Source of the DNA: Zoogloea sp.
Lineage (GTDB): Bacteria; Pseudomonadota; Gammaproteobacteria; Burkholderiales; Rhodocyclaceae
Assembly (NCBI RefSeq): GCF_023150065.1
Contig: NZ_JAKLLN010000020.1
Span: 1 to 64,000 of the forward strand
DNA: 64,000 nt
Direction of reading: 5' to 3'
A model generated the notes under the pieces. That model saw nothing but the letters and a program-made list of their open reading frames with translations, had not been told where the DNA came from and searched no databases. The stretch's first letter is position 1. Each line of letters starts with the position of its first letter. Of the stretch, positions 1-64,000 are shown piece after piece. Position numbers and translations under genes: made by a program.

Positions 1-340
1 GGGACTGCAATTTTTTTCGGGCACGCAGCTCCAGCATCGCTTCCCCGTAGGCCTCCTGCAGTTGCTTGATCTGCTTCTCGTACTGCTCACGGATGTCCAG
101 CGGGTTGGCACGCAGCGCGTTCTCCATGCCCCGCTTCGCCTCATCGATCCAGGTCTCGATCTCTGACGGGGGCAGATCATAAGAACGGCTGGCCTCTGCC
201 ACCGTCGTCTTCCCCTGCAGGATTTCCATCACCAACGCGCTCTTGCGCTTGGCTGTCCAGCGTTTGATTTCGTCTTCCATGGCCGTGCTCATGTGTCATT
301 CCTTTCAAGGTTAACACCTGAGCAGGATTTCACTGGGTCA
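1..340 (-). mobile_element. Left-edge-truncated IS3-family-like element: terminal end plus start of OrfA
   Basis: Minus-strand reading MSTAMEDEIKRWTAKRKSALVMEILQGKTTVAEASRSYDLPPSEIETWIDEAKRGMENALRANPLDIREQYEKQIKQLQEAYGEAMLELRARKK resembles an IS3-type OrfA HTH protein; element end TGACCCAGTGAAATCCTGC on the minus strand at about 340. Confidence 0.7.
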
Positions 341-1307
341 ATACACGGGCACGCGTTTCTCGCAGCCTCTGGCGGGCTTCGGCCTTCAGCTCCCGCGCGT
401 CTTGCTCGATGCCGTAGAGCGCAGCGATGCGCTCCAGCGCCTCGCCGGCGATCTGGCTTTGCCCGTGCTCCTGGAGCTCGAAGAACTTGCGCCGCGCGTG
501 GGCCATGCAGCCGGCTTCGGTCACGCCTTTGGCGATCAAGGCCTTGTAGCCCGAGTAGTCGTCGCAGACGAGGGTGCCACGCCAGTCGCCCAGGAAGTCC
601 TGGGCGTGTTTGCCGGCGCGGCTCTCGGCAAAGTCGTAGATCACCGCTCGGACCGGATCGTGGGCGCCGATGCTGTAGGACCACAGGTAGGCCCGGTGGG
701 TCTTGCCGGCCCCGGGGTCGAGCATCGCCACTGGCGTCTCGTCGGCATGCAGTACCGGGAAGGCGAGGAGTTCTACCTTCAGGGCATCGACCAGGGGCTG
801 AAGCTGGACACCCATCTGGCAGACCCACTTGCCGCGGATGTGGCGCTCGACGCTGAAGATGCCCGGGGTGTAGTCGAGCTTCTCGGCGACGTCCTCGCCG
901 ATGCGTTTCATCTGGCAACCGCAGGCGCAGAGGGTGGAGTCCGGTTCGTGATGGATCTCGGTGCGAGGCAGTTCGGGCGGCAGGGGTTTGCGCTTGGCCT
1001 GGCCCTTGGCGGATGCGGGTTTGCCGGAGAGCTGTTCAAGCTCCTCGGTTATCGCAGCCAGGTCGGCCTCGACCGTTTCCTCGAACAGCTGGGCCTGCTC
1101 TGCCGACAGGCGCTCGGTCTTGACCCCGAAGCGCCAGCGCTTGTGCAGTGCCAGCTCATGGGTGAGCTGGTTGATCTTGCTTTGGCGCCAGGTAAGCTCC
1201 CGATCCTGCGCGATGAGCAGCTGGCGCAGGGCGTTGGCGTCGAGTTCGTGGAGGTTGGTAGGGAGAGCCATGCGCAGATCATGCCGCCACAGCATCGCCC
1301 CGGCCAT
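330..1307 (-). pseudogene. tnpC: IS66 TnpC transposase, truncated and internally deleted
   Basis: IS66 Orf3 motifs (WRFGVKTERL, LHADETPVAMLDPG, CMAHARRKFFEL). Jumps from KWVCQ to MGVQLQPLVDALK, apparently lacking ~70 residues, and ends RARV-LTQ* with the stop supplied by the inserted IS end. Confidence 0.8.
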
Positions 1308-1332
1308 CGGGGCATCCCCCGATGGTGGACCT

Positions 1333-1716
1333 TTAAATCATCCGGATCACACCGTCATCCCGCAGCTGTTGCCAGGGAAGCCCCAGCACCAGCGCGTCGA
1401 ACTGGGCCTGGGAGAGCGTGAGCGAACCGTTCCCCGCCGCCCAGTGAAAGCGCCCCTGGTGGAGGCGCCGGCAGGCGAGCCAAATCCCCTGGCCGTCGTG
1501 GATCAGCACCTTCATCCGGGTGCCGCGCCGGTTGGCGAAGAGGTAGGCATGATGGGGGCGCGCCTCGCCGAAGACCTGTACCACTTGGGCAAGGAGCGTG
1601 TCCATGCCGGCGCGCATGTCGAGCGGCGCCACCGACAGCCACAAGGCTTCGACCCGGATCACCCGAGCCACTCGCGCAGCCAAGCACCACAGGCTGCGGC
1701 CGAGGACGCGGGCCAC
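1333..1716 (-). CDS. tnpB: IS66 family accessory protein TnpB (real start probably internal, MDTLLAQVVQVFGEARPHHAYLFANRRGTRMKVL)
   Basis: Characteristic TnpB residues AYLFANRRGTRMKVLIHDGQGIWLACRRLHQGRFHW. Confidence 0.85.
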   Translation of the reverse strand: MARVLGRSLWCLAARVARVIRVEALWLSVAPLDMRAGMDTLLAQVVQVFGEARPHHAYLFANRRGTRMKVLIHDGQGIWLACRRLHQGRFHWAAGNGSLTLSQAQFDALVLGLPWQQLRDDGVIRMI

Positions 1717-2036
1717 TCGACCGTGACCACTGCAGCACCTTTGCGCAGTTCCAGCCGGATGGGGGGATCAACGTGGGGGGAAAGCTGCACCGGGACAAAG
1801 CCGCCCATCGGCTCGGAGGCCGCCACACGTAAGGGCAGGCAAGACAACGCCGGCGGCTCGATGCCCCGCTCGCGCATCCAGCGCCGCAGCTGGTTGGCAT
1901 TGATCCCGTTCACCAGGGCCACCCCGGCGACCGACGCGCCGGGCTCCCCGCAGGCTTCGATCAGGGACTGTTTGAATGCCTCGGAGTGGGTGCGACGGGT
2001 ACGGCGGGGCTTCGTGACGTTCATGAAAGTGTCCAC
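1659..2036 (-). CDS. tnpA: IS66 family TnpA (HTH protein); GTG start or internal ATG at 2024
   Basis: RRTRRTHSEAFKQSLIEACGEPGASVAGVALVNGINANQLRRWMRERG typical of IS66 OrfA; adjacent to TnpB/TnpC. Confidence 0.85.
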   Translation of the reverse strand: MDTFMNVTKPRRTRRTHSEAFKQSLIEACGEPGASVAGVALVNGINANQLRRWMRERGIEPPALSCLPLRVAASEPMGGFVPVQLSPHVDPPIRLELRKGAAVVTVEWPASSAAACGAWLREWLG

Positions 2037-2288
2037 TTCTATGCGTAGTGGACACTATGCTTAGCGAGCTAAGCCGATGGGGGAAGATGGGTTTGCCGGG
2101 GGCTTACCCACCTTCGGCGGCTTCAATGAGCACAGAGAGAACCTCGGCGCTGCCGGGGTTTTTACTTTCTTGGGCTTTCGCACTGAACCGCCACGACCCT
2201 AGGGGTTGATATCTGCCAGGGTATGCTTGTGGGGGCCACTTGGGACGAGATTCGGTGAGGCGCTTACATAGGTCGGGTGGGGCGAGTT

Positions 2289-2690
2289 TCAGCTCGAGCC
2301 GCCTTCGGCGTTCACTGCCGCGAAGACCTCACGGGCGGCGTTCAGGCCGTTGAGTGCCGCCGGAAACCCGGCATAGACCGCCATCTGCATGATCACCTCG
2401 ACGATCTCTTCCCGCGTGACGCCGACGTTCAGTGCGCCGTGCAGGTGAACCTTGAGTTGCGGCGCGGCGTTACCCATGGCCGTGAGCGCCGCCACCACGG
2501 CGATCTCGCGACTGCGCAGATCGAGCTCGGGGCGGGAGTAGATGTCGCCAAAGGGGAACTCGATGAGATAGCGGGCGAAGTCAGGCGCGATGTCAGCCAG
2601 GCTGGCGATGACGCGCTCACCCGCCTGGCCGTCGATTTCGCGCAGCTTTTCCAGGCCGCGGTGGTAGCGGGGATTGGTGTCGGGGGTCAT
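2289..2690 (-). CDS. Carboxymuconolactone decarboxylase family protein
   Basis: Translation with [62 protein letters not shown]. Confidence 0.85.
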
Positions 2691-3092
2691 GAGAATTTTC
2701 CTTCCGTGGTTCAGGCGCGTAGCGAAGGGGTGTCTCCAGATCCCGGTAGTGCTCGATCTTGGCGTGCAGCGCCTGGGCGGCCTGCTGCATGGCGTCGATC
2801 GAAGCGAGCACCTGCGCGAGGTGCTGTTCCAGCATCTCGCGCCGCGCGGGCGCGGTACCTTCCCCTTCGCTGCGAAGTTGGGCGAAAGCCTGCATCTGCC
2901 CGATGGGCATCCGGGTTTCGCGCAGGCGCAGCAGGAATCCGATCCAGTCCAGGTCCGAGGCCGAGTAGCGGCGCTGGCCGCCGGGCGCGCGGGCGACGGG
3001 CACGATCAGCCCGGCACGCTCGTAGTAGCGCAGGGTGTGTGCCGTCAGGCCGGTGCGTTCGGCAACTTCGGTAATGGTCAGGAGGGATGCCA
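2617..3092 (-). CDS. MerR family transcriptional regulator
   Basis: [51 protein letters not shown]; start chosen at 3092. 3' end overlaps the downstream CMD gene. Confidence 0.9.
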
Positions 3093-3110
3093 TGGGAAGG
3101 ATTTTCAAAG

Positions 3111-3126
3111 TTCGAGTGCGCTCGAA
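3111..3126. promoter_or_regulatory. Putative MerR-type operator TTCGAG-tgcg-CTCGAA
   Basis: Dyad directly upstream of the MerR start, following TTGACT on the minus strand; typical MerR autoregulated promoter layout. Confidence 0.6.
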
Positions 3127-3150
3127 GTCAAGCCCTTCCACTTGGCGATG

Positions 3151-3225
3151 TCAACCGCTACCCACCGACTTGGGCGCCTGCCCGAAGTGCCGGGAGAAGG
3201 CCGCGCTGAAGCTGGCCGGGTGGCC
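3151..3225 (-). pseudogene. Remnant of an AraC/XylS-family C-terminus
   Basis: In-frame minus-strand reading HPASFSAAFSRHFGQAPKSVGSG* matches the AraC C-terminal HTH signature; no AraC-like sequence upstream in frame. Confidence 0.5.
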
Positions 3226-3322
3226 CTTCTCGTCGTCTGCCGCGCAGGTGGTGGTGGTTGCCGGTTTGGGGGTTGAGCCCTGGGGCGCTGGGCACGACGC
3301 TGGCCGGTCCCCGTCCCCGACG

Positions 3323-5473
3323 CTAGGGCTGCGCGACCCCCAGTTCTTCGATGCTTGCCGGCCCCTGGCGGGGTTCGGCGGAGATGGCCTGGAGAAAGGC
3401 GAACAGGGCTTTTCTTTCGCGGGCGTTGAGGCCGAGGGGGCGGACTTCCGGCGAGGTGACGGGAAGATCGGGCTGGTATTTGGCCGGGCCGGTGGGGCGG
3501 AACTGGACCATTCCCGCGTCGTACATGGCGATGACGCCCTGGTTCTCGGTCAGGGGGAAGCGGCCGTTGTGCATGTAGTTGCCGGTGTGCATGACGTCGC
3601 GCAGGCTGGGGGTGCGGAAGCGGCCCTTGTCTTCGGGCCGGCCGGTGACCTCGAATCGTCCCAGGTCTTCCAGCTCGCGGCCATGGAAATGCAGGCCGTT
3701 GCTGTGGAAGCGGTTGTCGGAGAACAGCGGGGTGTTGTGGCAGTTGATGCAGCGGGCCTTGGTGCGGAACAGGTGGAGGCCCCACAGGGCGTTGTCGGAG
3801 AGGGCCTGGGGCTGGCCCTTGAGGAAGCGGTCGAAATCGCTGTCGCGGCTGATGAGGGTGCGTTCGAAAGTGGCGATGGTCTGGGCGATGCGCTCGATGC
3901 TCACCGCGCGGCTGCCAAAGGCCGCCTCGAACAAGGGGCGGTAGTCGGCCCGGGCGGCAACCCGGGCGACCGCCTCGGCGGGCGTGGAGTGCATCTCAAG
4001 GGGGTTGGCGATGGGGCCGCTGACCTGCTCTTCGAGGCTGGCGGCGCGGCCGTCCCAGAACAGGTCCTCCACGTAGGCCGTGTTGAGGATGCTCATGGAG
4101 TTGCGTGTGCCGAGCTGGCCGATGTGCCCGGGGGATACGCTGCGCCGGTCGGTCCAGCCAGTGGCCGGGTCGTGGCAGTGGCTGCAGGCGATCTGCTGGT
4201 TGCGGGAGAGGATGGGGTCGAAGAACAGGCGCTGGCCGAGGGCCACCTTGGCGGCGGAATAAGGGTTGCCGGCGGGGAAGGGGACAGGCGGTAGCAGGCC
4301 CAGGTCGGCGAAGCCCGCCTTGACGCTGTCGTCCACCGTGGGGGCGGGCCAGTGGGGCTGATGGGCAGCACCGGGGACGTAACGGGCGTAGGCGCTGCGC
4401 AGGCGGGCCAGTTCGGCGGCGGGCAGATCCTGCTCCGGCGCGGGCCGCGGCCGGGCCAGGCTGGGGCGGCTCAGGGAGGCGTGGAGCAGCAGGCCGGGGG
4501 GCTGGCCGGTGTCGGGGCAGTGCTGGAAGCAGTAAGGGGCGAGGCTGCCGTCCGTGTGCCGGGCCCATACCGGGGTGTCCGGGCGCAGGCCGGGAAAGGC
4601 CGCCTGCAGTTCGGTGGTGGAACCCGGCGTGGTGCTGCGGAACAGGGCATGGATTTCGTCAGGGGTGGGCAGGCGCCAGTTGCCGAGGCCACAGGGCGCG
4701 GCCTGGCGGAGGCGGTGCTCGGCCGCGTCGAGCTGGCCCCGGGTGAGCGGGCCGGCCAGGTGCCACAGGCTCTCGACGGTGAGCGGGGTGGGGCCCTGGG
4801 TGTCGTCAACGCAGGCGGCGGCCTCTCCGGGTGCGGCGGCGATGCCTTTGCCGATGAGCGGGACGAAGCGCCGGGCCGGCGGGATGTGGGGCAGGGGCGG
4901 GTCGTCCAGGCGCGGGCCGCGGACCAGACGGAGGTGGGCGTGGTCGCCCCGGGCCAGGCTGATGCCGGGCTGGATGTAGTGCCCTGCATCGAAGGCCACC
5001 GCGAGGACGCCGTCCACCCGGCGCAGTGTGCGTGTCCAGTAGAAGCCGGCGCGCCGGTCTGGGAAGGCCTTGGCGTCGACGGCCGGATCAGTCGCCGCGG
5101 CAGCCCCGGTGCGCAGGGTTTCCAGCTCCCTGGCGCTGGGCAGTCGCCAGTCGGTGTGGCCGCACAGCGCGCTGCGGTTGACCGCGGCGACGTAGTCGGT
5201 GGCCCGGCAGCTGGCGGTATGGCCGCCACAGTCGGGTGGATGGATCGGTGCCGCGGCGGGCTCGGGCAGGTAGCGGTGGTCGGCGGCCCGCGGGCCAGCC
5301 GGCGTTTTGCGTTCCCAGCTCAGGCCGCTGGCGGTGTCGATGACGCAGGCGGCCGAGGCTGCATCGGCGGGCGCTCCGCCGGCATCCTTGAAGCTGTAGC
5401 GGGAGGGGCCGACCGGCAGGGTGCAGGAGGCGGCCAGGGGCAGGAAGGCGAGGGCGAGAAGGTGCCGGTTCAT
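3323..5473 (-). CDS. Lipoprotein with two N-terminal Lcl/DUF1566-like segments fused to a MauG/CcpA-type di-heme cytochrome c peroxidase
   Basis: MNRHLLALAFLPLAASC lipobox; WRLPSARELETL and WRLPTPDEIHALF repeats; two heme motifs CSHCH and CINCH; LGQRLFFDPILSRNQQIACSHCHDPATGWTD and DVMHTGNYMHNGRF. Confidence 0.85.
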   Translation of the reverse strand: MNRHLLALAFLPLAASCTLPVGPSRYSFKDAGGAPADAASAACVIDTASGLSWERKTPAGPRAADHRYLPEPAAAPIHPPDCGGHTASCRATDYVAAVNRSALCGHTDWRLPSARELETLRTGAAAATDPAVDAKAFPDRRAGFYWTRTLRRVDGVLAVAFDAGHYIQPGISLARGDHAHLRLVRGPRLDDPPLPHIPPARRFVPLIGKGIAAAPGEAAACVDDTQGPTPLTVESLWHLAGPLTRGQLDAAEHRLRQAAPCGLGNWRLPTPDEIHALFRSTTPGSTTELQAAFPGLRPDTPVWARHTDGSLAPYCFQHCPDTGQPPGLLLHASLSRPSLARPRPAPEQDLPAAELARLRSAYARYVPGAAHQPHWPAPTVDDSVKAGFADLGLLPPVPFPAGNPYSAAKVALGQRLFFDPILSRNQQIACSHCHDPATGWTDRRSVSPGHIGQLGTRNSMSILNTAYVEDLFWDGRAASLEEQVSGPIANPLEMHSTPAEAVARVAARADYRPLFEAAFGSRAVSIERIAQTIATFERTLISRDSDFDRFLKGQPQALSDNALWGLHLFRTKARCINCHNTPLFSDNRFHSNGLHFHGRELEDLGRFEVTGRPEDKGRFRTPSLRDVMHTGNYMHNGRFPLTENQGVIAMYDAGMVQFRPTGPAKYQPDLPVTSPEVRPLGLNARERKALFAFLQAISAEPRQGPASIEELGVAQP

Positions 5474-5480
5474 GGGGCGT

Positions 5481-8276
5481 TCAGGGTTGGGCGGGCAGCA
5501 TGGCGGCCCGGTGGATCTTGAGCCGTGGGGCGAGGCTGCGGATGCGCTGGTTGACTGCGGCCGCGTCGAGCTGCGCCAGGGCCGCGGTGGTCCGTTCGGG
5601 GCGGAGCAGGTCGCCGTCCTGGCGGTAGCTGCGCAGCATGGCGGCCATGCGTGATTCGTCGGAGGCCTGCTGCGCGGGTTCGGCGGATTCGCGCTGACGC
5701 CGGAAACGTTCGATGGCGTCTGCATCGAGGCCGTGGGCAAGCAGGTCGTCGAAGGTTTGCAGGGTGTGCCGGACGAGTTCGTCCTCCCGCTCCGGCGAGC
5801 AGGTGAAGCGGATGCTGCCGAGGAAGTGCTTGTCCACGGCATCGATCTGGTTGCTGACGCTCACGCTGTAAGTGCCGCCCAGGTTCTCGCGCAGCTCGGT
5901 GCGCAGCCGGGTGCTCAGTTCGCGCATCAGGGCCTGCAGGGCCAGTTCGTTTTCCGGGGAGGCATCGTCGGCGGGGCCCTGGATCGACAGCAGGACTTCG
6001 GTGCGCTGGGCCGTGCCGCCGTGCAGGCGCAGATCGGCCGGCGGGCTGCGGCGGCGCAGGGGCCGGGCCGCAGGGGCGGCATCCTCGTGCGCCGGGAGGC
6101 TGGCCAGGTAGCGCTCGACGAAGGGGCGCAGGGCCGTCGGCTGGCCGGGCGTGAGGAGGATCACCGTGCTTTCGGCGGGTGGCAGCAGTGCCCGCACGAT
6201 GTCCCGGGCACGGGCGCTGTCGGCCAGCCACAGGATGTTCTCGGAGTCCAGTGGGGTGCTGCGGGGGTCGTCCAGCAGGCTTCGGCGGACGGCTTCCTGG
6301 AGTTGCCAGGAGGGGTTGCCGGCAAGCTCCTTCAGACCCGCCCGGATGCGGGCCATCTGGGCCGGGCTGGCGACGGGGCGGGGCCGGGTGAGCTGCAGGT
6401 GGAGCAGCTGGAAGGCGTCTTCCAGGTGGGTGTCGGGGCTGGTGATGATGATCTGGCTGCCCAGGTCGGCGGCGCTGCTGCGGATGCCGATTCCGCGCTG
6501 GGCCTTCCAGCGGGAGAAGGGTTCGGCATCCATGTTGACGGTGCGCCGGTCGAGCCAGGACAGGGCCTGGCCGGCGAGGGGGTGGTTGCCGTCGGACAGG
6601 TGCAGCAGCCCGCGCGGGCTGTGCAGGCCGATGGTGAGGGTATTGCCCCTGCGGGTGCTGGGCACCACCAGGGCTTTGAGGCCGTTGGAGAGGGTCCAGG
6701 CCTCGCCGCCGGGAATGCCGTCGAGGGGGGCGATGGTGGTGATGCTGCCGGCCTTGGGTGGGTCCGTCAGGCGGACCAGGCGGACGTCCTCCTGCTTGCG
6801 GGCAGGGGCCGCGGCGGCCGGGCGGACGGATTCCTCCAGGCGGGCAAAGTGCGCCGCATCCAGCGGCGGGGTGTCGAAGTCCTTGCCTTCCCAGATCACC
6901 AGCTGCTCGGCGCTGGCCCGCATGTCCAGCCACGCGGCGTTCAGTTCGCCAGGCTCGAGCATGAGCAGGCGGTCGGCCAGCAGGGCGTGGTGCTGGCGGG
7001 GCGACAGCAGGGGCTCGCCGTTGCTGCGGGCCGCTTCGAGGCGCCCGATGAGGGTGCGGGAGTCCATCAGCGTGGTGCCGCTGGCGAGCTGCTTGAGGCC
7101 GGTGACGAAGAGGTCGCGCTGGGGGCGCAGTTCATCCAGGGAGAAGCCGTTGCGGTCCAGGTCGCCAAGCTCGGCGAGGAGCTGGCGGGCGCCGTCCTCG
7201 GCGCTGTGCCCGGCGGCCAGGGGCAGACGGGCCTGGAGCATGCGGCTGCCGTCGGGCAGGGGGGCGAGCTGCAGGCTCAGGCTGGCCCGGTGGCCTTGCT
7301 GGCGGGTGGCGCTGCGCTGGCTGGCCAGCCGCAGGGCCAGGTTTTCGACGGTATGGGTCCACAGGGCTTCCTGGCTGTTCAGGACCAGCCGGGGCTGGCG
7401 CTGGGCCAGGGAGACCGCCCGGGTGCTGCGCTCCGGGTCGGCCAGGGCGAGGTGGCGGATGCCGTCGGTCACCGGTCGCAGCCGCGGCGGGCGCTCCGGG
7501 AAGGGGCGGGCGGGGAGGCCGCCCAGGGTGCGCTCGATGAGCCCCTGGAGGTGCCGGGGGTCGAAGTCGCCGACAGCGAGAACGTGCATGTTGCCAGGGG
7601 CGTACCAGCGTTCGTAGAAGGCCTTGAGGCGGGGGGCCTCGGCGGCCTGTACCTGTTCCATCACCCCGATCGGGTTGCGCTCGGGGTAGTGGCTGCCGGG
7701 CAGAATGGCACTGATGAGGCGGGGCGACAGGCGCTGGCCGGGGCCCTGGCGGGCCCGCCATTCGGCTTCGATCACGCCCCGCTCGCGGATCACCTCGTCG
7801 GGGCTGAAGCTGGCGTGGGCGGCCCATTCCCGGAAGATCTCCAGGGCTTCGGCGAGCCGCGCCGGCTCGCTGTCGGGCAGGGTCAGCATGTAACGGGTCT
7901 GGTGATGACCGGTGAGGGCATTGGAGTCGCGGCCAAAGCGCAGGCCGAGGGCTTCAAGGCGCGTGACAAGGCTATTGCCGGGGTAGCGCGCGGTGCCGTT
8001 GAAGAGCATGTGCTCGACGAAGTGGGCGTAGCCACGCTCATCGTCGGCTTCATCCATGGCACCCACGTCAACCGTCAGCCACAGGTGGATCTGGCCCTTG
8101 GGGTGGGCGTTGGGCAGCAGGCTCCAGCCCAGGCCGTTGCCAAGCCGCCCACTGCGGAGCTCCGGGTGGGTCGGCAGGGGGGTATCGGCCAGGGCGGGGA
8201 GGGCGGCGGCCAGCAGGCAGCCCAGCAGCAGCGCGAGCGGCCGCCGGGCGGAGGGGCGAAAAGAAAGCAGGGGCAT
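5481..8276 (-). CDS. Secreted/periplasmic M16 (insulinase/PqqL/FusC-like) zinc metallopeptidase
   Basis: Signal peptide MPLLSFRPSARRPLALLLGCLLAAALPALA; HxxEH in GYAHFVEHMLFNGT; two M16 halves. ATG overlaps the TBDT stop. Confidence 0.9.
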   Translation of the reverse strand: MPLLSFRPSARRPLALLLGCLLAAALPALADTPLPTHPELRSGRLGNGLGWSLLPNAHPKGQIHLWLTVDVGAMDEADDERGYAHFVEHMLFNGTARYPGNSLVTRLEALGLRFGRDSNALTGHHQTRYMLTLPDSEPARLAEALEIFREWAAHASFSPDEVIRERGVIEAEWRARQGPGQRLSPRLISAILPGSHYPERNPIGVMEQVQAAEAPRLKAFYERWYAPGNMHVLAVGDFDPRHLQGLIERTLGGLPARPFPERPPRLRPVTDGIRHLALADPERSTRAVSLAQRQPRLVLNSQEALWTHTVENLALRLASQRSATRQQGHRASLSLQLAPLPDGSRMLQARLPLAAGHSAEDGARQLLAELGDLDRNGFSLDELRPQRDLFVTGLKQLASGTTLMDSRTLIGRLEAARSNGEPLLSPRQHHALLADRLLMLEPGELNAAWLDMRASAEQLVIWEGKDFDTPPLDAAHFARLEESVRPAAAAPARKQEDVRLVRLTDPPKAGSITTIAPLDGIPGGEAWTLSNGLKALVVPSTRRGNTLTIGLHSPRGLLHLSDGNHPLAGQALSWLDRRTVNMDAEPFSRWKAQRGIGIRSSAADLGSQIIITSPDTHLEDAFQLLHLQLTRPRPVASPAQMARIRAGLKELAGNPSWQLQEAVRRSLLDDPRSTPLDSENILWLADSARARDIVRALLPPAESTVILLTPGQPTALRPFVERYLASLPAHEDAAPAARPLRRRSPPADLRLHGGTAQRTEVLLSIQGPADDASPENELALQALMRELSTRLRTELRENLGGTYSVSVSNQIDAVDKHFLGSIRFTCSPEREDELVRHTLQTFDDLLAHGLDADAIERFRRQRESAEPAQQASDESRMAAMLRSYRQDGDLLRPERTTAALAQLDAAAVNQRIRSLAPRLKIHRAAMLPAQP

Positions 8277-11053
8277 CAGAAGCGGTAGCCGAGTTCCAGC
8301 CAGAACTGCCGGCCGGCCTCGTAGATGGTCGAGGTGGAGGTGGTGTCCAGGGTGTTCGTGCGGTTGAGCAGGTTGTTGATGGTGAAGGTGACGAAGGCTT
8401 CCTGGCCGGCGGTGGTGGGGATGCTCCAGTTGATGCGGGTGTCCCAGGTCAGGGCCGGGCCGAAGCTGACCTGGTCGTAGCTGTTCACCTGGGTGCCCTG
8501 GTAGTCGGCCTTGCCGTTGAGGGCCATCTTCTTGAAGCCGGTGCGATAGCGCAGGAAGTTGCCGATCTGCAGCCGGGCCTGGGGGATGTAGGTGTTGAAG
8601 AGCAGCCGCAGGGTCTGGGGCCGGGCGTAGTTGTCGGCGGGGCGGTCGGCCCAGCGGATGAACTTGCCGTCGTAGCGCACCATGCGCTCCAGGTCGCCGC
8701 TGCCGAGGTCGCTGAGGGTGTCGGCGTAGCTGGCATGGGAGGTCTCGACCCGGGTCCAGTCCAGGGCGCCCATCACCGTGGTGGTGGTGCCGAAGGCCTG
8801 GATGGGCTTGCGGCTCTCGTAGGCCAGGGACCATACGCTGCTGTCGGACTTGCCCACGTTGTCCCACCAGTAGTTGCCGGCCGAGCGCAGGTGGAGGACG
8901 ACTTCATCGCGGCTCTTGCGCCCGACCCGCTTCAGGGTCCATAGGCCATCGGCCCATTTCTGGCGGACGCCCAGTACGGTTTCATCGCTGTAGGGCACGT
9001 CCAGGTCGCCGATGTGGTACATGGCGGCGGTACTGGAGGGGGTGGGGGTGCCCCACATGCCGAGCACGCCGCCCACGAGGTTGCGGTCCTGGGTGGCCAT
9101 CTGCAGGGACAGGCGTTCGCGGAAGGTGTGGAACTGCATGAAGTTACGACCGTAGTAGCGGTTGTAGCCGCCTTCCAGCACGGTCTGGCCGTTGCCCAGG
9201 GCGTCGAGGAAGAGGGCACTGCGCGGCGCCAGGCTGCCCTTGGGCGACAGGTTGCTGTCGTCGTAGCGCAGGCCCAGGCGGGCGGTCAGGCGATCGTAGC
9301 GGATCTCGTCCTGGATGAAGGCGCCCTGGCTGGATTCGTTTACTTCGAACTTGCCCGCCTGGTAGATGATGCGCCGCTTGAGGAACTGGCCCTTGCCGGT
9401 CGAGGTGGGCGCGAGGGAGCAGGTGGCGCTGTCGATGGTGCCGTCGGCCTGCATGCAGGTGGTGGTGGCTGTGGCGACGGTGTATTGCTCGTACTGGGTG
9501 CTGCGCTCGTAAAAGGACTCCTTGCGCTCCAGCTCGATACCGGCCTGCAGGCGGTGCTCCATGCCCAGCAGGGTGAGGGGCTTGAGGTCGGCCCGGCCGG
9601 TGTAGTTGAGGGTGTCCTGCTGCTGGTTGATGTCGCCGTAGCCGCCTTCGCCGCTGCTGCTGCCCGGCACGCCCCAGTTCTTGTCGGCGGCGGAGTAGCT
9701 CCACTGCTTCCAGGTGCTGGCGTCGCCATCCCGGGAGCTCTTCATGCTGCTCCAGGTGAGGCGCTGGGTCAGCTTCACGTCGTCGAAGCGCTTGACCAGG
9801 CCGGCGTTCACGCCGACCCCGCCGGACTCCAGGTGGAAGAAGCTGTTCCGGGCGTTGCTGATGAAGTAGTCGTTGTCGGACGGCGCATAGCTGATCGAGA
9901 GGTCCAGGTCGGTGTCCCGGTCGAGCTTGGCGAAGCCCTTCAGGAAGAGGTTGTCGATCTGGCGGTGCTGGACCTTGCGCGTGCTGTCCCCGGCCATGCC
10001 GGCGTTCCCGGTGTAGCCGGCGAGGGGGATTTCCGCGCTGCGGCGGACGAAGCTGCCGATGAAGCCGAAGCTGTCATTCACCTTGGATTCGATGGCGGCC
10101 CGGTAGGTCATCTTGTCGAAGCGGGGCTGCTCGGTCATATCGGCGGAGCGTTCGTAGTCCTGCCTGTCGGCCGGGGCGACCTTGGCCTGCATCCATTCGG
10201 AACGGGTCATCTCCACCGACACGCGGCCGCCGAGGCTGCGTTTGGGCGCGCAGGTCTCGGCGCTGACCACGCCGCCGCTGAAGCGGCCGTAGGCGGCCGG
10301 CACGTTGGCGTCGCGCACGGTCACGTCGCAGATCAGGCTGGAGTCGATGGCGAAGCCCTGGCTGGCTGAGGGCGGGCTGTTGTTGCTGTTCACGCCGCTG
10401 AGGCTGGCGCTGGTGCTGGCCGGGTTGATGTCGTTGTTGATCGGCATGCCGTCCAGCTGGTAGAGGTTAGCGTAGAACTTGGCGCCGTTGATGCTGATGT
10501 CGGCGGGGGCGATCTCGCCCTGGGAGCCCGAGCGCTGCTGCTGTTCGCTGAACTGCACGCCGGGGTGCAGCTTGAGCAGGCTGGTGATGTCGCCGTTGCC
10601 GGAGGGCATGGCGCGCAGGGTGGCTTCATCCACGCTGAACACGCCGACCGACGGATCCCGCTCCCCCTTTACCCGCACCGGCGCCAGAGTGGCGTCGTCG
10701 CTGGCCGGGGTGCCGGGCGGCGGCAGGGCGGCCGTTTGCGGCACGGCTTCCACCAGCACCGCGTTGCCGCTTACCGGGCGGTGCCGCAGGCCGCTGCCGG
10801 CGAGCAGCTGGTCGAGGGCTTCCAGCGGGGTGAGGCGGCCCTGAACGGCCGGGGCCGTCTTGCCGGCAACCACGCCGGGGGCGTGGGAGATCTGCAGCCC
10901 GGTCTGCTGGCCGAGCACGACCAGGGCCGCACCGAGGGGCTGGGCGGGGATGAGGACGCTGACTTCCTGGGCGTGGGCAGCAGGGCAGGCAAGGCCGAGC
11001 AGCGCCGCGGCGAGCAGGGCGGGAGCGGTGGGGCGAAGTGCGTTGGTTTTCAT
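8276..11053 (-). CDS. TonB-dependent outer-membrane receptor with N-terminal STN signalling domain
   Basis: Signal peptide, STN segment (VSVLIPAQPLGAALVVLGQQTGLQISHAPGVVAGKTAPAVQGRLTPLEALDQLLAGSGL), plug (ADISINGAKFYANLYQLDGMPINND), terminal WLELGYRF. Confidence 0.93.
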   Translation of the reverse strand: MKTNALRPTAPALLAAALLGLACPAAHAQEVSVLIPAQPLGAALVVLGQQTGLQISHAPGVVAGKTAPAVQGRLTPLEALDQLLAGSGLRHRPVSGNAVLVEAVPQTAALPPPGTPASDDATLAPVRVKGERDPSVGVFSVDEATLRAMPSGNGDITSLLKLHPGVQFSEQQQRSGSQGEIAPADISINGAKFYANLYQLDGMPINNDINPASTSASLSGVNSNNSPPSASQGFAIDSSLICDVTVRDANVPAAYGRFSGGVVSAETCAPKRSLGGRVSVEMTRSEWMQAKVAPADRQDYERSADMTEQPRFDKMTYRAAIESKVNDSFGFIGSFVRRSAEIPLAGYTGNAGMAGDSTRKVQHRQIDNLFLKGFAKLDRDTDLDLSISYAPSDNDYFISNARNSFFHLESGGVGVNAGLVKRFDDVKLTQRLTWSSMKSSRDGDASTWKQWSYSAADKNWGVPGSSSGEGGYGDINQQQDTLNYTGRADLKPLTLLGMEHRLQAGIELERKESFYERSTQYEQYTVATATTTCMQADGTIDSATCSLAPTSTGKGQFLKRRIIYQAGKFEVNESSQGAFIQDEIRYDRLTARLGLRYDDSNLSPKGSLAPRSALFLDALGNGQTVLEGGYNRYYGRNFMQFHTFRERLSLQMATQDRNLVGGVLGMWGTPTPSSTAAMYHIGDLDVPYSDETVLGVRQKWADGLWTLKRVGRKSRDEVVLHLRSAGNYWWDNVGKSDSSVWSLAYESRKPIQAFGTTTTVMGALDWTRVETSHASYADTLSDLGSGDLERMVRYDGKFIRWADRPADNYARPQTLRLLFNTYIPQARLQIGNFLRYRTGFKKMALNGKADYQGTQVNSYDQVSFGPALTWDTRINWSIPTTAGQEAFVTFTINNLLNRTNTLDTTSTSTIYEAGRQFWLELGYRF

Positions 11054-11135
11054 CGGGGCAGTCGAATGGTTGTTGTTCGATGCCTGTAAGACGCTGCGGA
11101 CAGGGGGCTACCTCACCCCCTTGCGCAAATATTTT

Positions 11136-12077
11136 TCAGCGCACCACCCGAATGCCCGGCAGCCGCATCACGCGGCGCTCGGCGGCGGCGGCGAGCAGGG
11201 CCAGGGCGGTGTCCGGGTCCTTGCTGCTGACGGTGCCGGAAACCCGCTGCCGGCGGGCGTCGGCCGAGGGCACCAGGATGATCAGGTGGGTGTGGCGGCC
11301 GAGTAAGGCGAGGGCATCGGCCAGGGGCGTGTCCTGGAACACCAGGGTGCCATCGGTCCAGCCCTCCTCCTGGGGCAGGGCGCGGGGTTCGACGTGGATG
11401 CCGGTGACGTCGAGGCGTACCCGCTCGCCGGCTCCCAGCGTGGCCGGGGGGGTATCGGCCGGACACTCGCTGCAGGTGGCCCGCACCCGGCTTTCGAAGA
11501 CGCTCAAGGTGGTGCTGCCGGTTTCCTGGCTGACATCAAAACGTGTGCCCAGGGCTTCTGCATTTCCGTCCTGGGTCTTGACGGTGAAGGGACGAGGCGG
11601 GGTCTGGCGGGCCACCTGGAAGTGGGCCCGCCCGGCCAGTAGTTCGATGTGCCGGCCGGCGGCATCCATGTGCACCCGGATGGCGCTGTCGGCGTCGAGG
11701 GTGGCGATGGAACCATCGGCCAGGGTGATCCGGCGGATTTCGGCCTTGTCGGTGGCGTAGTCGGCCTGGCGTAGGGGGAGGAGGGCCTCCCGGGCGGGGG
11801 GGAACAGCACCACCAGGCCGCTGGCCAGCAGGATCGCCGCCGCCGCTGCCCGCGGCCGGCCGCGGCACAGGCGACGCCTGAGGGTGCCGGAGTCCACGTG
11901 GCCCATCTGGGCCCAGATCCGCTGCAGGCGCTCGAAGGCGCTGCGGTGCCTGGGGTCGGCGGACTGCCAGGCCTGGAAAGCGGCTTCCTCATCGGCGCTG
12001 AGGGGGCCGCGTCCGTGGCGGATGACCCAGCGGCCGGCTTCCTCCAGGAGCGGGTCCGGGTTCGCAGGGCTGGACAT
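11136..12077 (-). CDS. FecR-family anti-sigma/sigma regulator
   Basis: N-terminal EEAGRWVIRHGRGPLSADEEAAFQAWQSADPRHRSAFERLQRIW; FecR core ITLADGSIATLDADSAIRV and AEALGTRFDV. Confidence 0.92.
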   Translation of the reverse strand: MSSPANPDPLLEEAGRWVIRHGRGPLSADEEAAFQAWQSADPRHRSAFERLQRIWAQMGHVDSGTLRRRLCRGRPRAAAAAILLASGLVVLFPPAREALLPLRQADYATDKAEIRRITLADGSIATLDADSAIRVHMDAAGRHIELLAGRAHFQVARQTPPRPFTVKTQDGNAEALGTRFDVSQETGSTTLSVFESRVRATCSECPADTPPATLGAGERVRLDVTGIHVEPRALPQEEGWTDGTLVFQDTPLADALALLGRHTHLIILVPSADARRQRVSGTVSSKDPDTALALLAAAAERRVMRLPGIRVVR

Positions 12078-12569
12078 TCAGCCAGCCAGTACGGTCTGGC
12101 AGGCCAGCAGGACGCGCATCATGTGCTTTTCCACGGCGCTGACCGAGATCCCCAGCAGGCGGGCGGTTTCGGCATAGCTGAGGCCGTCGAGCTTGTGCGC
12201 TACAAAAACCTCGATGCTGCGGGTGGGTTGAGCAAGGAGGACCTGCTCAAGACGTCGAATGGTATCGGCCGCCGCGACTGTGTCGAAGGTGTCCGGCGCG
12301 GCGGCATCCCCGTGCAGTGCGCCATATTGCTCGAGGGCGGCCTCTTCCCGGCGCCGCTGACGGTGCCAGTCCATGGCGATGTTGGCCGCCACCCTGAACA
12401 CGTAGGCCTTGAAATTGGCCGGCGGCAGGCTTGGTCGGGCGGTATTCAGACGAAGCCAGGTGTCCTGGGCGCAGTCCCGCGCGGTCTCCCGGGAACCCGT
12501 GCGCAGGGACAGGAAATCCACGATTTCCGAGTAATGCGCGACCAGGGTTTGGGGGAGACAGGCAGGCAT
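12078..12569 (-). CDS. FecI-like ECF sigma factor
   Basis: Sigma-70 region 2/4 motifs (ARDCAQDTWLRL, AYVFRVAANIAMDWHRQRRRE, LDGLSYAETARLLGISVSAVEKHMMRVL); immediately precedes fecR. Confidence 0.92.
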   Translation of the reverse strand: MPACLPQTLVAHYSEIVDFLSLRTGSRETARDCAQDTWLRLNTARPSLPPANFKAYVFRVAANIAMDWHRQRRREEAALEQYGALHGDAAAPDTFDTVAAADTIRRLEQVLLAQPTRSIEVFVAHKLDGLSYAETARLLGISVSAVEKHMMRVLLACQTVLAG

Positions 12570-12594
12570 TGGTTTGGGCTGGAAGGCCTCTATT

Positions 12595-12613
12595 GATAAT
12601 AATTATCATTATA
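12595..12613. promoter_or_regulatory. Fur box GATAATAATTATCATTATA
   Basis: 16/19 match to the E. coli consensus GATAATGATAATCATTATC by eye; 26 nt upstream of the sigma-factor ATG. Confidence 0.88.
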
Positions 12614-12770
12614 TTTTTAGGCTCCAGTCTTCGCAAGAGGCAACTACTGGCGTGTGTGTCCGCCATCGTGGCGCCGGGAGGCGATATTGCCCACGGTGAC
12701 CAGATCGTTGCCGTATCCTCGCCGAGCATCGGCGAAGCCATATGGGTGCCGGTCGTTCAAGGGAGCAAGG

Positions 12771-13079
12771 ATGGTGATGCTTAGTGGTGCACTGCTGGTT
12801 GTTCTGCCGACCTGGTGGGCGATGTCGGTCAGGCTCGCGGGCCTGGGGCAGGGGCGTTTGGCCTGTCAGCTCAAGGGGTTGGCCTTTGCACTGTTCCAGC
12901 TGGCGGTGATGGTCGGCCTGATTTACCTGGATGCCTGGTGGGCGGTGCTGATTTACGTGTTTCTGATGCTGGCCACCGGCAACATGGTGCTTGAGGCGGT
13001 GGCGCTGCGCCACCCGGACAGTGCCCTGGGAGCCTGGTGGCTGCGTCAGAAAACGGCGGCGGGACGTCGCGCCGGCTGA
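12771..13079 (+). CDS. Small hypothetical membrane protein
   Basis: MVMLSGALLVVLPTWWAMSV... with several hydrophobic segments; GGGAG upstream of the ATG. Divergent from the sigma operon. Confidence 0.55.
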   Translation: MVMLSGALLVVLPTWWAMSVRLAGLGQGRLACQLKGLAFALFQLAVMVGLIYLDAWWAVLIYVFLMLATGNMVLEAVALRHPDSALGAWWLRQKTAAGRRAG

Positions 13080-13176
13080 ATCTGCCCGTTCTGGGCGCTG
13101 GGCCTGGCTCCAGGTCCTCAAGCTTTGCCGTTTGGGTTCGCTAATCCTGCATGGTGCTCATGAACAGGTAAGCGAG

Positions 13177-13989
13177 ATGGCAAGCGACTCACGTTTTCAG
13201 AATCTGCGGGCTTTGCTGGTGGAGCCTTCCGCCGTGCAGGCCCGGATCATCCGCGCCGAGTGCGACGAGATCGGGCTGCATCAGGTGGAGATTGTCGGCA
13301 CGGTAGCCGATGCCCTTGATGCCATGCTGCGCAGCGCGCCGGATCTGACCTTGTCGGCGCTGTATCTGCCCGACGGCACTGGCACCGAGTTGGTTAAGGC
13401 GATGCGTGCCGAAGGCCGGCTGGCCGAGGTGCCGTTTCTGCTGATTTCCAGTGAAACCCGGCCCCAGGCCCTTGAGCCGGTGCGTCAGTCCGGCGCCTGC
13501 GGCATACTCCCTAAGCCTTTCACTGCCGCCCAGCTATCCCGGGCGATCAGCCGTACCCTGGATTTGCTCGGCACCAGTAGCGCACTGGAGAACGAGTTCG
13601 ATCTGGAGTCGATCCGGGTGCTACTGGTGGATGACAGCCCCAATGCCCGGCGCTTCATCCGCCGGGTGCTGGAGAACCTGGGGCTGCGCAACTTCATCGA
13701 GGCCAGCAATGGCCGGGAGGCGGCAACGCTGCTGGCCGACACGATGGTGGATCTGATCGTGACCGACTACAACATGCCGGAGATGGACGGCCGGGAGTTT
13801 GTGGAGTACGTGCGCACCCGCAGCTGGCAGCAGGAGGTGCCCATCCTGATGGTCACCAGCGAATCCAGCGAAAGCCGTCTGGCGGCGGTGCAGGAAGCGG
13901 GCGTGTCGGGCATCTGTGACAAGCCCTTCGAGCCGGCGCTGCTGCAGCAACTGCTGGCCGGCATGCTGGGCCCTACCGACGCTGCGTAA
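13177..13989 (+). CDS. Tandem receiver-domain (CheY-like) response regulator; first receiver degenerate
   Basis: Second REC has LLVDDS, VTDYNMPEMDG, MVTSES, DKPF; first has LLVEPS and LSALYLPDGTG in place of the acid pocket and phosphoacceptor. Confidence 0.85.
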   Translation: MASDSRFQNLRALLVEPSAVQARIIRAECDEIGLHQVEIVGTVADALDAMLRSAPDLTLSALYLPDGTGTELVKAMRAEGRLAEVPFLLISSETRPQALEPVRQSGACGILPKPFTAAQLSRAISRTLDLLGTSSALENEFDLESIRVLLVDDSPNARRFIRRVLENLGLRNFIEASNGREAATLLADTMVDLIVTDYNMPEMDGREFVEYVRTRSWQQEVPILMVTSESSESRLAAVQEAGVSGICDKPFEPALLQQLLAGMLGPTDAA

Positions 13990-14004
13990 GCGCCACCGTG
14001 GCCC

Positions 14005-14026
14005 GGCCTGAGCCCGGGCTCAGGCC
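14005..14026. terminator. Perfect 22-bp palindrome GGCCTGAGCCCGGGCTCAGGCC between convergent genes; possible bidirectional terminator
   Basis: Read directly; overlaps the mfd stop codon; no clear T-tract. Confidence 0.45.
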
Positions 14027-17000
14027 TTCACCGCCTCCAGCAGCTCCTTCACTGCCGTCACCCGCATCTTCAGATCCGGGGTGGCGAGCTTGCGCACCAG
14101 CTTGTCGGGGCCGGACATCTTCACGCTGCGGTCCTTCTGGATGAGCATGATCACCTTCACCGGGTCGATGGGGGCGTTCTGGCCGAACTGGATGCTGATC
14201 TGGCTCTCGGACGCGTCCATCTTGGCCACGCCGTAGGGCTTGACCAGCATGCGCAGGCGGTGGGTTTCGAGCAGGGTGCGGGTCTGGGCCGGCATTTCGC
14301 CGAAGCGGTCGATGAGCTCTTCCTGCAGAGCCTGAAGATCGTCCTCGCTCTCGCAGTTGGCCAGGCGTTTGTAGAGGGTCAGGCGCTCCTGCACGTCGCT
14401 GCAGTAGTCGTTGGGGAGCAGGGCGGGAGCGTGGAGGTTGATCTCGGAGACGACCTCCAGGGGCTGGCTGAGGTCGGGCTCCTTGCCTTGCTGCAGGTCG
14501 CGCACGGCGCGCTTGAGCATCTCGGTGTAGAGGCTCACCCCCACCTGCTGGATCTCGCCGGACTGGTTCTCGCCGAGCACCTCGCCGGCGCCGCGGATCT
14601 CCAGATCCTGCATGGCCAGGTAGAAGCCGGAGCCCAGCTCTTCCATCATGGTGATGGCCTCAAGGCGCTTCTGGGCCTGGGCGGTGGGTTTGGCATGGGC
14701 GTCGGTGAGCAGGTAGGCGTAGGCCTGGTGGTGCGACCGGCCGACGCGGCCGCGCAGCTGGTGGAGCTGGGCGAGGCCGAAGCGATCCGCCCGGTTGATG
14801 ATGATGGTGTTGGCCGTGGGGATGTTGATGCCGGTCTCAATGATGGTCGTGCACAGCAGCAGGTTGGCCTTTTGAGTGGTGAAGTCGCGCATCACCCGCT
14901 CCAGTTCCCGCTCGGGCAGCTGGCCGTGGCCGATGACGATGCGTGCTTCGGGCAGCAGCTCCTCCAGGGATTCGCGCACGTTCTCGATGGTCTCGACCTC
15001 GTTGTGCAGGAAGTACACCTGCCCGCCGCGCTTGAACTCGCGGATCACCGCCTCGCGGATGATGCCCTTGCTGTGGCGCTGCACGAAGGTCTTGATGGCC
15101 AGGCGCTTCTGCGGCGCGGTGGCGATCACCGAGAACTCGCGCAGGCCTTCCAGGGCCAGGCCGAGGGTGCGCGGGATGGGGGTGGCGGTGAGGGTGAGGA
15201 TGTCCACCTCGCTGCGCAAGGCTTTAAGGGCTTCCTTCTGGCGCACGCCAAAGCGGTGCTCCTCGTCGATGATGACCAGGCCCAGGCGCTTGAAGGTGAC
15301 GTCCTTCTGCAGCAGCCGGTGGGTGCCGATGAGGATGTCCACCTTGCCCTCGCCGAGCTGCTGGATGGCCTCGGCCTGCTCCTTGGCGCTCTTGAAGCGG
15401 GACAGCTCGGCCACCTTGATGGGCCAGTCGGCAAAGCGGTCGGCGAAGGTTTGATAGTGCTGTTCGGCCAGCAGGGTGGTGGGGCACAGCACCACCACCT
15501 GCTTGCCGTCGGCCACGGCGATGAAGGCGGCGCGCAGGGCTACTTCGGTCTTGCCGAAGCCCACGTCGCCGCACACCAGGCGGTCCATGGGCTTGCCGGA
15601 CTTCATGTCGGCCACCACGGCGTCGATGGCGGCCATCTGGTCGGGGGTTTCCTCAAAGCCAAAGCCGTCGGCGAAGGCTTCCAGGTCGTGCTGCTTGAAG
15701 TCGAACTGGTGGCCCTTGCGGGCGGCGCGCTGGGCATACAGGGCCAGCAGCTCGGCGGCGGTGTCGCGCACCTGCTGGGCGGCCTTCTTCTTGGCCTTCT
15801 CCCACTGGCCGGAGCCCAGGGTGTGCAGATGCACGGCCTCCGGGTCGGCGCCGGCGTAGCGGGTGATGACGTGGAGCTGGGAGACGGGCACGTAGAGCTT
15901 GTCGCCGTTGGCGTACTCCAGGTGCAGGAACTCGGTGTCACCCTCGCCCAGGTCCATGTGCACCAGGCCCATGTAGCGGCCGATGCCGTGGCTGGAGTGC
16001 ACCACCGGGTCGCCCGTCTTGAGCTCCGACAGATCGCGCAGCCAGCCTTCCATGGTGGCGGCCTTGCGGCTGTCGCGGCGGGTGCGGGTACGGGCGGTGG
16101 CGGCGTAGAGCTCGGACTCGGTGACCACGGCGAAGCCGGCCTCGGGCAGCACGAAGCCGGCAGCCAGGGGGCCGCTACCCAGGGCCAGGCGCGCATCACC
16201 GGCCAGGAAGGCGCCGAAATCGGCGTTGGCGGCGGGTTTCAGGGCGTACTCGGCGAAGTATTCGGCGATGGTCTGCTGGCGCCCGGCCGATTCTGCCAGC
16301 ACCAGCACCCTGCCGGAAAACCCGCTGCAGAAGGCCTTGAAACGGTGCAGCGGATCGCTGGCCTTGCGTTCGACGGCGATGTCGGGAAGGGGCTCGACCG
16401 GGCCGCCCAGGGGCGAGACGGGCAGGCTCAGGCGGATGCGCTCCTTGAGGGCGACGAAGAAGGCTTCCTCCGAGAGGAAGAGCTGCTCCGGCGGCAGGAT
16501 GGGCCGGGTCTTGTCGCCACCCAGAAGCTGGTGGCGGCTGCGGGCATCCTTCCAGAAGGCTTCGATGGCACCCGGAACGTCGCGGTGCAGCAGGATCGGG
16601 GCGCTGTCGGGGAGGTAGTCGAAGAGGGTGGCCGTCTCGTCGAAGAACAGGGGCAGGTAGTACTCGATGCCCGCCGGGGCGATGCCGTTGGAGACATCCT
16701 TGTACACCATGCAGCGGGAAGGGTCGCCCTCGAAGGTCTCCCGGAAACGGCCGCGGAAGCGGGTGCGCCCGGCTTCGTCCATGGGGAATTCCCGCGCCGG
16801 CAGCAGGCGCACTTCCTTTACCGGAAAGACGGTGCGCTGGGTGTCGGGGTCGAAGGTCTTGATGCTCTCCACTTCTTCGTCGAAGAGGTCGATGCGGTAG
16901 GGCAGGGCGGCGCCCATGGGGTAGAGATCCACCAGCCCGCCACGCACGCTGTATTCGCCCGGCGACATGACCTGGGTGACGTGGGCATAGCCGGCCACGG

Positions 17001-17463
17001 TCATCTGCATGCGCAGGCGGTCCACGTCGAGCTTTTCGCCCTGCTTGAGGAAGAAGGTGTAGGCCGCCAGGAAAGCCGGCGGGGCCAGCCGGTAGAGCGC
17101 CGTGGAGGCGGGCACCAGGGCGATGTCGGCCTCACCACGGCTGATGGCGTAGAGCGATGAAAGCCGCTCGGAGATCAGGTCCTGGTGGGGCGAGAAGCTG
17201 TCGTAGGGCAGAGTCTCCCAGTCAGGCAGCAGGTGGGTGCGCAGGCCGGGGGCCAGCCAGGCGATCTCGTCGGAGAGGCGTTGGGCGTCGATGGGGTTGG
17301 CGGTGACCACCACCAGCATGCGCTTTCCGCCGGCCAGCCGGGCAATCGCCAGGGCGTCGCCTGACCCGGCGACGGGTGGCAGGTCGAGGCGCTGGCCGGG
17401 CTTGGCCTGGGCGAAGGCGTCAAGGGCGGGAAGAAGGGCTTGAAAGGGGCTGGAGGCGGTCAT
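14020..17463 (-). CDS. mfd: Transcription-repair coupling factor
   Basis: Full-length Mfd-like protein (GDPVVHSSHGIGRYMGL, DRLVCGDVGFGKTEVALRAAFIA, LTATPIPRTLGLAL, DEEHRFGVRQKE); start MTASSPFQALLPALDAF. Confidence 0.96.
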   Translation of the reverse strand: MTASSPFQALLPALDAFAQAKPGQRLDLPPVAGSGDALAIARLAGGKRMLVVVTANPIDAQRLSDEIAWLAPGLRTHLLPDWETLPYDSFSPHQDLISERLSSLYAISRGEADIALVPASTALYRLAPPAFLAAYTFFLKQGEKLDVDRLRMQMTVAGYAHVTQVMSPGEYSVRGGLVDLYPMGAALPYRIDLFDEEVESIKTFDPDTQRTVFPVKEVRLLPAREFPMDEAGRTRFRGRFRETFEGDPSRCMVYKDVSNGIAPAGIEYYLPLFFDETATLFDYLPDSAPILLHRDVPGAIEAFWKDARSRHQLLGGDKTRPILPPEQLFLSEEAFFVALKERIRLSLPVSPLGGPVEPLPDIAVERKASDPLHRFKAFCSGFSGRVLVLAESAGRQQTIAEYFAEYALKPAANADFGAFLAGDARLALGSGPLAAGFVLPEAGFAVVTESELYAATARTRTRRDSRKAATMEGWLRDLSELKTGDPVVHSSHGIGRYMGLVHMDLGEGDTEFLHLEYANGDKLYVPVSQLHVITRYAGADPEAVHLHTLGSGQWEKAKKKAAQQVRDTAAELLALYAQRAARKGHQFDFKQHDLEAFADGFGFEETPDQMAAIDAVVADMKSGKPMDRLVCGDVGFGKTEVALRAAFIAVADGKQVVVLCPTTLLAEQHYQTFADRFADWPIKVAELSRFKSAKEQAEAIQQLGEGKVDILIGTHRLLQKDVTFKRLGLVIIDEEHRFGVRQKEALKALRSEVDILTLTATPIPRTLGLALEGLREFSVIATAPQKRLAIKTFVQRHSKGIIREAVIREFKRGGQVYFLHNEVETIENVRESLEELLPEARIVIGHGQLPERELERVMRDFTTQKANLLLCTTIIETGINIPTANTIIINRADRFGLAQLHQLRGRVGRSHHQAYAYLLTDAHAKPTAQAQKRLEAITMMEELGSGFYLAMQDLEIRGAGEVLGENQSGEIQQVGVSLYTEMLKRAVRDLQQGKEPDLSQPLEVVSEINLHAPALLPNDYCSDVQERLTLYKRLANCESEDDLQALQEELIDRFGEMPAQTRTLLETHRLRMLVKPYGVAKMDASESQISIQFGQNAPIDPVKVIMLIQKDRSVKMSGPDKLVRKLATPDLKMRVTAVKELLEAVKA

Positions 17464-17512
17464 GCGCGGGCGTGCTGCGGGAGAAACAAGGGGCGGATTA
17501 TAGGCGTCCGGC

Positions 17513-18280
17513 TCAGGCCCGGGCGACCTGGAAGGTGTCCACGACGCGGCCACTTTCGACGCCTACCGGGCTCCAGGTGGATTCGACCACGTGGGTCCAG
17601 CCGTAGCGGTCGCGGCGGATCACGGTGGAGCAGCGGGTGCCGTAGCCCGGTGCCCGGATGAAGGCGCTGGAAAGCATCCGCTCCCAGGCCAGGCTCACCC
17701 CGGTGCGGGGCAGTTCGGCATCGGCCGCGGGGCGGTCATCACGCAGGAGTTCGGCCAGGGGGGTGTCGTCGGGCAGGGCACGCAGGGCACGGGCGAGGCG
17801 TGACTTGCCCGCCAGTACCTTCGGCCATGGCGTGTCGAGGAGGTGGTTGGACAGGGCGTATAGGCCGGGCTCGAGATGCCGGGCGCTGCCGGTTTCGCTT
17901 TCGTAGATGCCGAGGCTGTCCCCGTCGCTGAGCAGCAGGTTGAAGCCGTTGTAGCGCGGGCCTTCCGCCGTCAGGCGGGCCAGGGCGGCATCGGTGGACT
18001 CGGTGCCCGCCAGAAAATCGGCTACCAGGGCGCCCCGCGAGGGGGCATCCGGACGCTGGCGGGCCGGGTCGCGGAAATTGGTGAGGCCGGCAAAGCGGCC
18101 ATTGCGGCTCAGGCCGAGCCAGGTGCCGCCCGCCTCCAGATCACGGCCGGCGAAGACGCCCGGCCGATCTGCCCACCAGCCGGCTTCTGCCGTGGCGCGG
18201 GCGAAGAACTCGTCCCGGTTGGCAGCCACGACCAGCGGGTAATCCGGATGGGCGCGCCAAGCGAGCAGGATCAGGCACAT
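17513..18280 (-). CDS. NRDE/TANGO2 family protein
   Basis: MCLILLAWRAHPDYPLVVAANRDEFFARATAEAGWW. Confidence 0.92.
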   Translation of the reverse strand: MCLILLAWRAHPDYPLVVAANRDEFFARATAEAGWWADRPGVFAGRDLEAGGTWLGLSRNGRFAGLTNFRDPARQRPDAPSRGALVADFLAGTESTDAALARLTAEGPRYNGFNLLLSDGDSLGIYESETGSARHLEPGLYALSNHLLDTPWPKVLAGKSRLARALRALPDDTPLAELLRDDRPAADAELPRTGVSLAWERMLSSAFIRAPGYGTRCSTVIRRDRYGWTHVVESTWSPVGVESGRVVDTFQVARA

Positions 18281-18561
18281 GCGACGAAGCGTTCGGTGTG
18301 GCGACGTCCACCGTCTTCAAGAAAGCGCATCAGGCCGTGGCGCTCAATGGCCTGCTCCAGTGCGGCGTCGAAGGCGGGGGCATCCAGCACGTTCTCGTAG
18401 ATCTCCATCCAGGTCCAGGGGTCGTCGGCCTTGCGCAGGAAGCGTCCTGCGATGCCTGTCGATGCCTGGATTTCGGCCTGGAGGTTATACAAGCCCCGGG
18501 CCAGATCGGCCTCCATGCCGATCCGGACCGGGTAGTAGATGAAGTAGTGGGAGGGGCTCAA
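18271..18561 (-). CDS. DUF4936-like small protein
   Basis: MSPSHYFIYYPVRIGMEADLARGLYNLQAEIQASTGIAGRFLRKADDPWTWMEIYENV; overlaps the NRDE gene. Confidence 0.7.
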   Translation of the reverse strand: MSPSHYFIYYPVRIGMEADLARGLYNLQAEIQASTGIAGRFLRKADDPWTWMEIYENVLDAPAFDAALEQAIERHGLMRFLEDGGRRHTERFVACA

Positions 18562-18573
18562 GGTTGGGTGTGC

Positions 18574-19605
18574 TCAGGCGAGGGCGTAGGGCAGGGGGAG
18601 AAAGCTCACCGCAGGGCCGCCGGTGCTGCCGAGATGCACTTCGGTGGATTCGGCGCTGGATGTCTGCAGGACCACGAGAGCATCGAAACCGCCGGCCGGC
18701 GCGGGCGCCGCGATGACCACCTTGCCGGCCGACTGCTCACCGAACTCGGGGGAGAACACGTCGGTGCCGGCAACCGGCAGTTCGGTGGCATCCGTATGCA
18801 CGCGGAACATGCGCTTCTTGAGCTTGCCCAGATAATGGGTGCGGGCCACGATCTCCTGGCCGGGGTAGCAGCCCTTGTTGAAGCTGACACCGCCGATCAG
18901 ATCGAAGTTGAGCATCTGGGCGACAAACTCTTCCTGCACCGGCAGGGTGACGGTGGGCAGGCCCTGGCTGATGTCCAGCCAGTGCCAGGCTGCCGTGCCG
19001 GCCGGCGCAGCGCCTGCAGCCACGAACTTGCCCCACAGGGCCACGGCTTCGGAGATCGGTGCCGAGATCAGGAAGCGGGCGCCATCCAGGCGCACCACCG
19101 TTGCCACGCCGGAGGCCGTTGCCCGGGGGGCGCCCGGAATGTGCAGCCCGGCAGCCTCAAGGGCGGCGCCGGCCTGGGGGCCGGCAAGGCCGATCAGGAC
19201 GCTGTCGCCGCTGTCGTCCATCAGGCGGACCTTGGAGCGCAGCACGTACATGGACAGCTTCTTGAGCATGGCCGCGTGGATGTCGGCGGACAGCGTCAGC
19301 AGGTAATCGCCTGCCTCGCGCCACAGCACGATGCTGGCCAGCATGCGCCCCTTGGGGCTGTTGAAGCTGGTCAGCTGGGCCTCGTTGGAGCCGAGCTTCT
19401 TCACGTCGTTGGAGAACAGGTTGTGCAGGAAGACGCTGGCGTCTTCACCGGTGGCGCGGATCGCACCGAGGTGCACGAGAGGAACCAGCACGGTTCCCTG
19501 GGCCGCGAGCGTCACATCCTGCCGCTCGTCGTCATTGAACTTGACGGAGTTGTCCAAAAACTTCGCGCCGTTGGCGCCGAGATGGGATTGCCAAGTTGCA
19601 TTCAT
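18574..19605 (-). CDS. ygfZ: Folate-binding protein YgfZ / tRNA-modifying GcvT-like
   Basis: GVSFNKGCYPGQEIVARTHYLGKLKKRMFRV signature; start MNATWQSHLGANG. Confidence 0.92.
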   Translation of the reverse strand: MNATWQSHLGANGAKFLDNSVKFNDDERQDVTLAAQGTVLVPLVHLGAIRATGEDASVFLHNLFSNDVKKLGSNEAQLTSFNSPKGRMLASIVLWREAGDYLLTLSADIHAAMLKKLSMYVLRSKVRLMDDSGDSVLIGLAGPQAGAALEAAGLHIPGAPRATASGVATVVRLDGARFLISAPISEAVALWGKFVAAGAAPAGTAAWHWLDISQGLPTVTLPVQEEFVAQMLNFDLIGGVSFNKGCYPGQEIVARTHYLGKLKKRMFRVHTDATELPVAGTDVFSPEFGEQSAGKVVIAAPAPAGGFDALVVLQTSSAESTEVHLGSTGGPAVSFLPLPYALA

Positions 19606-19775
19606 CAGTCGTGTCCTGTCGCAAAAACGAGTCTTGAAGCGGTTTGCGCTATTATAGGGCGTTGCCGCGCGGGGGCTGGCCAATCAATTGAAGCAAGAAT
19701 CAAGCCCCTGGTTTTTGCCGGATCTTCCTCCTTTCTTCACCTCTTTCGTTCCTCCCGAAAGCGCCAAGTTCCCCG

Positions 19776-20777
19776 ATGAAGCGCCTGTTTTTTCGTGTTT
19801 TTGTTGTTGCGCTGATGGGCGTCCTTGCTGCAGTCGCCGGCCTTGTGTGGTTTGCCCTCAGTCCGGTGGGTTTGCGACAAAGTCCGCTGGATTTCACCAT
19901 CGAGCCTGGCTCCGGCATGCGTCAGGTGGCGCGCCAGCTCACGGAAGCCGGTATCGACACCTGGCCCCCGGCACTGGTGTTCCTCGCAAGGGTGACGCGC
20001 CAGGCCAACGGGATCAAGGCCGGAAGCTATGAGGTCGAGGCCGGGGTCACACCGCTGGCCTTGCTCAACATGCTGACCCGTGGTGATGTCAGTCAGGCCG
20101 AGCTGGCCCTCATCGAGGGCTGGAACTTCCGTCAGTTCCGTGCGGCCCTGGATCGCCACCCGGATCTGCGCCATGACAGCGCAGGCCTGTCCGATGGCGA
20201 GCTGCTGGCGCGCATCGGCGCCGACGCATCCCACCCTGAAGGTCAGTTCTTTCCCGACACCTATCTGTTCTCCCGCCGCAGCAGTGATCTGGAGGTGTTG
20301 CGGCGCGCCCACCGCCAGCAGCAGAAGATCCTGCAGCGGGAGTGGGACAAGCGCGCCGAGGGGCTGCCTTACCCGACGCCTTACGAAGCCTTGATCATGG
20401 CGTCCATTGTCGAAAAGGAAACCGGCCAGGCCGCCGACCGGCCAATGGTGGCCTCGGTTTTCGTCAACCGCCTGCGCAGCGGCATGCTGTTGCAGACCGA
20501 CCCCACCGTGATCTATGGCCTCGGCCCGGCCTTCGATGGCAACCTGCGCAAGCGTGACCTTCAAACCGATACGCCCTACAACACCTATACCCGGCCCGGA
20601 TTGCCGCCCACCCCGATCTCCATGCCCGGCGTCGCCGCCCTCAGGGCAGCGCTCAATCCGCCCAGTACCGACTATCTCTACTTCGTGGCCCGGGGAGACG
20701 GCTCCAGCGCCTTCTCCCGGACCCTGACCGAACACAACCGGGCCGTCGCCCGCTACATCCGGAAACAAGCACCGTGA
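19776..20777 (+). CDS. mltG: Endolytic murein transglycosylase
   Basis: [51 protein letters not shown]. Confidence 0.96.
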
Positions 20778-21391
20778 AATCCCGCTTCATCACCTTTGAA
20801 GGCATCGATGGTGCCGGCAAGAGCAGCCAGATTGCGGCCGCCGTCGCCCTGATCCAGTCCCGAGGCATTCCCGTGGTGCAAACCCGGGAGCCGGGCGGTA
20901 CGCCTCTCGGGGAAAAGCTCCGTGAGCTCCTGCTCCACGAACCGATGCACCTCGAGACCGAAGCCCTGCTGATGTTCGCTGCCCGTCGCGAACATCTGGC
21001 TGCGCGCATCGAACCGGCCTTGTCGTCCGGCGCGTGGGTGGTCTCCGACCGTTTCACCGATGCCACCTACGCTTACCAGGTGGGCGGGCGCGGGCTGGAT
21101 GAAAAACGCTTTGCCACCCTGGAAAACTGGGTGCATCCTCATCTGCAGCCCGATCTGACACTGATTTTCGACCTCGATCCCCAGGTGGCGGCAAGCCGTC
21201 TGGCGGGTACGGGCAACGCCCCTGATCGTTTTGAACGGGAGCAGGCCGATTTCTTTGAGCGGGTGCGCAATGCCTACCTGCGCCGGGCTGCGGCAGACCC
21301 GGCGAGAGTCAAGGTGATCGATGCTGGGCAGCGCCCGGAAGAGATTCGCAAAGAACTTGAACAAATTATTCTAGAAAACTGTTTTCAATGA
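20774..21391 (+). CDS. tmk: Thymidylate kinase
   Basis: [51 protein letters not shown]; 4-bp overlap with mltG. Confidence 0.97.
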
Positions 21392-22449
21392 TCTTTGAAT
21401 GGCAATCCGGCTTGTGGGCCCGGGTGCTCGACAGCGCTGGCCGCATGCCCCATGCCCTGCTTTTTGCCGGTCCGGCAGGCGGGGGCAAGCGCATTTTTGC
21501 CGAGGCCCTGGCTGCCCGTATCCTGTGCCTGCGTCCTGGTGCGGATGGGCATGCCTGTGGGCAATGCGAGGATTGCCAGTGGCGTCTGGCCGGGAATCAT
21601 CCGGACCTGCTCCGGGTGATTCCCGAAGCCGATCAGGAAGATCGGGCCGATGCCTCCACCGAGAAACCCGAAGGGGGCAAAGCCGCCAGCCGGCAGATCG
21701 TGATCGACCAGATCCGCGCTCTTCAACAGGCCCTGACCACGGGCGGGCACCGGGGCAGTCAGCGAGTGGTGATCGTCGACCCGGCCGACGCAATGAATAT
21801 CTTTACGGCCAACGCACTTCTTAAACTGCTTGAAGAACCAACGACAAGCACCCTGTTTTTATTGATTTCCTCTGCGCAAAAACGTCTGCTGCCGACCATC
21901 CGCAGCCGTTGCCAGACCTGGGCCTTTCCGCGCCCTCCGGCCGAGCAGGCGGCCCGCTGGCTCGCCGGGCGCAGGCTTCCGGATGCCCCCGCATTGCTGG
22001 CCTTCTGCGGTGGTATGCCCCTGGCTGCTGCCGCGCTGGCTGAAGGCGGCGGTGCCGCCGCCCGGCGACGTTTCGCCGACGAGATCTCGACACTGCAGGG
22101 CAAGGCCGCCCTGCGTCTTGCCGGCGAGTGGGAGAGTTGGCTGAAGGGCAAGGATGCCCTGGCCAGCGGGTTCGACATGCCGACCCTGGTGAGCTGGATG
22201 CAGCGCTGGGTAGCCGACCTGGTCAGCCTGAGGCTGGGCGGGCCGGTGCGTTTCTTCCCCGATCGGGAGGACGTGCTGAGAAGCCTGGCCGGGCGCCTGT
22301 CCGTGGATGCCGCCCTTGGCTGCTACAATGAAATCACTCAGTCGCGCCGGGTCTCGCAGCACCCTCTCAATGCCCGGCTTTTCTTGGAAGACATGCTCTT
22401 GCGGTACGCCCGAAGCCTTCAGGCTGCCGCACCGGCGGTGCGTAAATGA
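21388..22449 (+). CDS. holB: DNA polymerase III subunit delta'
   Basis: [63 protein letters not shown]. Confidence 0.95.
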
Positions 22450-22814
22450 ATGATCCTGTAAGACGATCGACGATGGCGCGCCCCAGCGTCCTGTCCCTGA
22501 ACATCAGTTCAAAATCAGCGCTTTATGCTGCGTATATGCCGTTCATCAAGAACGGCGGGCTGTTTATTCCCACCGCCCGGATCTACAAGCTCGGTGACGA
22601 GATCTTCATGATCCTGCAGATCATGGACGACCCCACCAAGCACCCCGTTGCCGGAACCGTTGCGTGGATCACCCCCGCGGGTGCCCAGGGCAACAAGACC
22701 CAGGGCATCGGAGTCCAGTTCGGCGGAGACGAAGCAGGGCAGGTGCTGCGCAACCAGATCGAGCAGATTCTTGCCGGCCACCTGGGTTCGTCCCGTCCAA
22801 CCCACACCATCTGA
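22446..22814 (+). CDS. PilZ domain protein (type IV pilus type)
   Basis: ALYAAYMPFIKNGGLFIPTARIYKLGDEIFMILQIMDDPTKHPVAGTVAWITPAG...GIGVQF. Confidence 0.9.
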   Translation: MNDPVRRSTMARPSVLSLNISSKSALYAAYMPFIKNGGLFIPTARIYKLGDEIFMILQIMDDPTKHPVAGTVAWITPAGAQGNKTQGIGVQFGGDEAGQVLRNQIEQILAGHLGSSRPTHTI

Positions 22815-22831
22815 TTCACCGGCACCAATCA

Positions 22832-23605
22832 ATGCTCGTCGATTCCCATTGCCATCTCGATTTTCCGGACCTGATTGAAAACGAAACCGCCGTTCTCGAG
22901 CGGATGGCCGAAAACGGGGTAACCCACGCCCTGTGCGTCAGCGTCAAGCTGGAAACCCTGCCCGCCGTCATCGGCCTGGCCGAACGTCACACCAACCTGT
23001 TTGCATCGGTGGGAGTGCATCCGGACAACGCCGATTGTGACGAGCCCGACGAGGCAAGGCTCCTTGAACTTGCGGCCCATCCCAAAGTGGTTGCCATTGG
23101 TGAAACCGGGCTGGATTATTACTGGCACAAGGACTCCCCCGAATGGCAGCGTGACCGGTTCCGGACGCATATCCGTGCTGCGCGGCGCTGTGCCAAGCCG
23201 TTGATCATCCACACCCGGGAGTCCGCTGCCGACACCATCCGCCTGATGCGTGAAGAGCGTGCCGGTGAGCCTGGTGGGGTGATGCACTGCTTTACCGAAA
23301 CTCGCGAAGTGGCAGAGCAGGCACTGGATCTGGGTTTCTACATCTCTTTCTCGGGTATCGTCAGCTTCAAGAATGCCGAGGCCTTGCGTGACGTTGCACG
23401 CTTCGTGCCCGCCGATCGCCTGCTTGTGGAGACCGACTCCCCCTATCTCGCACCCATGCCTTTCCGCGGAAAAACCAATCAGCCTGCCTATGTCCGACAC
23501 GTGGCCCAGGCGATTGCCGACGCACGGGGAGAAAGCCTGGCCACCGTGGCCGAGGCCACGACCTGCAATTTCTTTCGACTGTTCAAGGACGCACGCCCCT
23601 CATGA
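22832..23605 (+). CDS. TatD family hydrolase
   Basis: MLVDSHCHLDFPDL, VGVHPDNADCDEP, AIGETGLDYYWHKDSPEWQRDRFRTHI, VETDSPYLAPMPFRGKTNQP. Confidence 0.95.
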   Translation: MLVDSHCHLDFPDLIENETAVLERMAENGVTHALCVSVKLETLPAVIGLAERHTNLFASVGVHPDNADCDEPDEARLLELAAHPKVVAIGETGLDYYWHKDSPEWQRDRFRTHIRAARRCAKPLIIHTRESAADTIRLMREERAGEPGGVMHCFTETREVAEQALDLGFYISFSGIVSFKNAEALRDVARFVPADRLLVETDSPYLAPMPFRGKTNQPAYVRHVAQAIADARGESLATVAEATTCNFFRLFKDARPS

Positions 23606-24285
23606 AGCCCGTTGCGCAGATCTTTCGCCCCCGCACCCAAACACTTCTCGCCTTGCTGCTGGGCCTGCAGCTCTCCCTGCCTGTAGTGGCCGCGTCCCTG
23701 GACGACCTCCTGAATGCCGCCAAGATGGGTGATGCCAAGGCGGTCGCGCAGCTGGTGTCTCAGGGGATGGACAGCAACTCCACCGACCAGAACGGCAATA
23801 CCCTGCTCATTCTGGCTGCCCGCGAAGACCAACCCAGGGTGGTGGAAGCGCTCGTCAAACAGCGGGGCATCAAGCTCAACGCCCGCAATGCCGCTGGCGA
23901 CAGCGCCCTGATGCTGGCCAGCCTGAAGGGGCATGCCGAGGTGGTTCAGCTGCTCCTGGCGGCAGGGGCCGAATTTGATCACGACGGCTGGAATCCGCTG
24001 CTTTATGCGGCCTTCGAGGGGCGACTGCCGGTGGTGGAGCAGTTGCTGGCCAAGGGAGCAAACCCCAATGTGAAGGCTCCCAACCGCACGACGCCGCTGA
24101 TGTTTGCCGCGCGAAACGGCCATGAGGAGGTTGTGCTGCGTCTGCTCAAGGCCGGTGTGGATCTGGACTGGAAAAACGACCAGAACGAATCGGCAGAGAG
24201 CTGGGCCATCAAGAACCGCAACACGGACATTGCCGGGCTGATCCAGGCTGAACGCAAGGCCCGTGCCGCGGGGGCAGGCAAGTAG
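23602..24285 (+). CDS. Exported ankyrin repeat protein
   Basis: Signal peptide then ankyrin repeats (NGNTLLILAAREDQPRVVEALVKQ, AGDSALMLASLKGHAEVVQLLLAAG, WNPLLYAAFEGRLPVVEQLLAKGANPNV). Confidence 0.92.
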   Translation: MKPVAQIFRPRTQTLLALLLGLQLSLPVVAASLDDLLNAAKMGDAKAVAQLVSQGMDSNSTDQNGNTLLILAAREDQPRVVEALVKQRGIKLNARNAAGDSALMLASLKGHAEVVQLLLAAGAEFDHDGWNPLLYAAFEGRLPVVEQLLAKGANPNVKAPNRTTPLMFAARNGHEEVVLRLLKAGVDLDWKNDQNESAESWAIKNRNTDIAGLIQAERKARAAGAGK

Positions 24286-24312
24286 GCCTTGCCCAGCACC
24301 GGGTAAAGCGGA

Positions 24313-24492
24313 TCAGTAGTGACGCCCGTGGCCGAAGCGCCACGGCAGGGAAGGGGCAATGCGCCGGAACAGGGCGACCCCGACGAGGGCCAGGATGGCG
24401 GGAACCAGTGCCTGGCCGCCCTGGCCGCCGGCCAGCAGTACGCCGACAATGAGACCAACCAGCATCAGGGTGCGGCAGATGAGGCTTTCCAT
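24313..24492 (-). CDS. 59-aa hydrophobic membrane protein (below the ORF-track length cutoff)
   Basis: Manual reading MESLICRTLMLVGLIVGVLLAGGQGGQALVPAILALVGVALFRRIAPSLPWRFGHGRHY*. Confidence 0.6.
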   Translation of the reverse strand: MESLICRTLMLVGLIVGVLLAGGQGGQALVPAILALVGVALFRRIAPSLPWRFGHGRHY

Positions 24493-24590
24493 GATTGACT
24501 CCTTTTCAGAACGATTCGAGCCCGAGCGGGGCTGAAATGCATCACGACCAGGACTCGCCTTTGATTGTTGCCTGGCTCACCCTTCGATAA

Positions 24591-24606
24591 CTGTAATTAT
24601 ATACAG
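24591..24606. promoter_or_regulatory. LexA (SOS) box CTGTAATTATATACAG
   Basis: Exact CTGT-N8-ACAG with AT-rich spacer, 62 nt upstream of the tyrosine recombinase ATG (24669). Confidence 0.75.
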
Positions 24607-24668
24607 CACTCGACGTATGGCAAGCCCTGTCGGGTGAAAAATGCTGCCTGACGGGTAAACTCACGCCC

Positions 24669-25910
24669 ATGAAGGCGAAGAACCCCGACACCAGCGCTCC
24701 TCCCACCCCGCAAGGGCCTGTCCCTGTCCGCCCCCTGGACGAGCTGACGATCCCCCCTGAACTGGACGGGAAGAGCGGCGTTAACAGGGCCGACCCGGCC
24801 CGCCTGCAGATCACGGCGAACACGGACGCCGACGCGATCCGTTGTTTCCTGACCGAGTACGACCGTTCGCCCGGCACCTATCGCATCTACCAGCGGGAGT
24901 GCGAGCGCCTGCTGCTCTGGTCCCTGATCGACTGCGGCAAACCCTTGTCCAGCCTCAATCGCCAGGATTTCGAGGGCTATCTGAATTTTCTGGCGGATCC
25001 CCAGCCAGCCGCCTTGTGGTGCGGCCCCAAGGCGGAGCGCATCACCGAGCGCTGGCGTCCCTTTGTGGGCCCGCTCAGTGAGAGTGCGGTGCTCACGGCC
25101 ATGGCGGCCATCAATTCGCTGATGAGCTACCTGGTGGATGCCGGCTATCTGCTCGGCAATCCCCTTGGGCTGATCCGTCAGCGCCGGCGCAAGATGTCCG
25201 CCGAGGTAAGCGGCCCCCTGCGCGCCGTGGCCAGCACGGAAGAGGTCGACAAGATCGAGCGCTTCCTGGATACGCAGATGTGGCAGGCGGTGACCGACGC
25301 CATCGAAGCCATGCCGAAGGATGCCGAGCGAGGGCGTGACGAATACGAGCGGGCGCGCTTCATCGCGGCAACCCTCTACATGCTGGCGCCGCGTGCCGGT
25401 GAACTGGAGAGCCACCGCATGAACAGCTTTCGGGAAGAGCGTGGCCTGTGGTGGTGGTACGTGGTGGGGAAGGGGGGCAAGAAGGCCAAGGTGCCGGTGG
25501 CCGACGACATGCTCCAGGCCTTGATCCGCTATCGCAAGTATCTGGGCCTGACGGCCGTGCCGCGCCGGGATGATGAGACGCCGCTGCTGGTATCCGTCAA
25601 GAATGGAAGCCCGATCACGGCCCGCCGGCTCAATCAGATTCTGAAGAAGATTTTCAACGCCGCGGCTGACCTGCTGCCGGACGATGCCGAGCACAAGAAG
25701 GAGAAGCTGCGTGCCGCTTCCGCCCACTGGGGGCGCCACACAGGCATCACTGCCAAGCTGGACAGCGGCATCGACGAACGTTTCGTGCAGAAGGATGCCC
25801 GCCACACCGACGCCCGGACAACCCAGCGTTACATCCACGAAGAGGAAGAGCGCTGGCACGAAGAGGCCCAGAAGCAGCGCCTGCGCTGGACGGAAAAAAA
25901 GGCGGACTGA
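24669..25910 (+). CDS. Tyrosine recombinase/site-specific integrase
   Basis: LAPRAGELESHRM, SAHWGRHTGITAKL (HxxR), RHTDARTTQRYIHEEEE (H...Y): catalytic pattern present. Confidence 0.92.
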   Translation: MKAKNPDTSAPPTPQGPVPVRPLDELTIPPELDGKSGVNRADPARLQITANTDADAIRCFLTEYDRSPGTYRIYQRECERLLLWSLIDCGKPLSSLNRQDFEGYLNFLADPQPAALWCGPKAERITERWRPFVGPLSESAVLTAMAAINSLMSYLVDAGYLLGNPLGLIRQRRRKMSAEVSGPLRAVASTEEVDKIERFLDTQMWQAVTDAIEAMPKDAERGRDEYERARFIAATLYMLAPRAGELESHRMNSFREERGLWWWYVVGKGGKKAKVPVADDMLQALIRYRKYLGLTAVPRRDDETPLLVSVKNGSPITARRLNQILKKIFNAAADLLPDDAEHKKEKLRAASAHWGRHTGITAKLDSGIDERFVQKDARHTDARTTQRYIHEEEERWHEEAQKQRLRWTEKKAD

Positions 25911-25940
25911 ACATGCGGTAAGCCGTCGCCCCAAGATGGG

Positions 25941-25983
25941 GATCGTAAAATTCAATCCGTGCCAAACAATACGGATTACGACC
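25941..25983. repeat. Inverted repeat ATCCGT-N10-ACGGAT with outer TCGTAA/TTACGA half-elements; candidate KfrA operator or recombination site
   Basis: gATCGTAAaattcaATCCGTgccaaacaatACGGATTACGAcc read directly between integrase and kfrA-like gene. Confidence 0.5.
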
Positions 25984-26048
25984 GTACACGTATGCTATGG
26001 TTTCCAGGACACACTTTTGTGCAAACCTGGCAAACGAGGGCTTGATTG

Positions 26049-27089
26049 ATGGCACGCAGCAGCAGCGTCACCTTCGAGGCAGTCGAGCAGATCTGTTTTC
26101 AGCTGCTTTCCCTGGGCGAGAACCCGTCCTTCAACCTGGTCTATGCGGAGCTTGGCAACAAGGGCTCCAGCGAGATCGTCCAGCGTTACATCGATCAGTG
26201 GCGACGGGACACCGGCACGGCATTCTTTCGGCAACGCAGCGTGCCGGGCATGCCTGACGAGCTGGTGTCGTCCACCGACGGACTGATGGCGAAAGTGTGG
26301 TCGCTGGCCCTGCAGCATGCGGATCAGGTCTTCGCCAGCCAGCGCCAGCTCCTCGAGCAGGAGCAGGAGGCCGTGCTGGGGCGCCTCCAGGCCGCGCTTG
26401 ACCGAAACGCGCAGCTTGAGTCAGAGGCCACCCAGGCGGCAGCCCAGGTTGAAGCCCTGAATCTTGGTGTCCAGACCCGGGAAACCAGTATTGCTGACCT
26501 GCGCAATCAGGCCCTGGAGTTCCTGCGCCAGAGGGAAGGCCTTGAAAACCGGGTCAGGCAGCTCGAAGAGGCCGCCGAGGCCCGGGAGCAGAAGTTCACT
26601 GCCGAATCCGAGCGTCTGAGCCGCCTGCTTCAGAACGACCGGGATCGCTACAACGCATCCCTGAAGGAGGAGCAGGACCGCAGCGCCCTGGACCGGGAGC
26701 TGCTGATGAAGCAGATTGATCAGGCGCGCCAGGAGAAGCTCGCCGAAATCACCACCATGCGCCAGCAGCTTGCCAACCGCGAGGATCGGGAAGCCCGACA
26801 GCGGGAGCAGACCGAAGAAGCCAAGGCGGGCCTGCGGGAGGCGGTATCCCGTGCCCGCCAGATCGAGACCTCCCTGGCGGCAGCCGAGGGGCGGATCGAA
26901 CGTCTGCAGGTCCAGCTCAAGACGGCCAGCGAGGCCGCCCACGGCAAGGAGTCTGCCGTTGCCGCAGCAGAAGCGAGAGCCCGTGCGGTGGAGGAGGTTC
27001 GACTGGCTGAAACCGTAAGGGCCCAGCGGGCCGAAGCGGCGCTGGCTGAAGCCCTGGCTGAACTGGGGATGCTCAAGAAGAAGAACTGA
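26049..27089 (+). CDS. KfrA-like DNA-binding protein with N-terminal KfrA domain and long coiled coil
   Basis: SVTFEAVEQICFQLLSLGENPSFNLVYAELGNKGSSEIVQRYIDQWRRD, followed by a long E/R/Q/A-rich coiled coil. Confidence 0.85.
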   Translation: MARSSSVTFEAVEQICFQLLSLGENPSFNLVYAELGNKGSSEIVQRYIDQWRRDTGTAFFRQRSVPGMPDELVSSTDGLMAKVWSLALQHADQVFASQRQLLEQEQEAVLGRLQAALDRNAQLESEATQAAAQVEALNLGVQTRETSIADLRNQALEFLRQREGLENRVRQLEEAAEAREQKFTAESERLSRLLQNDRDRYNASLKEEQDRSALDRELLMKQIDQARQEKLAEITTMRQQLANREDREARQREQTEEAKAGLREAVSRARQIETSLAAAEGRIERLQVQLKTASEAAHGKESAVAAAEARARAVEEVRLAETVRAQRAEAALAEALAELGMLKKKN

Positions 27090-27176
27090 AGCAGGCAGGA
27101 AAGAGGAAGAGACCGCAATCAGGTCAGGATTTTATTTTTTATTCAAATAGAAGAGGGGCTTTTCTGGTGTATTTAT

Positions 27177-27210
27177 TTAACTTCTGAAAACAGTAATTTT
27201 CAGAAGTTAA
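27177..27210. repeat. Perfect 14-bp inverted repeat TTAACTTCTGAAAA-cagtaa-TTTTCAGAAGTTAA
   Basis: Read directly, within an AT-rich ~150 bp island between convergent genes. Confidence 0.85.
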
Positions 27211-27272
27211 TGTTTGTCGTTGTTTTATTGAGCAAATATTGATTATTTTTAATAAATTTAAAGGCTTAAAGA

Positions 27273-27872
27273 TCATATTTCATGCTCTTTAGAAGCACTT
27301 CCGTGCCGAGTTTGAAGTATGGCCATGCCGCCTTGGCGACGCTGCCTCCAGTAGCCTGAAAGCACCTGCTCTGCCTGATCGGCCCTGCCCTTCAGAATGA
27401 ACTGCCGGAGTTCTTCCTGCAGAGCTTTCGACGGCTGCATGTCCGGGGATTCAAGGAGAGGACCGCATGCCAGCTTGAGACGGGTCACTGCGTCATCGAT
27501 CTGATTGGCCAGATAGGGGTTTCCCGATGCCTGGCAAAGCCCGGGCCAGAACTGGCATCCCTCGTCGGGCGGTCGCCGGGCATCCGCAGCCTGGCGCATG
27601 GCAAAGCCCTCGAGCAGCTCCAGCACATCGAAGAGCTGCGAGACATCCTGACGGGTGGGAGAGGCAACATGGAAGCCCCTTGAATTGAACTCCACCAATC
27701 CGTTCCTGAGCAGGAGGGAAAGCGCTTCCCGGACAGCGCTGCGGCTCACGCCATACGAGGTGGCCAGGCGGTACTCGTCCAGGGTCTCTCCGGGCATGAG
27801 TTCATGCGCGCACATCCGCTCGCACAGGGAATCGGAAAGGACCTCGAACAACGGACGCGGGCGCACAGACAT
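27273..27872 (-). CDS. GntR family (FadR-like) regulator, compact C-terminal domain
   Basis: ELMPGETLDEYRLATSYGVSRSAVREALSLLLRNGLVEFNSRGFHV; RBS AGGAG upstream. Confidence 0.9.
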   Translation of the reverse strand: MSVRPRPLFEVLSDSLCERMCAHELMPGETLDEYRLATSYGVSRSAVREALSLLLRNGLVEFNSRGFHVASPTRQDVSQLFDVLELLEGFAMRQAADARRPPDEGCQFWPGLCQASGNPYLANQIDDAVTRLKLACGPLLESPDMQPSKALQEELRQFILKGRADQAEQVLSGYWRQRRQGGMAILQTRHGSASKEHEI

Positions 27873-28032
27873 GCTTTGTTTCTCCTGACTCAGGATCGTG
27901 GCTACTCAATCAAAGGGTCCTTGGCATCGACCAGTTCGTCCGATGCATCAAAAACACGGGGTGGGCTTGCGTCGGGATCGGTGTTAATCGACGTTTTCAT
28001 CGTCATCGGGAGCACCGATCACTACGCTCATC

Positions 28033-28123
28033 TCGCAATATACGCAGCAGAAAATTTGAAGCCACCCCTGAAAGAGCCGAGTTTTGCAAACACCAGAATG
28101 CGGGATAGCAAATCTTGCGAATG
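28033..28123 (-). promoter_or_regulatory. Putative promoter/operator region of the GntR gene, resembling the prpC promoter
   Basis: Shared 14-mer TCGCAATATACGCA (minus: TGCG-TATATT-GCGA) and upstream TTGCGAATG/TTTGCAAA motifs, as at 38076-38160. Confidence 0.5.
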
Positions 28124-28179
28124 TGCCGGGTTGGTTTTCTGGCGCAGGAACCGGACCGTTGGCAAGGAGAGCCGGATGC

Positions 28180-30474
28180 TCAGCAGCGGCTGGCGCGAAG
28201 GCACTTCGCTGCGGCCACCATGTTGGTCAGCGCCGGCGTCACCTCAGCCCACTGCCGGGTCTTCAGGCCGCAGTCGGGATTGACCCACAAGCGTTCGGCG
28301 GGGATACGTTCGATGGCCTTCTTCATCAGGCCGACAATGTCTTCCTGGGTCGGGATGTTGGGCGAATGGATGTCGTACACACCGGGGCCAATCTCGTTGG
28401 GATACTTGAAGTCGTCGAAGGCATCGAGCAACTCCATGTCGGAGCGGGACGTCTCGATAGTGATCACATCGGCGTCCATGTCCGCAATGGCGGTGATGAT
28501 GTCGTTGAACTCCGAGTAGCACATGTGGGTGTGGATCTGGGTTTCGTCGCGAACGCCATTGGCGGTGATGCGGAAGCTCTCCACGGTCCAGTCCAGGTAG
28601 TCCTGCCACCGGGATTTGCGCAGTGGCAGCCCTTCACGCAATGCGGCCTCGTCAATCTGGATCACCCGGATCCCTGCCCGCTCCAGGTCCAGCACTTCCT
28701 GGCGGATGGCGAGCGCAAGTTGCCTGCATGATGCAGAGCGCAGCTGGTCGTCCCGCACGAAGGACCAGTTGAGGATGGTCACCGGGCCGGTGAGCATGCC
28801 CTTCATCGGCTTGCGGGTGAGGGACTGGGCGTAGGTGATCCAATCGACCGTCATCGGGCGCGGTCGGCTGATGTCACCGAACAGGATGGGCGGCTTCACG
28901 CAGCGGGAACCGTAGGACTGCACCCAACCGAACTGACTGAAAACATAGCCGTCGAGTTGCTCGCCGAAGTATTCGACCATGTCGTTGCGTTCGGCCTCGC
29001 CGTGCACAAGCACATCCAGGCCAAGGGCCTCCTGCTCACGCACACTGCGCGCGATTTCGCTGCGCATAGCGGCCTTGTAGCCTGCCAGATCGAGACGGCC
29101 GGCCTTGAAGTCGCTACGTGCTTGGCGGATCTCCGCCGTCTGCGGAAAGGAGCCAATGGTGGTGGTGGGGAACGCGGGCAGCTTGAGCCATTCAGCCTGC
29201 TTGGGTGCCCGGTTGGTATAGCGGCTTTCCCGCATGCCCATATGGGCATCGATGCGCGCGACAGCGGCCTGGACAGCAGGGTTGGTAACCCGCGGGGAAC
29301 TACGCCGGGCGAGCAGCGCGGCCTGGTTGGAGGTGAGCGCCTCCCGGACGGCTTCACGGCCATCCCGCAGGGCAGTGCCCAGCACTTTGAGCTCATCGAG
29401 CTTTTGCAGGGCAAAGGCCAGCCAGGACTTCACTTCGGCATCCAGCCTCTCCTCACTGCCCAGGTCCACCGGCACGTGCAGCAAGGAGCACGAAGGCGCG
29501 ATCCACAGGCGCTCGCCCAGGCGTTGGGCAATAGGCTCCAACCAGTCGAGCACGGCCGTGAGGTCGGTCTTCCAGATGTTGCGGCCATTGATCACCCCCA
29601 GTGACAGCACCTTGCTGGAAGGCAACAGGTTGAGGATGGGGCCGACATCCTCGCGGCCGTTGATCGCATCGATATGCAGGCCCGCTACCGGCAGGTTGGC
29701 CGCGAGGTACTGGTTTTCAAGAAGCTGGCCGAAGTAGGTGGCCAGCAGGAGCTTGATGCGGCCACTCTTGAGTTCGTGATAGGCCGCGTTGAAGGCATGC
29801 CGCCAGTCGGCATCGAGCTCGGTGACCAGCAGCGGTTCGTCGATCTGCACCCACTCCACGCCCTGCTCCGCCAGGCTGTCCAGCAGCTGGGCATAGACCG
29901 GGAGCAGGCGTGGGAGCAGGGCCAGCTTGTCGGAATCATCCTTGGCCTTGCCGATGGCAAGGTAAGTCACGGGGCCGATGATGACAGGCTTGGCGTTTAC
30001 CCCCCGGGCCCGGGCCTCGGCAAGTTGCTCGAGGAGGCGCGATGCATCGAGCCGGAAACGGGTCTCCGCGGTGAACTCCGGGACGATGTAGTGATAGTTG
30101 GTATCGAACCACTTGGTCATCTCACCGGCTGCCACACCGCTGCAGCAGCGCGCTTGATCGTCGGTGCCCGGGGCCGAACGGCCGCGTGCGACGCGGAAGT
30201 AGTTGTCGAGCACATCCCCCTGGAAGCTCAGCACCCGATCAGGGAGGTTGCCGAGGGTGAAGCTCATGTCGAGGATCTGGTCGTAGAAGGAGAAGTCGCC
30301 CACGGGCACCAGATCGATGCCGGTCTGGTCGGCCCAGTGGCGCTGGCGCAACGCTGTCCCGAGAGCGTTCAGATCGTCCCGTGAGGATTCGCCTTTCCAG
30401 TAAGACTCCAGCGCAAACTTCAGTTCGCGCCGGGCGCCGATGCGGGGAAAGCCGAGATTGTGGATGGTGGTCAT
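28180..30474 (-). CDS. metE: Cobalamin-independent methionine synthase
   Basis: [79 protein letters not shown]. Confidence 0.98.
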
Positions 30475-30555
30475 GTGCAACTCCCTATAGCGGTTGAGCA
30501 CCAGATGGTAGGGATTGCAAACGATGACGTAAAATGGTCTTATTTCACATATCAA

Positions 30556-30568
30556 TGAACTAAATTCA
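30556..30568. promoter_or_regulatory. MetR binding site TGAACTAAATTCA
   Basis: Exact TGAA-N5-TTCA in the divergent metE/metR intergenic region. Confidence 0.75.
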
Positions 30569-30572
30569 TAAA

Positions 30573-31475
30573 ATGCTTGAGCGAATCCATCTTGCCATCG
30601 TGCTCGAAGTGGAAAAGCGGGGTTCGCTGACCGCCGCTGCCGAGGTGCTGTGCGTCACCCAATCGGCCCTCAGCCACAGCATGAAGAAGCTCGAGCAGCA
30701 TTTGGGGACGGATATCTGGCTACGGGAAGGGCGCAGCCTGCGTCTGACCCAGGCGGGGCAATACCTGCTGGCCGTCGCCAACCGGGTGCTGCCGCAGCTC
30801 TCCTTGGCGGAACAGCACCTGCGCCAGTTCGCCCAAGGGGAACGCGGCACCCTGCGCATCGGAATGGAATGCCATCCTTGCTACCAGTGGCTGCTCAAGG
30901 TGGTTTCGCCCTATCTGGCGGCATGGCCGGACGTGGATGTGGATGTAAAGCAGAAATTCCAGTTCGGGGGCATCGGCGCCCTGTTCGGTTACGAGATCGA
31001 TGTGCTGGTCACACCAGACCCCCTCTTCAAACCGGGGCTGCAGTTCGAGCCGGTGTTCGACTACGAGCAGGTGCTGGTGGTGGCCCGGGGCCACCCCCTG
31101 GCACGGGCGCCTTACATCACGCCCGACCAGATGGCGCAGGAGACCCTGATCACCTACCCCGTCGCCCCCGACCGGCTGGACATCTACACCCGGTTCCTCC
31201 AGCCCGCCGGTATCGCGCCCAGGCGCCACAAGACCATAGAAACCACCGACATCATGTTGCAGATGGTTGCCAGCCAGCGGGGTGTCGCCGCCCTGCCCCG
31301 CTGGCTGGTGCTGGAATACGCGGGCAAGGTCGATGTCGTTCCAGTGCGCCTGGGCCTGGAGGGCGTTGCCAAACAGATCTTCCTCGGTGTCCGGGAGGCC
31401 GATCTGGGGACGGACTATCTCCAGGCCTTTATCGAGCAGGCCCGTCAGCGGGTGGCACCTGCCGTCACACCCTGA
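30573..31475 (+). CDS. metR: LysR family regulator MetR
   Basis: LysR HTH ([44 protein letters not shown]), [20 protein letters not shown]; divergent from metE. Confidence 0.92.
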
Positions 31476-31496
31476 ACCCCGCCAGGCCTCAGGGTG
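31468..31496. terminator. Inverted repeat CACCCTGA...TCAGGGTG between convergent metR and GntR genes
   Basis: 8-bp arms read directly; no strong T-tract. Confidence 0.4.
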
Positions 31497-32016
31497 CCTG
31501 CATCACCCGCTTCGCCACTTCGAGTCGTCGCCACACAAAGTAATCGGCGAGTGCCTGTCTGGATGATTGGCCCGGGCGATCATGGCCGGGGCCTCTCCCC
31601 TCCCCCTTCTGCGCCTGCTTGGCATCGATATCCGCCATCAGGAAGCTCGGGCCGAGGGCGAGATAGAGCTTGTCCGTGACACGCTGCAACAGATCCTGAA
31701 CGAAGGGATTGGCGTCCCAGTCGTGATGGAAAACCTCAAGATGCTCCGTGATCTTGAGCAGCTCTGCCAGTTCGAATGCCGTGAATTCCGTGACCGTGCA
31801 GTGCTTGGTTTTTCGATGGGCAACGGTGACAAGGCCATCCCTGGTCAGTACCTTGATGGCTTCCCTGACCGGCGTTCGGCTGACTTCGAGCTCGCGCGCC
31901 AACAAAGTCTCATCGATAGCAGAACCAGGAGGCAGCTCGTGATTCAAAATCCGGGTGCGCAGCGCATCGGCAATGCTCTCAAAGAGCGCTTTCGGGCGAG
32001 GAATGGAGTCGGTCAT
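31489..32016 (-). CDS. GntR family regulator, compact, next to the methylcitrate cluster
   Basis: FESIADALRTRILNHELPPGSAIDETLLARELEVSRTPVREAIKVLTRDGLVTV. Confidence 0.9.
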   Translation of the reverse strand: MTDSIPRPKALFESIADALRTRILNHELPPGSAIDETLLARELEVSRTPVREAIKVLTRDGLVTVAHRKTKHCTVTEFTAFELAELLKITEHLEVFHHDWDANPFVQDLLQRVTDKLYLALGPSFLMADIDAKQAQKGEGRGPGHDRPGQSSRQALADYFVWRRLEVAKRVMQAP

Positions 32017-32051
32017 TGGGGCGCACATGCTCGTTCCCTGTGACAAGCAGC

Positions 32052-32089
32052 GCCTCTTTCCGGATGCTTGGAGTGTTCCGGAAAGAGGC
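32052..32089. repeat. Perfect 13-bp inverted repeat GCCTCTTTCCGGA-N12-TCCGGAAAGAGGC
   Basis: Read directly, between the lyase 3' end and the GntR start. Confidence 0.85.
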
Positions 32090-32177
32090 AAAGAAAAAAG
32101 CCGGCCGAACCTTAGTCCTGGAGAGACTAACTCGGGAGAGAATAAATGGGTTCGGCGGCAAAACCGTTGATCAATCG

Positions 32178-33038
32178 TCAGCCGTAGCGCTTTTCGAGTG
32201 CGTCCCAGCCTGGTTTGCCCACCAGGCGTTGGCGCTCGGCAAAGGGTGTCACCAGTCCACCGGACTCCAGGATCTCCTTGTCGTCACGCAGCACGCCCAG
32301 GGCTTTCTGCATGCCCATCACCGCGCCCTGCAAGGCAGCGTTGGCGTAGAGCACGATGCCGAAGCCCAGCTTCCCGAGTTCTTCCGCATTGAAGATGGGC
32401 GTCTTGCCGCCAATGACCATGTTCATCAACTGCGGGGTAGCGAGGCGCTGCGGGAGGGCCCGGATCTCTTCGGCAGTGGTGACCGCCTCGACAAACAGGA
32501 TGTCGGCGCCGGCCTCGGCAAACTGCTGGGCGCGCTCCACCGCGGCTTCGAAGCCATGGACGGCGGCGGCGTCGGTACGTGCCATGACCAGAAAATCCGG
32601 ATCGCGGCGCGCATCCACGGCAGCCTTGATCTTGCTCACCGCCTCTTCGGTGGAGATCACGTCCTTGCCGGCAAAGTGCCCGCAACGCTTGGGCGCCACC
32701 TGGTCTTCGAGCTGGATGCAGTCGGCGCCGGCGCGCTCCAGGGTGCGCACCGTGTGATACACGTTGAGGGCATTGCCAAAGCCCGTGTCCGCGTCCACCA
32801 GCAGCGGCACATCGACGGCATCGCGGATGCGTGCCGTGTGGTCGGCGATCTCTGCCAAGCCCATGAAGCCCTGGTCAGGCATGCCGAACCACATGTTGGT
32901 CACACCGGCGCCGGTGATGTAGATGGCTTCGAAGCCCAGGTCGGCGATGACGCGCGCCGAGAGGGCATTGAAGGCGCCCGGGACGATGACGCCGCGCTTG
33001 GCGGCCACCAGTTCTTTGAGTTTCTTGCGGGAAGACAT
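32178..33038 (-). CDS. Isocitrate lyase/PEP mutase superfamily lyase (prpB-position gene)
   Basis: KRGVIVPGAFNALSARVIADLGFEAIYITGAGVTN, LLVDADTGFG, QLEDQVAPKRCGHFAGK, MARTDA. Confidence 0.9.
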   Translation of the reverse strand: MSSRKKLKELVAAKRGVIVPGAFNALSARVIADLGFEAIYITGAGVTNMWFGMPDQGFMGLAEIADHTARIRDAVDVPLLVDADTGFGNALNVYHTVRTLERAGADCIQLEDQVAPKRCGHFAGKDVISTEEAVSKIKAAVDARRDPDFLVMARTDAAAVHGFEAAVERAQQFAEAGADILFVEAVTTAEEIRALPQRLATPQLMNMVIGGKTPIFNAEELGKLGFGIVLYANAALQGAVMGMQKALGVLRDDKEILESGGLVTPFAERQRLVGKPGWDALEKRYG

Positions 33039-33052
33039 GTGGAAATCCTTGC

Positions 33053-34240
33053 TCAGAATGCGTCGCCGGGCACGCGGACCCAGCCTTCCATCAGAATCCG
33101 CGCACTACGGCTCATGATGGCTTTGGTTACTGTCCATGTGCCGTCCACCAGACGGGCTTCGGCACCCACGCGCAGGGTGCCGGAGGGGTGGCCGAAGCGC
33201 ACTGCGGTGCGCTCGCCCCCGCCGGCCGCCAGATTGACCAGCGTGCCGGGGATGGCTGCCGCCGTGCCGATGGCGACCGCAGCGGTGCCCATCATGGCGT
33301 GGTGCAGCTTGCCCATCGACAAGGCGCGCACCAGCAGGTCCACCTCGTCGGTCTTGATCGGCCTGCCCGACGACGAGACATAGTCCCGAGGGGGCGCGAC
33401 GAAGGCGATCTTGGGGGTGTGCTGGCGGGTGACGGCCTCTTCGGGGGTCTTGATCAGGCCCATGCGCAGGGCACCGGCCACGCGGATCGCCTCGAAACGG
33501 GCCAGGGCGGCCGGGTCGCCATTGATGGCTTCGCGCAGCTCGGTGCCGGTGTAGCCGATCTCGGCGGCATTGACGAACACGGTCGGAATGCCGGCCGAGA
33601 TCATCGTCGCCTTGAAGCTGCCGACGCCCGGCACTTCCAGGTCATCCACCGCATTACCAGTGGGAAACAGGGCTCCGCCCTCCTCCCCTTCATCCGACGG
33701 TTCGATGAACTCCAGCACAATCTCGGCAGCCGGAAAGCTCACCCCGTCGAGCTCGAAATCGCCAGTCTCCTGGACTTGGCCAGCCTTCACCGGCACGTGG
33801 GCGATGATAGTCTTGCCGATGTTGGCTTGCCAGATCCTCACCACGCAGATGCCGTCGTGGGGGACGCGCGCCGGATCCATCAGCCCGGCGTGGAGGGCGA
33901 AGGCGCCAGCGGCGGTGGACAGGTTGCCGCAGTTGCCGCTCCAGTCCACAAAGTCCTTGTCGATGGAGATCTGCCCATAGAGGTAGTCCACATCGTGATC
34001 CGGCCGGGTGCTGCGGGACAGGATCACGCACTTGCTGGTGCTCGATGTCGCCCCGCCCATGCCGTCGATATGGGTGGCGTAGGGGTCAGGGCTGCCGATC
34101 ACGCGCTGGAACAATCGGTCACGGGCCTTGCCCGGCACGCGACAGGATTCCGGCAGGTCGTCCAGCCGGAAGAACACCCCCTTGCTGGTGCCGCCGCGCA
34201 TGTAGGTGGCAGGAATGCGGATCTGGGGAACAGCGCTCAT
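33053..34240 (-). CDS. prpF: AcnD-accessory isomerase PrpF
   Basis: IPATYMRGGTSKGVFFRLDDLP, GMGGATSSTSKCVIL, DWSGNCGNLSTAAGAFAL. Confidence 0.95.
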   Translation of the reverse strand: MSAVPQIRIPATYMRGGTSKGVFFRLDDLPESCRVPGKARDRLFQRVIGSPDPYATHIDGMGGATSSTSKCVILSRSTRPDHDVDYLYGQISIDKDFVDWSGNCGNLSTAAGAFALHAGLMDPARVPHDGICVVRIWQANIGKTIIAHVPVKAGQVQETGDFELDGVSFPAAEIVLEFIEPSDEGEEGGALFPTGNAVDDLEVPGVGSFKATMISAGIPTVFVNAAEIGYTGTELREAINGDPAALARFEAIRVAGALRMGLIKTPEEAVTRQHTPKIAFVAPPRDYVSSSGRPIKTDEVDLLVRALSMGKLHHAMMGTAAVAIGTAAAIPGTLVNLAAGGGERTAVRFGHPSGTLRVGAEARLVDGTWTVTKAIMSRSARILMEGWVRVPGDAF

Positions 34241-36858
34241 CAGGCGGTTTCCTTTTCAGTGGCCAGAAAGTCCTGGGCGAATCGCTGCAGGACGCCGCCG
34301 GCTTCGTAGATCGAGACTTCTTCGGCCGTGTCCAACCGGCAGGTGACGGGCAGCTCGATGCGCTGCCCGTTCCGGCGGTGGATCACCAGGGTCAGGTCGG
34401 TGCGCGGCTGGCGCACGCCGACCACATCATAGGTTTCGGTGCCATCCAGGCCCAGCGTGAGGCGGGTGGTGCCGGGCTTGAACTCCAGGGGCAGCACCCC
34501 CATGCCTACCAGATTGGTTCGGTGGATGCGCTCGAAGCCTTCCGCCACGATGGCCTCCACCCCGGCCAGGCGCACCCCCTTGGCCGCCCAGTCCCGGGAC
34601 GAGCCCTGGCCATAGTCGGCACCGGCGATGATGATCAGGGGCTGCAGGCGCAGCATGTAGGTTTCGATGGCCTCCCACATGCGCATCACCTGCCCCTCCG
34701 GTTCGACCCGCGCCAATGAGCCCGCGCGGACGCTGCCATCGGCGTTGCGCACCATCTCGTTCCTGAGGGTCGGGTTGGCAAAGGTGGCACGCTGGGCAGT
34801 CATGTGATCGCCCCGGTGGGTGGCGTAGGAGTTGAAGTCTTCCTCCGGCAGACCCATCTTTGCCAGGTATTCGCCAGCCGCCGAATCCGGAAGGATGGCG
34901 TTGGAGGGCGACAGATGGTCGGTGGTGATGTTGTCCGGCAGAATGGCCAGGGGCCGCATTCCCTGCAGGGTCCGCTCGGCGGCCAGCATGCCCTCCCAAT
35001 AGGGCGGGCGGCGGATGTAGGTGGACCGTGGGCGCCAGGCGTAGAGGGGGCTGATGGCGGAGCCCTCATCCCGGCGGGGGGCGAACATCGGTTCGTAGAT
35101 CTGGCGGAACTGCTCCGGCTTGACGGCACGGGCGACGATGGCGTCGATCTCCTCGTCGGATGGCCACAGGTCCTTCAGTCGGATCTCCCTGCCGTCCATC
35201 ACGGCCAGCACGTCCTGCTCGATGTCGAAGCGCATCGTGCCGGCAATGGCGTAGGCCACCACCAGGGGGGGCGAGGCCAGGAAGGCTTGCTTGGCGTAGG
35301 GGTGGATGCGCCCGTCGAAATTGCGGTTGCCCGACAGCACGGCGGTGGCGTAGAGGTCGCGCTCGATGATCTCCTGCTGGATCGCTGGGTCGAGGGCCCC
35401 GGACATGCCGTTGCAGGTGGTGCAGGCATAGCCGACGATGCCGAAGCCGAGCCTCTCGAGTTCGGAGAGCAGCCCAGCCTCTTCCAGATAGAGTCTGGCC
35501 ACCCTGGAGCCTGGCGCAAACGAGGTCTTGACCCAGGGCTTGCGGACGAGGCCCAGAGCGTTGGCGTTACGGGCCAGCAAGCCGGCGGCCACCACGTTGC
35601 GCGGGTTGGACGTGTTGGTGCAGCTGGTGATGGCGGCGATGATCACCGCGCCGTCGGGCAGCAGGCCCTCATATTCTTCCGCCCGAGCCATTTCCAGCTT
35701 GACCGGGCCGGCGATGCCACGCTTCGTCAGTGCCGAAGTCGGCAGGCGTTTGTGGGGGTTGGACGGGCCGGCCATGTTACGGACCACCGTCGTCAGGTCG
35801 AACTCCAGCACCCGTTCGTACTTCGCGGTCTTCAGCGCTTCGGCCCACAGGCCGGTGGCCTTCGCGTACTGCTCGACCAGCGCGACCTGCTCCGGGCTGC
35901 GGCCGGTGAGCTTCAGGTAGTCGATGGTCTGCGCATCGATGTAGAACATGGCGGCGGTGGCGCCGTACTCCGGGCACATGTTGGAGATGGTGGCCCGGTC
36001 GCCGATGGACAGGCTGTCCGCTCCTTCCCCGAAGAACTCCACCCACGCACCGACGACCCTCTCCTGGCGCAGAAACTCGGTGAGCGCCAGCACGATGTCG
36101 GTGGCGGTGATGCCGGGCTGACGGGTACCCGTCAGCCTGACGCCGACGATATCGGGCAGGCGCATCATCGACGCCCGGCCCAGCATCACCGTCTCGGCTT
36201 CGAGGCCCCCCACGCCGATGGCGATCACGCCCAGGGCGTCCACATGGGGCGTATGGCTGTCGGTGCCCACGCAGGTATCGGGAAAGGCGACGCCGTCCCG
36301 GACCTGGATCACCGGCGACATTCTCTCCAGGTTGATCTGGTGCATGATCCCGTTGCCCGCCGGGATCACATCCACATTCTCGAAGGCGCGCCTGGTCCAC
36401 TCGATGAAATGGAAGCGGTCCTCATTGCGACGGTCTTCCACGGCCCGGTTCCTGGCGAAGGCCTCCGGATCGAAGCCGCCGTATTCCACCGCCAGGGAGT
36501 GATCGACGATGAGCTGGGTCGGCACCACCGGATTGACCTTGGCCGGATCGCCGCCCTGGTCGGCAATGGCGTCGCGCAGGCCGGCCAGATCCACCAGCGC
36601 GGTCTGGCCGAGGATGTCATGGCAGACCACCCGGGCCGGGTACCAGGGGAAGTCCAGGTCACGCCGGCCCTCGATGATCTGCTCAAGTGCATCGGTGAGC
36701 ATGGCCGGGTCGCAGCGGCGGACCAGTTGTTCCGCCAGCACGCGGGCAACATAAGGCAGCCCGTCGTAGGCCCCCGGGCGGATGGCGTCGATGGCGGCGC
36801 GGGTGTCGAAGTAGTCCAGCCGGGTGCCGGGCAGGGATTTGCGGTAAGCAGCGTTCAT
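34240..36858 (-). CDS. acnD: Fe/S-dependent 2-methylisocitrate dehydratase AcnD
   Basis: CVGTDSHTPHVDALGVIAIGVGGLEAE, AAITSCTNTSNPRNVVAAGLLARNA, GYACTTCNGMSG, GADYGQGSSRDWAAKG; start MNAAYRKSLPGTRLDYFD. Confidence 0.96.
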   Translation of the reverse strand: MNAAYRKSLPGTRLDYFDTRAAIDAIRPGAYDGLPYVARVLAEQLVRRCDPAMLTDALEQIIEGRRDLDFPWYPARVVCHDILGQTALVDLAGLRDAIADQGGDPAKVNPVVPTQLIVDHSLAVEYGGFDPEAFARNRAVEDRRNEDRFHFIEWTRRAFENVDVIPAGNGIMHQINLERMSPVIQVRDGVAFPDTCVGTDSHTPHVDALGVIAIGVGGLEAETVMLGRASMMRLPDIVGVRLTGTRQPGITATDIVLALTEFLRQERVVGAWVEFFGEGADSLSIGDRATISNMCPEYGATAAMFYIDAQTIDYLKLTGRSPEQVALVEQYAKATGLWAEALKTAKYERVLEFDLTTVVRNMAGPSNPHKRLPTSALTKRGIAGPVKLEMARAEEYEGLLPDGAVIIAAITSCTNTSNPRNVVAAGLLARNANALGLVRKPWVKTSFAPGSRVARLYLEEAGLLSELERLGFGIVGYACTTCNGMSGALDPAIQQEIIERDLYATAVLSGNRNFDGRIHPYAKQAFLASPPLVVAYAIAGTMRFDIEQDVLAVMDGREIRLKDLWPSDEEIDAIVARAVKPEQFRQIYEPMFAPRRDEGSAISPLYAWRPRSTYIRRPPYWEGMLAAERTLQGMRPLAILPDNITTDHLSPSNAILPDSAAGEYLAKMGLPEEDFNSYATHRGDHMTAQRATFANPTLRNEMVRNADGSVRAGSLARVEPEGQVMRMWEAIETYMLRLQPLIIIAGADYGQGSSRDWAAKGVRLAGVEAIVAEGFERIHRTNLVGMGVLPLEFKPGTTRLTLGLDGTETYDVVGVRQPRTDLTLVIHRRNGQRIELPVTCRLDTAEEVSIYEAGGVLQRFAQDFLATEKETA

Positions 36859-36871
36859 GATGACCTGGCCC

Positions 36872-38026
36872 TTACTGGCGCTGCTCGATGGGCACGAAGA
36901 CCCGGTCTTCCGGCCCGACATAGTTCGCGCTCGGGCGGATGATCTTGTTGTCGATGCGCTGCTCGATGATGTGTGCCGCCCAGCCGGAGGTACGGGCGAT
37001 CACGAAGAGCGGGGTGAACATGGCCGTCGGGACGCCCATCATGTGGTAGCTCACGGCGCTGAACCAGTCCAGGTTGGGGAACATCTGCTTGACCTCCCCC
37101 ATCACGGCTTCCAGGCGGGCAGCGATGTCGTACATCTTGGTGGAACCTGCGTCCACCGACAGTTCAGCCGCGACCCCCTTGATCACCTCGTTACGGGGGT
37201 CGGACACGGTATAGACCGGGTGGCCAAAGCCGATCACGACCTCCTTGGCCTCTACGCGGCGACGGATGTCGGCCTCGGCTTCATCCGGGCTGTCGTAGCG
37301 CTTCTGGATCTCGAAGGCCACCTCGTTGGCGCCCCCGTGCTTGGGGCCCCGCAGCGCGCCGATGGCGCCGGTGATGGCCGAGTAGATGTCCGACCCCGTG
37401 CCGGCGATGACCCGGCCGGTGAAGGTGGAGGCGTTGAATTCGTGCTCGGCGTAGAGGATCAGGGAAGTGTGCATGGAACGCTCCCACAGGGCCGAGGGCT
37501 TCTGCCCGTGCAGCAGGTGCAGAAAATGCGCGCCGATGGAGTCGTCATCCGTCTCCACATCAATGCGTTTGCCGTTGGTGGCCCAGTGGTACCAGTAGAG
37601 CAGCATGGACCCCAGGGAGGCCATCAGGCGATCGGCGATGTCCCGTGTGCCCGGAATGTTGTGGTCGTCCTTCTCCGGCAAGGCGCAGCCCAGCGCCGAC
37701 ACCCCGGTGCGCATCACGTCCATCGGATGGGCGGAGGCCGGCAGGCACTCCAGGGCTTCCTTGACGTTGGTCGGCAGTCCGCGCATGGCCTTGAGCTTGG
37801 CCTTGTAGGCCTTCAGTTCCGCCCGGGTCGGCAGCTTGCCATGCACCAGCAGGTGGGCCACCTCTTCAAACTGGCAGCGCTCGGCGATATCCATGATGTC
37901 GTAACCCCGGTAGTGCAGATCATTGCCGCTCTTGCCCACGGTGCACAGGGCGGTGTTGCCAGCGGTGATGCCCGAGAGGGCTACCGACTTCTTGGGCTTG
38001 AATGAGGACTCTTGTGGTGTGTTCAT
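36872..38026 (-). CDS. prpC: 2-methylcitrate synthase
   Basis: [67 protein letters not shown]. Confidence 0.96.
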
Positions 38027-38075
38027 TCCTGTCTCCTATGCAATTCCGCTAGGGCTTGCGCTTGTCTTGAGGAGT

Positions 38076-38160
38076 TCGCAATATACGCACCCTGATCGCA
38101 GTCACGAGCACTGAAAAGGCGAAGCGTTGCGAATGCCATTCTGCGAAATTGCGAATATTG
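38076..38160 (-). promoter_or_regulatory. prpC promoter/operator region with repeated TGCGAAT-type motifs
   Basis: TTGCGAATG, CTGCGAAA, TTGCGAATA and TCGCAATATACGCA between divergent prpC and regulator genes. Confidence 0.55.
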
Positions 38161-38200
38161 TGAAGATGTCATTCATTCAAACTCAAGAGAGGAGCATCCG

Positions 38201-39610
38201 ATGAAGAAAACCTTCATGGGCATCCGTCTGCGACGCTTTCGCGAAGAGCGGGGCCTGACCCAGGTTGCCCTGGCCAGGGCCCTCGAGCTCTCCCCCAGCT
38301 ACCTCAACCAGCTCGAGCAGAACCAGCGCCCCCTCAGCGTGCCGGTGCTGCTCAAGCTCAACGCCGTGTTCGGCGTCGATGTCCAGCAGTTCTCCGAGGA
38401 CGACGAAGCCCGTCTCATCGCAGACCTGCGTGAAGTCTTCCTGTCGGCTCCCGGCGAGACCCCGGTGTCCACCGCCGAGATCCGCGAGCTGGCGGCCAAC
38501 ATGCCCGCCGTGGCGCGCACGCTGATCGCCCTGGATCGGGGCCTGCGGGACCAGCGTGAGCGCACCGAGGCCCTGTCCATCCGGCTCGGCGATGATCGCA
38601 GCGGCACGTTTCGCCCGGCCCCCATGCCCTACGAGGAGGTGCGGGATTTCTTCTACGCCCGACACAACCACATCGACGAACTCGACCGCCTGGCCGAGTC
38701 GATCTTTGAATCCTGTGGTGACGACAGGGATCTGGTCGCCGCCCTCACCCAGCGCCTGGAGTCCGGGCACGGGGTGCGGGTCGCCATCGACAAGGACGAC
38801 GGTGGCGCCCAGCGCAGCTATGACAGCGCCGCCCGGGTGCTGCGCCTGTCCTCGCGCCTCCAGTGGGGGCAGCAGGCCTTCCAGCTCGCCACCCAGATCG
38901 CGTTTCTGGAGGCCCGCAGCCTCATCGACGGATTGGCGAGCGAAAGCAGCTTTGCCCTGGAAGAATCCCGCGCTCTCGCCCGCATAGGTCTCGCCAGCTA
39001 TTTTGCCGGTGCGCTGGTGCTGCCCTACAGCCGCTTCCTGGAGGCCGCCGAGGCGCTCCGCTACGACATCGGCCTGCTGGAAAGGCAGTTTGGCGTGGGC
39101 TTCGAGACGGTCTGCCACCGCCTGTCCACCCTCCAGCGCCCTGCTGCCCGCGGTGTGCCCTTCTTCTTCATCCGGGTGGACCGGGCCGGCAACATCTCCA
39201 AGCGGCAATCCGCCACCGACTTCCACTTTTCGCGCATCGGCGGCACCTGCCCCCTGTGGAACGTGTACGAGGCCTTCACGTCACCCGGGCGCATCTTCAC
39301 CCAGATTGCCGCCATGCCCGACGGCCGCCGTTACCTGTGGATCGCTCGCACCACATCCCGGGAAGCCGGTGCCTATGGCGCTCCGGAGAAGACCTTCTCC
39401 ATTGGCCTGGGCTGCGACCTGCGCCACGCGGAGCGGCTGATCTACTCCCGCGGGCTGGACCTCACCACCCCCGAGGCCGCCACGCCCATCGGCGCCGGGT
39501 GCAAGGTGTGCGAGCGGGATCACTGCTCGCAGCGGGCCTTCCCGGCCATCGGGCGAAGCCTGTCCATCGACGCAGACCACCGCTACTTCGAGCCCTATCG
39601 CCAGGACTGA
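38201..39610 (+). CDS. XRE-family short-chain fatty acyl regulator (RamB/ScfR/MccR-like)
   Basis: MGIRLRRFREERGLTQVALARALELSPSYLNQLEQNQRPLSVPVLLKL; C-terminal cysteine-containing domain GAGCKVCERDHCSQRAFP. Confidence 0.9.
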   Translation: MKKTFMGIRLRRFREERGLTQVALARALELSPSYLNQLEQNQRPLSVPVLLKLNAVFGVDVQQFSEDDEARLIADLREVFLSAPGETPVSTAEIRELAANMPAVARTLIALDRGLRDQRERTEALSIRLGDDRSGTFRPAPMPYEEVRDFFYARHNHIDELDRLAESIFESCGDDRDLVAALTQRLESGHGVRVAIDKDDGGAQRSYDSAARVLRLSSRLQWGQQAFQLATQIAFLEARSLIDGLASESSFALEESRALARIGLASYFAGALVLPYSRFLEAAEALRYDIGLLERQFGVGFETVCHRLSTLQRPAARGVPFFFIRVDRAGNISKRQSATDFHFSRIGGTCPLWNVYEAFTSPGRIFTQIAAMPDGRRYLWIARTTSREAGAYGAPEKTFSIGLGCDLRHAERLIYSRGLDLTTPEAATPIGAGCKVCERDHCSQRAFPAIGRSLSIDADHRYFEPYRQD

Positions 39611-39627
39611 GAGCGCCCCACCCTACC

Positions 39628-40776
39628 CTACTCCCAGGCCAGGGCTCCTCCCGTCTGGTACTCGGTGACCCGCGTTTCGAAGAAGTTCTTCTCCTTGCGC
39701 AGGTTGGCCTGTTCGTCGAGCCAGGGCAGGACGTTCTCCGCACCGGGGAAGGGTTCGGCGAGGCCGACCTGGCGGGCCCGGCGGTTGGCCATGAAGCGGA
39801 ACTGGCGGGTGTGCAGGTCGGCGTTGTAGCCGAGGATGGGGTCACGCAGGATGTAGGCGGCGTAGGCGGACTCGGCGGCTTCTGCTTCGTCCCACAGGGC
39901 TTTCAGGGCGGACGGGTCGAGGCTCAGGTTCTCTTCCTTGAGCAGTTCGCGCACCACCCGGATGCCGAAGGCGCAGTGCAGCACCTCGTCGCGCATGATG
40001 TACTGCAGCTGTTCGGCGGCGCCCTTCATCAGGCCACGGCGCTGCAGGGCAAAGATGGGGGTGAAGCCGTTGTAGAACCAGCAGCCCTCGAAGATCGCCG
40101 CGAAGAAGAAGTAGGACAGGGCGAATTCGTGCAGGTTGTCCCGGTCGGCCAGGTCGAAGTCGGGGCGCATGACCCGTTCCAGGCGCCGGTTGGCCAGGGC
40201 GATCTTGCCGTGGATGGCGGGCACCACCCGGTAGCGGTTGTAGATCTCCTGCTGGTCGAGGCCGATGCTCTCGATGCAGTGCTGGTAGGTCCAGGTGTGC
40301 AGGGCTTCTTCATACACCTGGCGGGCCTGGTAGATCTGCAGCTCGGGGGCGCTCATCTTCTCCATCACGGCCAGGCCGATGTTGCGCATGGCCAGGATGT
40401 CGGAGGTGGTGAGGTAGGCCAGCACGTTCTCGAAGACGTGGCGCTCGGCGCCGTTGAGCTTGTGGTGGTAGTCGTGCACGTCCTGGGCCATGGAGATCTC
40501 CAGGGGCGTCCAGTGGTTGCGGTTGGCCTTCAGGAAGAACTCCCAGGCCCAGGGGTACTTGAACGGGGCCAGCTGGTTGATGTCGGTCTTGCCGCCGACG
40601 ATGCGCTTGTCGGCGGCATTCACCGGGGCCAGGGAATGGGCGGGGGATGGGTTGTCGTCAGTGCGGCCCGGGAGCGCCGCAGGGCCTGGGGCCGCGGGCT
40701 CGCCGGACAAGGGGGCAATAGCGGCTGGGGTGGCTGGGGCGGCGGTTTCCCAGTCGTCGAAACGGAAGGCACTCAT
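39628..40776 (-). CDS. nrdB: Ribonucleoside-diphosphate reductase class Ia beta subunit
   Basis: YEEALHTWTYQHCIESIG (Tyr radical region), FFFAAIFEGCWFYNGF, IMRDEVLHCAFG. Confidence 0.95.
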   Translation of the reverse strand: MSAFRFDDWETAAPATPAAIAPLSGEPAAPGPAALPGRTDDNPSPAHSLAPVNAADKRIVGGKTDINQLAPFKYPWAWEFFLKANRNHWTPLEISMAQDVHDYHHKLNGAERHVFENVLAYLTTSDILAMRNIGLAVMEKMSAPELQIYQARQVYEEALHTWTYQHCIESIGLDQQEIYNRYRVVPAIHGKIALANRRLERVMRPDFDLADRDNLHEFALSYFFFAAIFEGCWFYNGFTPIFALQRRGLMKGAAEQLQYIMRDEVLHCAFGIRVVRELLKEENLSLDPSALKALWDEAEAAESAYAAYILRDPILGYNADLHTRQFRFMANRRARQVGLAEPFPGAENVLPWLDEQANLRKEKNFFETRVTEYQTGGALAWE

Positions 40777-40791
40777 GTTCTTGGGTCCAGG

Positions 40792-41655
40792 TCACTCGCC
40801 ATAGGTGGCGATCTTCTCTTTCAGTTCATGCAGTCCGGCGAGGAAGTCGGGGCCGGGATGCGTGAAGTGCTCGGCAGCCAGGGGCAGGATGGGAATGCCC
40901 GGTTTGGCGACGGCGGGATTGCAGGAGGTGGCGCGGCGGTCCTGCAGCGCCAGGATGAGCTCGGGCTCCCTGGCGGTGATCCATGCGGCCACGTCGCCAT
41001 CCGGGGCGCCGGGCTTGAAGTTGCGGATGCTGTCGTGGTCGGCGACCACCTGGAAACCGGCGGCAGAGATCAGTTCATGCAGGGTTGTGCCCTTGCCGTA
41101 GGAATACGGCGCCGGACCGCAGGCCGACAGGATCAGCACCCGCCGCCCGCGGCTGTCCATCTTGGCTGCTACACGCCAGTCGGTATCGAAGGCGGCAAGC
41201 CGGCGGTCGATGTCGCTCACGCCGACGGCCCGGCCGACATCCCGCATCATCTCCTCCATCCCGGCCATGCCGCGAAACCCGCCGACGCGTATCGATGTTG
41301 CGCCGGGCGGGGTAGCCTTGCGCGCCACGTCGTCGCCCGTCCATTCCGAGAAGATGAGCAGATCCGGCTCCAGGTCGGCGATGGCCGGGGCGTCCGGGTC
41401 GATCACGCCGCCGGTATGGGGCAGCGGCATGGAATCGTAGCGGCTGACACCGACGATGCAGCGTGCCAGGCCCAGCCAGTCGAGGACACGGCTTATATAG
41501 GGGGACTGGCTGATGATGCGCGGGCATTCGGCAGCCTGGAGCAGGCCTGGCGAGCACAGCACGCACAGGAGCAACAGGCGAAGGTGCCGGGCCGCCTCCC
41601 CGGGCCATGCCGACAGGCTGTTCATGCGGGTGCGGGCGTGCGGTGCCGGTGTCAT
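40792..41655 (-). CDS. BtuF/TroA-like ABC transporter substrate-binding protein
   Basis: Signal peptide; ECPRIISQSPYISRVLDWLGLARCIVGVSRYDSMPLPHTGGVIDPDAPAIADLEPDLLIFSEW. Start overlaps the nrdA stop (ATGA). Confidence 0.8.
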   Translation of the reverse strand: MTPAPHARTRMNSLSAWPGEAARHLRLLLLCVLCSPGLLQAAECPRIISQSPYISRVLDWLGLARCIVGVSRYDSMPLPHTGGVIDPDAPAIADLEPDLLIFSEWTGDDVARKATPPGATSIRVGGFRGMAGMEEMMRDVGRAVGVSDIDRRLAAFDTDWRVAAKMDSRGRRVLILSACGPAPYSYGKGTTLHELISAAGFQVVADHDSIRNFKPGAPDGDVAAWITAREPELILALQDRRATSCNPAVAKPGIPILPLAAEHFTHPGPDFLAGLHELKEKIATYGE

Positions 41656-44417
41656 TGGCAGGCCTCGCAGTCCGGATTGTCGATGCTGCAGAAGCGGGGC
41701 TCCTCCCCTCCCCCGCTTTCGCCGCCACCGGTCTTTTCCATCTGGCTGGCGCCCAGGGTGCGCAGGTAATAGGTGGTCTTGAGCCCGCGGATCCAGGCCA
41801 GCTTGTAGAGCTCGTCGAGCTTCTTGCCGGACGGCAGGGCCAGGTAGAGGTTGAGGGACTGGGCCTGGTCGATCCACTTCTGGCGCCGGGCGGCGGCCTC
41901 GATCAGCCAGCGGGGGTCGATCTCGAAGGCGGTGGCGTAGCGGGCCTTGAGTTCGTCGGGCACCCGCTCGATGCGCGCCAGGGAGCCGTCGAAGTACTTC
42001 AGGTCGGAGACCATCACCGGGTCCCACAGGCCGAGGGCCTTCAGGTCGCGCACCAGGGCCTCATTGACCACAGTGAACTCGCCCGACAGGTTCGATTTGA
42101 CGTAGAGGTTCTGGTACGCCGGCTCGATGCTGGCCGACACGCCGATGATGTTGGAGATGGTGGCGGTGGGAGCAATGGCCACGCAGTTGGAGTTGCGCAT
42201 GCCATGGCGGGCAATGTGGGCCTTCAGGGCCTGCCAGTCGAGGCGGACGTCCGGGTTGGTGTCCAGATAGCCGCCCCGGGTGGCGCCCAGGATGGTCAGG
42301 GACTCATGGGGCAGCACGCCCTTGTCCCACAGGCTGCCGCGGAAGCTGGAGTAAGCTCCCCGCTCCCGCGCCAGTTCGGCCGATGCCCAATAGGCCTGGA
42401 AGCACACGGCCTCCATGCTGGCGTCGGCAAACTCCACTGCCGCAGGTGAGGCGTAGGGAATGCCCAGCCGGTACAGGCAGTCGGCAAAGCCCATGATCCC
42501 GAGCCCGACCGGGCGGTGACGCAGGTTGGCGTTGCGGGCCTTGGGGGTGGCGTAGAAGTTGATGTCCACCACGTTGTCGAGCATGCGCATGGCGGTCTGC
42601 ACCGTCCGCGCCAGCTTGGCCTGGTCGAGCTGGCCGTCCTTGAGATGGGCGAGCAGGTTCACTGAGCCCAGGTTGCACACGGCGGTCTCGGCATCGGAGG
42701 TGTTGAGGGTGATCTCGGTGCACAGGTTGGAGCTGTGAACCACGCCCACGTGCTGCTGGGGCGAACGCAGATTGCACGGGTCCTTGAAGGTGATCCAGGG
42801 ATGCCCGGTCTCGAACAGCATGGTCAGCATCTTGCGCCACAGCTGGACGGCGGGCAGCTTCTTGAAGAGGCGGATTTCGCCGGCCTCGGCACGGGCTTCG
42901 TAGGCAAGGTAGGCGGTTTCGAAGGTCTGCCCGTACTTGTCGTGCAGGTCGGGCACGTCCGACGGTGAGAAGAGCGTCCACTCCGCGTTCTCGTGGACCC
43001 GCTTCATGAAGAGGTCGGGAATCCAGTTGGCGGTGTTCATGTCGTGGGTGCGGCGGCGCTCGTCGCCGGTGTTCTTGCGCAGCTCCAGGAACTCCTCGAT
43101 GTCCAGGTGCCAGGATTCCAGGTAGGCACATACCGCCCCCTTGCGCTTGCCGCCCTGATTGACCGCCACCGCGGTGTCATTGACCACCTTGAGGAAGGGA
43201 ATCACTCCCTGGCTCTGACCATTGGTGCCCTTGATGCGGCTCCCCAGAGCGCGCACCGGCGTCCAGTCGTTGCCCAGCCCGCCGGCGTACTTCTGCAGCA
43301 GGGCGTTCTCCTTGATGGACTGGTAGATGCCCTCCAGGTCGTCGGCTACCGTGGTGAGGTAGCAGGAGGACAGCTGGGAATGCAGGGTGCCGCTGTTGAA
43401 CAGGGTCGGCGTGGAGCACATGAAATCGAAGCTCGAAATCAGGTCGTAGAACTCGATGGCCCGGGCCTCCCGGTCGATCTCGCCGAGGGCCAGCCCCATG
43501 GCCACACGCATGAAGAAGATCTGCGGCAGCTCGATGCGCTGGCCGTCGATGTGCAGAAAGTAGCGGTCATAGAGGGTCTGAAGGCCCAAGTAACCAAAAA
43601 GCCGATCCCGCTCGGGCCGGATCGCGGCGGCGAGCCGGTCCAGATCGAATTCAGCAAGGCGCGGGTCGAGCAGCTCCGCTTCGATTCCTCTTCGGATGAA
43701 GCGGGGGAGATAGTCCGTGCAGGCGGCGCCCATCTGTTCGGTTGGCACCGGACGACCCAGCACCTCCTGCATCAGCCTCGCCAGCAGCAGGCGCGCGGTG
43801 GCGTAGTCGTAACCCGGGTCCGTCTCGATAAGACTGCGGGCCGACAGGATCAGGGCCTGGGTGACCTCCTCGATCGCGACTCCGTCATACAGATTGCGCA
43901 GGGCGTGCTCGAGGATCAGATCTGCCGATACGCTCTCCTCCAGCCCGATGCAGGCGGCGACGCACACCGCTCTCAGCTCGGCGACATCGAGGGGGAGCCT
44001 GGCTCCGTCCACCCTCACGTGCAGCGCGGAGGTGGTGACAGCCGCGACAACACGGGCGGCCCGCTCTTCGGCACGGCGCTCCCGGTAGAGGACGTAGGCA
44101 CGGGCCACGTCATGCTCGCCGGAGCGCATCAGGGCCAGTTCCACCTGGTCCTGGATGTCCTCGATGTGCACGGTGCCCCCGTCGGGCAGGCGACGGGTCA
44201 AGGAGCGCACCACCACGTCGGTAAGACGTGCCACCACTTCCCGCACCCGGGAAGAGCCGGCACTCTGGCTCCCCTCCACGGCGAGGAAAGCCTTGGTCAT
44301 CGCCACGGCAATCTTCTCCGGATCAAAAGCGACGACGGCGGCGTTGCGACGGATAACCTGGAAGGCCACGAGCGAAGGCTCGGTGCCTGCATTGAGGGCT
44401 AGGACGTTCGAGGACAA
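41652..44417 (-). CDS. nrdA: Ribonucleoside-diphosphate reductase class Ia alpha subunit; probable TTG start
   Basis: ATP-cone N-terminus (FQVIRRNAAVVAFDPEKIAVAMTKAFLAVEG), STPTLFNSGTLHSQLSSCYL, NLCTEITLNTSDAETAVCNLGSVNL; GGAGAG five nt before TTG. Start inferred. Confidence 0.92.
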   Translation of the reverse strand: MSSNVLALNAGTEPSLVAFQVIRRNAAVVAFDPEKIAVAMTKAFLAVEGSQSAGSSRVREVVARLTDVVVRSLTRRLPDGGTVHIEDIQDQVELALMRSGEHDVARAYVLYRERRAEERAARVVAAVTTSALHVRVDGARLPLDVAELRAVCVAACIGLEESVSADLILEHALRNLYDGVAIEEVTQALILSARSLIETDPGYDYATARLLLARLMQEVLGRPVPTEQMGAACTDYLPRFIRRGIEAELLDPRLAEFDLDRLAAAIRPERDRLFGYLGLQTLYDRYFLHIDGQRIELPQIFFMRVAMGLALGEIDREARAIEFYDLISSFDFMCSTPTLFNSGTLHSQLSSCYLTTVADDLEGIYQSIKENALLQKYAGGLGNDWTPVRALGSRIKGTNGQSQGVIPFLKVVNDTAVAVNQGGKRKGAVCAYLESWHLDIEEFLELRKNTGDERRRTHDMNTANWIPDLFMKRVHENAEWTLFSPSDVPDLHDKYGQTFETAYLAYEARAEAGEIRLFKKLPAVQLWRKMLTMLFETGHPWITFKDPCNLRSPQQHVGVVHSSNLCTEITLNTSDAETAVCNLGSVNLLAHLKDGQLDQAKLARTVQTAMRMLDNVVDINFYATPKARNANLRHRPVGLGIMGFADCLYRLGIPYASPAAVEFADASMEAVCFQAYWASAELARERGAYSSFRGSLWDKGVLPHESLTILGATRGGYLDTNPDVRLDWQALKAHIARHGMRNSNCVAIAPTATISNIIGVSASIEPAYQNLYVKSNLSGEFTVVNEALVRDLKALGLWDPVMVSDLKYFDGSLARIERVPDELKARYATAFEIDPRWLIEAAARRQKWIDQAQSLNLYLALPSGKKLDELYKLAWIRGLKTTYYLRTLGASQMEKTGGGESGGGEEPRFCSIDNPDCEACQ

Positions 44418-44586
44418 AGGGACTCTCCGGTTCGGAGGGCGGAGAATCCAGCGCAGAGGGGCAACGCGAAGCCGCGTCGGCACGGAAATGGCACCGTGCC
44501 CAGCAACGACCTGCTGCATTCGGAAAAACTCGACATGCTCACACCTTTCGCCAGGGACACCCCGCCCCATTGTTGCAAAGAAGGTT

Positions 44587-44770
44587 GTGGCAGGTCTCCT
44601 GGCTCTCGGGTCAGCATGCACCACCGGCCTTCCCGGACACATACCGACGTCCAGTGGCAAAGTGGGAGGGGTGCACTCTCCGATGACAGTTGCGGGGGCA
44701 GCTCCGGGTTTCAGGTTTGAACCTGGCACCGGATTCCCTTTTAATCCCCTTGGTGATGGGAACCAACAAC
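44587..44770 (-). ncRNA. Cobalamin riboswitch
   Basis: Minus strand contains TTAAAAGGGAATCCGGTGCC, GCTGCCCCCGCAACTGT, GCCACTGG and the B12 box AGCCAGGAGACCTGCC in the expected order. Confidence 0.95.
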
Positions 44771-45012
44771 GCCCGCAGTATGCATACGAGAGCGATGCCT
44801 CGTCAACAAGGACACTACAGGTAGTCGTTTTTCAGGAATTTTTACCATATGTGCCATTCATCTGTGCTCTGAGGGGGTCTCCTTGCCGCTCCTTCTGCCT
44901 CCGCGCTGCCCCGGGCCCTGATTGGAATCCCTCAGATCTTTAAAATCATTATTTGCTAATATTCAGGGTTCGCGGCCACTCGGCCGCCTCATGTTCATAC
45001 GCAAGGATCCTC

Positions 45013-45393
45013 ATGAAAACCGCCCACGATCTGGTCATGGCCGCCAAAGCCCTCATCCGCGAAGTGTCCCTTGATGACGCCGAGCAAGCCATTCGCGACG
45101 CCGATGTGTTGCTGGATGTAAGAGAGGCGGATGAATTCGCAGCAGGCCATCTGCCTGGCGCCCTTCATGTTTCCCGGGGGATGCTCGAGTTCAAGCTGGC
45201 CGGAACCCCCGAGCTGAGCAGTCGTGACCTGAAAGTTGTGCTGTATTGCAAGACTGGGGGTCGCGCGGCACTCGCAGCCAAAGCCTTGCAGGACATGGGC
45301 TATGTCCATGTCCAGTCCCTTGCAGGGGGAGCCGATGCCTGGGCCGCCGCGGGCCACCCCCTCGTCCGGCCGAGTCTTCCGGCCTTTGACTGA
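45013..45393 (+). CDS. Rhodanese-like domain protein
   Basis: LLDVREADEFAAGHLPGALHVSRG; active-site loop YCKTGGRA. Confidence 0.92.
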   Translation: MKTAHDLVMAAKALIREVSLDDAEQAIRDADVLLDVREADEFAAGHLPGALHVSRGMLEFKLAGTPELSSRDLKVVLYCKTGGRAALAAKALQDMGYVHVQSLAGGADAWAAAGHPLVRPSLPAFD

Positions 45394-45545
45394 TTGATTT
45401 AAGCGGGTTCCGGGGCGGCGCTGCAGTTTTTGCAAACTGCCCGGCACCTTTGAAGAACGTCCACACCATTTAGCTGTCGACGGAGGCTATGGAAGCATGT
45501 AGTTTCAGGCCGCTAGGCTATCAACGAACGTTGTGGAGTAATTGA

Positions 45546-47690
45546 GTGAAGAAAAGGCTGATCTGGGCCCTGGTGGCAACCGCGTTTGCTGCACCCGCCG
45601 CCTCGCTGGAGGCGCCAGCGACGCCCCCCCGTCTTGTGCCAACCGTCGAACATGCCCAGACGGCTTACCTGAGCTCACAGCTGCTGGGGCGCTATCACTA
45701 CAAGACCCAGCCCCTTGATGACGCCATGTCGGAGAAGATCTTCGACCGCTACCTCAAGGCTCTCGATCCGGAGCGGCTGTTCTTCACCCAGGCCGACATC
45801 GACAGTTTCTCGGACGCCCGTACGCGCCTTGATGATGCGATCCTGCGTGGCAACCTGAGCATCCCCTTTGCCATCTTCCAGCGTTACGAGCAGCGCACCG
45901 TCGAGCGTCTGACCCACGCCCGCGACGTGCTCAAGCAGGGTTTCGAGTTCGACACCAAGGAGAGTTATCCCTACCTCCGCGAAAAGGCGCCGTGGCCGAA
46001 GGACGATGCCGAAGTCCGCGATCTGTGGCGCAAGCGCGTCAAGAACGACTGGCTGCGCCTCAAGATGGCCGGCAAGGACGACAAGGCGATCCGCGAGACC
46101 CTCGAGAAGCGTTACGACAATTATCTGGCCCGGGCGGCGCGCAACAAGAGCGACGACGTCTTCCAGATCTTCATGAACGCCTACGCCATGTCCATCGAGC
46201 CCCACACCAATTACCTGGGGCGTAGTGCTTCCGACGACTTCGACATCTCCATGCGCCTGTCCCTGGTCGGGATCGGTGCCGTGCTACAGGAGCGGGATGA
46301 GTACATCACCATCCGCGAGCTGGTTCCTGGCGGCCCTGCGGCCAAGTCGGGAAAGCTCGCTGTCGGTGATCGCATCGTCGGTGTCGGGCAGGCCGAAGGG
46401 ACGATCAGCGACGTGGTCGGCGCACGGGTGGATGAGGTGGTCAAGCTGATCCGCGGGACCAAGGACACGCGGGTCGTGCTGGACATCCTGCCGGCCGAGG
46501 CGGGCCCGGATGGCAAGCACAAGCAGGTCGCCCTGGTACGTGACAAGATCAAGCTCGAGGAGCAGGCCGCCCGCAAGTCCGTCATCCGGGTCGGCGAGGG
46601 CCCTGCCCTGCGCAAGATCGGTGTGATCACCCTCCCCGCCTTCTATGAAGACTTTGAAGGCCGACGCCGGGGTGACAAGGATTTCCGCAGCGCCAGTCGC
46701 GACGTCGTGCGCCTGATCGACGAGTTGAAGAAGGAGAAGGTTGACGGGCTGCTGGTCGACCTGCGCAACAACGGCGGTGGTTCCCTGCGGGAGGCCGTCG
46801 AGCTGACCGGGCTTTTCATCGACAAGGGACCGGTGGTGCAGCAGCGCCGTCCGGACGGCAAGATCGGCGTCGAGAGTGATGAAAACGCCGGTGTGGCCTG
46901 GGCCGGGCCGATGGCGATCATGATCAACAGGGGGTCTGCATCGGCATCGGAGATCTTTGCGGCCGCCCTGCAGGACTACGGCCGTGCGCCCATCATCGGC
47001 GAGCAGAGCTTTGGCAAGGGCACGGTGCAGACCCTCATCAATCTTGACGACGTCGCCAAGAACGACAAGCCGAAGTTTGGGGATCTGAAGATGACGGTGG
47101 CCCAGTTCTTCCGGGTCAACGGGGGCACCACCCAGCTCAAGGGCGTGATGCCCGACATCCGTTTTCCGTCCATCGCCGATCCGGATTCCCAGGGGGAGTC
47201 CAGCTACGACAACGCCCTGCCCTGGACCCAGATCGATGCCGCCAGCTATCGCCCGGTGGGCACGCTGAAAGACCTCGTCCCTGCCCTGCAAAGCCGGCAC
47301 CAGGCCCGCATTGCCAAGGACAAGAGCTTTCAGGCGCTGCTGGACGATGTGGCCGAGTTCAAACGGCTGCGCGAGAACCGCTCAATCTCGCTGAACGAAG
47401 CCGAGCGGCGCAAGGAAAAGGACGTGCGCGAGGCACGCCTCAAGGCCAGGGAGAAGATCGACGGCAAGGACAAGCTGACCGCCTTGCGAGACGATGGCCT
47501 GCAGGTGGGCGAGCGCAGTCTGGCGGCAGATCTGGCCGCCGAGAAGGCCCGCAAGGAGGTCAAGGATGTGCTGCTGGATGAGGCGGCGCGTATCGTGGCC
47601 GATGAAGCCGAACTGCTGGGCACCCGCCCGCAACTGGCCTTGAGGGAAAAGCAGAAAGGCTTGCTGCAGCCAGCGGAAGCCGTACGCTAA
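45546..47690 (+). CDS. prc: Tail-specific (C-terminal processing) protease Prc
   Basis: Prc N-terminal region, PDZ, VDLRNNGGGSLREAVELTGLFI, INRGSASASEIFAAALQDYGRAPIIGEQSFGKGTVQ. Confidence 0.95.
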   Translation: MKKRLIWALVATAFAAPAASLEAPATPPRLVPTVEHAQTAYLSSQLLGRYHYKTQPLDDAMSEKIFDRYLKALDPERLFFTQADIDSFSDARTRLDDAILRGNLSIPFAIFQRYEQRTVERLTHARDVLKQGFEFDTKESYPYLREKAPWPKDDAEVRDLWRKRVKNDWLRLKMAGKDDKAIRETLEKRYDNYLARAARNKSDDVFQIFMNAYAMSIEPHTNYLGRSASDDFDISMRLSLVGIGAVLQERDEYITIRELVPGGPAAKSGKLAVGDRIVGVGQAEGTISDVVGARVDEVVKLIRGTKDTRVVLDILPAEAGPDGKHKQVALVRDKIKLEEQAARKSVIRVGEGPALRKIGVITLPAFYEDFEGRRRGDKDFRSASRDVVRLIDELKKEKVDGLLVDLRNNGGGSLREAVELTGLFIDKGPVVQQRRPDGKIGVESDENAGVAWAGPMAIMINRGSASASEIFAAALQDYGRAPIIGEQSFGKGTVQTLINLDDVAKNDKPKFGDLKMTVAQFFRVNGGTTQLKGVMPDIRFPSIADPDSQGESSYDNALPWTQIDAASYRPVGTLKDLVPALQSRHQARIAKDKSFQALLDDVAEFKRLRENRSISLNEAERRKEKDVREARLKAREKIDGKDKLTALRDDGLQVGERSLAADLAAEKARKEVKDVLLDEAARIVADEAELLGTRPQLALREKQKGLLQPAEAVR

Positions 47691-48136
47691 GAAGCCTTCC
47701 GGACGGCAGTGTGCGGGCGGGATGCCTCGGTGTCCTGCCCGTCGTCCATAAGGCGGCGATAACGCGAGACACCCTGCAGCGTGGTCGGGACGAGTTCCTG
47801 GATCACTGACAACACCTGGTTGCGCCACTCCCGCGCCGGGCCCGAGTGGGAAAAGTGCAAGGCCTCCCAGCGTGCCCACGGTACGTCGGGCATGTCCGCC
47901 TTGTCGGCATCGGGCAGCGCGAGAACGCTCTCACGCATCACCTCCAGCGACGCCATCATCTCCTCGCGCAAGGCCGGTTGTGCGAACACGGTTTCCCCGT
48001 CACGGCTGGCAACGCAGCGTCCGATGGCCTCCGCCGCATCCTGAAGATTGCCCAGCAGGGCGCCCCGCAAGACCTGGGCGCTGTGGTGCGGCCGCCGGGC
48101 GGGTGCTGTATCTGGACGGGAGATGCGATGCGACAT
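47687..48136 (-). CDS. Hypothetical protein
   Basis: 149-aa ORF convergent with prc; stop codons overlap. No domain recognised. Confidence 0.5.
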   Translation of the reverse strand: MSHRISRPDTAPARRPHHSAQVLRGALLGNLQDAAEAIGRCVASRDGETVFAQPALREEMMASLEVMRESVLALPDADKADMPDVPWARWEALHFSHSGPAREWRNQVLSVIQELVPTTLQGVSRYRRLMDDGQDTEASRPHTAVRKAS

Positions 48137-48308
48137 GGGGTGGTTTTCCGGTGATGGGCCCCGGCCGGAGCCGGGAAAATCCGTGACGAGTTACTCTCGT
48201 CTTACGGGGGCCGCATTCTATCCCCTTCATATGACAGGGAAAAGTTGATGCTGTAAGCCCATGTGACAAGCGCCACGGGGGCCAGCCAAGGACCAACCGG
48301 CAGTGGCC

Positions 48309-48342
48309 CAAAAAACAATGGCGACCCCGAGGGATCGCCATT
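48309..48342 (-). terminator. Rho-independent terminator of hupB
   Basis: Minus strand AATGGCGATCCC-TCG-GGGTCGCCATT followed by GTTTTTT. Confidence 0.9.
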
Positions 48343-48389
48343 CCTGAAGCGTGCCCGACAAAGCGCCGGACACATTCCGCAGGGCGGGT

Positions 48390-48665
48390 TCAGCTGTTCA
48401 CCGCATCCTTCAGCTTGGAGCCGGCGGAGAACTTGGGCTGCTTGGAGGCCGCGATCTGGATCTCGGCGCCCGTCTGCGGGTTACGACCGACGCGGGCAGC
48501 ACGTTCGCCGACGGCGAAGGTGCCGAAACCAACGAGAGTCACGCTTTCGCCCTTGGCGAGGGCTTCGGTGATGATTTCCATCACGCCGTCAACGGCACGG
48601 CCGGCGTCGGCCTTGGTCAAACCACTCTTGCCTGCCAGCGCATCGATCAGTTCAGTCTTGTTCAT
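48390..48665 (-). CDS. hupB: HU family DNA-binding protein
   Basis: [69 protein letters not shown]. Confidence 0.96.
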
Positions 48666-48858
48666 AGCTCGTAATGGGTAGGTGATAAAAATGGGTGGAT
48701 ACAGGAGCTGAGGCAGGTGACGCTTTGCGCCTCAAGCGCGCTACAACACCCGCGGGCAGTAGCTTACCTTGCTCTTTTCCGCCTGTGGCGCGAATCTCAA
48801 GGTTTTCCGGGGTTTTCCGCCGTGTTCCGGCACAAAAGGCATGAATCGGCAGCCCCCA

Positions 48859-50235
48859 TCAGCCGTTCGCCAGCTCCCGCAGACGCTCCAGGGCCTCTTC
48901 GATACGCTCCACCGCAATCACCTGCATTCCGGCGATGTCCTGCTTCGGTGCGTTGGCGCGGGGCACCAGGGCCACGGTGAAGCCCAGCTTGGCAGACTCC
49001 TTGAGACGCTCCTGACCCCGGGGCGCCGGACGGATTTCGCCTGCCAGGCCGACCTCGCCGAAAACCACCAGTTGCCGTGGCAAGGGGCGATTGGTGAGGG
49101 ACGAAACGATGGCCAGCAGCACCGCCAGATCGGCTGCCGGCTCGGCGATCTTGACGCCGCCGACAGCATTGACGAACACATCCTGATCAAAGCACACGAC
49201 GCCCGCGTGCCGGTGCAGCACGGCCAGCAGCATGGCCAGGCGGTTCTGTTCGAGCCCCACCGAGAGCCGCCGCGGGCTCGGGCTGTGGGCGCTATCCACC
49301 AGAGCCTGGATCTCGACGAGCAGCGGCCGGGTACCCTCCTGGGTGACCAGCACGCAGGAGCCGGCCACCTGCTGCCCGTGCTGGGACAGGAAGATGGCCG
49401 AGGGGTTGGAGACGCCCTTCAGCCCCTTCTCGGTCATGGCGAACACGCCCAGCTCGTTCACCGCTCCGAAACGGTTCTTGAAGGCCCGCACCAGCCGGAA
49501 GCTGGAGTGGGTGTCGCCTTCGAAGTAGAGCACGGTGTCGACGATGTGCTCGAGCACCCGTGGTCCGGCCAGGGCGCCATCCTTGGTCACATGGCCGACC
49601 ATGATCAGCGTGGTGCCGCTCTGCTTGGCGAAACGTGTGAGCTGGGCGGCACACTCCCGCACCTGGGCCACCGACCCAGGGGCTGAGCCGAGGCTTTCGG
49701 AGTAGATGGTCTGGATGGAGTCCACGACCGCCACGTCGGGTTTGAGATCCCGCAGGGTGCCGAGGATGCGTTCCAGGTTGATCTCGGGCAGGAGTTGCAG
49801 ACTGCCCGCCTCCAGTTGCAGGCGCCCTGCCCTCAGCGCCACCTGCTCGGCGGACTCTTCGCCGCTCACGTACAGGGCTTTGAGGTGCCCTGAGAGCAGG
49901 GACAACGCCTGCAGCAGCAGGGTGGACTTGCCGATCCCCGGATCACCGCCGATCAGCACGACGCCCCCCGGCACCAGCCCACCACCCAGCACCCGGTCGA
50001 ACTCGTCGATGCCGGTAGGCACCCGGGGCGATTCCCGCGGGCTGATTTCAGCCAGGGTCTGCAGGCGGCCAGAGTCGCCAGCCAGGGCGCTGAAGCGCTT
50101 GGCGACGGGGGCCTCGGGCTCGACCACCGACTCCACCAGGGTGTTCCAGGCCTTGCAGTGGGGGCACTGCCCCTGCCAGCGGGGTGACTTGCCCCCGCAC
50201 TCTGAGCAGACGTGCTCGGTCTTCGCCTTGGCCAT
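48859..50235 (-). CDS. radA: DNA repair protein RadA
   Basis: Zinc finger CSECGGKSPRWQGQCPHCKAWNTL; GGDPGIGKSTLLLQ; KNRFG motif. Confidence 0.97.
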   Translation of the reverse strand: MAKAKTEHVCSECGGKSPRWQGQCPHCKAWNTLVESVVEPEAPVAKRFSALAGDSGRLQTLAEISPRESPRVPTGIDEFDRVLGGGLVPGGVVLIGGDPGIGKSTLLLQALSLLSGHLKALYVSGEESAEQVALRAGRLQLEAGSLQLLPEINLERILGTLRDLKPDVAVVDSIQTIYSESLGSAPGSVAQVRECAAQLTRFAKQSGTTLIMVGHVTKDGALAGPRVLEHIVDTVLYFEGDTHSSFRLVRAFKNRFGAVNELGVFAMTEKGLKGVSNPSAIFLSQHGQQVAGSCVLVTQEGTRPLLVEIQALVDSAHSPSPRRLSVGLEQNRLAMLLAVLHRHAGVVCFDQDVFVNAVGGVKIAEPAADLAVLLAIVSSLTNRPLPRQLVVFGEVGLAGEIRPAPRGQERLKESAKLGFTVALVPRANAPKQDIAGMQVIAVERIEEALERLRELANG

Positions 50236-50240
50236 CTGCC

Positions 50241-51320
50241 CTAGCCTTCCAGTACGCGCACCGGAACCCGGGCTGCCAGGGCACAGAAGAGCTCGTAGCT
50301 GATGGTGCCGGCGGCGCTGGCCACCTCGTCGGCAGCCAGGCCGTCGCCCCACAAGGTTACGGGCGAGCCGATGCCGGCTTCTTCCAGATGGGTGAGGTCG
50401 CAGGCCAGCATGTCCATGGACACGCGTCCGAGGGTTCGGGTGCGCCGCCCGCCCACCAGGATGGGTGTGCCGGTGGGCGCATGGCGGGGGTAACCGTCGG
50501 CATAGCCGCAGGCCACCACACCGATGCGCATCGGCCCGGTGGCCTCGAAGGTGCCACCGTAGCCGACCCGCTCGCCAGCGCTCAGGCCTTGGACGCCGAT
50601 GATCTCGCTGTTCAGGGTCATCACCGGCTTCAGCCCTAGGGCTTCGGCGCTATGCAGGTCGGGCATGGGTGAGGCGCCGTAGAGCATGATGCCCGGCCGC
50701 ACGTACTGCCCGGCGGCCTCGGGGAAGCGCAGCAAGGCCGCCGAATTGGCCAGGCTCACGGGCAGATCGAGCCCGCTGGTGCAGGCCTTGAAGCGCGCCA
50801 TCTGCGGGGCGATGCCGGCCTCGTCATCGGCCCGGGCAAAGTGCGTCATCAGGGTGATGTTGCGGACGCAGTCCAGGGCGCGGAGGCGTGCCAGCGTGGC
50901 GCCAAGGGCTTCGCCGGTAAAGCCGAGGCGGTTCATCCCCGAGTTGATCTTGAGCATCACATCGATGGGGCCGGCAAGTGCTGCCCGCTCCAGCATGGTC
51001 AGCTGCGCTTCGCTGTGAATGGTGGGCGTCAGGCCCAGCGCCACGATGTCGGCCAGATCGGCAGGTTCAAAAAAGCCTTCAAGCAGCACGATGGGCTGGG
51101 TCAACCCCGCGTCCCGCAGGGCCCGGGCCTCGGCCAGATCGAGCAGCGCAAAGCCATCGGCGACCGGGCCCAGGGCCCGGATGGCGTTGTTCAGGCCATG
51201 CCCGTAGGCGTTGGCCTTGACCACCGCGTAGGCCCTGGCCTGACCGGCCTTGGCACGGGCGATAAGGTAGTTGTGACGCAAGGCTTCCAGATCGATGGAA
51301 GCGCGGATCGGACGGGGCAT
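50241..51320 (-). CDS. alr: Alanine racemase
   Basis: MPRPIRASIDLEALRHNYLIARAKAGQARAYAVVKANAYGHG; RPGIMLYG; GERVGYGGTF; VSMDMLACDLT. Confidence 0.95.
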   Translation of the reverse strand: MPRPIRASIDLEALRHNYLIARAKAGQARAYAVVKANAYGHGLNNAIRALGPVADGFALLDLAEARALRDAGLTQPIVLLEGFFEPADLADIVALGLTPTIHSEAQLTMLERAALAGPIDVMLKINSGMNRLGFTGEALGATLARLRALDCVRNITLMTHFARADDEAGIAPQMARFKACTSGLDLPVSLANSAALLRFPEAAGQYVRPGIMLYGASPMPDLHSAEALGLKPVMTLNSEIIGVQGLSAGERVGYGGTFEATGPMRIGVVACGYADGYPRHAPTGTPILVGGRRTRTLGRVSMDMLACDLTHLEEAGIGSPVTLWGDGLAADEVASAAGTISYELFCALAARVPVRVLEG

Positions 51321-51324
51321 GGTT

Positions 51325-52239
51325 TCAGGCTTTTTCAGTGGCGCACATGCGGCCGATTTCCTCGGTGACGAAATCGGCGAAGGTATTGACCAGACGGGAG
51401 CGGAACTTGTCCTTGAGCAGGATGACTTCCAGCGGGGTATACAGCCGTGGCGACAGGGGCACGCCCACCAGCCGGCCCGCCGTGACCGCACTGCGGATGG
51501 CCGCGCTTGAAGCAATGGCGATGCCGAAGCCTTGGGCGGCCATGTGCTTCACGGTGGACAGGCTGCCCAGCTCGGCCGCCACGTTGAGATCTTCCAGGGG
51601 AATGCCCGCTGCCGTGAAGAACTGGTCCACCAGCTCGCGGATGGCATTGCCGGGCTCCCGGTGCAGCAGCGGATAGGCTACCAGTTGCTCTGCCCGCACC
51701 GATTTGGCGCTGGCGAGGGGGTGGTCGGGGGCAACGATCAGCTGCAACTCGTCACGGCCCGCGCTGCGCCTGTCCAGGGTGGGCTGCTCGGTGATGATCT
51801 CGATCAGGCCCACGTCGAGGTTGCGATCCATCACCCGGCTCTCGATGAGCTGGGAGTTGCCGACCGAGACCCGGGGCACCACGCGCGGGTAGCGCCGCTT
51901 GAAGCCTTCGAGCAGATAGGGCAACCAGTAGCCGGCAATGGTGGTGCTGGTGCCCAGATGCAGGATGCCGGAGAGCTCGTCGGTGAGTTCGGAGACCCGG
52001 GACTCGAGTTCTTCGGTGAGACCGAGGATGCGCTCGGCGTAGGCCATGACCAGCTCACCGGCGGAGGTGAGGGTGACCCGCCCGTGGCCCCGGTCGAAGA
52101 GCCGGGTGTTGAACTGCTCTTCCAGCTGCTTGATCTGGAAAGTCACGGCGGGCTGGGTCATGAACAAGGCTTCGGCAGCCCGGGTGAAGGACCCGTGCCG
52201 TGCCACCGCGTGGAAAACCTGGAGACGTCGATCGGCCAT
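51325..52239 (-). CDS. LysR family transcriptional regulator
   Basis: LQVFHAVARHGSFTRAAEALFMTQPAVTFQIKQLEEQFNTRLFDRGHGRVTLTSAG. Confidence 0.93.
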   Translation of the reverse strand: MADRRLQVFHAVARHGSFTRAAEALFMTQPAVTFQIKQLEEQFNTRLFDRGHGRVTLTSAGELVMAYAERILGLTEELESRVSELTDELSGILHLGTSTTIAGYWLPYLLEGFKRRYPRVVPRVSVGNSQLIESRVMDRNLDVGLIEIITEQPTLDRRSAGRDELQLIVAPDHPLASAKSVRAEQLVAYPLLHREPGNAIRELVDQFFTAAGIPLEDLNVAAELGSLSTVKHMAAQGFGIAIASSAAIRSAVTAGRLVGVPLSPRLYTPLEVILLKDKFRSRLVNTFADFVTEEIGRMCATEKA

Positions 52240-52243
52240 GGTT

Positions 52244-52260
52244 CATAAATCCGGTTTATG
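52244..52260. promoter_or_regulatory. Palindrome CATAAA-TCCGG-TTTATG, candidate LysR operator
   Basis: 5 nt upstream of the LysR ATG in the divergent intergenic region; contains a T-N11-A core. Confidence 0.5.
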
Positions 52261-52364
52261 AGTACCCCATTGAATCACAACATTGATCCGTCCGCCAGAA
52301 CCGACATGACCTTCGTGGTATAAAGCGCGGTCCGTCAAATTCACCGAGCCTCCATCTCCCTGCG

Positions 52365-53627
52365 ATGCCCTTCGGTTTCTACATGATCATGGCGGCGCAG
52401 TTCTTTTCTGCGCTGGCCGACAATGCCCTGTTGATCGCCTCCATCTATGTGCTCAGGGAGATGCAGGCCCCCCAGGAATATGAACCGCTGCTGAAGCTGT
52501 TCTTCACCCTGTCGTATGTGCTGCTGGCGGCTTTTGTCGGGGCTTTCGCCGACTCCATGCCCAAGTGGCGGGTCATGCTGATCAGCAACACCATCAAGAT
52601 CGGGGGCTGTTCGCTGATGTTCTTCGGCGTGCATCCCCTCGCCGCCTACGCCATCGTCGGCCTGGGGGCGGCGGCTTACTCGCCGGCGAAGTACGGCATC
52701 CTCACCGAATACCTGCCCCACCGCCTGCTGGTGGTGGCGAACGGCTGGATCGAGGGGCTCACGGTGGGCGCCATCATCCTGGGGACGCTGGTCGGCGGCA
52801 TGCTCATCAAGCCGTCCTTCTCCCAGGCCCTGTTGGGGCTTGATTTCCCCCTGATCGACACGGGTATCGATACGGTGCCCGAAATGGCCCTGTGCGTGAT
52901 CGGTCTGCTCTACCTGCTGGCTGCGCTCTTCAACCTCAAGGTGCCGGATACCGGGGTGGACCACAAGGTTCTCAAGAAGAACCCGATCTACCTGATCCAC
53001 GACTTCAATCATTGCCTCCGGCTGCTGTGGCGGGACAAGCTCGGCCAGATCTCCCTGGCCACCACCACCCTCTTCTGGGGGGCTGGCGCGACCCTGCAGT
53101 TCATCGTGATCAAGTGGGCCGAGCAGGCCCTGCACCTGGATCTGTCCAAGGCTTCAATGCTGCAGGGCGTGGTGGCGGTAGGCGTGGCGATCGGTGCGGT
53201 GATGGCGGCGCGCCTGGTGTCCATGCGCTCGTCCGTCAAGGTGATTCCCCTGGGGATCGCCATGGGCGTGATCGTCAATGTGATGATCTTCGTCACCGAC
53301 ATGAACCTCGCGATGGCACTGATGGTGCTGATCGGTGGCCTGTCCGGCTTCTTCGTGGTGCCCATGAATGCGCTGCTGCAGCACCGGGGCCATATCCTGA
53401 TGGGGGCGGGTCACTCTATCGCCGTACAGAACTTCAACGAGAACCTGTCCATCCTGATCATGACCGGGCTCTACGCCATCCTGATCAGCTCTGGCGTGTC
53501 CATCAACACGGTGGTGGTGGCCTTCGGGCTGTTCGTGGCGGGCACCATGTACATGGTCAAGCGCCGCCATGATGCCAACCAGCGCGAATTCGATTCGGTC
53601 GGCGAACTGGACGACGTGCGCCACTGA
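52365..53627 (+). CDS. lplT: Lysophospholipid transporter LplT (MFS)
   Basis: MPFGFYMIMAAQFFSALADNALLIASIYVLREM; AYSPAKYGILTEYLPHRLLVVANGWIEGLTVGAIILGTLVGG. Confidence 0.92.
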   Translation: MPFGFYMIMAAQFFSALADNALLIASIYVLREMQAPQEYEPLLKLFFTLSYVLLAAFVGAFADSMPKWRVMLISNTIKIGGCSLMFFGVHPLAAYAIVGLGAAAYSPAKYGILTEYLPHRLLVVANGWIEGLTVGAIILGTLVGGMLIKPSFSQALLGLDFPLIDTGIDTVPEMALCVIGLLYLLAALFNLKVPDTGVDHKVLKKNPIYLIHDFNHCLRLLWRDKLGQISLATTTLFWGAGATLQFIVIKWAEQALHLDLSKASMLQGVVAVGVAIGAVMAARLVSMRSSVKVIPLGIAMGVIVNVMIFVTDMNLAMALMVLIGGLSGFFVVPMNALLQHRGHILMGAGHSIAVQNFNENLSILIMTGLYAILISSGVSINTVVVAFGLFVAGTMYMVKRRHDANQREFDSVGELDDVRH

Positions 53628-53652
53628 GGCGCGGCCCTGGCCCCCCTCGGGC

Positions 53653-54312
53653 TTATTCGCTGCCGTCGAGCAGTCGGTGGGCCTCGGCGTGGCGATACAT
53701 GTCCAGGGCGGTGGCCAGCCCGGTTTTCTGGCGGATGCCGGTCTGGTAGTTGGCCACGGTCTTGGCGCTGAGAAACAGCCGGCTGGCGATTTCCTCTACC
53801 GTGCGTCCTGCGGCGAGCAGCCTGAAAATCTCGAACTCGCGGGGTGACAGGGTGAGATGCCCGGCCTGCCCGCCCTCCCCTGCCAGTGCGTCGGCAATGT
53901 CCGCCGACAGGGCCCGCTCACCCCGCGCCACCTGGCGCACGGCGTCGATGAGGGCGTCGGGTTCGCTGCTCTTGGTCAGATAGCCGTCGGCCCCTGCTTT
54001 CAGGGCCTGGGCAACCATGGCCGGGTTGTCATGCATGGAGAAGATCAGCACCTTGAGCGCCGGCCGGCGTGCCTTGACCCGGGCCAGGGTTTCCAGGCCG
54101 CCGCGTCCGGGCATCGACAGATCGAGCACCAGCACATCGGCTTCGTGGCCAGAAAACCACTGGCAGGTCGAGTCGCTGTCGCTGAAGTCGGCCACCACCT
54201 GCATGTCGTCCTCGAGTTCGAGCAGGCGCCGGTAGCCGGTGCGGACCACCGCGTGATCGTCAGCCAGCACCACCCTCAGCACGTCGGGTAGAGCCTCCTG
54301 CGCGACGTTCAT
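53653..54312 (-). CDS. NarL/LuxR-type response regulator
   Basis: LRVVLADDHAVVRTGYRRLLE, VLVLDLSMPGRGG, LSPREFEIFRLLAAGRTVEEIASRLFLSAKTVANYQTGIRQKTG. Confidence 0.93.
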   Translation of the reverse strand: MNVAQEALPDVLRVVLADDHAVVRTGYRRLLELEDDMQVVADFSDSDSTCQWFSGHEADVLVLDLSMPGRGGLETLARVKARRPALKVLIFSMHDNPAMVAQALKAGADGYLTKSSEPDALIDAVRQVARGERALSADIADALAGEGGQAGHLTLSPREFEIFRLLAAGRTVEEIASRLFLSAKTVANYQTGIRQKTGLATALDMYRHAEAHRLLDGSE

Positions 54313-55643
54313 GACAGCTCGCCACGGGGCAGCCGCACCGACAGGCTAAGGCCAGGGCGGGCGGCCCCGGCAGTACGGGGCGCGATGTCGAGCTGACCAC
54401 CCCGGGCCCAGACCCGCTCGCGGATACCGGCGAGGCCGTTGCCGTGGCTCATGGCGGCGTCCGGTGAGGCCATGCCCACACCGTCGTCCGAGATCTGCCA
54501 GCGCAGCATGGCGGGGTCGTCGGGGTCGATGCAGACCGAAATGTCCACCGCGGTGGCGTTGGCGTGGCGGGAAATGTTGGCGAGGGCTTCCTGGGTCATC
54601 CGATACACGATCAGGCTGGTTTCACGGGGCAGGTACAGGGTGCCCGGCGTCACGCTGAGGTGGAAGCGGGTGCCCTGCCCGGCCGAATCCTGCCAGCTTT
54701 TGACCAGCTCGTGGAGCAGTGGCTGCAGGTCGACGCTGGTGTGCCCCGACTGGCTGCCGGCGTCGGGCTGCAGATGGCGCAGCAGGCTGCGGATTTCCCG
54801 ATGGATTGCCGCCGTCTGGGCTTCCATGTCACGCACTGCGGCGTGCAGGCGGGGGGCCTCGGTGGTCTGCCGCAGCAGATAGGCGATGTTGGCGCGCAGG
54901 GCGGTGAGCCCCTGGCCCAGGTGTTCGTGCAGCTCGATGGCCAGGCTCGCCCTTTCGTCCTCCTGGAGCGTCTGCATCTGCAGGGACAGGTGCTTCTGGC
55001 GGGCTTCGGCGGCGGCCAGGGCTTCGGCCAGGTGGTTGAGCGCACCGGCAATGTGGTCCAGCTCGCGCACCGGCAGGCGTGGCAGGCGGGCGCTGAAGTC
55101 CTGCTTGCGAAAGGCAGCGATGGCCCCGACGATGCCCCGCAGGGGGCCGAAGGCATAGCGCACCGCGGCGTAGAGTCCGGCCAGCATGGCCAGCCCGAAG
55201 GCCAGGAACAGCCCGGCCATGCCGATGATGTCGGAAACCGCCTCCTCCTGCTCGCTGGTCGGATTGGCAATCAGGGTGGCCTGGAAGCGGCTGCCGTCGC
55301 TGCGTTGCAGGAGCAGCCGCGTGCGCCCCGCCATGGCATCGGACGCGGTGGGCGGCGCGGGGATCAGGATCTGCCCTGCCCCGTCCTCGAGCTGGAAGTC
55401 CAGGTGGCGAAGGCTGCCCGAGCGGCTGATGCTGCGCAGCTTGGCCACCTGGCTGTCGAGGGCCTCCGGCGCGATGTTCTGCAGTGCCGAGAGTTCGCCG
55501 ACCAGGTGGGCGAGTTGGTCTGCCCCCTGGCTTTCCCGGCGGATGTCACTCTGGGCGCGCAGGGTGGCCAGCGCCAGGGCCACTCCGAAACAGGCGAGGA
55601 AGATCCAGGCGGAGCGCCGCATCAACAGGCTGGTCATGTCCAT
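54309..55643 (-). CDS. Membrane sensor histidine kinase (NarX-like HisKA_3)
   Basis: Two TM segments, HAMP-like region, IELHEHLGQGLTALRANIAYLL, ISDDGVGM, GLAGIRERV; 4-bp overlap with the response regulator. Confidence 0.92.
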   Translation of the reverse strand: MDMTSLLMRRSAWIFLACFGVALALATLRAQSDIRRESQGADQLAHLVGELSALQNIAPEALDSQVAKLRSISRSGSLRHLDFQLEDGAGQILIPAPPTASDAMAGRTRLLLQRSDGSRFQATLIANPTSEQEEAVSDIIGMAGLFLAFGLAMLAGLYAAVRYAFGPLRGIVGAIAAFRKQDFSARLPRLPVRELDHIAGALNHLAEALAAAEARQKHLSLQMQTLQEDERASLAIELHEHLGQGLTALRANIAYLLRQTTEAPRLHAAVRDMEAQTAAIHREIRSLLRHLQPDAGSQSGHTSVDLQPLLHELVKSWQDSAGQGTRFHLSVTPGTLYLPRETSLIVYRMTQEALANISRHANATAVDISVCIDPDDPAMLRWQISDDGVGMASPDAAMSHGNGLAGIRERVWARGGQLDIAPRTAGAARPGLSLSVRLPRGELS

Positions 55644-55702
55644 GCGCGGTCACCCCCGATGGAAAGCGGGCTCCCGCAGGAGCCCAAGCTGATGAACAAG
55701 CG

Positions 55703-58207
55703 TCAGAGACTGTAGCGCACGCCGATCCAGGCCGTCCGGGGGGCTCCCGGCGCGTAGAAGGTGGAGCCCACTTGCGGGTACTCGCCTCCCACCTCGCCAA
55801 AGGGCCGGGCCACCACGCCACCGGCCGCCGAGAAGGCCGTGGAGCCGAGCTGGGCACCGGTGCTGTACTCCCGGTCGAACAGGTTGTTGATCTGCCCGAA
55901 GACCTGGAGCTGGCGATTCACCCGGTAGCGGGCACTCAGGTTCATCACCGCGTAGCCGGCGGAGCGCCCGGAGCCGAGGTAATAGGTGCCGTCGGGCTGG
56001 TGCTGGTTGTTCTCGTTGCCGCGGGCGTAGGAGCCCGACACGCCGATCAGGTCGGCGCCCATGGAAAACGCCTGGGTGAAGCGATAGTCGGCGGATGCCT
56101 TGAGCAGGTGCCGGGGAATCAGCGGAATGCGGTTGCCCTTCTTGATGTCGATGGTGCCTTCAAGGCCCGGACCTTCCTCGTTGGTGCTGTTGCCGGCGCC
56201 ACCGACTTCCTCGGATGAGCGATAGGTGGCGTCGAGGAAGGTGTAATTGACGGCCAGGCTGAGGGCGCCGATGGCGGTGCTCGCACCCGCCTCAACGCCC
56301 TGGCGGCGGGTCTTGCCGAAGTTCTTGAAGTAGCCGTAGCCGAGCTGGTCATCCGCAACGAACAGGATGTCGTCGTGGCTGGTGGCGCGGAAGACGCCCA
56401 GGTTCCAGCGGCTGGATGCGTCGAACTGCCCGCGCAGGCCCAGATCCCAGGTCTTGGTGACCACCTGCTTGAGGGGTGGGTCGCCGGCCATGGCGTTGGG
56501 CAGCTTGCAGGGGTTTTCCGGGTTGGCGCAGCCCAGTTCGATGGCGGTGGGGGTGCGGCTGCCTTCGTTGTAGCCGGCGTAGGCATTCCAGCTGCGCGAC
56601 GGGGTGAAGGTGACGCCGACGGCCGGGTTGAAGCGGTTGAAGCTGTGGTTGCCGTCCAGGGAGTCGGAGCCGCCGCCGGGGTTCAGGTTGTCGCGATTCT
56701 TGACCGTAGTGCGGTTGTAGCGCCCGGACATGGTGGCGTGCCAGTAGTCGTTGAGCGACAGGGTGTCGGTGGCAAACACGCTGACCGTGCGGGTGCGGCC
56801 ATTGAGGCTGACACGGGAGTCCAGTGCGGTTTCGCCGGCACCGGCGTTCTGGCTGCCGTCGGCCCAGGCGTCGACCGGCGTCACGCTGCGGTCGGCGTTG
56901 ATGTAGCCGTACTGGCCGGACTGCTGGAAGTGCAGGTTGCTTTGATCGTAGCCTGCACCGACGATGAACAGGTTCTTGCGGCCGGCCAGTTCCCCCGCCA
57001 CCGACGCCTGGCCCGACATACCGAAGTTTTCCTGGTCGGTACGGGAGCGGTTGATCAGACCGGTGCACTTCTCGTTGGGCTCGTCGGCCAGCAGGGCGTT
57101 GGCGAGACAACGCCAGTAGGGAAAGGGCGTGTTCGCGGCATTGGCACCGCTGGTCGGAAAGCCGCTGTAGCCGGCGGCCGTCAGGGCGTTGCGTTCGCTC
57201 AGGCTGGGCTGGTAAACGGAGTTTTCCAGGGCGTTCTCGTTGATGTCGCCGTTGTAGGTGGAGCTGGTGATCTTGCGATAGTAGATGTTGCCCGACAGCA
57301 GGGTCTGGTCGTTGAGGCTGTGCTTGCCGGTCAGGTTGAGGAACATCGACCGGTTCTTGGTGATGTCGGGCTGGGTGTAGATGCTGCTGTAGTCCTGCTC
57401 CAGCAGGCGCTTCTCCTGCAGGCCGTTGCCGTTCATCTTGTTGTCGGCGTAGGCCACGCTCAGGTCGAGGTCGGTGCGGGCGTCCTGCCAGCCGAACTTG
57501 CCGAACACCTGGCGCACGTCAGACGGTGAATTGGTGCGCCAGCCGTTCTCGTGGAACTGGTTGGCGGTGACGAACCATTCCAGCCCCTGGTCGTTGAAGC
57601 CACCGTGTTCAAACTCCACCGCCCGCCGCCCGTAAGAGCCGGCGCTGGCCTGCACCGACGTGCCGGCGTGGGTGCGCCCTTCCTTGGTCTGGATGGCCAG
57701 AGCCCCGCCCAGGGTGTTGAGCCCGAACAAGGGGTTGGAGCCCGGCATCATGTTCATGGATGCAATCGCCGAGCGGGGGATCAGATCCCAGCTCACCACG
57801 TCACCGAAGGGCTGGTTGATGCGCACCCCGTCAAAGTACACCGACAGGCCCTGGGGCGTGCCGAGCAGCGGCGAGGCGGTGTAGCCCCGGTAGTTCACAT
57901 CAGCCTGGAAGGGGTTGCCCTGCGTCTCGTTGATATGCACGCCGTTCAGGCGGCGGTTCATGAAGGCGGAGATGTCCAGCGCCATGCTGTCGTCGATCTC
58001 CCGGGCGCTGAAGGACTGAACCGGTGCCGCAATGTGGCTGACCGGCTGCTCGAGACCCGGCAGAGGTGTCTGGCCGATCACCGTGACGGTGGGGGCCACG
58101 CTCTGCACGCTGTCGGCTGCGTTGGCGCTGGTGGCAAAGGCGGCAGCCAGTGCCAGCACCAGGGGACGCACGCGGGGATGGGACGAGGGGGAAGGATGGC
58201 GTTGCAT
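55703..58207 (-). CDS. TonB-dependent receptor
   Basis: Signal peptide [30 protein letters not shown]; plug [59 protein letters not shown]; terminal WIGVRYSL. Confidence 0.92.
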
Positions 58208-58384
58208 GAAGGGCAGTCTCCATATTCTTTTTGGTGGAACGCAGACTACCGGCACCTTCCCCCTTCGACCATGGGAGAAATTCCCGACCTTGCTCCCCTA
58301 CCCCGCCAGTACCGTGCCTCGGTGCCTGGTGGCGCCGTTGCAGAGCCCGGCAAATTCCGTTGACGCGTCGCAGCACAGTCAATA

Positions 58385-58405
58385 AAATGCGAATTGTTCG
58401 CATTT
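58385..58405. promoter_or_regulatory. Palindrome AAATGCGAA-ttg-TTCGCATTT; Fur-box-like element upstream of tonB
   Basis: Perfect 9-bp arms in the TBDR/tonB divergent region; 7-1-7 TGCGAAT-T-GTTCGCA layout. Confidence 0.5.
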
Positions 58406-58524
58406 GTATTCGCGCGGTGCCGGCCCGGCCGCGCAGCGGTGCCACTCTCAGCCAGCCAGCCACTTGCCAGCCAGCGCATGTTGCAAGCCAGCCAGGAACA
58501 CACCTTCACTGGATGGAGATCGAC

Positions 58525-59283
58525 ATGAATCTTGCCCTCACTGCGCAGGGCCCCGCCGGGGTGGATCTGCCTGCACCCTTTCTGGTTCAGCAGCGGGCCG
58601 GCGCGGCCGCCGGGGGCACACGCCGCACCGCTGTCGGTGTCGGCGTCGCAACCCTGCTCCATGCGGGAATGCTGGCGGCCATCGTGCACACCATATCCCA
58701 GGGCAGCCCGCCGGTGGTCATTCCCCCGCAGCCCCTGATGACGGTCAGCCTGGTGACGCCCGAGCCCCAGAAGCCGGCCCCGACACCCCGTCAGGAGCCG
58801 GTAAAGGCACCCGAGAAGAAGCTCAAGCCGACCGTCCAGCCCAAGGCCCCCGCTCCGCAGGTTCGCCAGAACACGCCGCCAGTGCTCACTTCGGCGGCCA
58901 CCACGACCAATCCGGTGGAAGCCACAGCGCCGGCTGCACCCCCAGCGCCGGTTGCCGCGCCGGCGCCCAGCCCGGCCCGCGAGGCCCCGGTGGCCGTGGT
59001 CGCCCCGCGTTTCGACGCAGCCTACCTCTCCAACCCCATCCCGGAATATCCCCGCCTGTCGCGGCGCATGGGTGAGGAAGGCCGGGTGATGCTGCGGGTG
59101 CACGTCGGTGCCGATGGCAAGCCCCTCGAGGTGACCATCGCCAAGAGCAGCGGCTTCGCCCGCCTCGACGAGGTTGCCCGCGACACGGTGCTGCGCAGCT
59201 GGCGCTTCGTCCCGGCCCGCCAGGGCGATCAGGCGGTGGCCGGCACTGTCCGCGTCCCCATTGATTTCTCGCTGAATTCCTGA
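58525..59283 (+). CDS. tonB: TonB energy transducer
   Basis: N-terminal TM, Pro-rich linker PKPAPTPRQEPVKAPEKKLKPTVQPKAPAPQ, C-terminal YPRLSRRMGEEGRVMLRVHVGADGKPLEVTIAKSSGFARLDEVA; start uncertain (58513 also possible). Confidence 0.93.
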   Translation: MNLALTAQGPAGVDLPAPFLVQQRAGAAAGGTRRTAVGVGVATLLHAGMLAAIVHTISQGSPPVVIPPQPLMTVSLVTPEPQKPAPTPRQEPVKAPEKKLKPTVQPKAPAPQVRQNTPPVLTSAATTTNPVEATAPAAPPAPVAAPAPSPAREAPVAVVAPRFDAAYLSNPIPEYPRLSRRMGEEGRVMLRVHVGADGKPLEVTIAKSSGFARLDEVARDTVLRSWRFVPARQGDQAVAGTVRVPIDFSLNS

Positions 59284-59350
59284 CCCGTTTTCCCTTCTCC
59301 CTTCTCCCTTCTCACCTTCCCATCAGGCTCATCCCCGCAAAGGAACTCTC

Positions 59351-60079
59351 ATGAACGAAAACACTTTCAGCATCGGCCAGATCTGGGCCCAGGGGGATGG
59401 CGTCTCCCACGCGGTGGCGATCATTCTGGTCGTCATGTCCCTCGCCTCCTGGTCGGTCATCCTGGTCAAGGCCTGGGGGCTGATGCAGCTGCGTCGCATG
59501 AGCGCCGGGGCAAAGAAGTTCTGGCACACCACCAGTTTTGACGAAGGCATGGCTGCCCTCGAACCCCAGCAGGCCGACAACCCCTTCCGGGATCTGGCCA
59601 GCCGCAGCACCGAGGCCGTCACCCACCACGTCAATCACCAGAACGAACTGCACGGCGTGCTCAACCTCAACGACTGGGTCACCAGCACCATGCGCCAGTC
59701 CATCGACGACACCACCAGCCGCATGCAGTCCGGCCTGTCCATCCTCGCCTCGGTCGGTTCGACGGCGCCCTTCATCGGTCTCTTCGGAACGGTCTGGGGC
59801 ATCTACCACGCCCTCATCGGTATTGGCGCCGCTGGTCAGGCCACCCTCGACAAGGTCGCCGGCCCGGTGGGTGAATCCCTGGTGATGACTGCGGGCGGCC
59901 TGGCCGTGGCGATCCCGGCGGTGCTGGGTTACAACGCCCTGGTGCGTGGCAACAAGGAGATCCTGGCCCGCCTCAAGCACTTCGCCCATGATCTGCACGC
60001 CTACCTGGTGACCGGCGGCAAGGTTCGCAAGAACCCGGCCAGCGTCCATCCCCTGCCGGCCCGGAAGGAAGCGCAATGA
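59351..60079 (+). CDS. exbB: ExbB/MotA-TolQ-ExbB proton channel protein
   Basis: LSILASVGSTAPFIGLFGTVWGIYHALIGIGAAGQATLDKVAGPVGESLVMTAGGLAVAIPAVLGYN. Confidence 0.95.
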   Translation: MNENTFSIGQIWAQGDGVSHAVAIILVVMSLASWSVILVKAWGLMQLRRMSAGAKKFWHTTSFDEGMAALEPQQADNPFRDLASRSTEAVTHHVNHQNELHGVLNLNDWVTSTMRQSIDDTTSRMQSGLSILASVGSTAPFIGLFGTVWGIYHALIGIGAAGQATLDKVAGPVGESLVMTAGGLAVAIPAVLGYNALVRGNKEILARLKHFAHDLHAYLVTGGKVRKNPASVHPLPARKEAQ

Positions 60080-60495
60080 GCTTCCAGAGCAGCGACTTCG
60101 ACGACGACGGAGATGTGATGTCGGAGATCAACATGACGCCCCTGGTGGACGTCATGCTGGTTCTGCTGATCATCTTCATCATCACCGTGCCGGTGATAAA
60201 TCATGCGGTCAAGCTGGACCTGCCCAAGGCCAGCAGCCAGAAGGAAGAGATCAAACCGGAGAAGATCAACCTTTCCATCAATGCCGATGGTGGCCTGAGC
60301 TGGAACGGTGAGAGCGTGGCCCTCGACGCCCTGGATGCCCGCCTGGGCACCACGGCCGCCCTGCAGCCCCAGCCCGAGCTGCACCTCCGGGTGGACAAGC
60401 ACGCCGAGTACGACCATGTGGCCCAACTGCTGTCGGCGGCGAGCCGGCATGGCCTGGGCAAGGTGGCCTTCGTGACGGAACCGGCAAAGAACTGA
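60076..60495 (+). CDS. exbD: ExbD/TolR family protein
   Basis: MSEINMTPLVDVMLVLLIIFIITVPVINHAVKLDLP; overlaps exbB by 4 bp. Confidence 0.95.
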   Translation: MSFQSSDFDDDGDVMSEINMTPLVDVMLVLLIIFIITVPVINHAVKLDLPKASSQKEEIKPEKINLSINADGGLSWNGESVALDALDARLGTTAALQPQPELHLRVDKHAEYDHVAQLLSAASRHGLGKVAFVTEPAKN

Positions 60496-60576
60496 AGCCC
60501 GGGTCAGGTGACCGTCAATGGCCGGAGGACGCATCAGCAACGATGCATCCTCCGGCCATTTTCATTGCGCCCGTGG

Positions 60577-62115
60577 TCAGTGTTCGGCGCCCACCGAACG
60601 CTCTCCGGCCCACAGGGACACCCGGTTGCGGCCGTTCTGCTTGGATTGGTAGAGGGCGTTGTCGGCCTGGTCGATCAGTTCGGCCGGGTCTTTTGCGCCG
60701 AGGCGGATGGAGGCGACACCGAAGCTGGAAGTGATGCGGATGCCCGGAATGTCGCGCACCGCCGCGCCGGCGTGCTGCTCGATGGCCAGCCGCAGCCGCT
60801 CGGCCACGTCCAGCGCCTGCTCGGGGGTGGAGCCGGGCAGCATGATGCAGAACTCCTCGCCGCCGTAGCGGCACAGCATGTCCACCTCGCGCAGCTCGGA
60901 GCCCAGGCACTTGGCCACCGACTTGATCACCTGGTCGCCCACCGCATGGCCGTAGCGGTCGTTGAATGACTTGAAGTGGTCGATGTCGCTCATGATGCAG
61001 CACACCTCCTCTCCGTTCTCTTTCAGCTGGGCGTAGAGCGGGTCGGCGCTGCCGAAGAAGGCACGGCGGTTGAGGCAGCCGGTCATCGGGTCGCGGGTGG
61101 CCAGACGATGGAGCTCCTCGTTCTGGCGCCGGATCTCTTCCCGGGAGCTCTCCAGGTCGGTCAGGGTGACAAGCAACTGGTCGTTGATGCGATGAAGCAT
61201 CGTGACATCGGAAAAGCTCACCAGGCACCCCCGCAGCCGGCCGTGACCATCGAGAACCGGCGAGCAGCCGACGATGGTGCGAACTGGCTCCTCTTCACCG
61301 GGGCGGGCGATCTCCAGGGTTTCGTCGCTGATATTGGTTCGGGAGGCCATGGCCCGGGACCAGGGGAATTCACCCGGTGCCACATGAAAGCCCCCCACCA
61401 GCCATTCCATTTCAACCACGGGCTTGCCGGTGATCTCTTCCTGAGCCTGGGGGTGAAGATTGCGAAATGCCCGATTGGCCAGCACCACCCTGCTCTGCTT
61501 GTCCAGGATCAGCACACCCTCGGCCAGGGTGTCGAAGGCTGTACGCACCCGGTCGGGAATGGCGGTGGACGGATCGAGGTACTCCAGCACCCGCCGCATG
61601 TAGAGATAGAAGGCCAGAAAGGTCCCCAGGCCTATCGTGCCCAGGGCCACCAGGGGGGGATAGCTGAGCCATCCGGCCAGGGTTTCGGGCAGCACAGGAC
61701 GGAAGCTCAGCTCGACCTCGCCCCAGGGCTTGCCGTCGGAGAGGACGGGTACGCGGACCTGGGTCAGGGTGGATGAGCCGTCCTCCGGCGGTTGCCAGTA
61801 GCGCTCGTGCTCCCCGGCGCGGGCAACGATGCCGCCACCGTGCTGTCGCACCGCGAGGGAACGCAGCTCCTTGTTGCGGCTCAGCACCTCCCCGAGGGTC
61901 TGCTGCAGGGTCGGGACATCTCCCGCCTGCAGCAATGCGGCCGACTGCACGGCCAGACCTTCGCTGATCTGCTGGCGGATCTCCCGGGCCAGATCCGCCC
62001 GGTCGGGGATCAGGCCAAAGACCATGTCGACCACCATCAGCATGGACAGCACCAGGGCCACGAGGCCCAGGGCAATCCGGGAGATGGGGTTGAGGGTGGG
62101 AAACGGAATCTTCAT
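60577..62115 (-). CDS. Membrane PAS-GGDEF diguanylate cyclase
   Basis: Two TM segments, PAS-like region, DPMTGCLNRRAFF, DIDHFKSFNDRYGHAVGD, RYGGEEFCIML. Confidence 0.93.
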   Translation of the reverse strand: MKIPFPTLNPISRIALGLVALVLSMLMVVDMVFGLIPDRADLAREIRQQISEGLAVQSAALLQAGDVPTLQQTLGEVLSRNKELRSLAVRQHGGGIVARAGEHERYWQPPEDGSSTLTQVRVPVLSDGKPWGEVELSFRPVLPETLAGWLSYPPLVALGTIGLGTFLAFYLYMRRVLEYLDPSTAIPDRVRTAFDTLAEGVLILDKQSRVVLANRAFRNLHPQAQEEITGKPVVEMEWLVGGFHVAPGEFPWSRAMASRTNISDETLEIARPGEEEPVRTIVGCSPVLDGHGRLRGCLVSFSDVTMLHRINDQLLVTLTDLESSREEIRRQNEELHRLATRDPMTGCLNRRAFFGSADPLYAQLKENGEEVCCIMSDIDHFKSFNDRYGHAVGDQVIKSVAKCLGSELREVDMLCRYGGEEFCIMLPGSTPEQALDVAERLRLAIEQHAGAAVRDIPGIRITSSFGVASIRLGAKDPAELIDQADNALYQSKQNGRNRVSLWAGERSVGAEH

Positions 62116-64000
62116 CGAGCCAGCCCTTCTCTCTCCTGGTCGAACAAGTCGGCCACGCCGATCTCGTCCCGGGTCATCTCGTCGTCCATCTGGCGGCCCC
62201 AGTCCCGTTCATCCTCGTCTTCGGGGCCCAGCACCGGCAAGGGGTCGAAGGTGCGCCAGGCCGGTGCCACCATGAGCAGGCCGGCCACCAGCCCACCAGC
62301 CCGGGTCGCCCACCACACGGCCCCCACCGACAGGACGATGCCGGAGAGCTCCACCGCCCGCAGCGCCATCTGGACGTCGGCGTAGGGCTCGGCAAGGGGC
62401 GCCTGCTTGGTGCGATCCGTATCGATGCGGGAGCTGGCGGAGGTGCCGCCGCTTGCCGGGTCCTGGCCACTGAGCATGAATTCCATCAAGGCGCCGTCCG
62501 GGCTGGCACCCAGGGTGAGGGTGATCTGGGCCTGAGTGAAGCGCACCAGGGATGCCAGGGGGTAGCGACGGTTGGGGCCCGCGCCGTCCGCCGCATCATT
62601 GCGCTGCAGCCCGTTGCCGCCCTCCCCGTCTGCCGGATTGTCCATCAGGGTCAGGGGCGTACCGCCAGGGCCGGGTGAGGCCGGCTTGGGCAGTGTCGTT
62701 GCAGAGGGTGCCGGCGTTTTGGGCGTGTTGAGCACGGGGCCGGGCACGGGCGCCGCGGCGGGCAACTCCCCGGTGTCAATCGAGCCGGCGGGTGTGAAGC
62801 CCACGGTGACAGCCATTTCATTGCCGGTCGTCTGCCCGTCGCTGACCTGCAGCACCACCACCGGCTTGTCGGCAAAGGCGTTGTGGCGGAAGACGACATG
62901 GCCGGCCAGCAGGTCGGCCTGGGAGAAGGCGGAGGCCAGCTGGCCGGGGGCCGAACTCAGCTCGAAGTGTCCGTTCTCCGTGCGGACGACGGTATAACGC
63001 AGATCGCCTTGGGCAGAGTCCACGTCCGTGGCCTGGATGGCATCGCCTCCCAGGGTCACGTTGCCGCCCGAACTGACCTGAAAGGTGGCCTTCACCAGGC
63101 TTGGCGCATCATTGACAGGGGTGACGGTGAGTTTGACCCGTACCGCTTCCCCGGTCTCCTGGCCATTCGTCGGGCGGTAGCTGAAGCTGTCGGTGCCGTT
63201 CCAGTCGGCATTGGGGGTGTAGCGGAAGCTGCCATCGGCGGTCAGTTCCAGTCGCCCGTTGGCCGGCCCCTCCACCAGCTCGGCGCTCAGGCGCATGCCG
63301 TCGGGGTCGGTGTCGTTGGCCAATACCCCGCCCTGCGCAATCTGGAGGCTGTTGTCTTCGTCCAGGGTGTAGGCGTCTTCCACGCCCACCGGGGTGTCGC
63401 TGACCGGTGTGACGTTGATGCTCAGGGTGTGGGTTCCGGCTTCGGTATCCACGCCTCCGTTTGCCGTCCCGCCGTCGTCCCGCACCCGGAAGCCCAGGGA
63501 TGCGAAGGCCGTTCCGTTTTCGTCGGCCGGCGGGGTGTATCGCAGTTGCCCGGATGCGATGTCGGTCGCTGCGATCCACTGGCCCGCAGCGACCGCCTGA
63601 CCATTCAGGCTGAGCACACCACGGGAAGGCAGGCCCACGATCTGCACGGCGGCCAGGCGGTTGGTGTTGTTGTCGCCCGGGTCGGAGAAGCCGAAGTCGC
63701 TGGTGCTGAAGGTGTGGCTGTCGTCCTCGTCCAGAACAATGCTGCCATTGCTGCCCTGGGGGGCCTCGTTGAGCGCCGTGACCTGGATAGTCAGGCTCTG
63801 CGTGGTGTTCAGTGTGCCGTCCGATACCTGGACGATCACGTCGTAGACGTTGTTCCTGCCCGCATCCGCCGGCCGCTCGAAGTCGGGCGGCGTTACGAAG
63901 CGCAGCACACCGCTGGCCCCGTCGATCACGAACCGGGCAGCATCTGCACCACCGACGATGCTGAAGCTCAAGGTCTGTGCCGGCTGGTCGGCGTCGGTGG
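62112..64000 (-). CDS. Cadherin/Ig-like repeat surface protein (partial, 5' end beyond window) with C-terminal TM and cytosolic tail
   Basis: Repeats such as VEDAYTLDEDNSLQIAQGGVLANDTDPDGMRLSAELVEGPANGRLELTADGSFRYTPNADWNGTDSFSY; C-terminal ELSGIVLSVGAVWWATRAGGLVAGLLMVAPAW plus acidic tail. Confidence 0.85.
   Translation of the reverse strand, partial: TDADQPAQTLSFSIVGGADAARFVIDGASGVLRFVTPPDFERPADAGRNNVYDVIVQVSDGTLNTTQSLTIQVTALNEAPQGSNGSIVLDEDDSHTFSTSDFGFSDPGDNNTNRLAAVQIVGLPSRGVLSLNGQAVAAGQWIAATDIASGQLRYTPPADENGTAFASLGFRVRDDGGTANGGVDTEAGTHTLSINVTPVSDTPVGVEDAYTLDEDNSLQIAQGGVLANDTDPDGMRLSAELVEGPANGRLELTADGSFRYTPNADWNGTDSFSYRPTNGQETGEAVRVKLTVTPVNDAPSLVKATFQVSSGGNVTLGGDAIQATDVDSAQGDLRYTVVRTENGHFELSSAPGQLASAFSQADLLAGHVVFRHNAFADKPVVVLQVSDGQTTGNEMAVTVGFTPAGSIDTGELPAAAPVPGPVLNTPKTPAPSATTLPKPASPGPGGTPLTLMDNPADGEGGNGLQRNDAADGAGPNRRYPLASLVRFTQAQITLTLGASPDGALMEFMLSGQDPASGGTSASSRIDTDRTKQAPLAEPYADVQMALRAVELSGIVLSVGAVWWATRAGGLVAGLLMVAPAWRTFDPLPVLGPEDEDERDWGRQMDDEMTRDEIGVADLFDQEREGLAR

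Follow-up and report, generated by a model that had tools for sequence, protein, structure and literature searches.

A tyrosine recombinase and a dif-type site as a very probable replacement of XerC/XerD in Zoogloea

A tyrosine recombinase gene that is preceded by a LexA (SOS) box raises two questions, namely on which DNA the enzyme acts and which gene the box controls. Such a gene lies in the window, a stretch of 64,000 nucleotides from a Zoogloea genome, and the initial annotation regarded its product as a solitary, possibly DNA-damage-inducible chromosomal recombinase with an unknown target. According to the analysis described here, the recombinase is very probably a single-enzyme replacement for XerC/XerD in chromosome dimer resolution, acting on a predicted dif-type site behind its gene, and the box more plausibly belongs to a divergent gene. 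A literature search found no earlier description of this system and no paper naming Zoogloea together with XerC. The features are collected in Table 1.

Table 1. Features of the window and related features in other genomes (positions without prefix refer to the window)
Feature	Position	Strand	Basis
Membrane-type protein, 59 aa (MESLICRTLMLVGLIVGVLLAGG...)	24313..24492	-	Conserved in Zoogloea, AGGAG before ATG
LexA (SOS) box CTGTAATTATATACAG	24591..24606		Exact CTGT-N8-ACAG, Zoogloea-wide conservation
Leftward promoter (predicted)	24596..24623	-	-35 TTGCCA 24618-24623, 16 nt, -10 TATAAT 24596-24601 inside box
TAAACT, candidate -10 of a leaderless transcript	24656..24661	+	6-8 nt before recombinase ATG
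Tyrosine recombinase, 413 aa, proposed chromosome-dimer-resolution enzyme	24669..25910	+	PF00589, catalytic residues
Inverted repeat AATCCGT-N10-ACGGATT, probable kfrA operator	25954..25977		Symmetric changes in both arms
KfrA_N-type coiled-coil DNA-binding protein, 346 aa	26049..27089	+	PF11740, 1.3e-17
Predicted dif-type recombination site CTTCTGAAAA-CAGTAA-TTTTCAGAAG	27181..27206	+	Extended palindrome 27177-27210; single copy, terminus, breakpoint
Z. ramigera site variant	L305:19413 and L306 (G036:C45:39413-42200)		
Inovirus prophage between two dif-type sites	L304:7134-14150 (G118:C1:2065134-2072150)		

The recombinase gene and its neighbours

The recombinase matches PF00589 (2.4e-12), and its catalytic pattern is intact as first described, with R242, K268, H353, R356, H379 and Y388 invariant in 17 relatives. 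It was also confirmed to be chromosomal and not a cassette, phage or ICE integrase, and no phage or ICE genes are visible at the locus. Scores of 59 and 43.5 bits with TIGR02224 and TIGR02225 (cut-offs 335 and 330) place it outside XerC/XerD, and neither the integrase_gron model (24.4 bits against a cut-off of 265) nor a cassette array places it with the integron integrases. A profile search with the recombinase matched XerA, XerD, IntI and XerH. The best structural matches of an AlphaFold model (pLDDT 80, pTM 0.51) were XerH-difH, at the top, and Cre, with modest TM-scores. A quick tree set the recombinase apart from XerD (support 88-89, long branches) and among plasmid resolvase-like recombinases, with Tn4401 TnpR outside and a Legionellales plasmid recombinase (Aquicella) beside its clade (support 94).

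The gene order holB-pilZ-tatD-ank-[box]-rec-kfrA is fixed in Zoogloea, and in Methyloversatilis the recombinase gene is found at another place, which is constant in most loci compared. The conservation of the recombinase is similar to that of TatD. The description as solitary proved only partly right, as in almost all Zoogloea the next gene is of KfrA_N type; kfrA is present in 23 of 24 genomes of this genus and does not lie beside the recombinase gene in other genera. An accessory role of the KfrA_N partner is plausible by analogy because TnpT of Tn4651 has the same domain. The inverted repeat between the two genes was considered as recombination site and rejected, since it is not found behind the recombinase gene in locus L060, where kfrA moved away.

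The SOS box and the divergent small gene

The exact CTGT-N8-ACAG reported 62 nt before the recombinase ATG is indeed found at this distance and is the only one in the window, where the bare pattern is expected 0.7 times by chance. Throughout the window's genome, the bare pattern is at background level (23 sites versus 22 in a reversed control), and AT-rich versions with at most three mismatches to CTGTATATATATACAG exceed it (6 versus 1). In the same genome, dnaE2 and an integron-integrase-like gene are preceded by AT-rich SOS boxes, and lexA has a close box variant (CTGTATAAAATTACAC) 19 nt 5' of its ATG. The box of the integron-integrase-like gene, a 250-aa ORF with its start near the box, reads CTGTATTTATATACAG (L008, G000:C155:62764-62779). 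Another near-consensus box, CTGTATATGTATACAG, is part of a longer palindrome and precedes a glyoxalase-like start at the end of a contig (L012:1501-1516, G000:C175:48612).

The box is present at 15 of 15 named Zoogloea loci, and 14 of its 16 columns are invariant in six aligned loci. The intergenic DNA flanking it diverges among Zoogloea and the box is kept, which indicates that it is under selection in this genus. Conservation upstream of orthologues, named in the initial annotation as a touchstone for LexA control, thus held for every Zoogloea orthologue but not beyond, as no SOS box was found upstream of orthologues from other genera (65-82% identity).

As in a LexA regulon, the conserved box lies within a promoter, the direction of which is leftward. 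The single strong site in a promoter scan was TTGCCA-16-TATAAT (11 of 12 matches) on the minus strand. In all 16 Zoogloea loci, the box supplies the -10 (TATAAT or TATACT) of a predicted sigma-70-type promoter that reads leftward and has a -35-like hexamer at a spacing of 16-17 nt, and a conserved GCAAG beside the box is part of this -35 in most loci. A leftward ORF of about 57-69 aa with a Shine-Dalgarno sequence (pattern MESLICR...GVLLAGGQG...LVPA...) is conserved across Zoogloea; the protein has two hydrophobic stretches, judged by eye, and the 59-aa form in the window gave no Pfam or PADLOC match. Since the -10 of this conserved promoter falls within the box, SOS control is probably exerted leftward, and the divergent membrane protein would be the likeliest SOS-controlled gene.

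The control of the recombinase itself by the box, as originally supposed, was not supported. LexA would in this case repress the recombinase, and the SOS response would raise its level when dimers are frequent. This would be compatible with a role in dimer resolution, and induction would be sensible as recombination gives rise to dimers; the short distance of the box and its conservation in all Zoogloea also speak for it. However, the box is built into the leftward promoter in every locus, its distance to the recombinase start varies from 60 to 82 nt whereas that to the leftward -35 is nearly fixed, and orthologues elsewhere have no box. Moreover, the recombinase gene has a putative -10 of its own, as 15 of 16 Zoogloea loci have TAAACT or TACACT 6-8 nt before the ATG, 60-82 nt beyond the box. 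The position of this hexamer would be appropriate for a leaderless transcript that begins with the ATG, which would put the box at about -63 to -78. Damage induction of the recombinase is therefore rather unlikely.

It is highly unlikely that the box is an old resolution site or an operator of the recombinase and not a LexA site. Relatives do carry 9-12-bp inverted repeats with a 6-bp spacer 50-150 bp upstream of the gene, but most Zoogloea loci fit such a geometry with 5-bp arms only, and the conserved block is exactly 16 bp long and resembles the boxes of dnaE2, lexA and the integrase gene in the same genome.

The dif-type site, the terminus and XerC/XerD

Within 300 bp of the gene, no adjacent site common to Zoogloea and Methyloversatilis was found. 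A k-mer comparison of their 17-kb loci, outside the gene, identified a sole common palindrome, the dif-type site of Table 1, which in the window follows kfrA at 92 bp and the recombinase gene at 1.27 kb. The genome-wide search for recombination sites that had been suggested found a single copy of it in the window's genome, so that the target of the recombinase can now be named as this predicted site.

For a survey, 200 genomes of the GTDB family were sampled, and genomes with an orthologue of the recombinase at 75% identity or more were classed as Rec+ (16 of 200, some of them fragmentary MAGs). In 14 of the 16, the site is present with no more than two changes, which are confined to the outermost bases of the arms; the other two, the drafts G028 and G169 (92% and 89% complete), contain no convincing site. 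Matches in Rec- genomes have 2-3 changes, mostly breaking the inner arms, and no comparable symmetric site was found there. The centre of the site varies (CAGTAA, CAGGTA, TAGGTA, CAGGAA, CCGGGA) and the arms are constant, as expected for putative recombinase arms around a crossover region. In G184, the site lies 34 bp 5' of the recombinase gene, and a megaplasmid of Variovorax has it (arms CTTCTGATAA) 32 bp upstream of the aligned recombinase start. Many more-distant relatives, several of them plasmid-borne, have their own upstream 9-12-bp inverted repeats with a 6-bp spacer, and the enzyme family seems to use symmetric sites.

Some further arrangements were observed. Burkholderiales recombinases are preceded by perfect 10-12-bp inverted repeats with a 6-bp spacer, which are probable resolution sites (ACGACATTA-N6-TAATGTCGT type; loci L096, L098, L102, L104, L110, L113, L115, L117, L122 and L124). 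In the Zoogloea locus L152 (G094:C32:47083-48120), kfrA lies 20 kb from the recombinase gene and the site 11 kb further (58808), with kfrA still between the two. In Z. ramigera, 14 kb from the recombinase gene, a site variant adjoins a different tyrosine recombinase and a second KfrA_N-like gene, and contig C27 carries a further symmetric copy; these copies possibly mark elements that use the site.

GC skew and KOPS were computed on stretches of genomes, independently of the discovery of the site, and both describe a single-copy intergenic site near the terminus. The cumulative GC-skew maximum lies +0.4 kb (G116), -12 kb (G183), +32 kb (G203) and +46 kb (window contig, G000) from the site, and in G183 and G005, sampled genome-wide, the skew switch was also located at or near the site. 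The polarity of GGGNAGGG (KOPS) flips across the site in four of four genomes tested (p 2.9e-6 to 3.5e-15), with counts left and right of it of 27/5 and 3/16 (G183), 62/11 and 16/58 (G203), 16/1 and 5/33 (window contig), and 31/2 and 8/19 (G116). The KOPS cumulative maximum was found 0.9, 1.2 and 1.7 kb from the site (G183, G203 and window contig, respectively) and 32 kb off in G116, where the polarity is still significant. In an unbiased ranking, without prior choice, GGGCAGGG was the top switching octamer. The FtsK gamma domain is present in 22 of 24 Zoogloea genomes, including all complete ones. Zoogloea and Methyloversatilis differ in how the site is oriented with respect to the replichores.

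XerD/XerC, called by TIGR02225 at E<=1e-60 and usually seen as two genes, are absent from 20 of the 200 genomes, all 16 Rec+ among them, as expected for dimer resolution by a single recombinase. They are kept in 180 of 184 Rec- genomes (Fisher p 2.9e-20, which is nominal owing to genome relatedness, so that contrasts within genera are the safer argument). The genera g7, g46 and g68 contain both states, and the exchange therefore happened more than once. No XerD above the curated cut-off was found in any of 24 Zoogloea genomes. None of the 16 Rec+ genomes is among the 82 in which a canonical dif-like pattern was present; as this pattern misses many XerCD genomes, the direction alone is informative. 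The complete genomes G100 and G137 of genus g44 are without XerCD (E<=1e-60) and without a close recombinase orthologue, and other members of g44 possess XerCD; thus, loss of XerCD alone is possible.

The site is also a breakpoint. At eight Zoogloea loci, the DNA to its left is conserved and that to its right is not. The joint itself consists of 25-26 identical bases, and a common stretch on the right (460 bp) was seen solely in the window and L052. On this comparison, the region to the right would be an insertion hot spot at the terminus. In the window it corresponds to 27207-30000, and the gene content right of the site was different in every Zoogloea compared. Filamentous phages integrate at canonical dif through XerCD. 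In Methyloversatilis universalis EHg5, the site occurs twice at a distance of 7.0 kb, and between the copies lies an inovirus with Zot (1.9e-22), coat protein B (1.1e-14) and Rep (1e-16). A search of IMG/VR for phages carrying the site gave 18 contigs. Proteins resembling those of the inovirus or the recombinase were absent from all of them, and at least two of four inspected matches lie inside coding sequence; these matches are probably coincidental and were discarded.

The exclusivity with XerCD, the single-copy site, its terminus position, the KOPS flip, the catalytic residues and the breakpoint were computed directly. From the sequences, we infer recombinase binding, catalysis, FtsK dependence and a dimer-resolution phenotype. 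The site has identical 10-bp arms, to which two recombinase monomers would bind. After fusion of sister chromosomes by recombination repair, FtsK, guided by the convergent GGGNAGGG motifs, would juxtapose two copies of the site, and the recombinase would swap strands in the 6-bp centre and so restore monomers. The SOS box, lying between the recombinase gene and the small membrane protein in Zoogloea, would most likely regulate the latter. On the best reading, the replacement would hold for Zoogloea and also for Methyloversatilis and scattered relatives, with XerCD displaced several times.

Alternatively, the recombinase could be an integrase left over from an integrative element that was lost or from an integrated plasmid, and the palindrome its att site. 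This might explain why the nearest relatives are plasmid and transposon resolvases, why the KfrA_N partner is of plasmid type and why a phage lies at the site in one genome, but it is very improbable in view of the synteny fixed per genus, the TatD-like conservation with intact catalysis residues, the strict exclusivity with XerCD and the KOPS convergence on a site at the terminus. That the palindrome is merely the transcription terminator of kfrA is scarcely credible: it did score as a terminator-like hairpin (two were found, versus 2.7 expected by chance per region), but it is single copy in the genome, its arms and usually its centre are conserved between genera despite unrelated flanks, and outside Zoogloea it does not lie behind kfrA.

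Implications and comparison with known systems

Few bacterial systems are as conserved as XerCD/dif. Here, its apparent repeated exchange could be followed in one family, in which both the enzyme and its site are named and sister species represent the two states. This renders testable by which route an essential site-specific system is replaced, whether its successor stems from plasmid resolvases, and in what way FtsK cooperates with another recombinase. In addition, the place at which filamentous phages insert in such hosts is indicated, and a floc-forming genus of activated sludge was found to have a small membrane protein that is probably SOS-induced. Tentatively, a plasmid-type resolvase with its site may have repeatedly taken over dimer resolution in Betaproteobacteria, and the Zoogloea module may have gained a LexA-controlled partner, possibly the small membrane protein (which might be an SOS division inhibitor) or the recombinase itself. 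If so, damage response and dimer resolution would be genetically coupled in Zoogloea.

Among the known systems, XerC/XerD-dif is similar in the proposed role, the terminus, KOPS, the FtsK gamma domain and a filamentous phage at the site, but has two enzymes and asymmetric arms and is absent from all Rec+ genomes. TnpS/TnpT of Tn4651 likewise combines a tyrosine recombinase with a KfrA_N helper, whereas its genes are divergent with the site between them. Homology of the recombinase to TnpS was rejected, as there is no BLASTP similarity, and TnpT and the Zoogloea KfrA are similar only over a 30-aa stretch of the N-terminal domain. Tn4401 TnpR-type resolvases and Burkholderiales plasmid recombinases share 29-40% identity with the recombinase, and the latter also have upstream 10-12-bp inverted repeats with a 6-bp spacer; however, both are element-borne and not chromosomal. 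XerH/difH and XerS/difSL consist of a single recombinase with a site near its gene, and XerH is the top structural match, but their sites are only partly symmetric (PMC9765430, PMC5357621) and the Zoogloea recombinase is 50-60 aa longer.

By analogy, the nearest known system is XerL/dif of Legionella, with XerL compared by description only. In C. burnetii, a copy of XerL is found on a virulence plasmid. XerL is a single recombinase that replaces XerCD, with a dif of perfect 10-12-bp arms (PMC9765430), and, set against this description, the Zoogloea site has perfect dyad arms of about 10 bp as well. The active Tyr is at 387/389 in XerL of Legionellales and at 388 in the Zoogloea recombinase, and in both systems dif lies near the GC-skew maximum and is exploited by a mobile element (PMC9765430). 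The systems differ in their arrangement, as dif and xerL are more than 400 kb apart in L. pneumophila, whereas the site in the window lies within 1.3 kb of the recombinase gene, with the KfrA_N gene between them.
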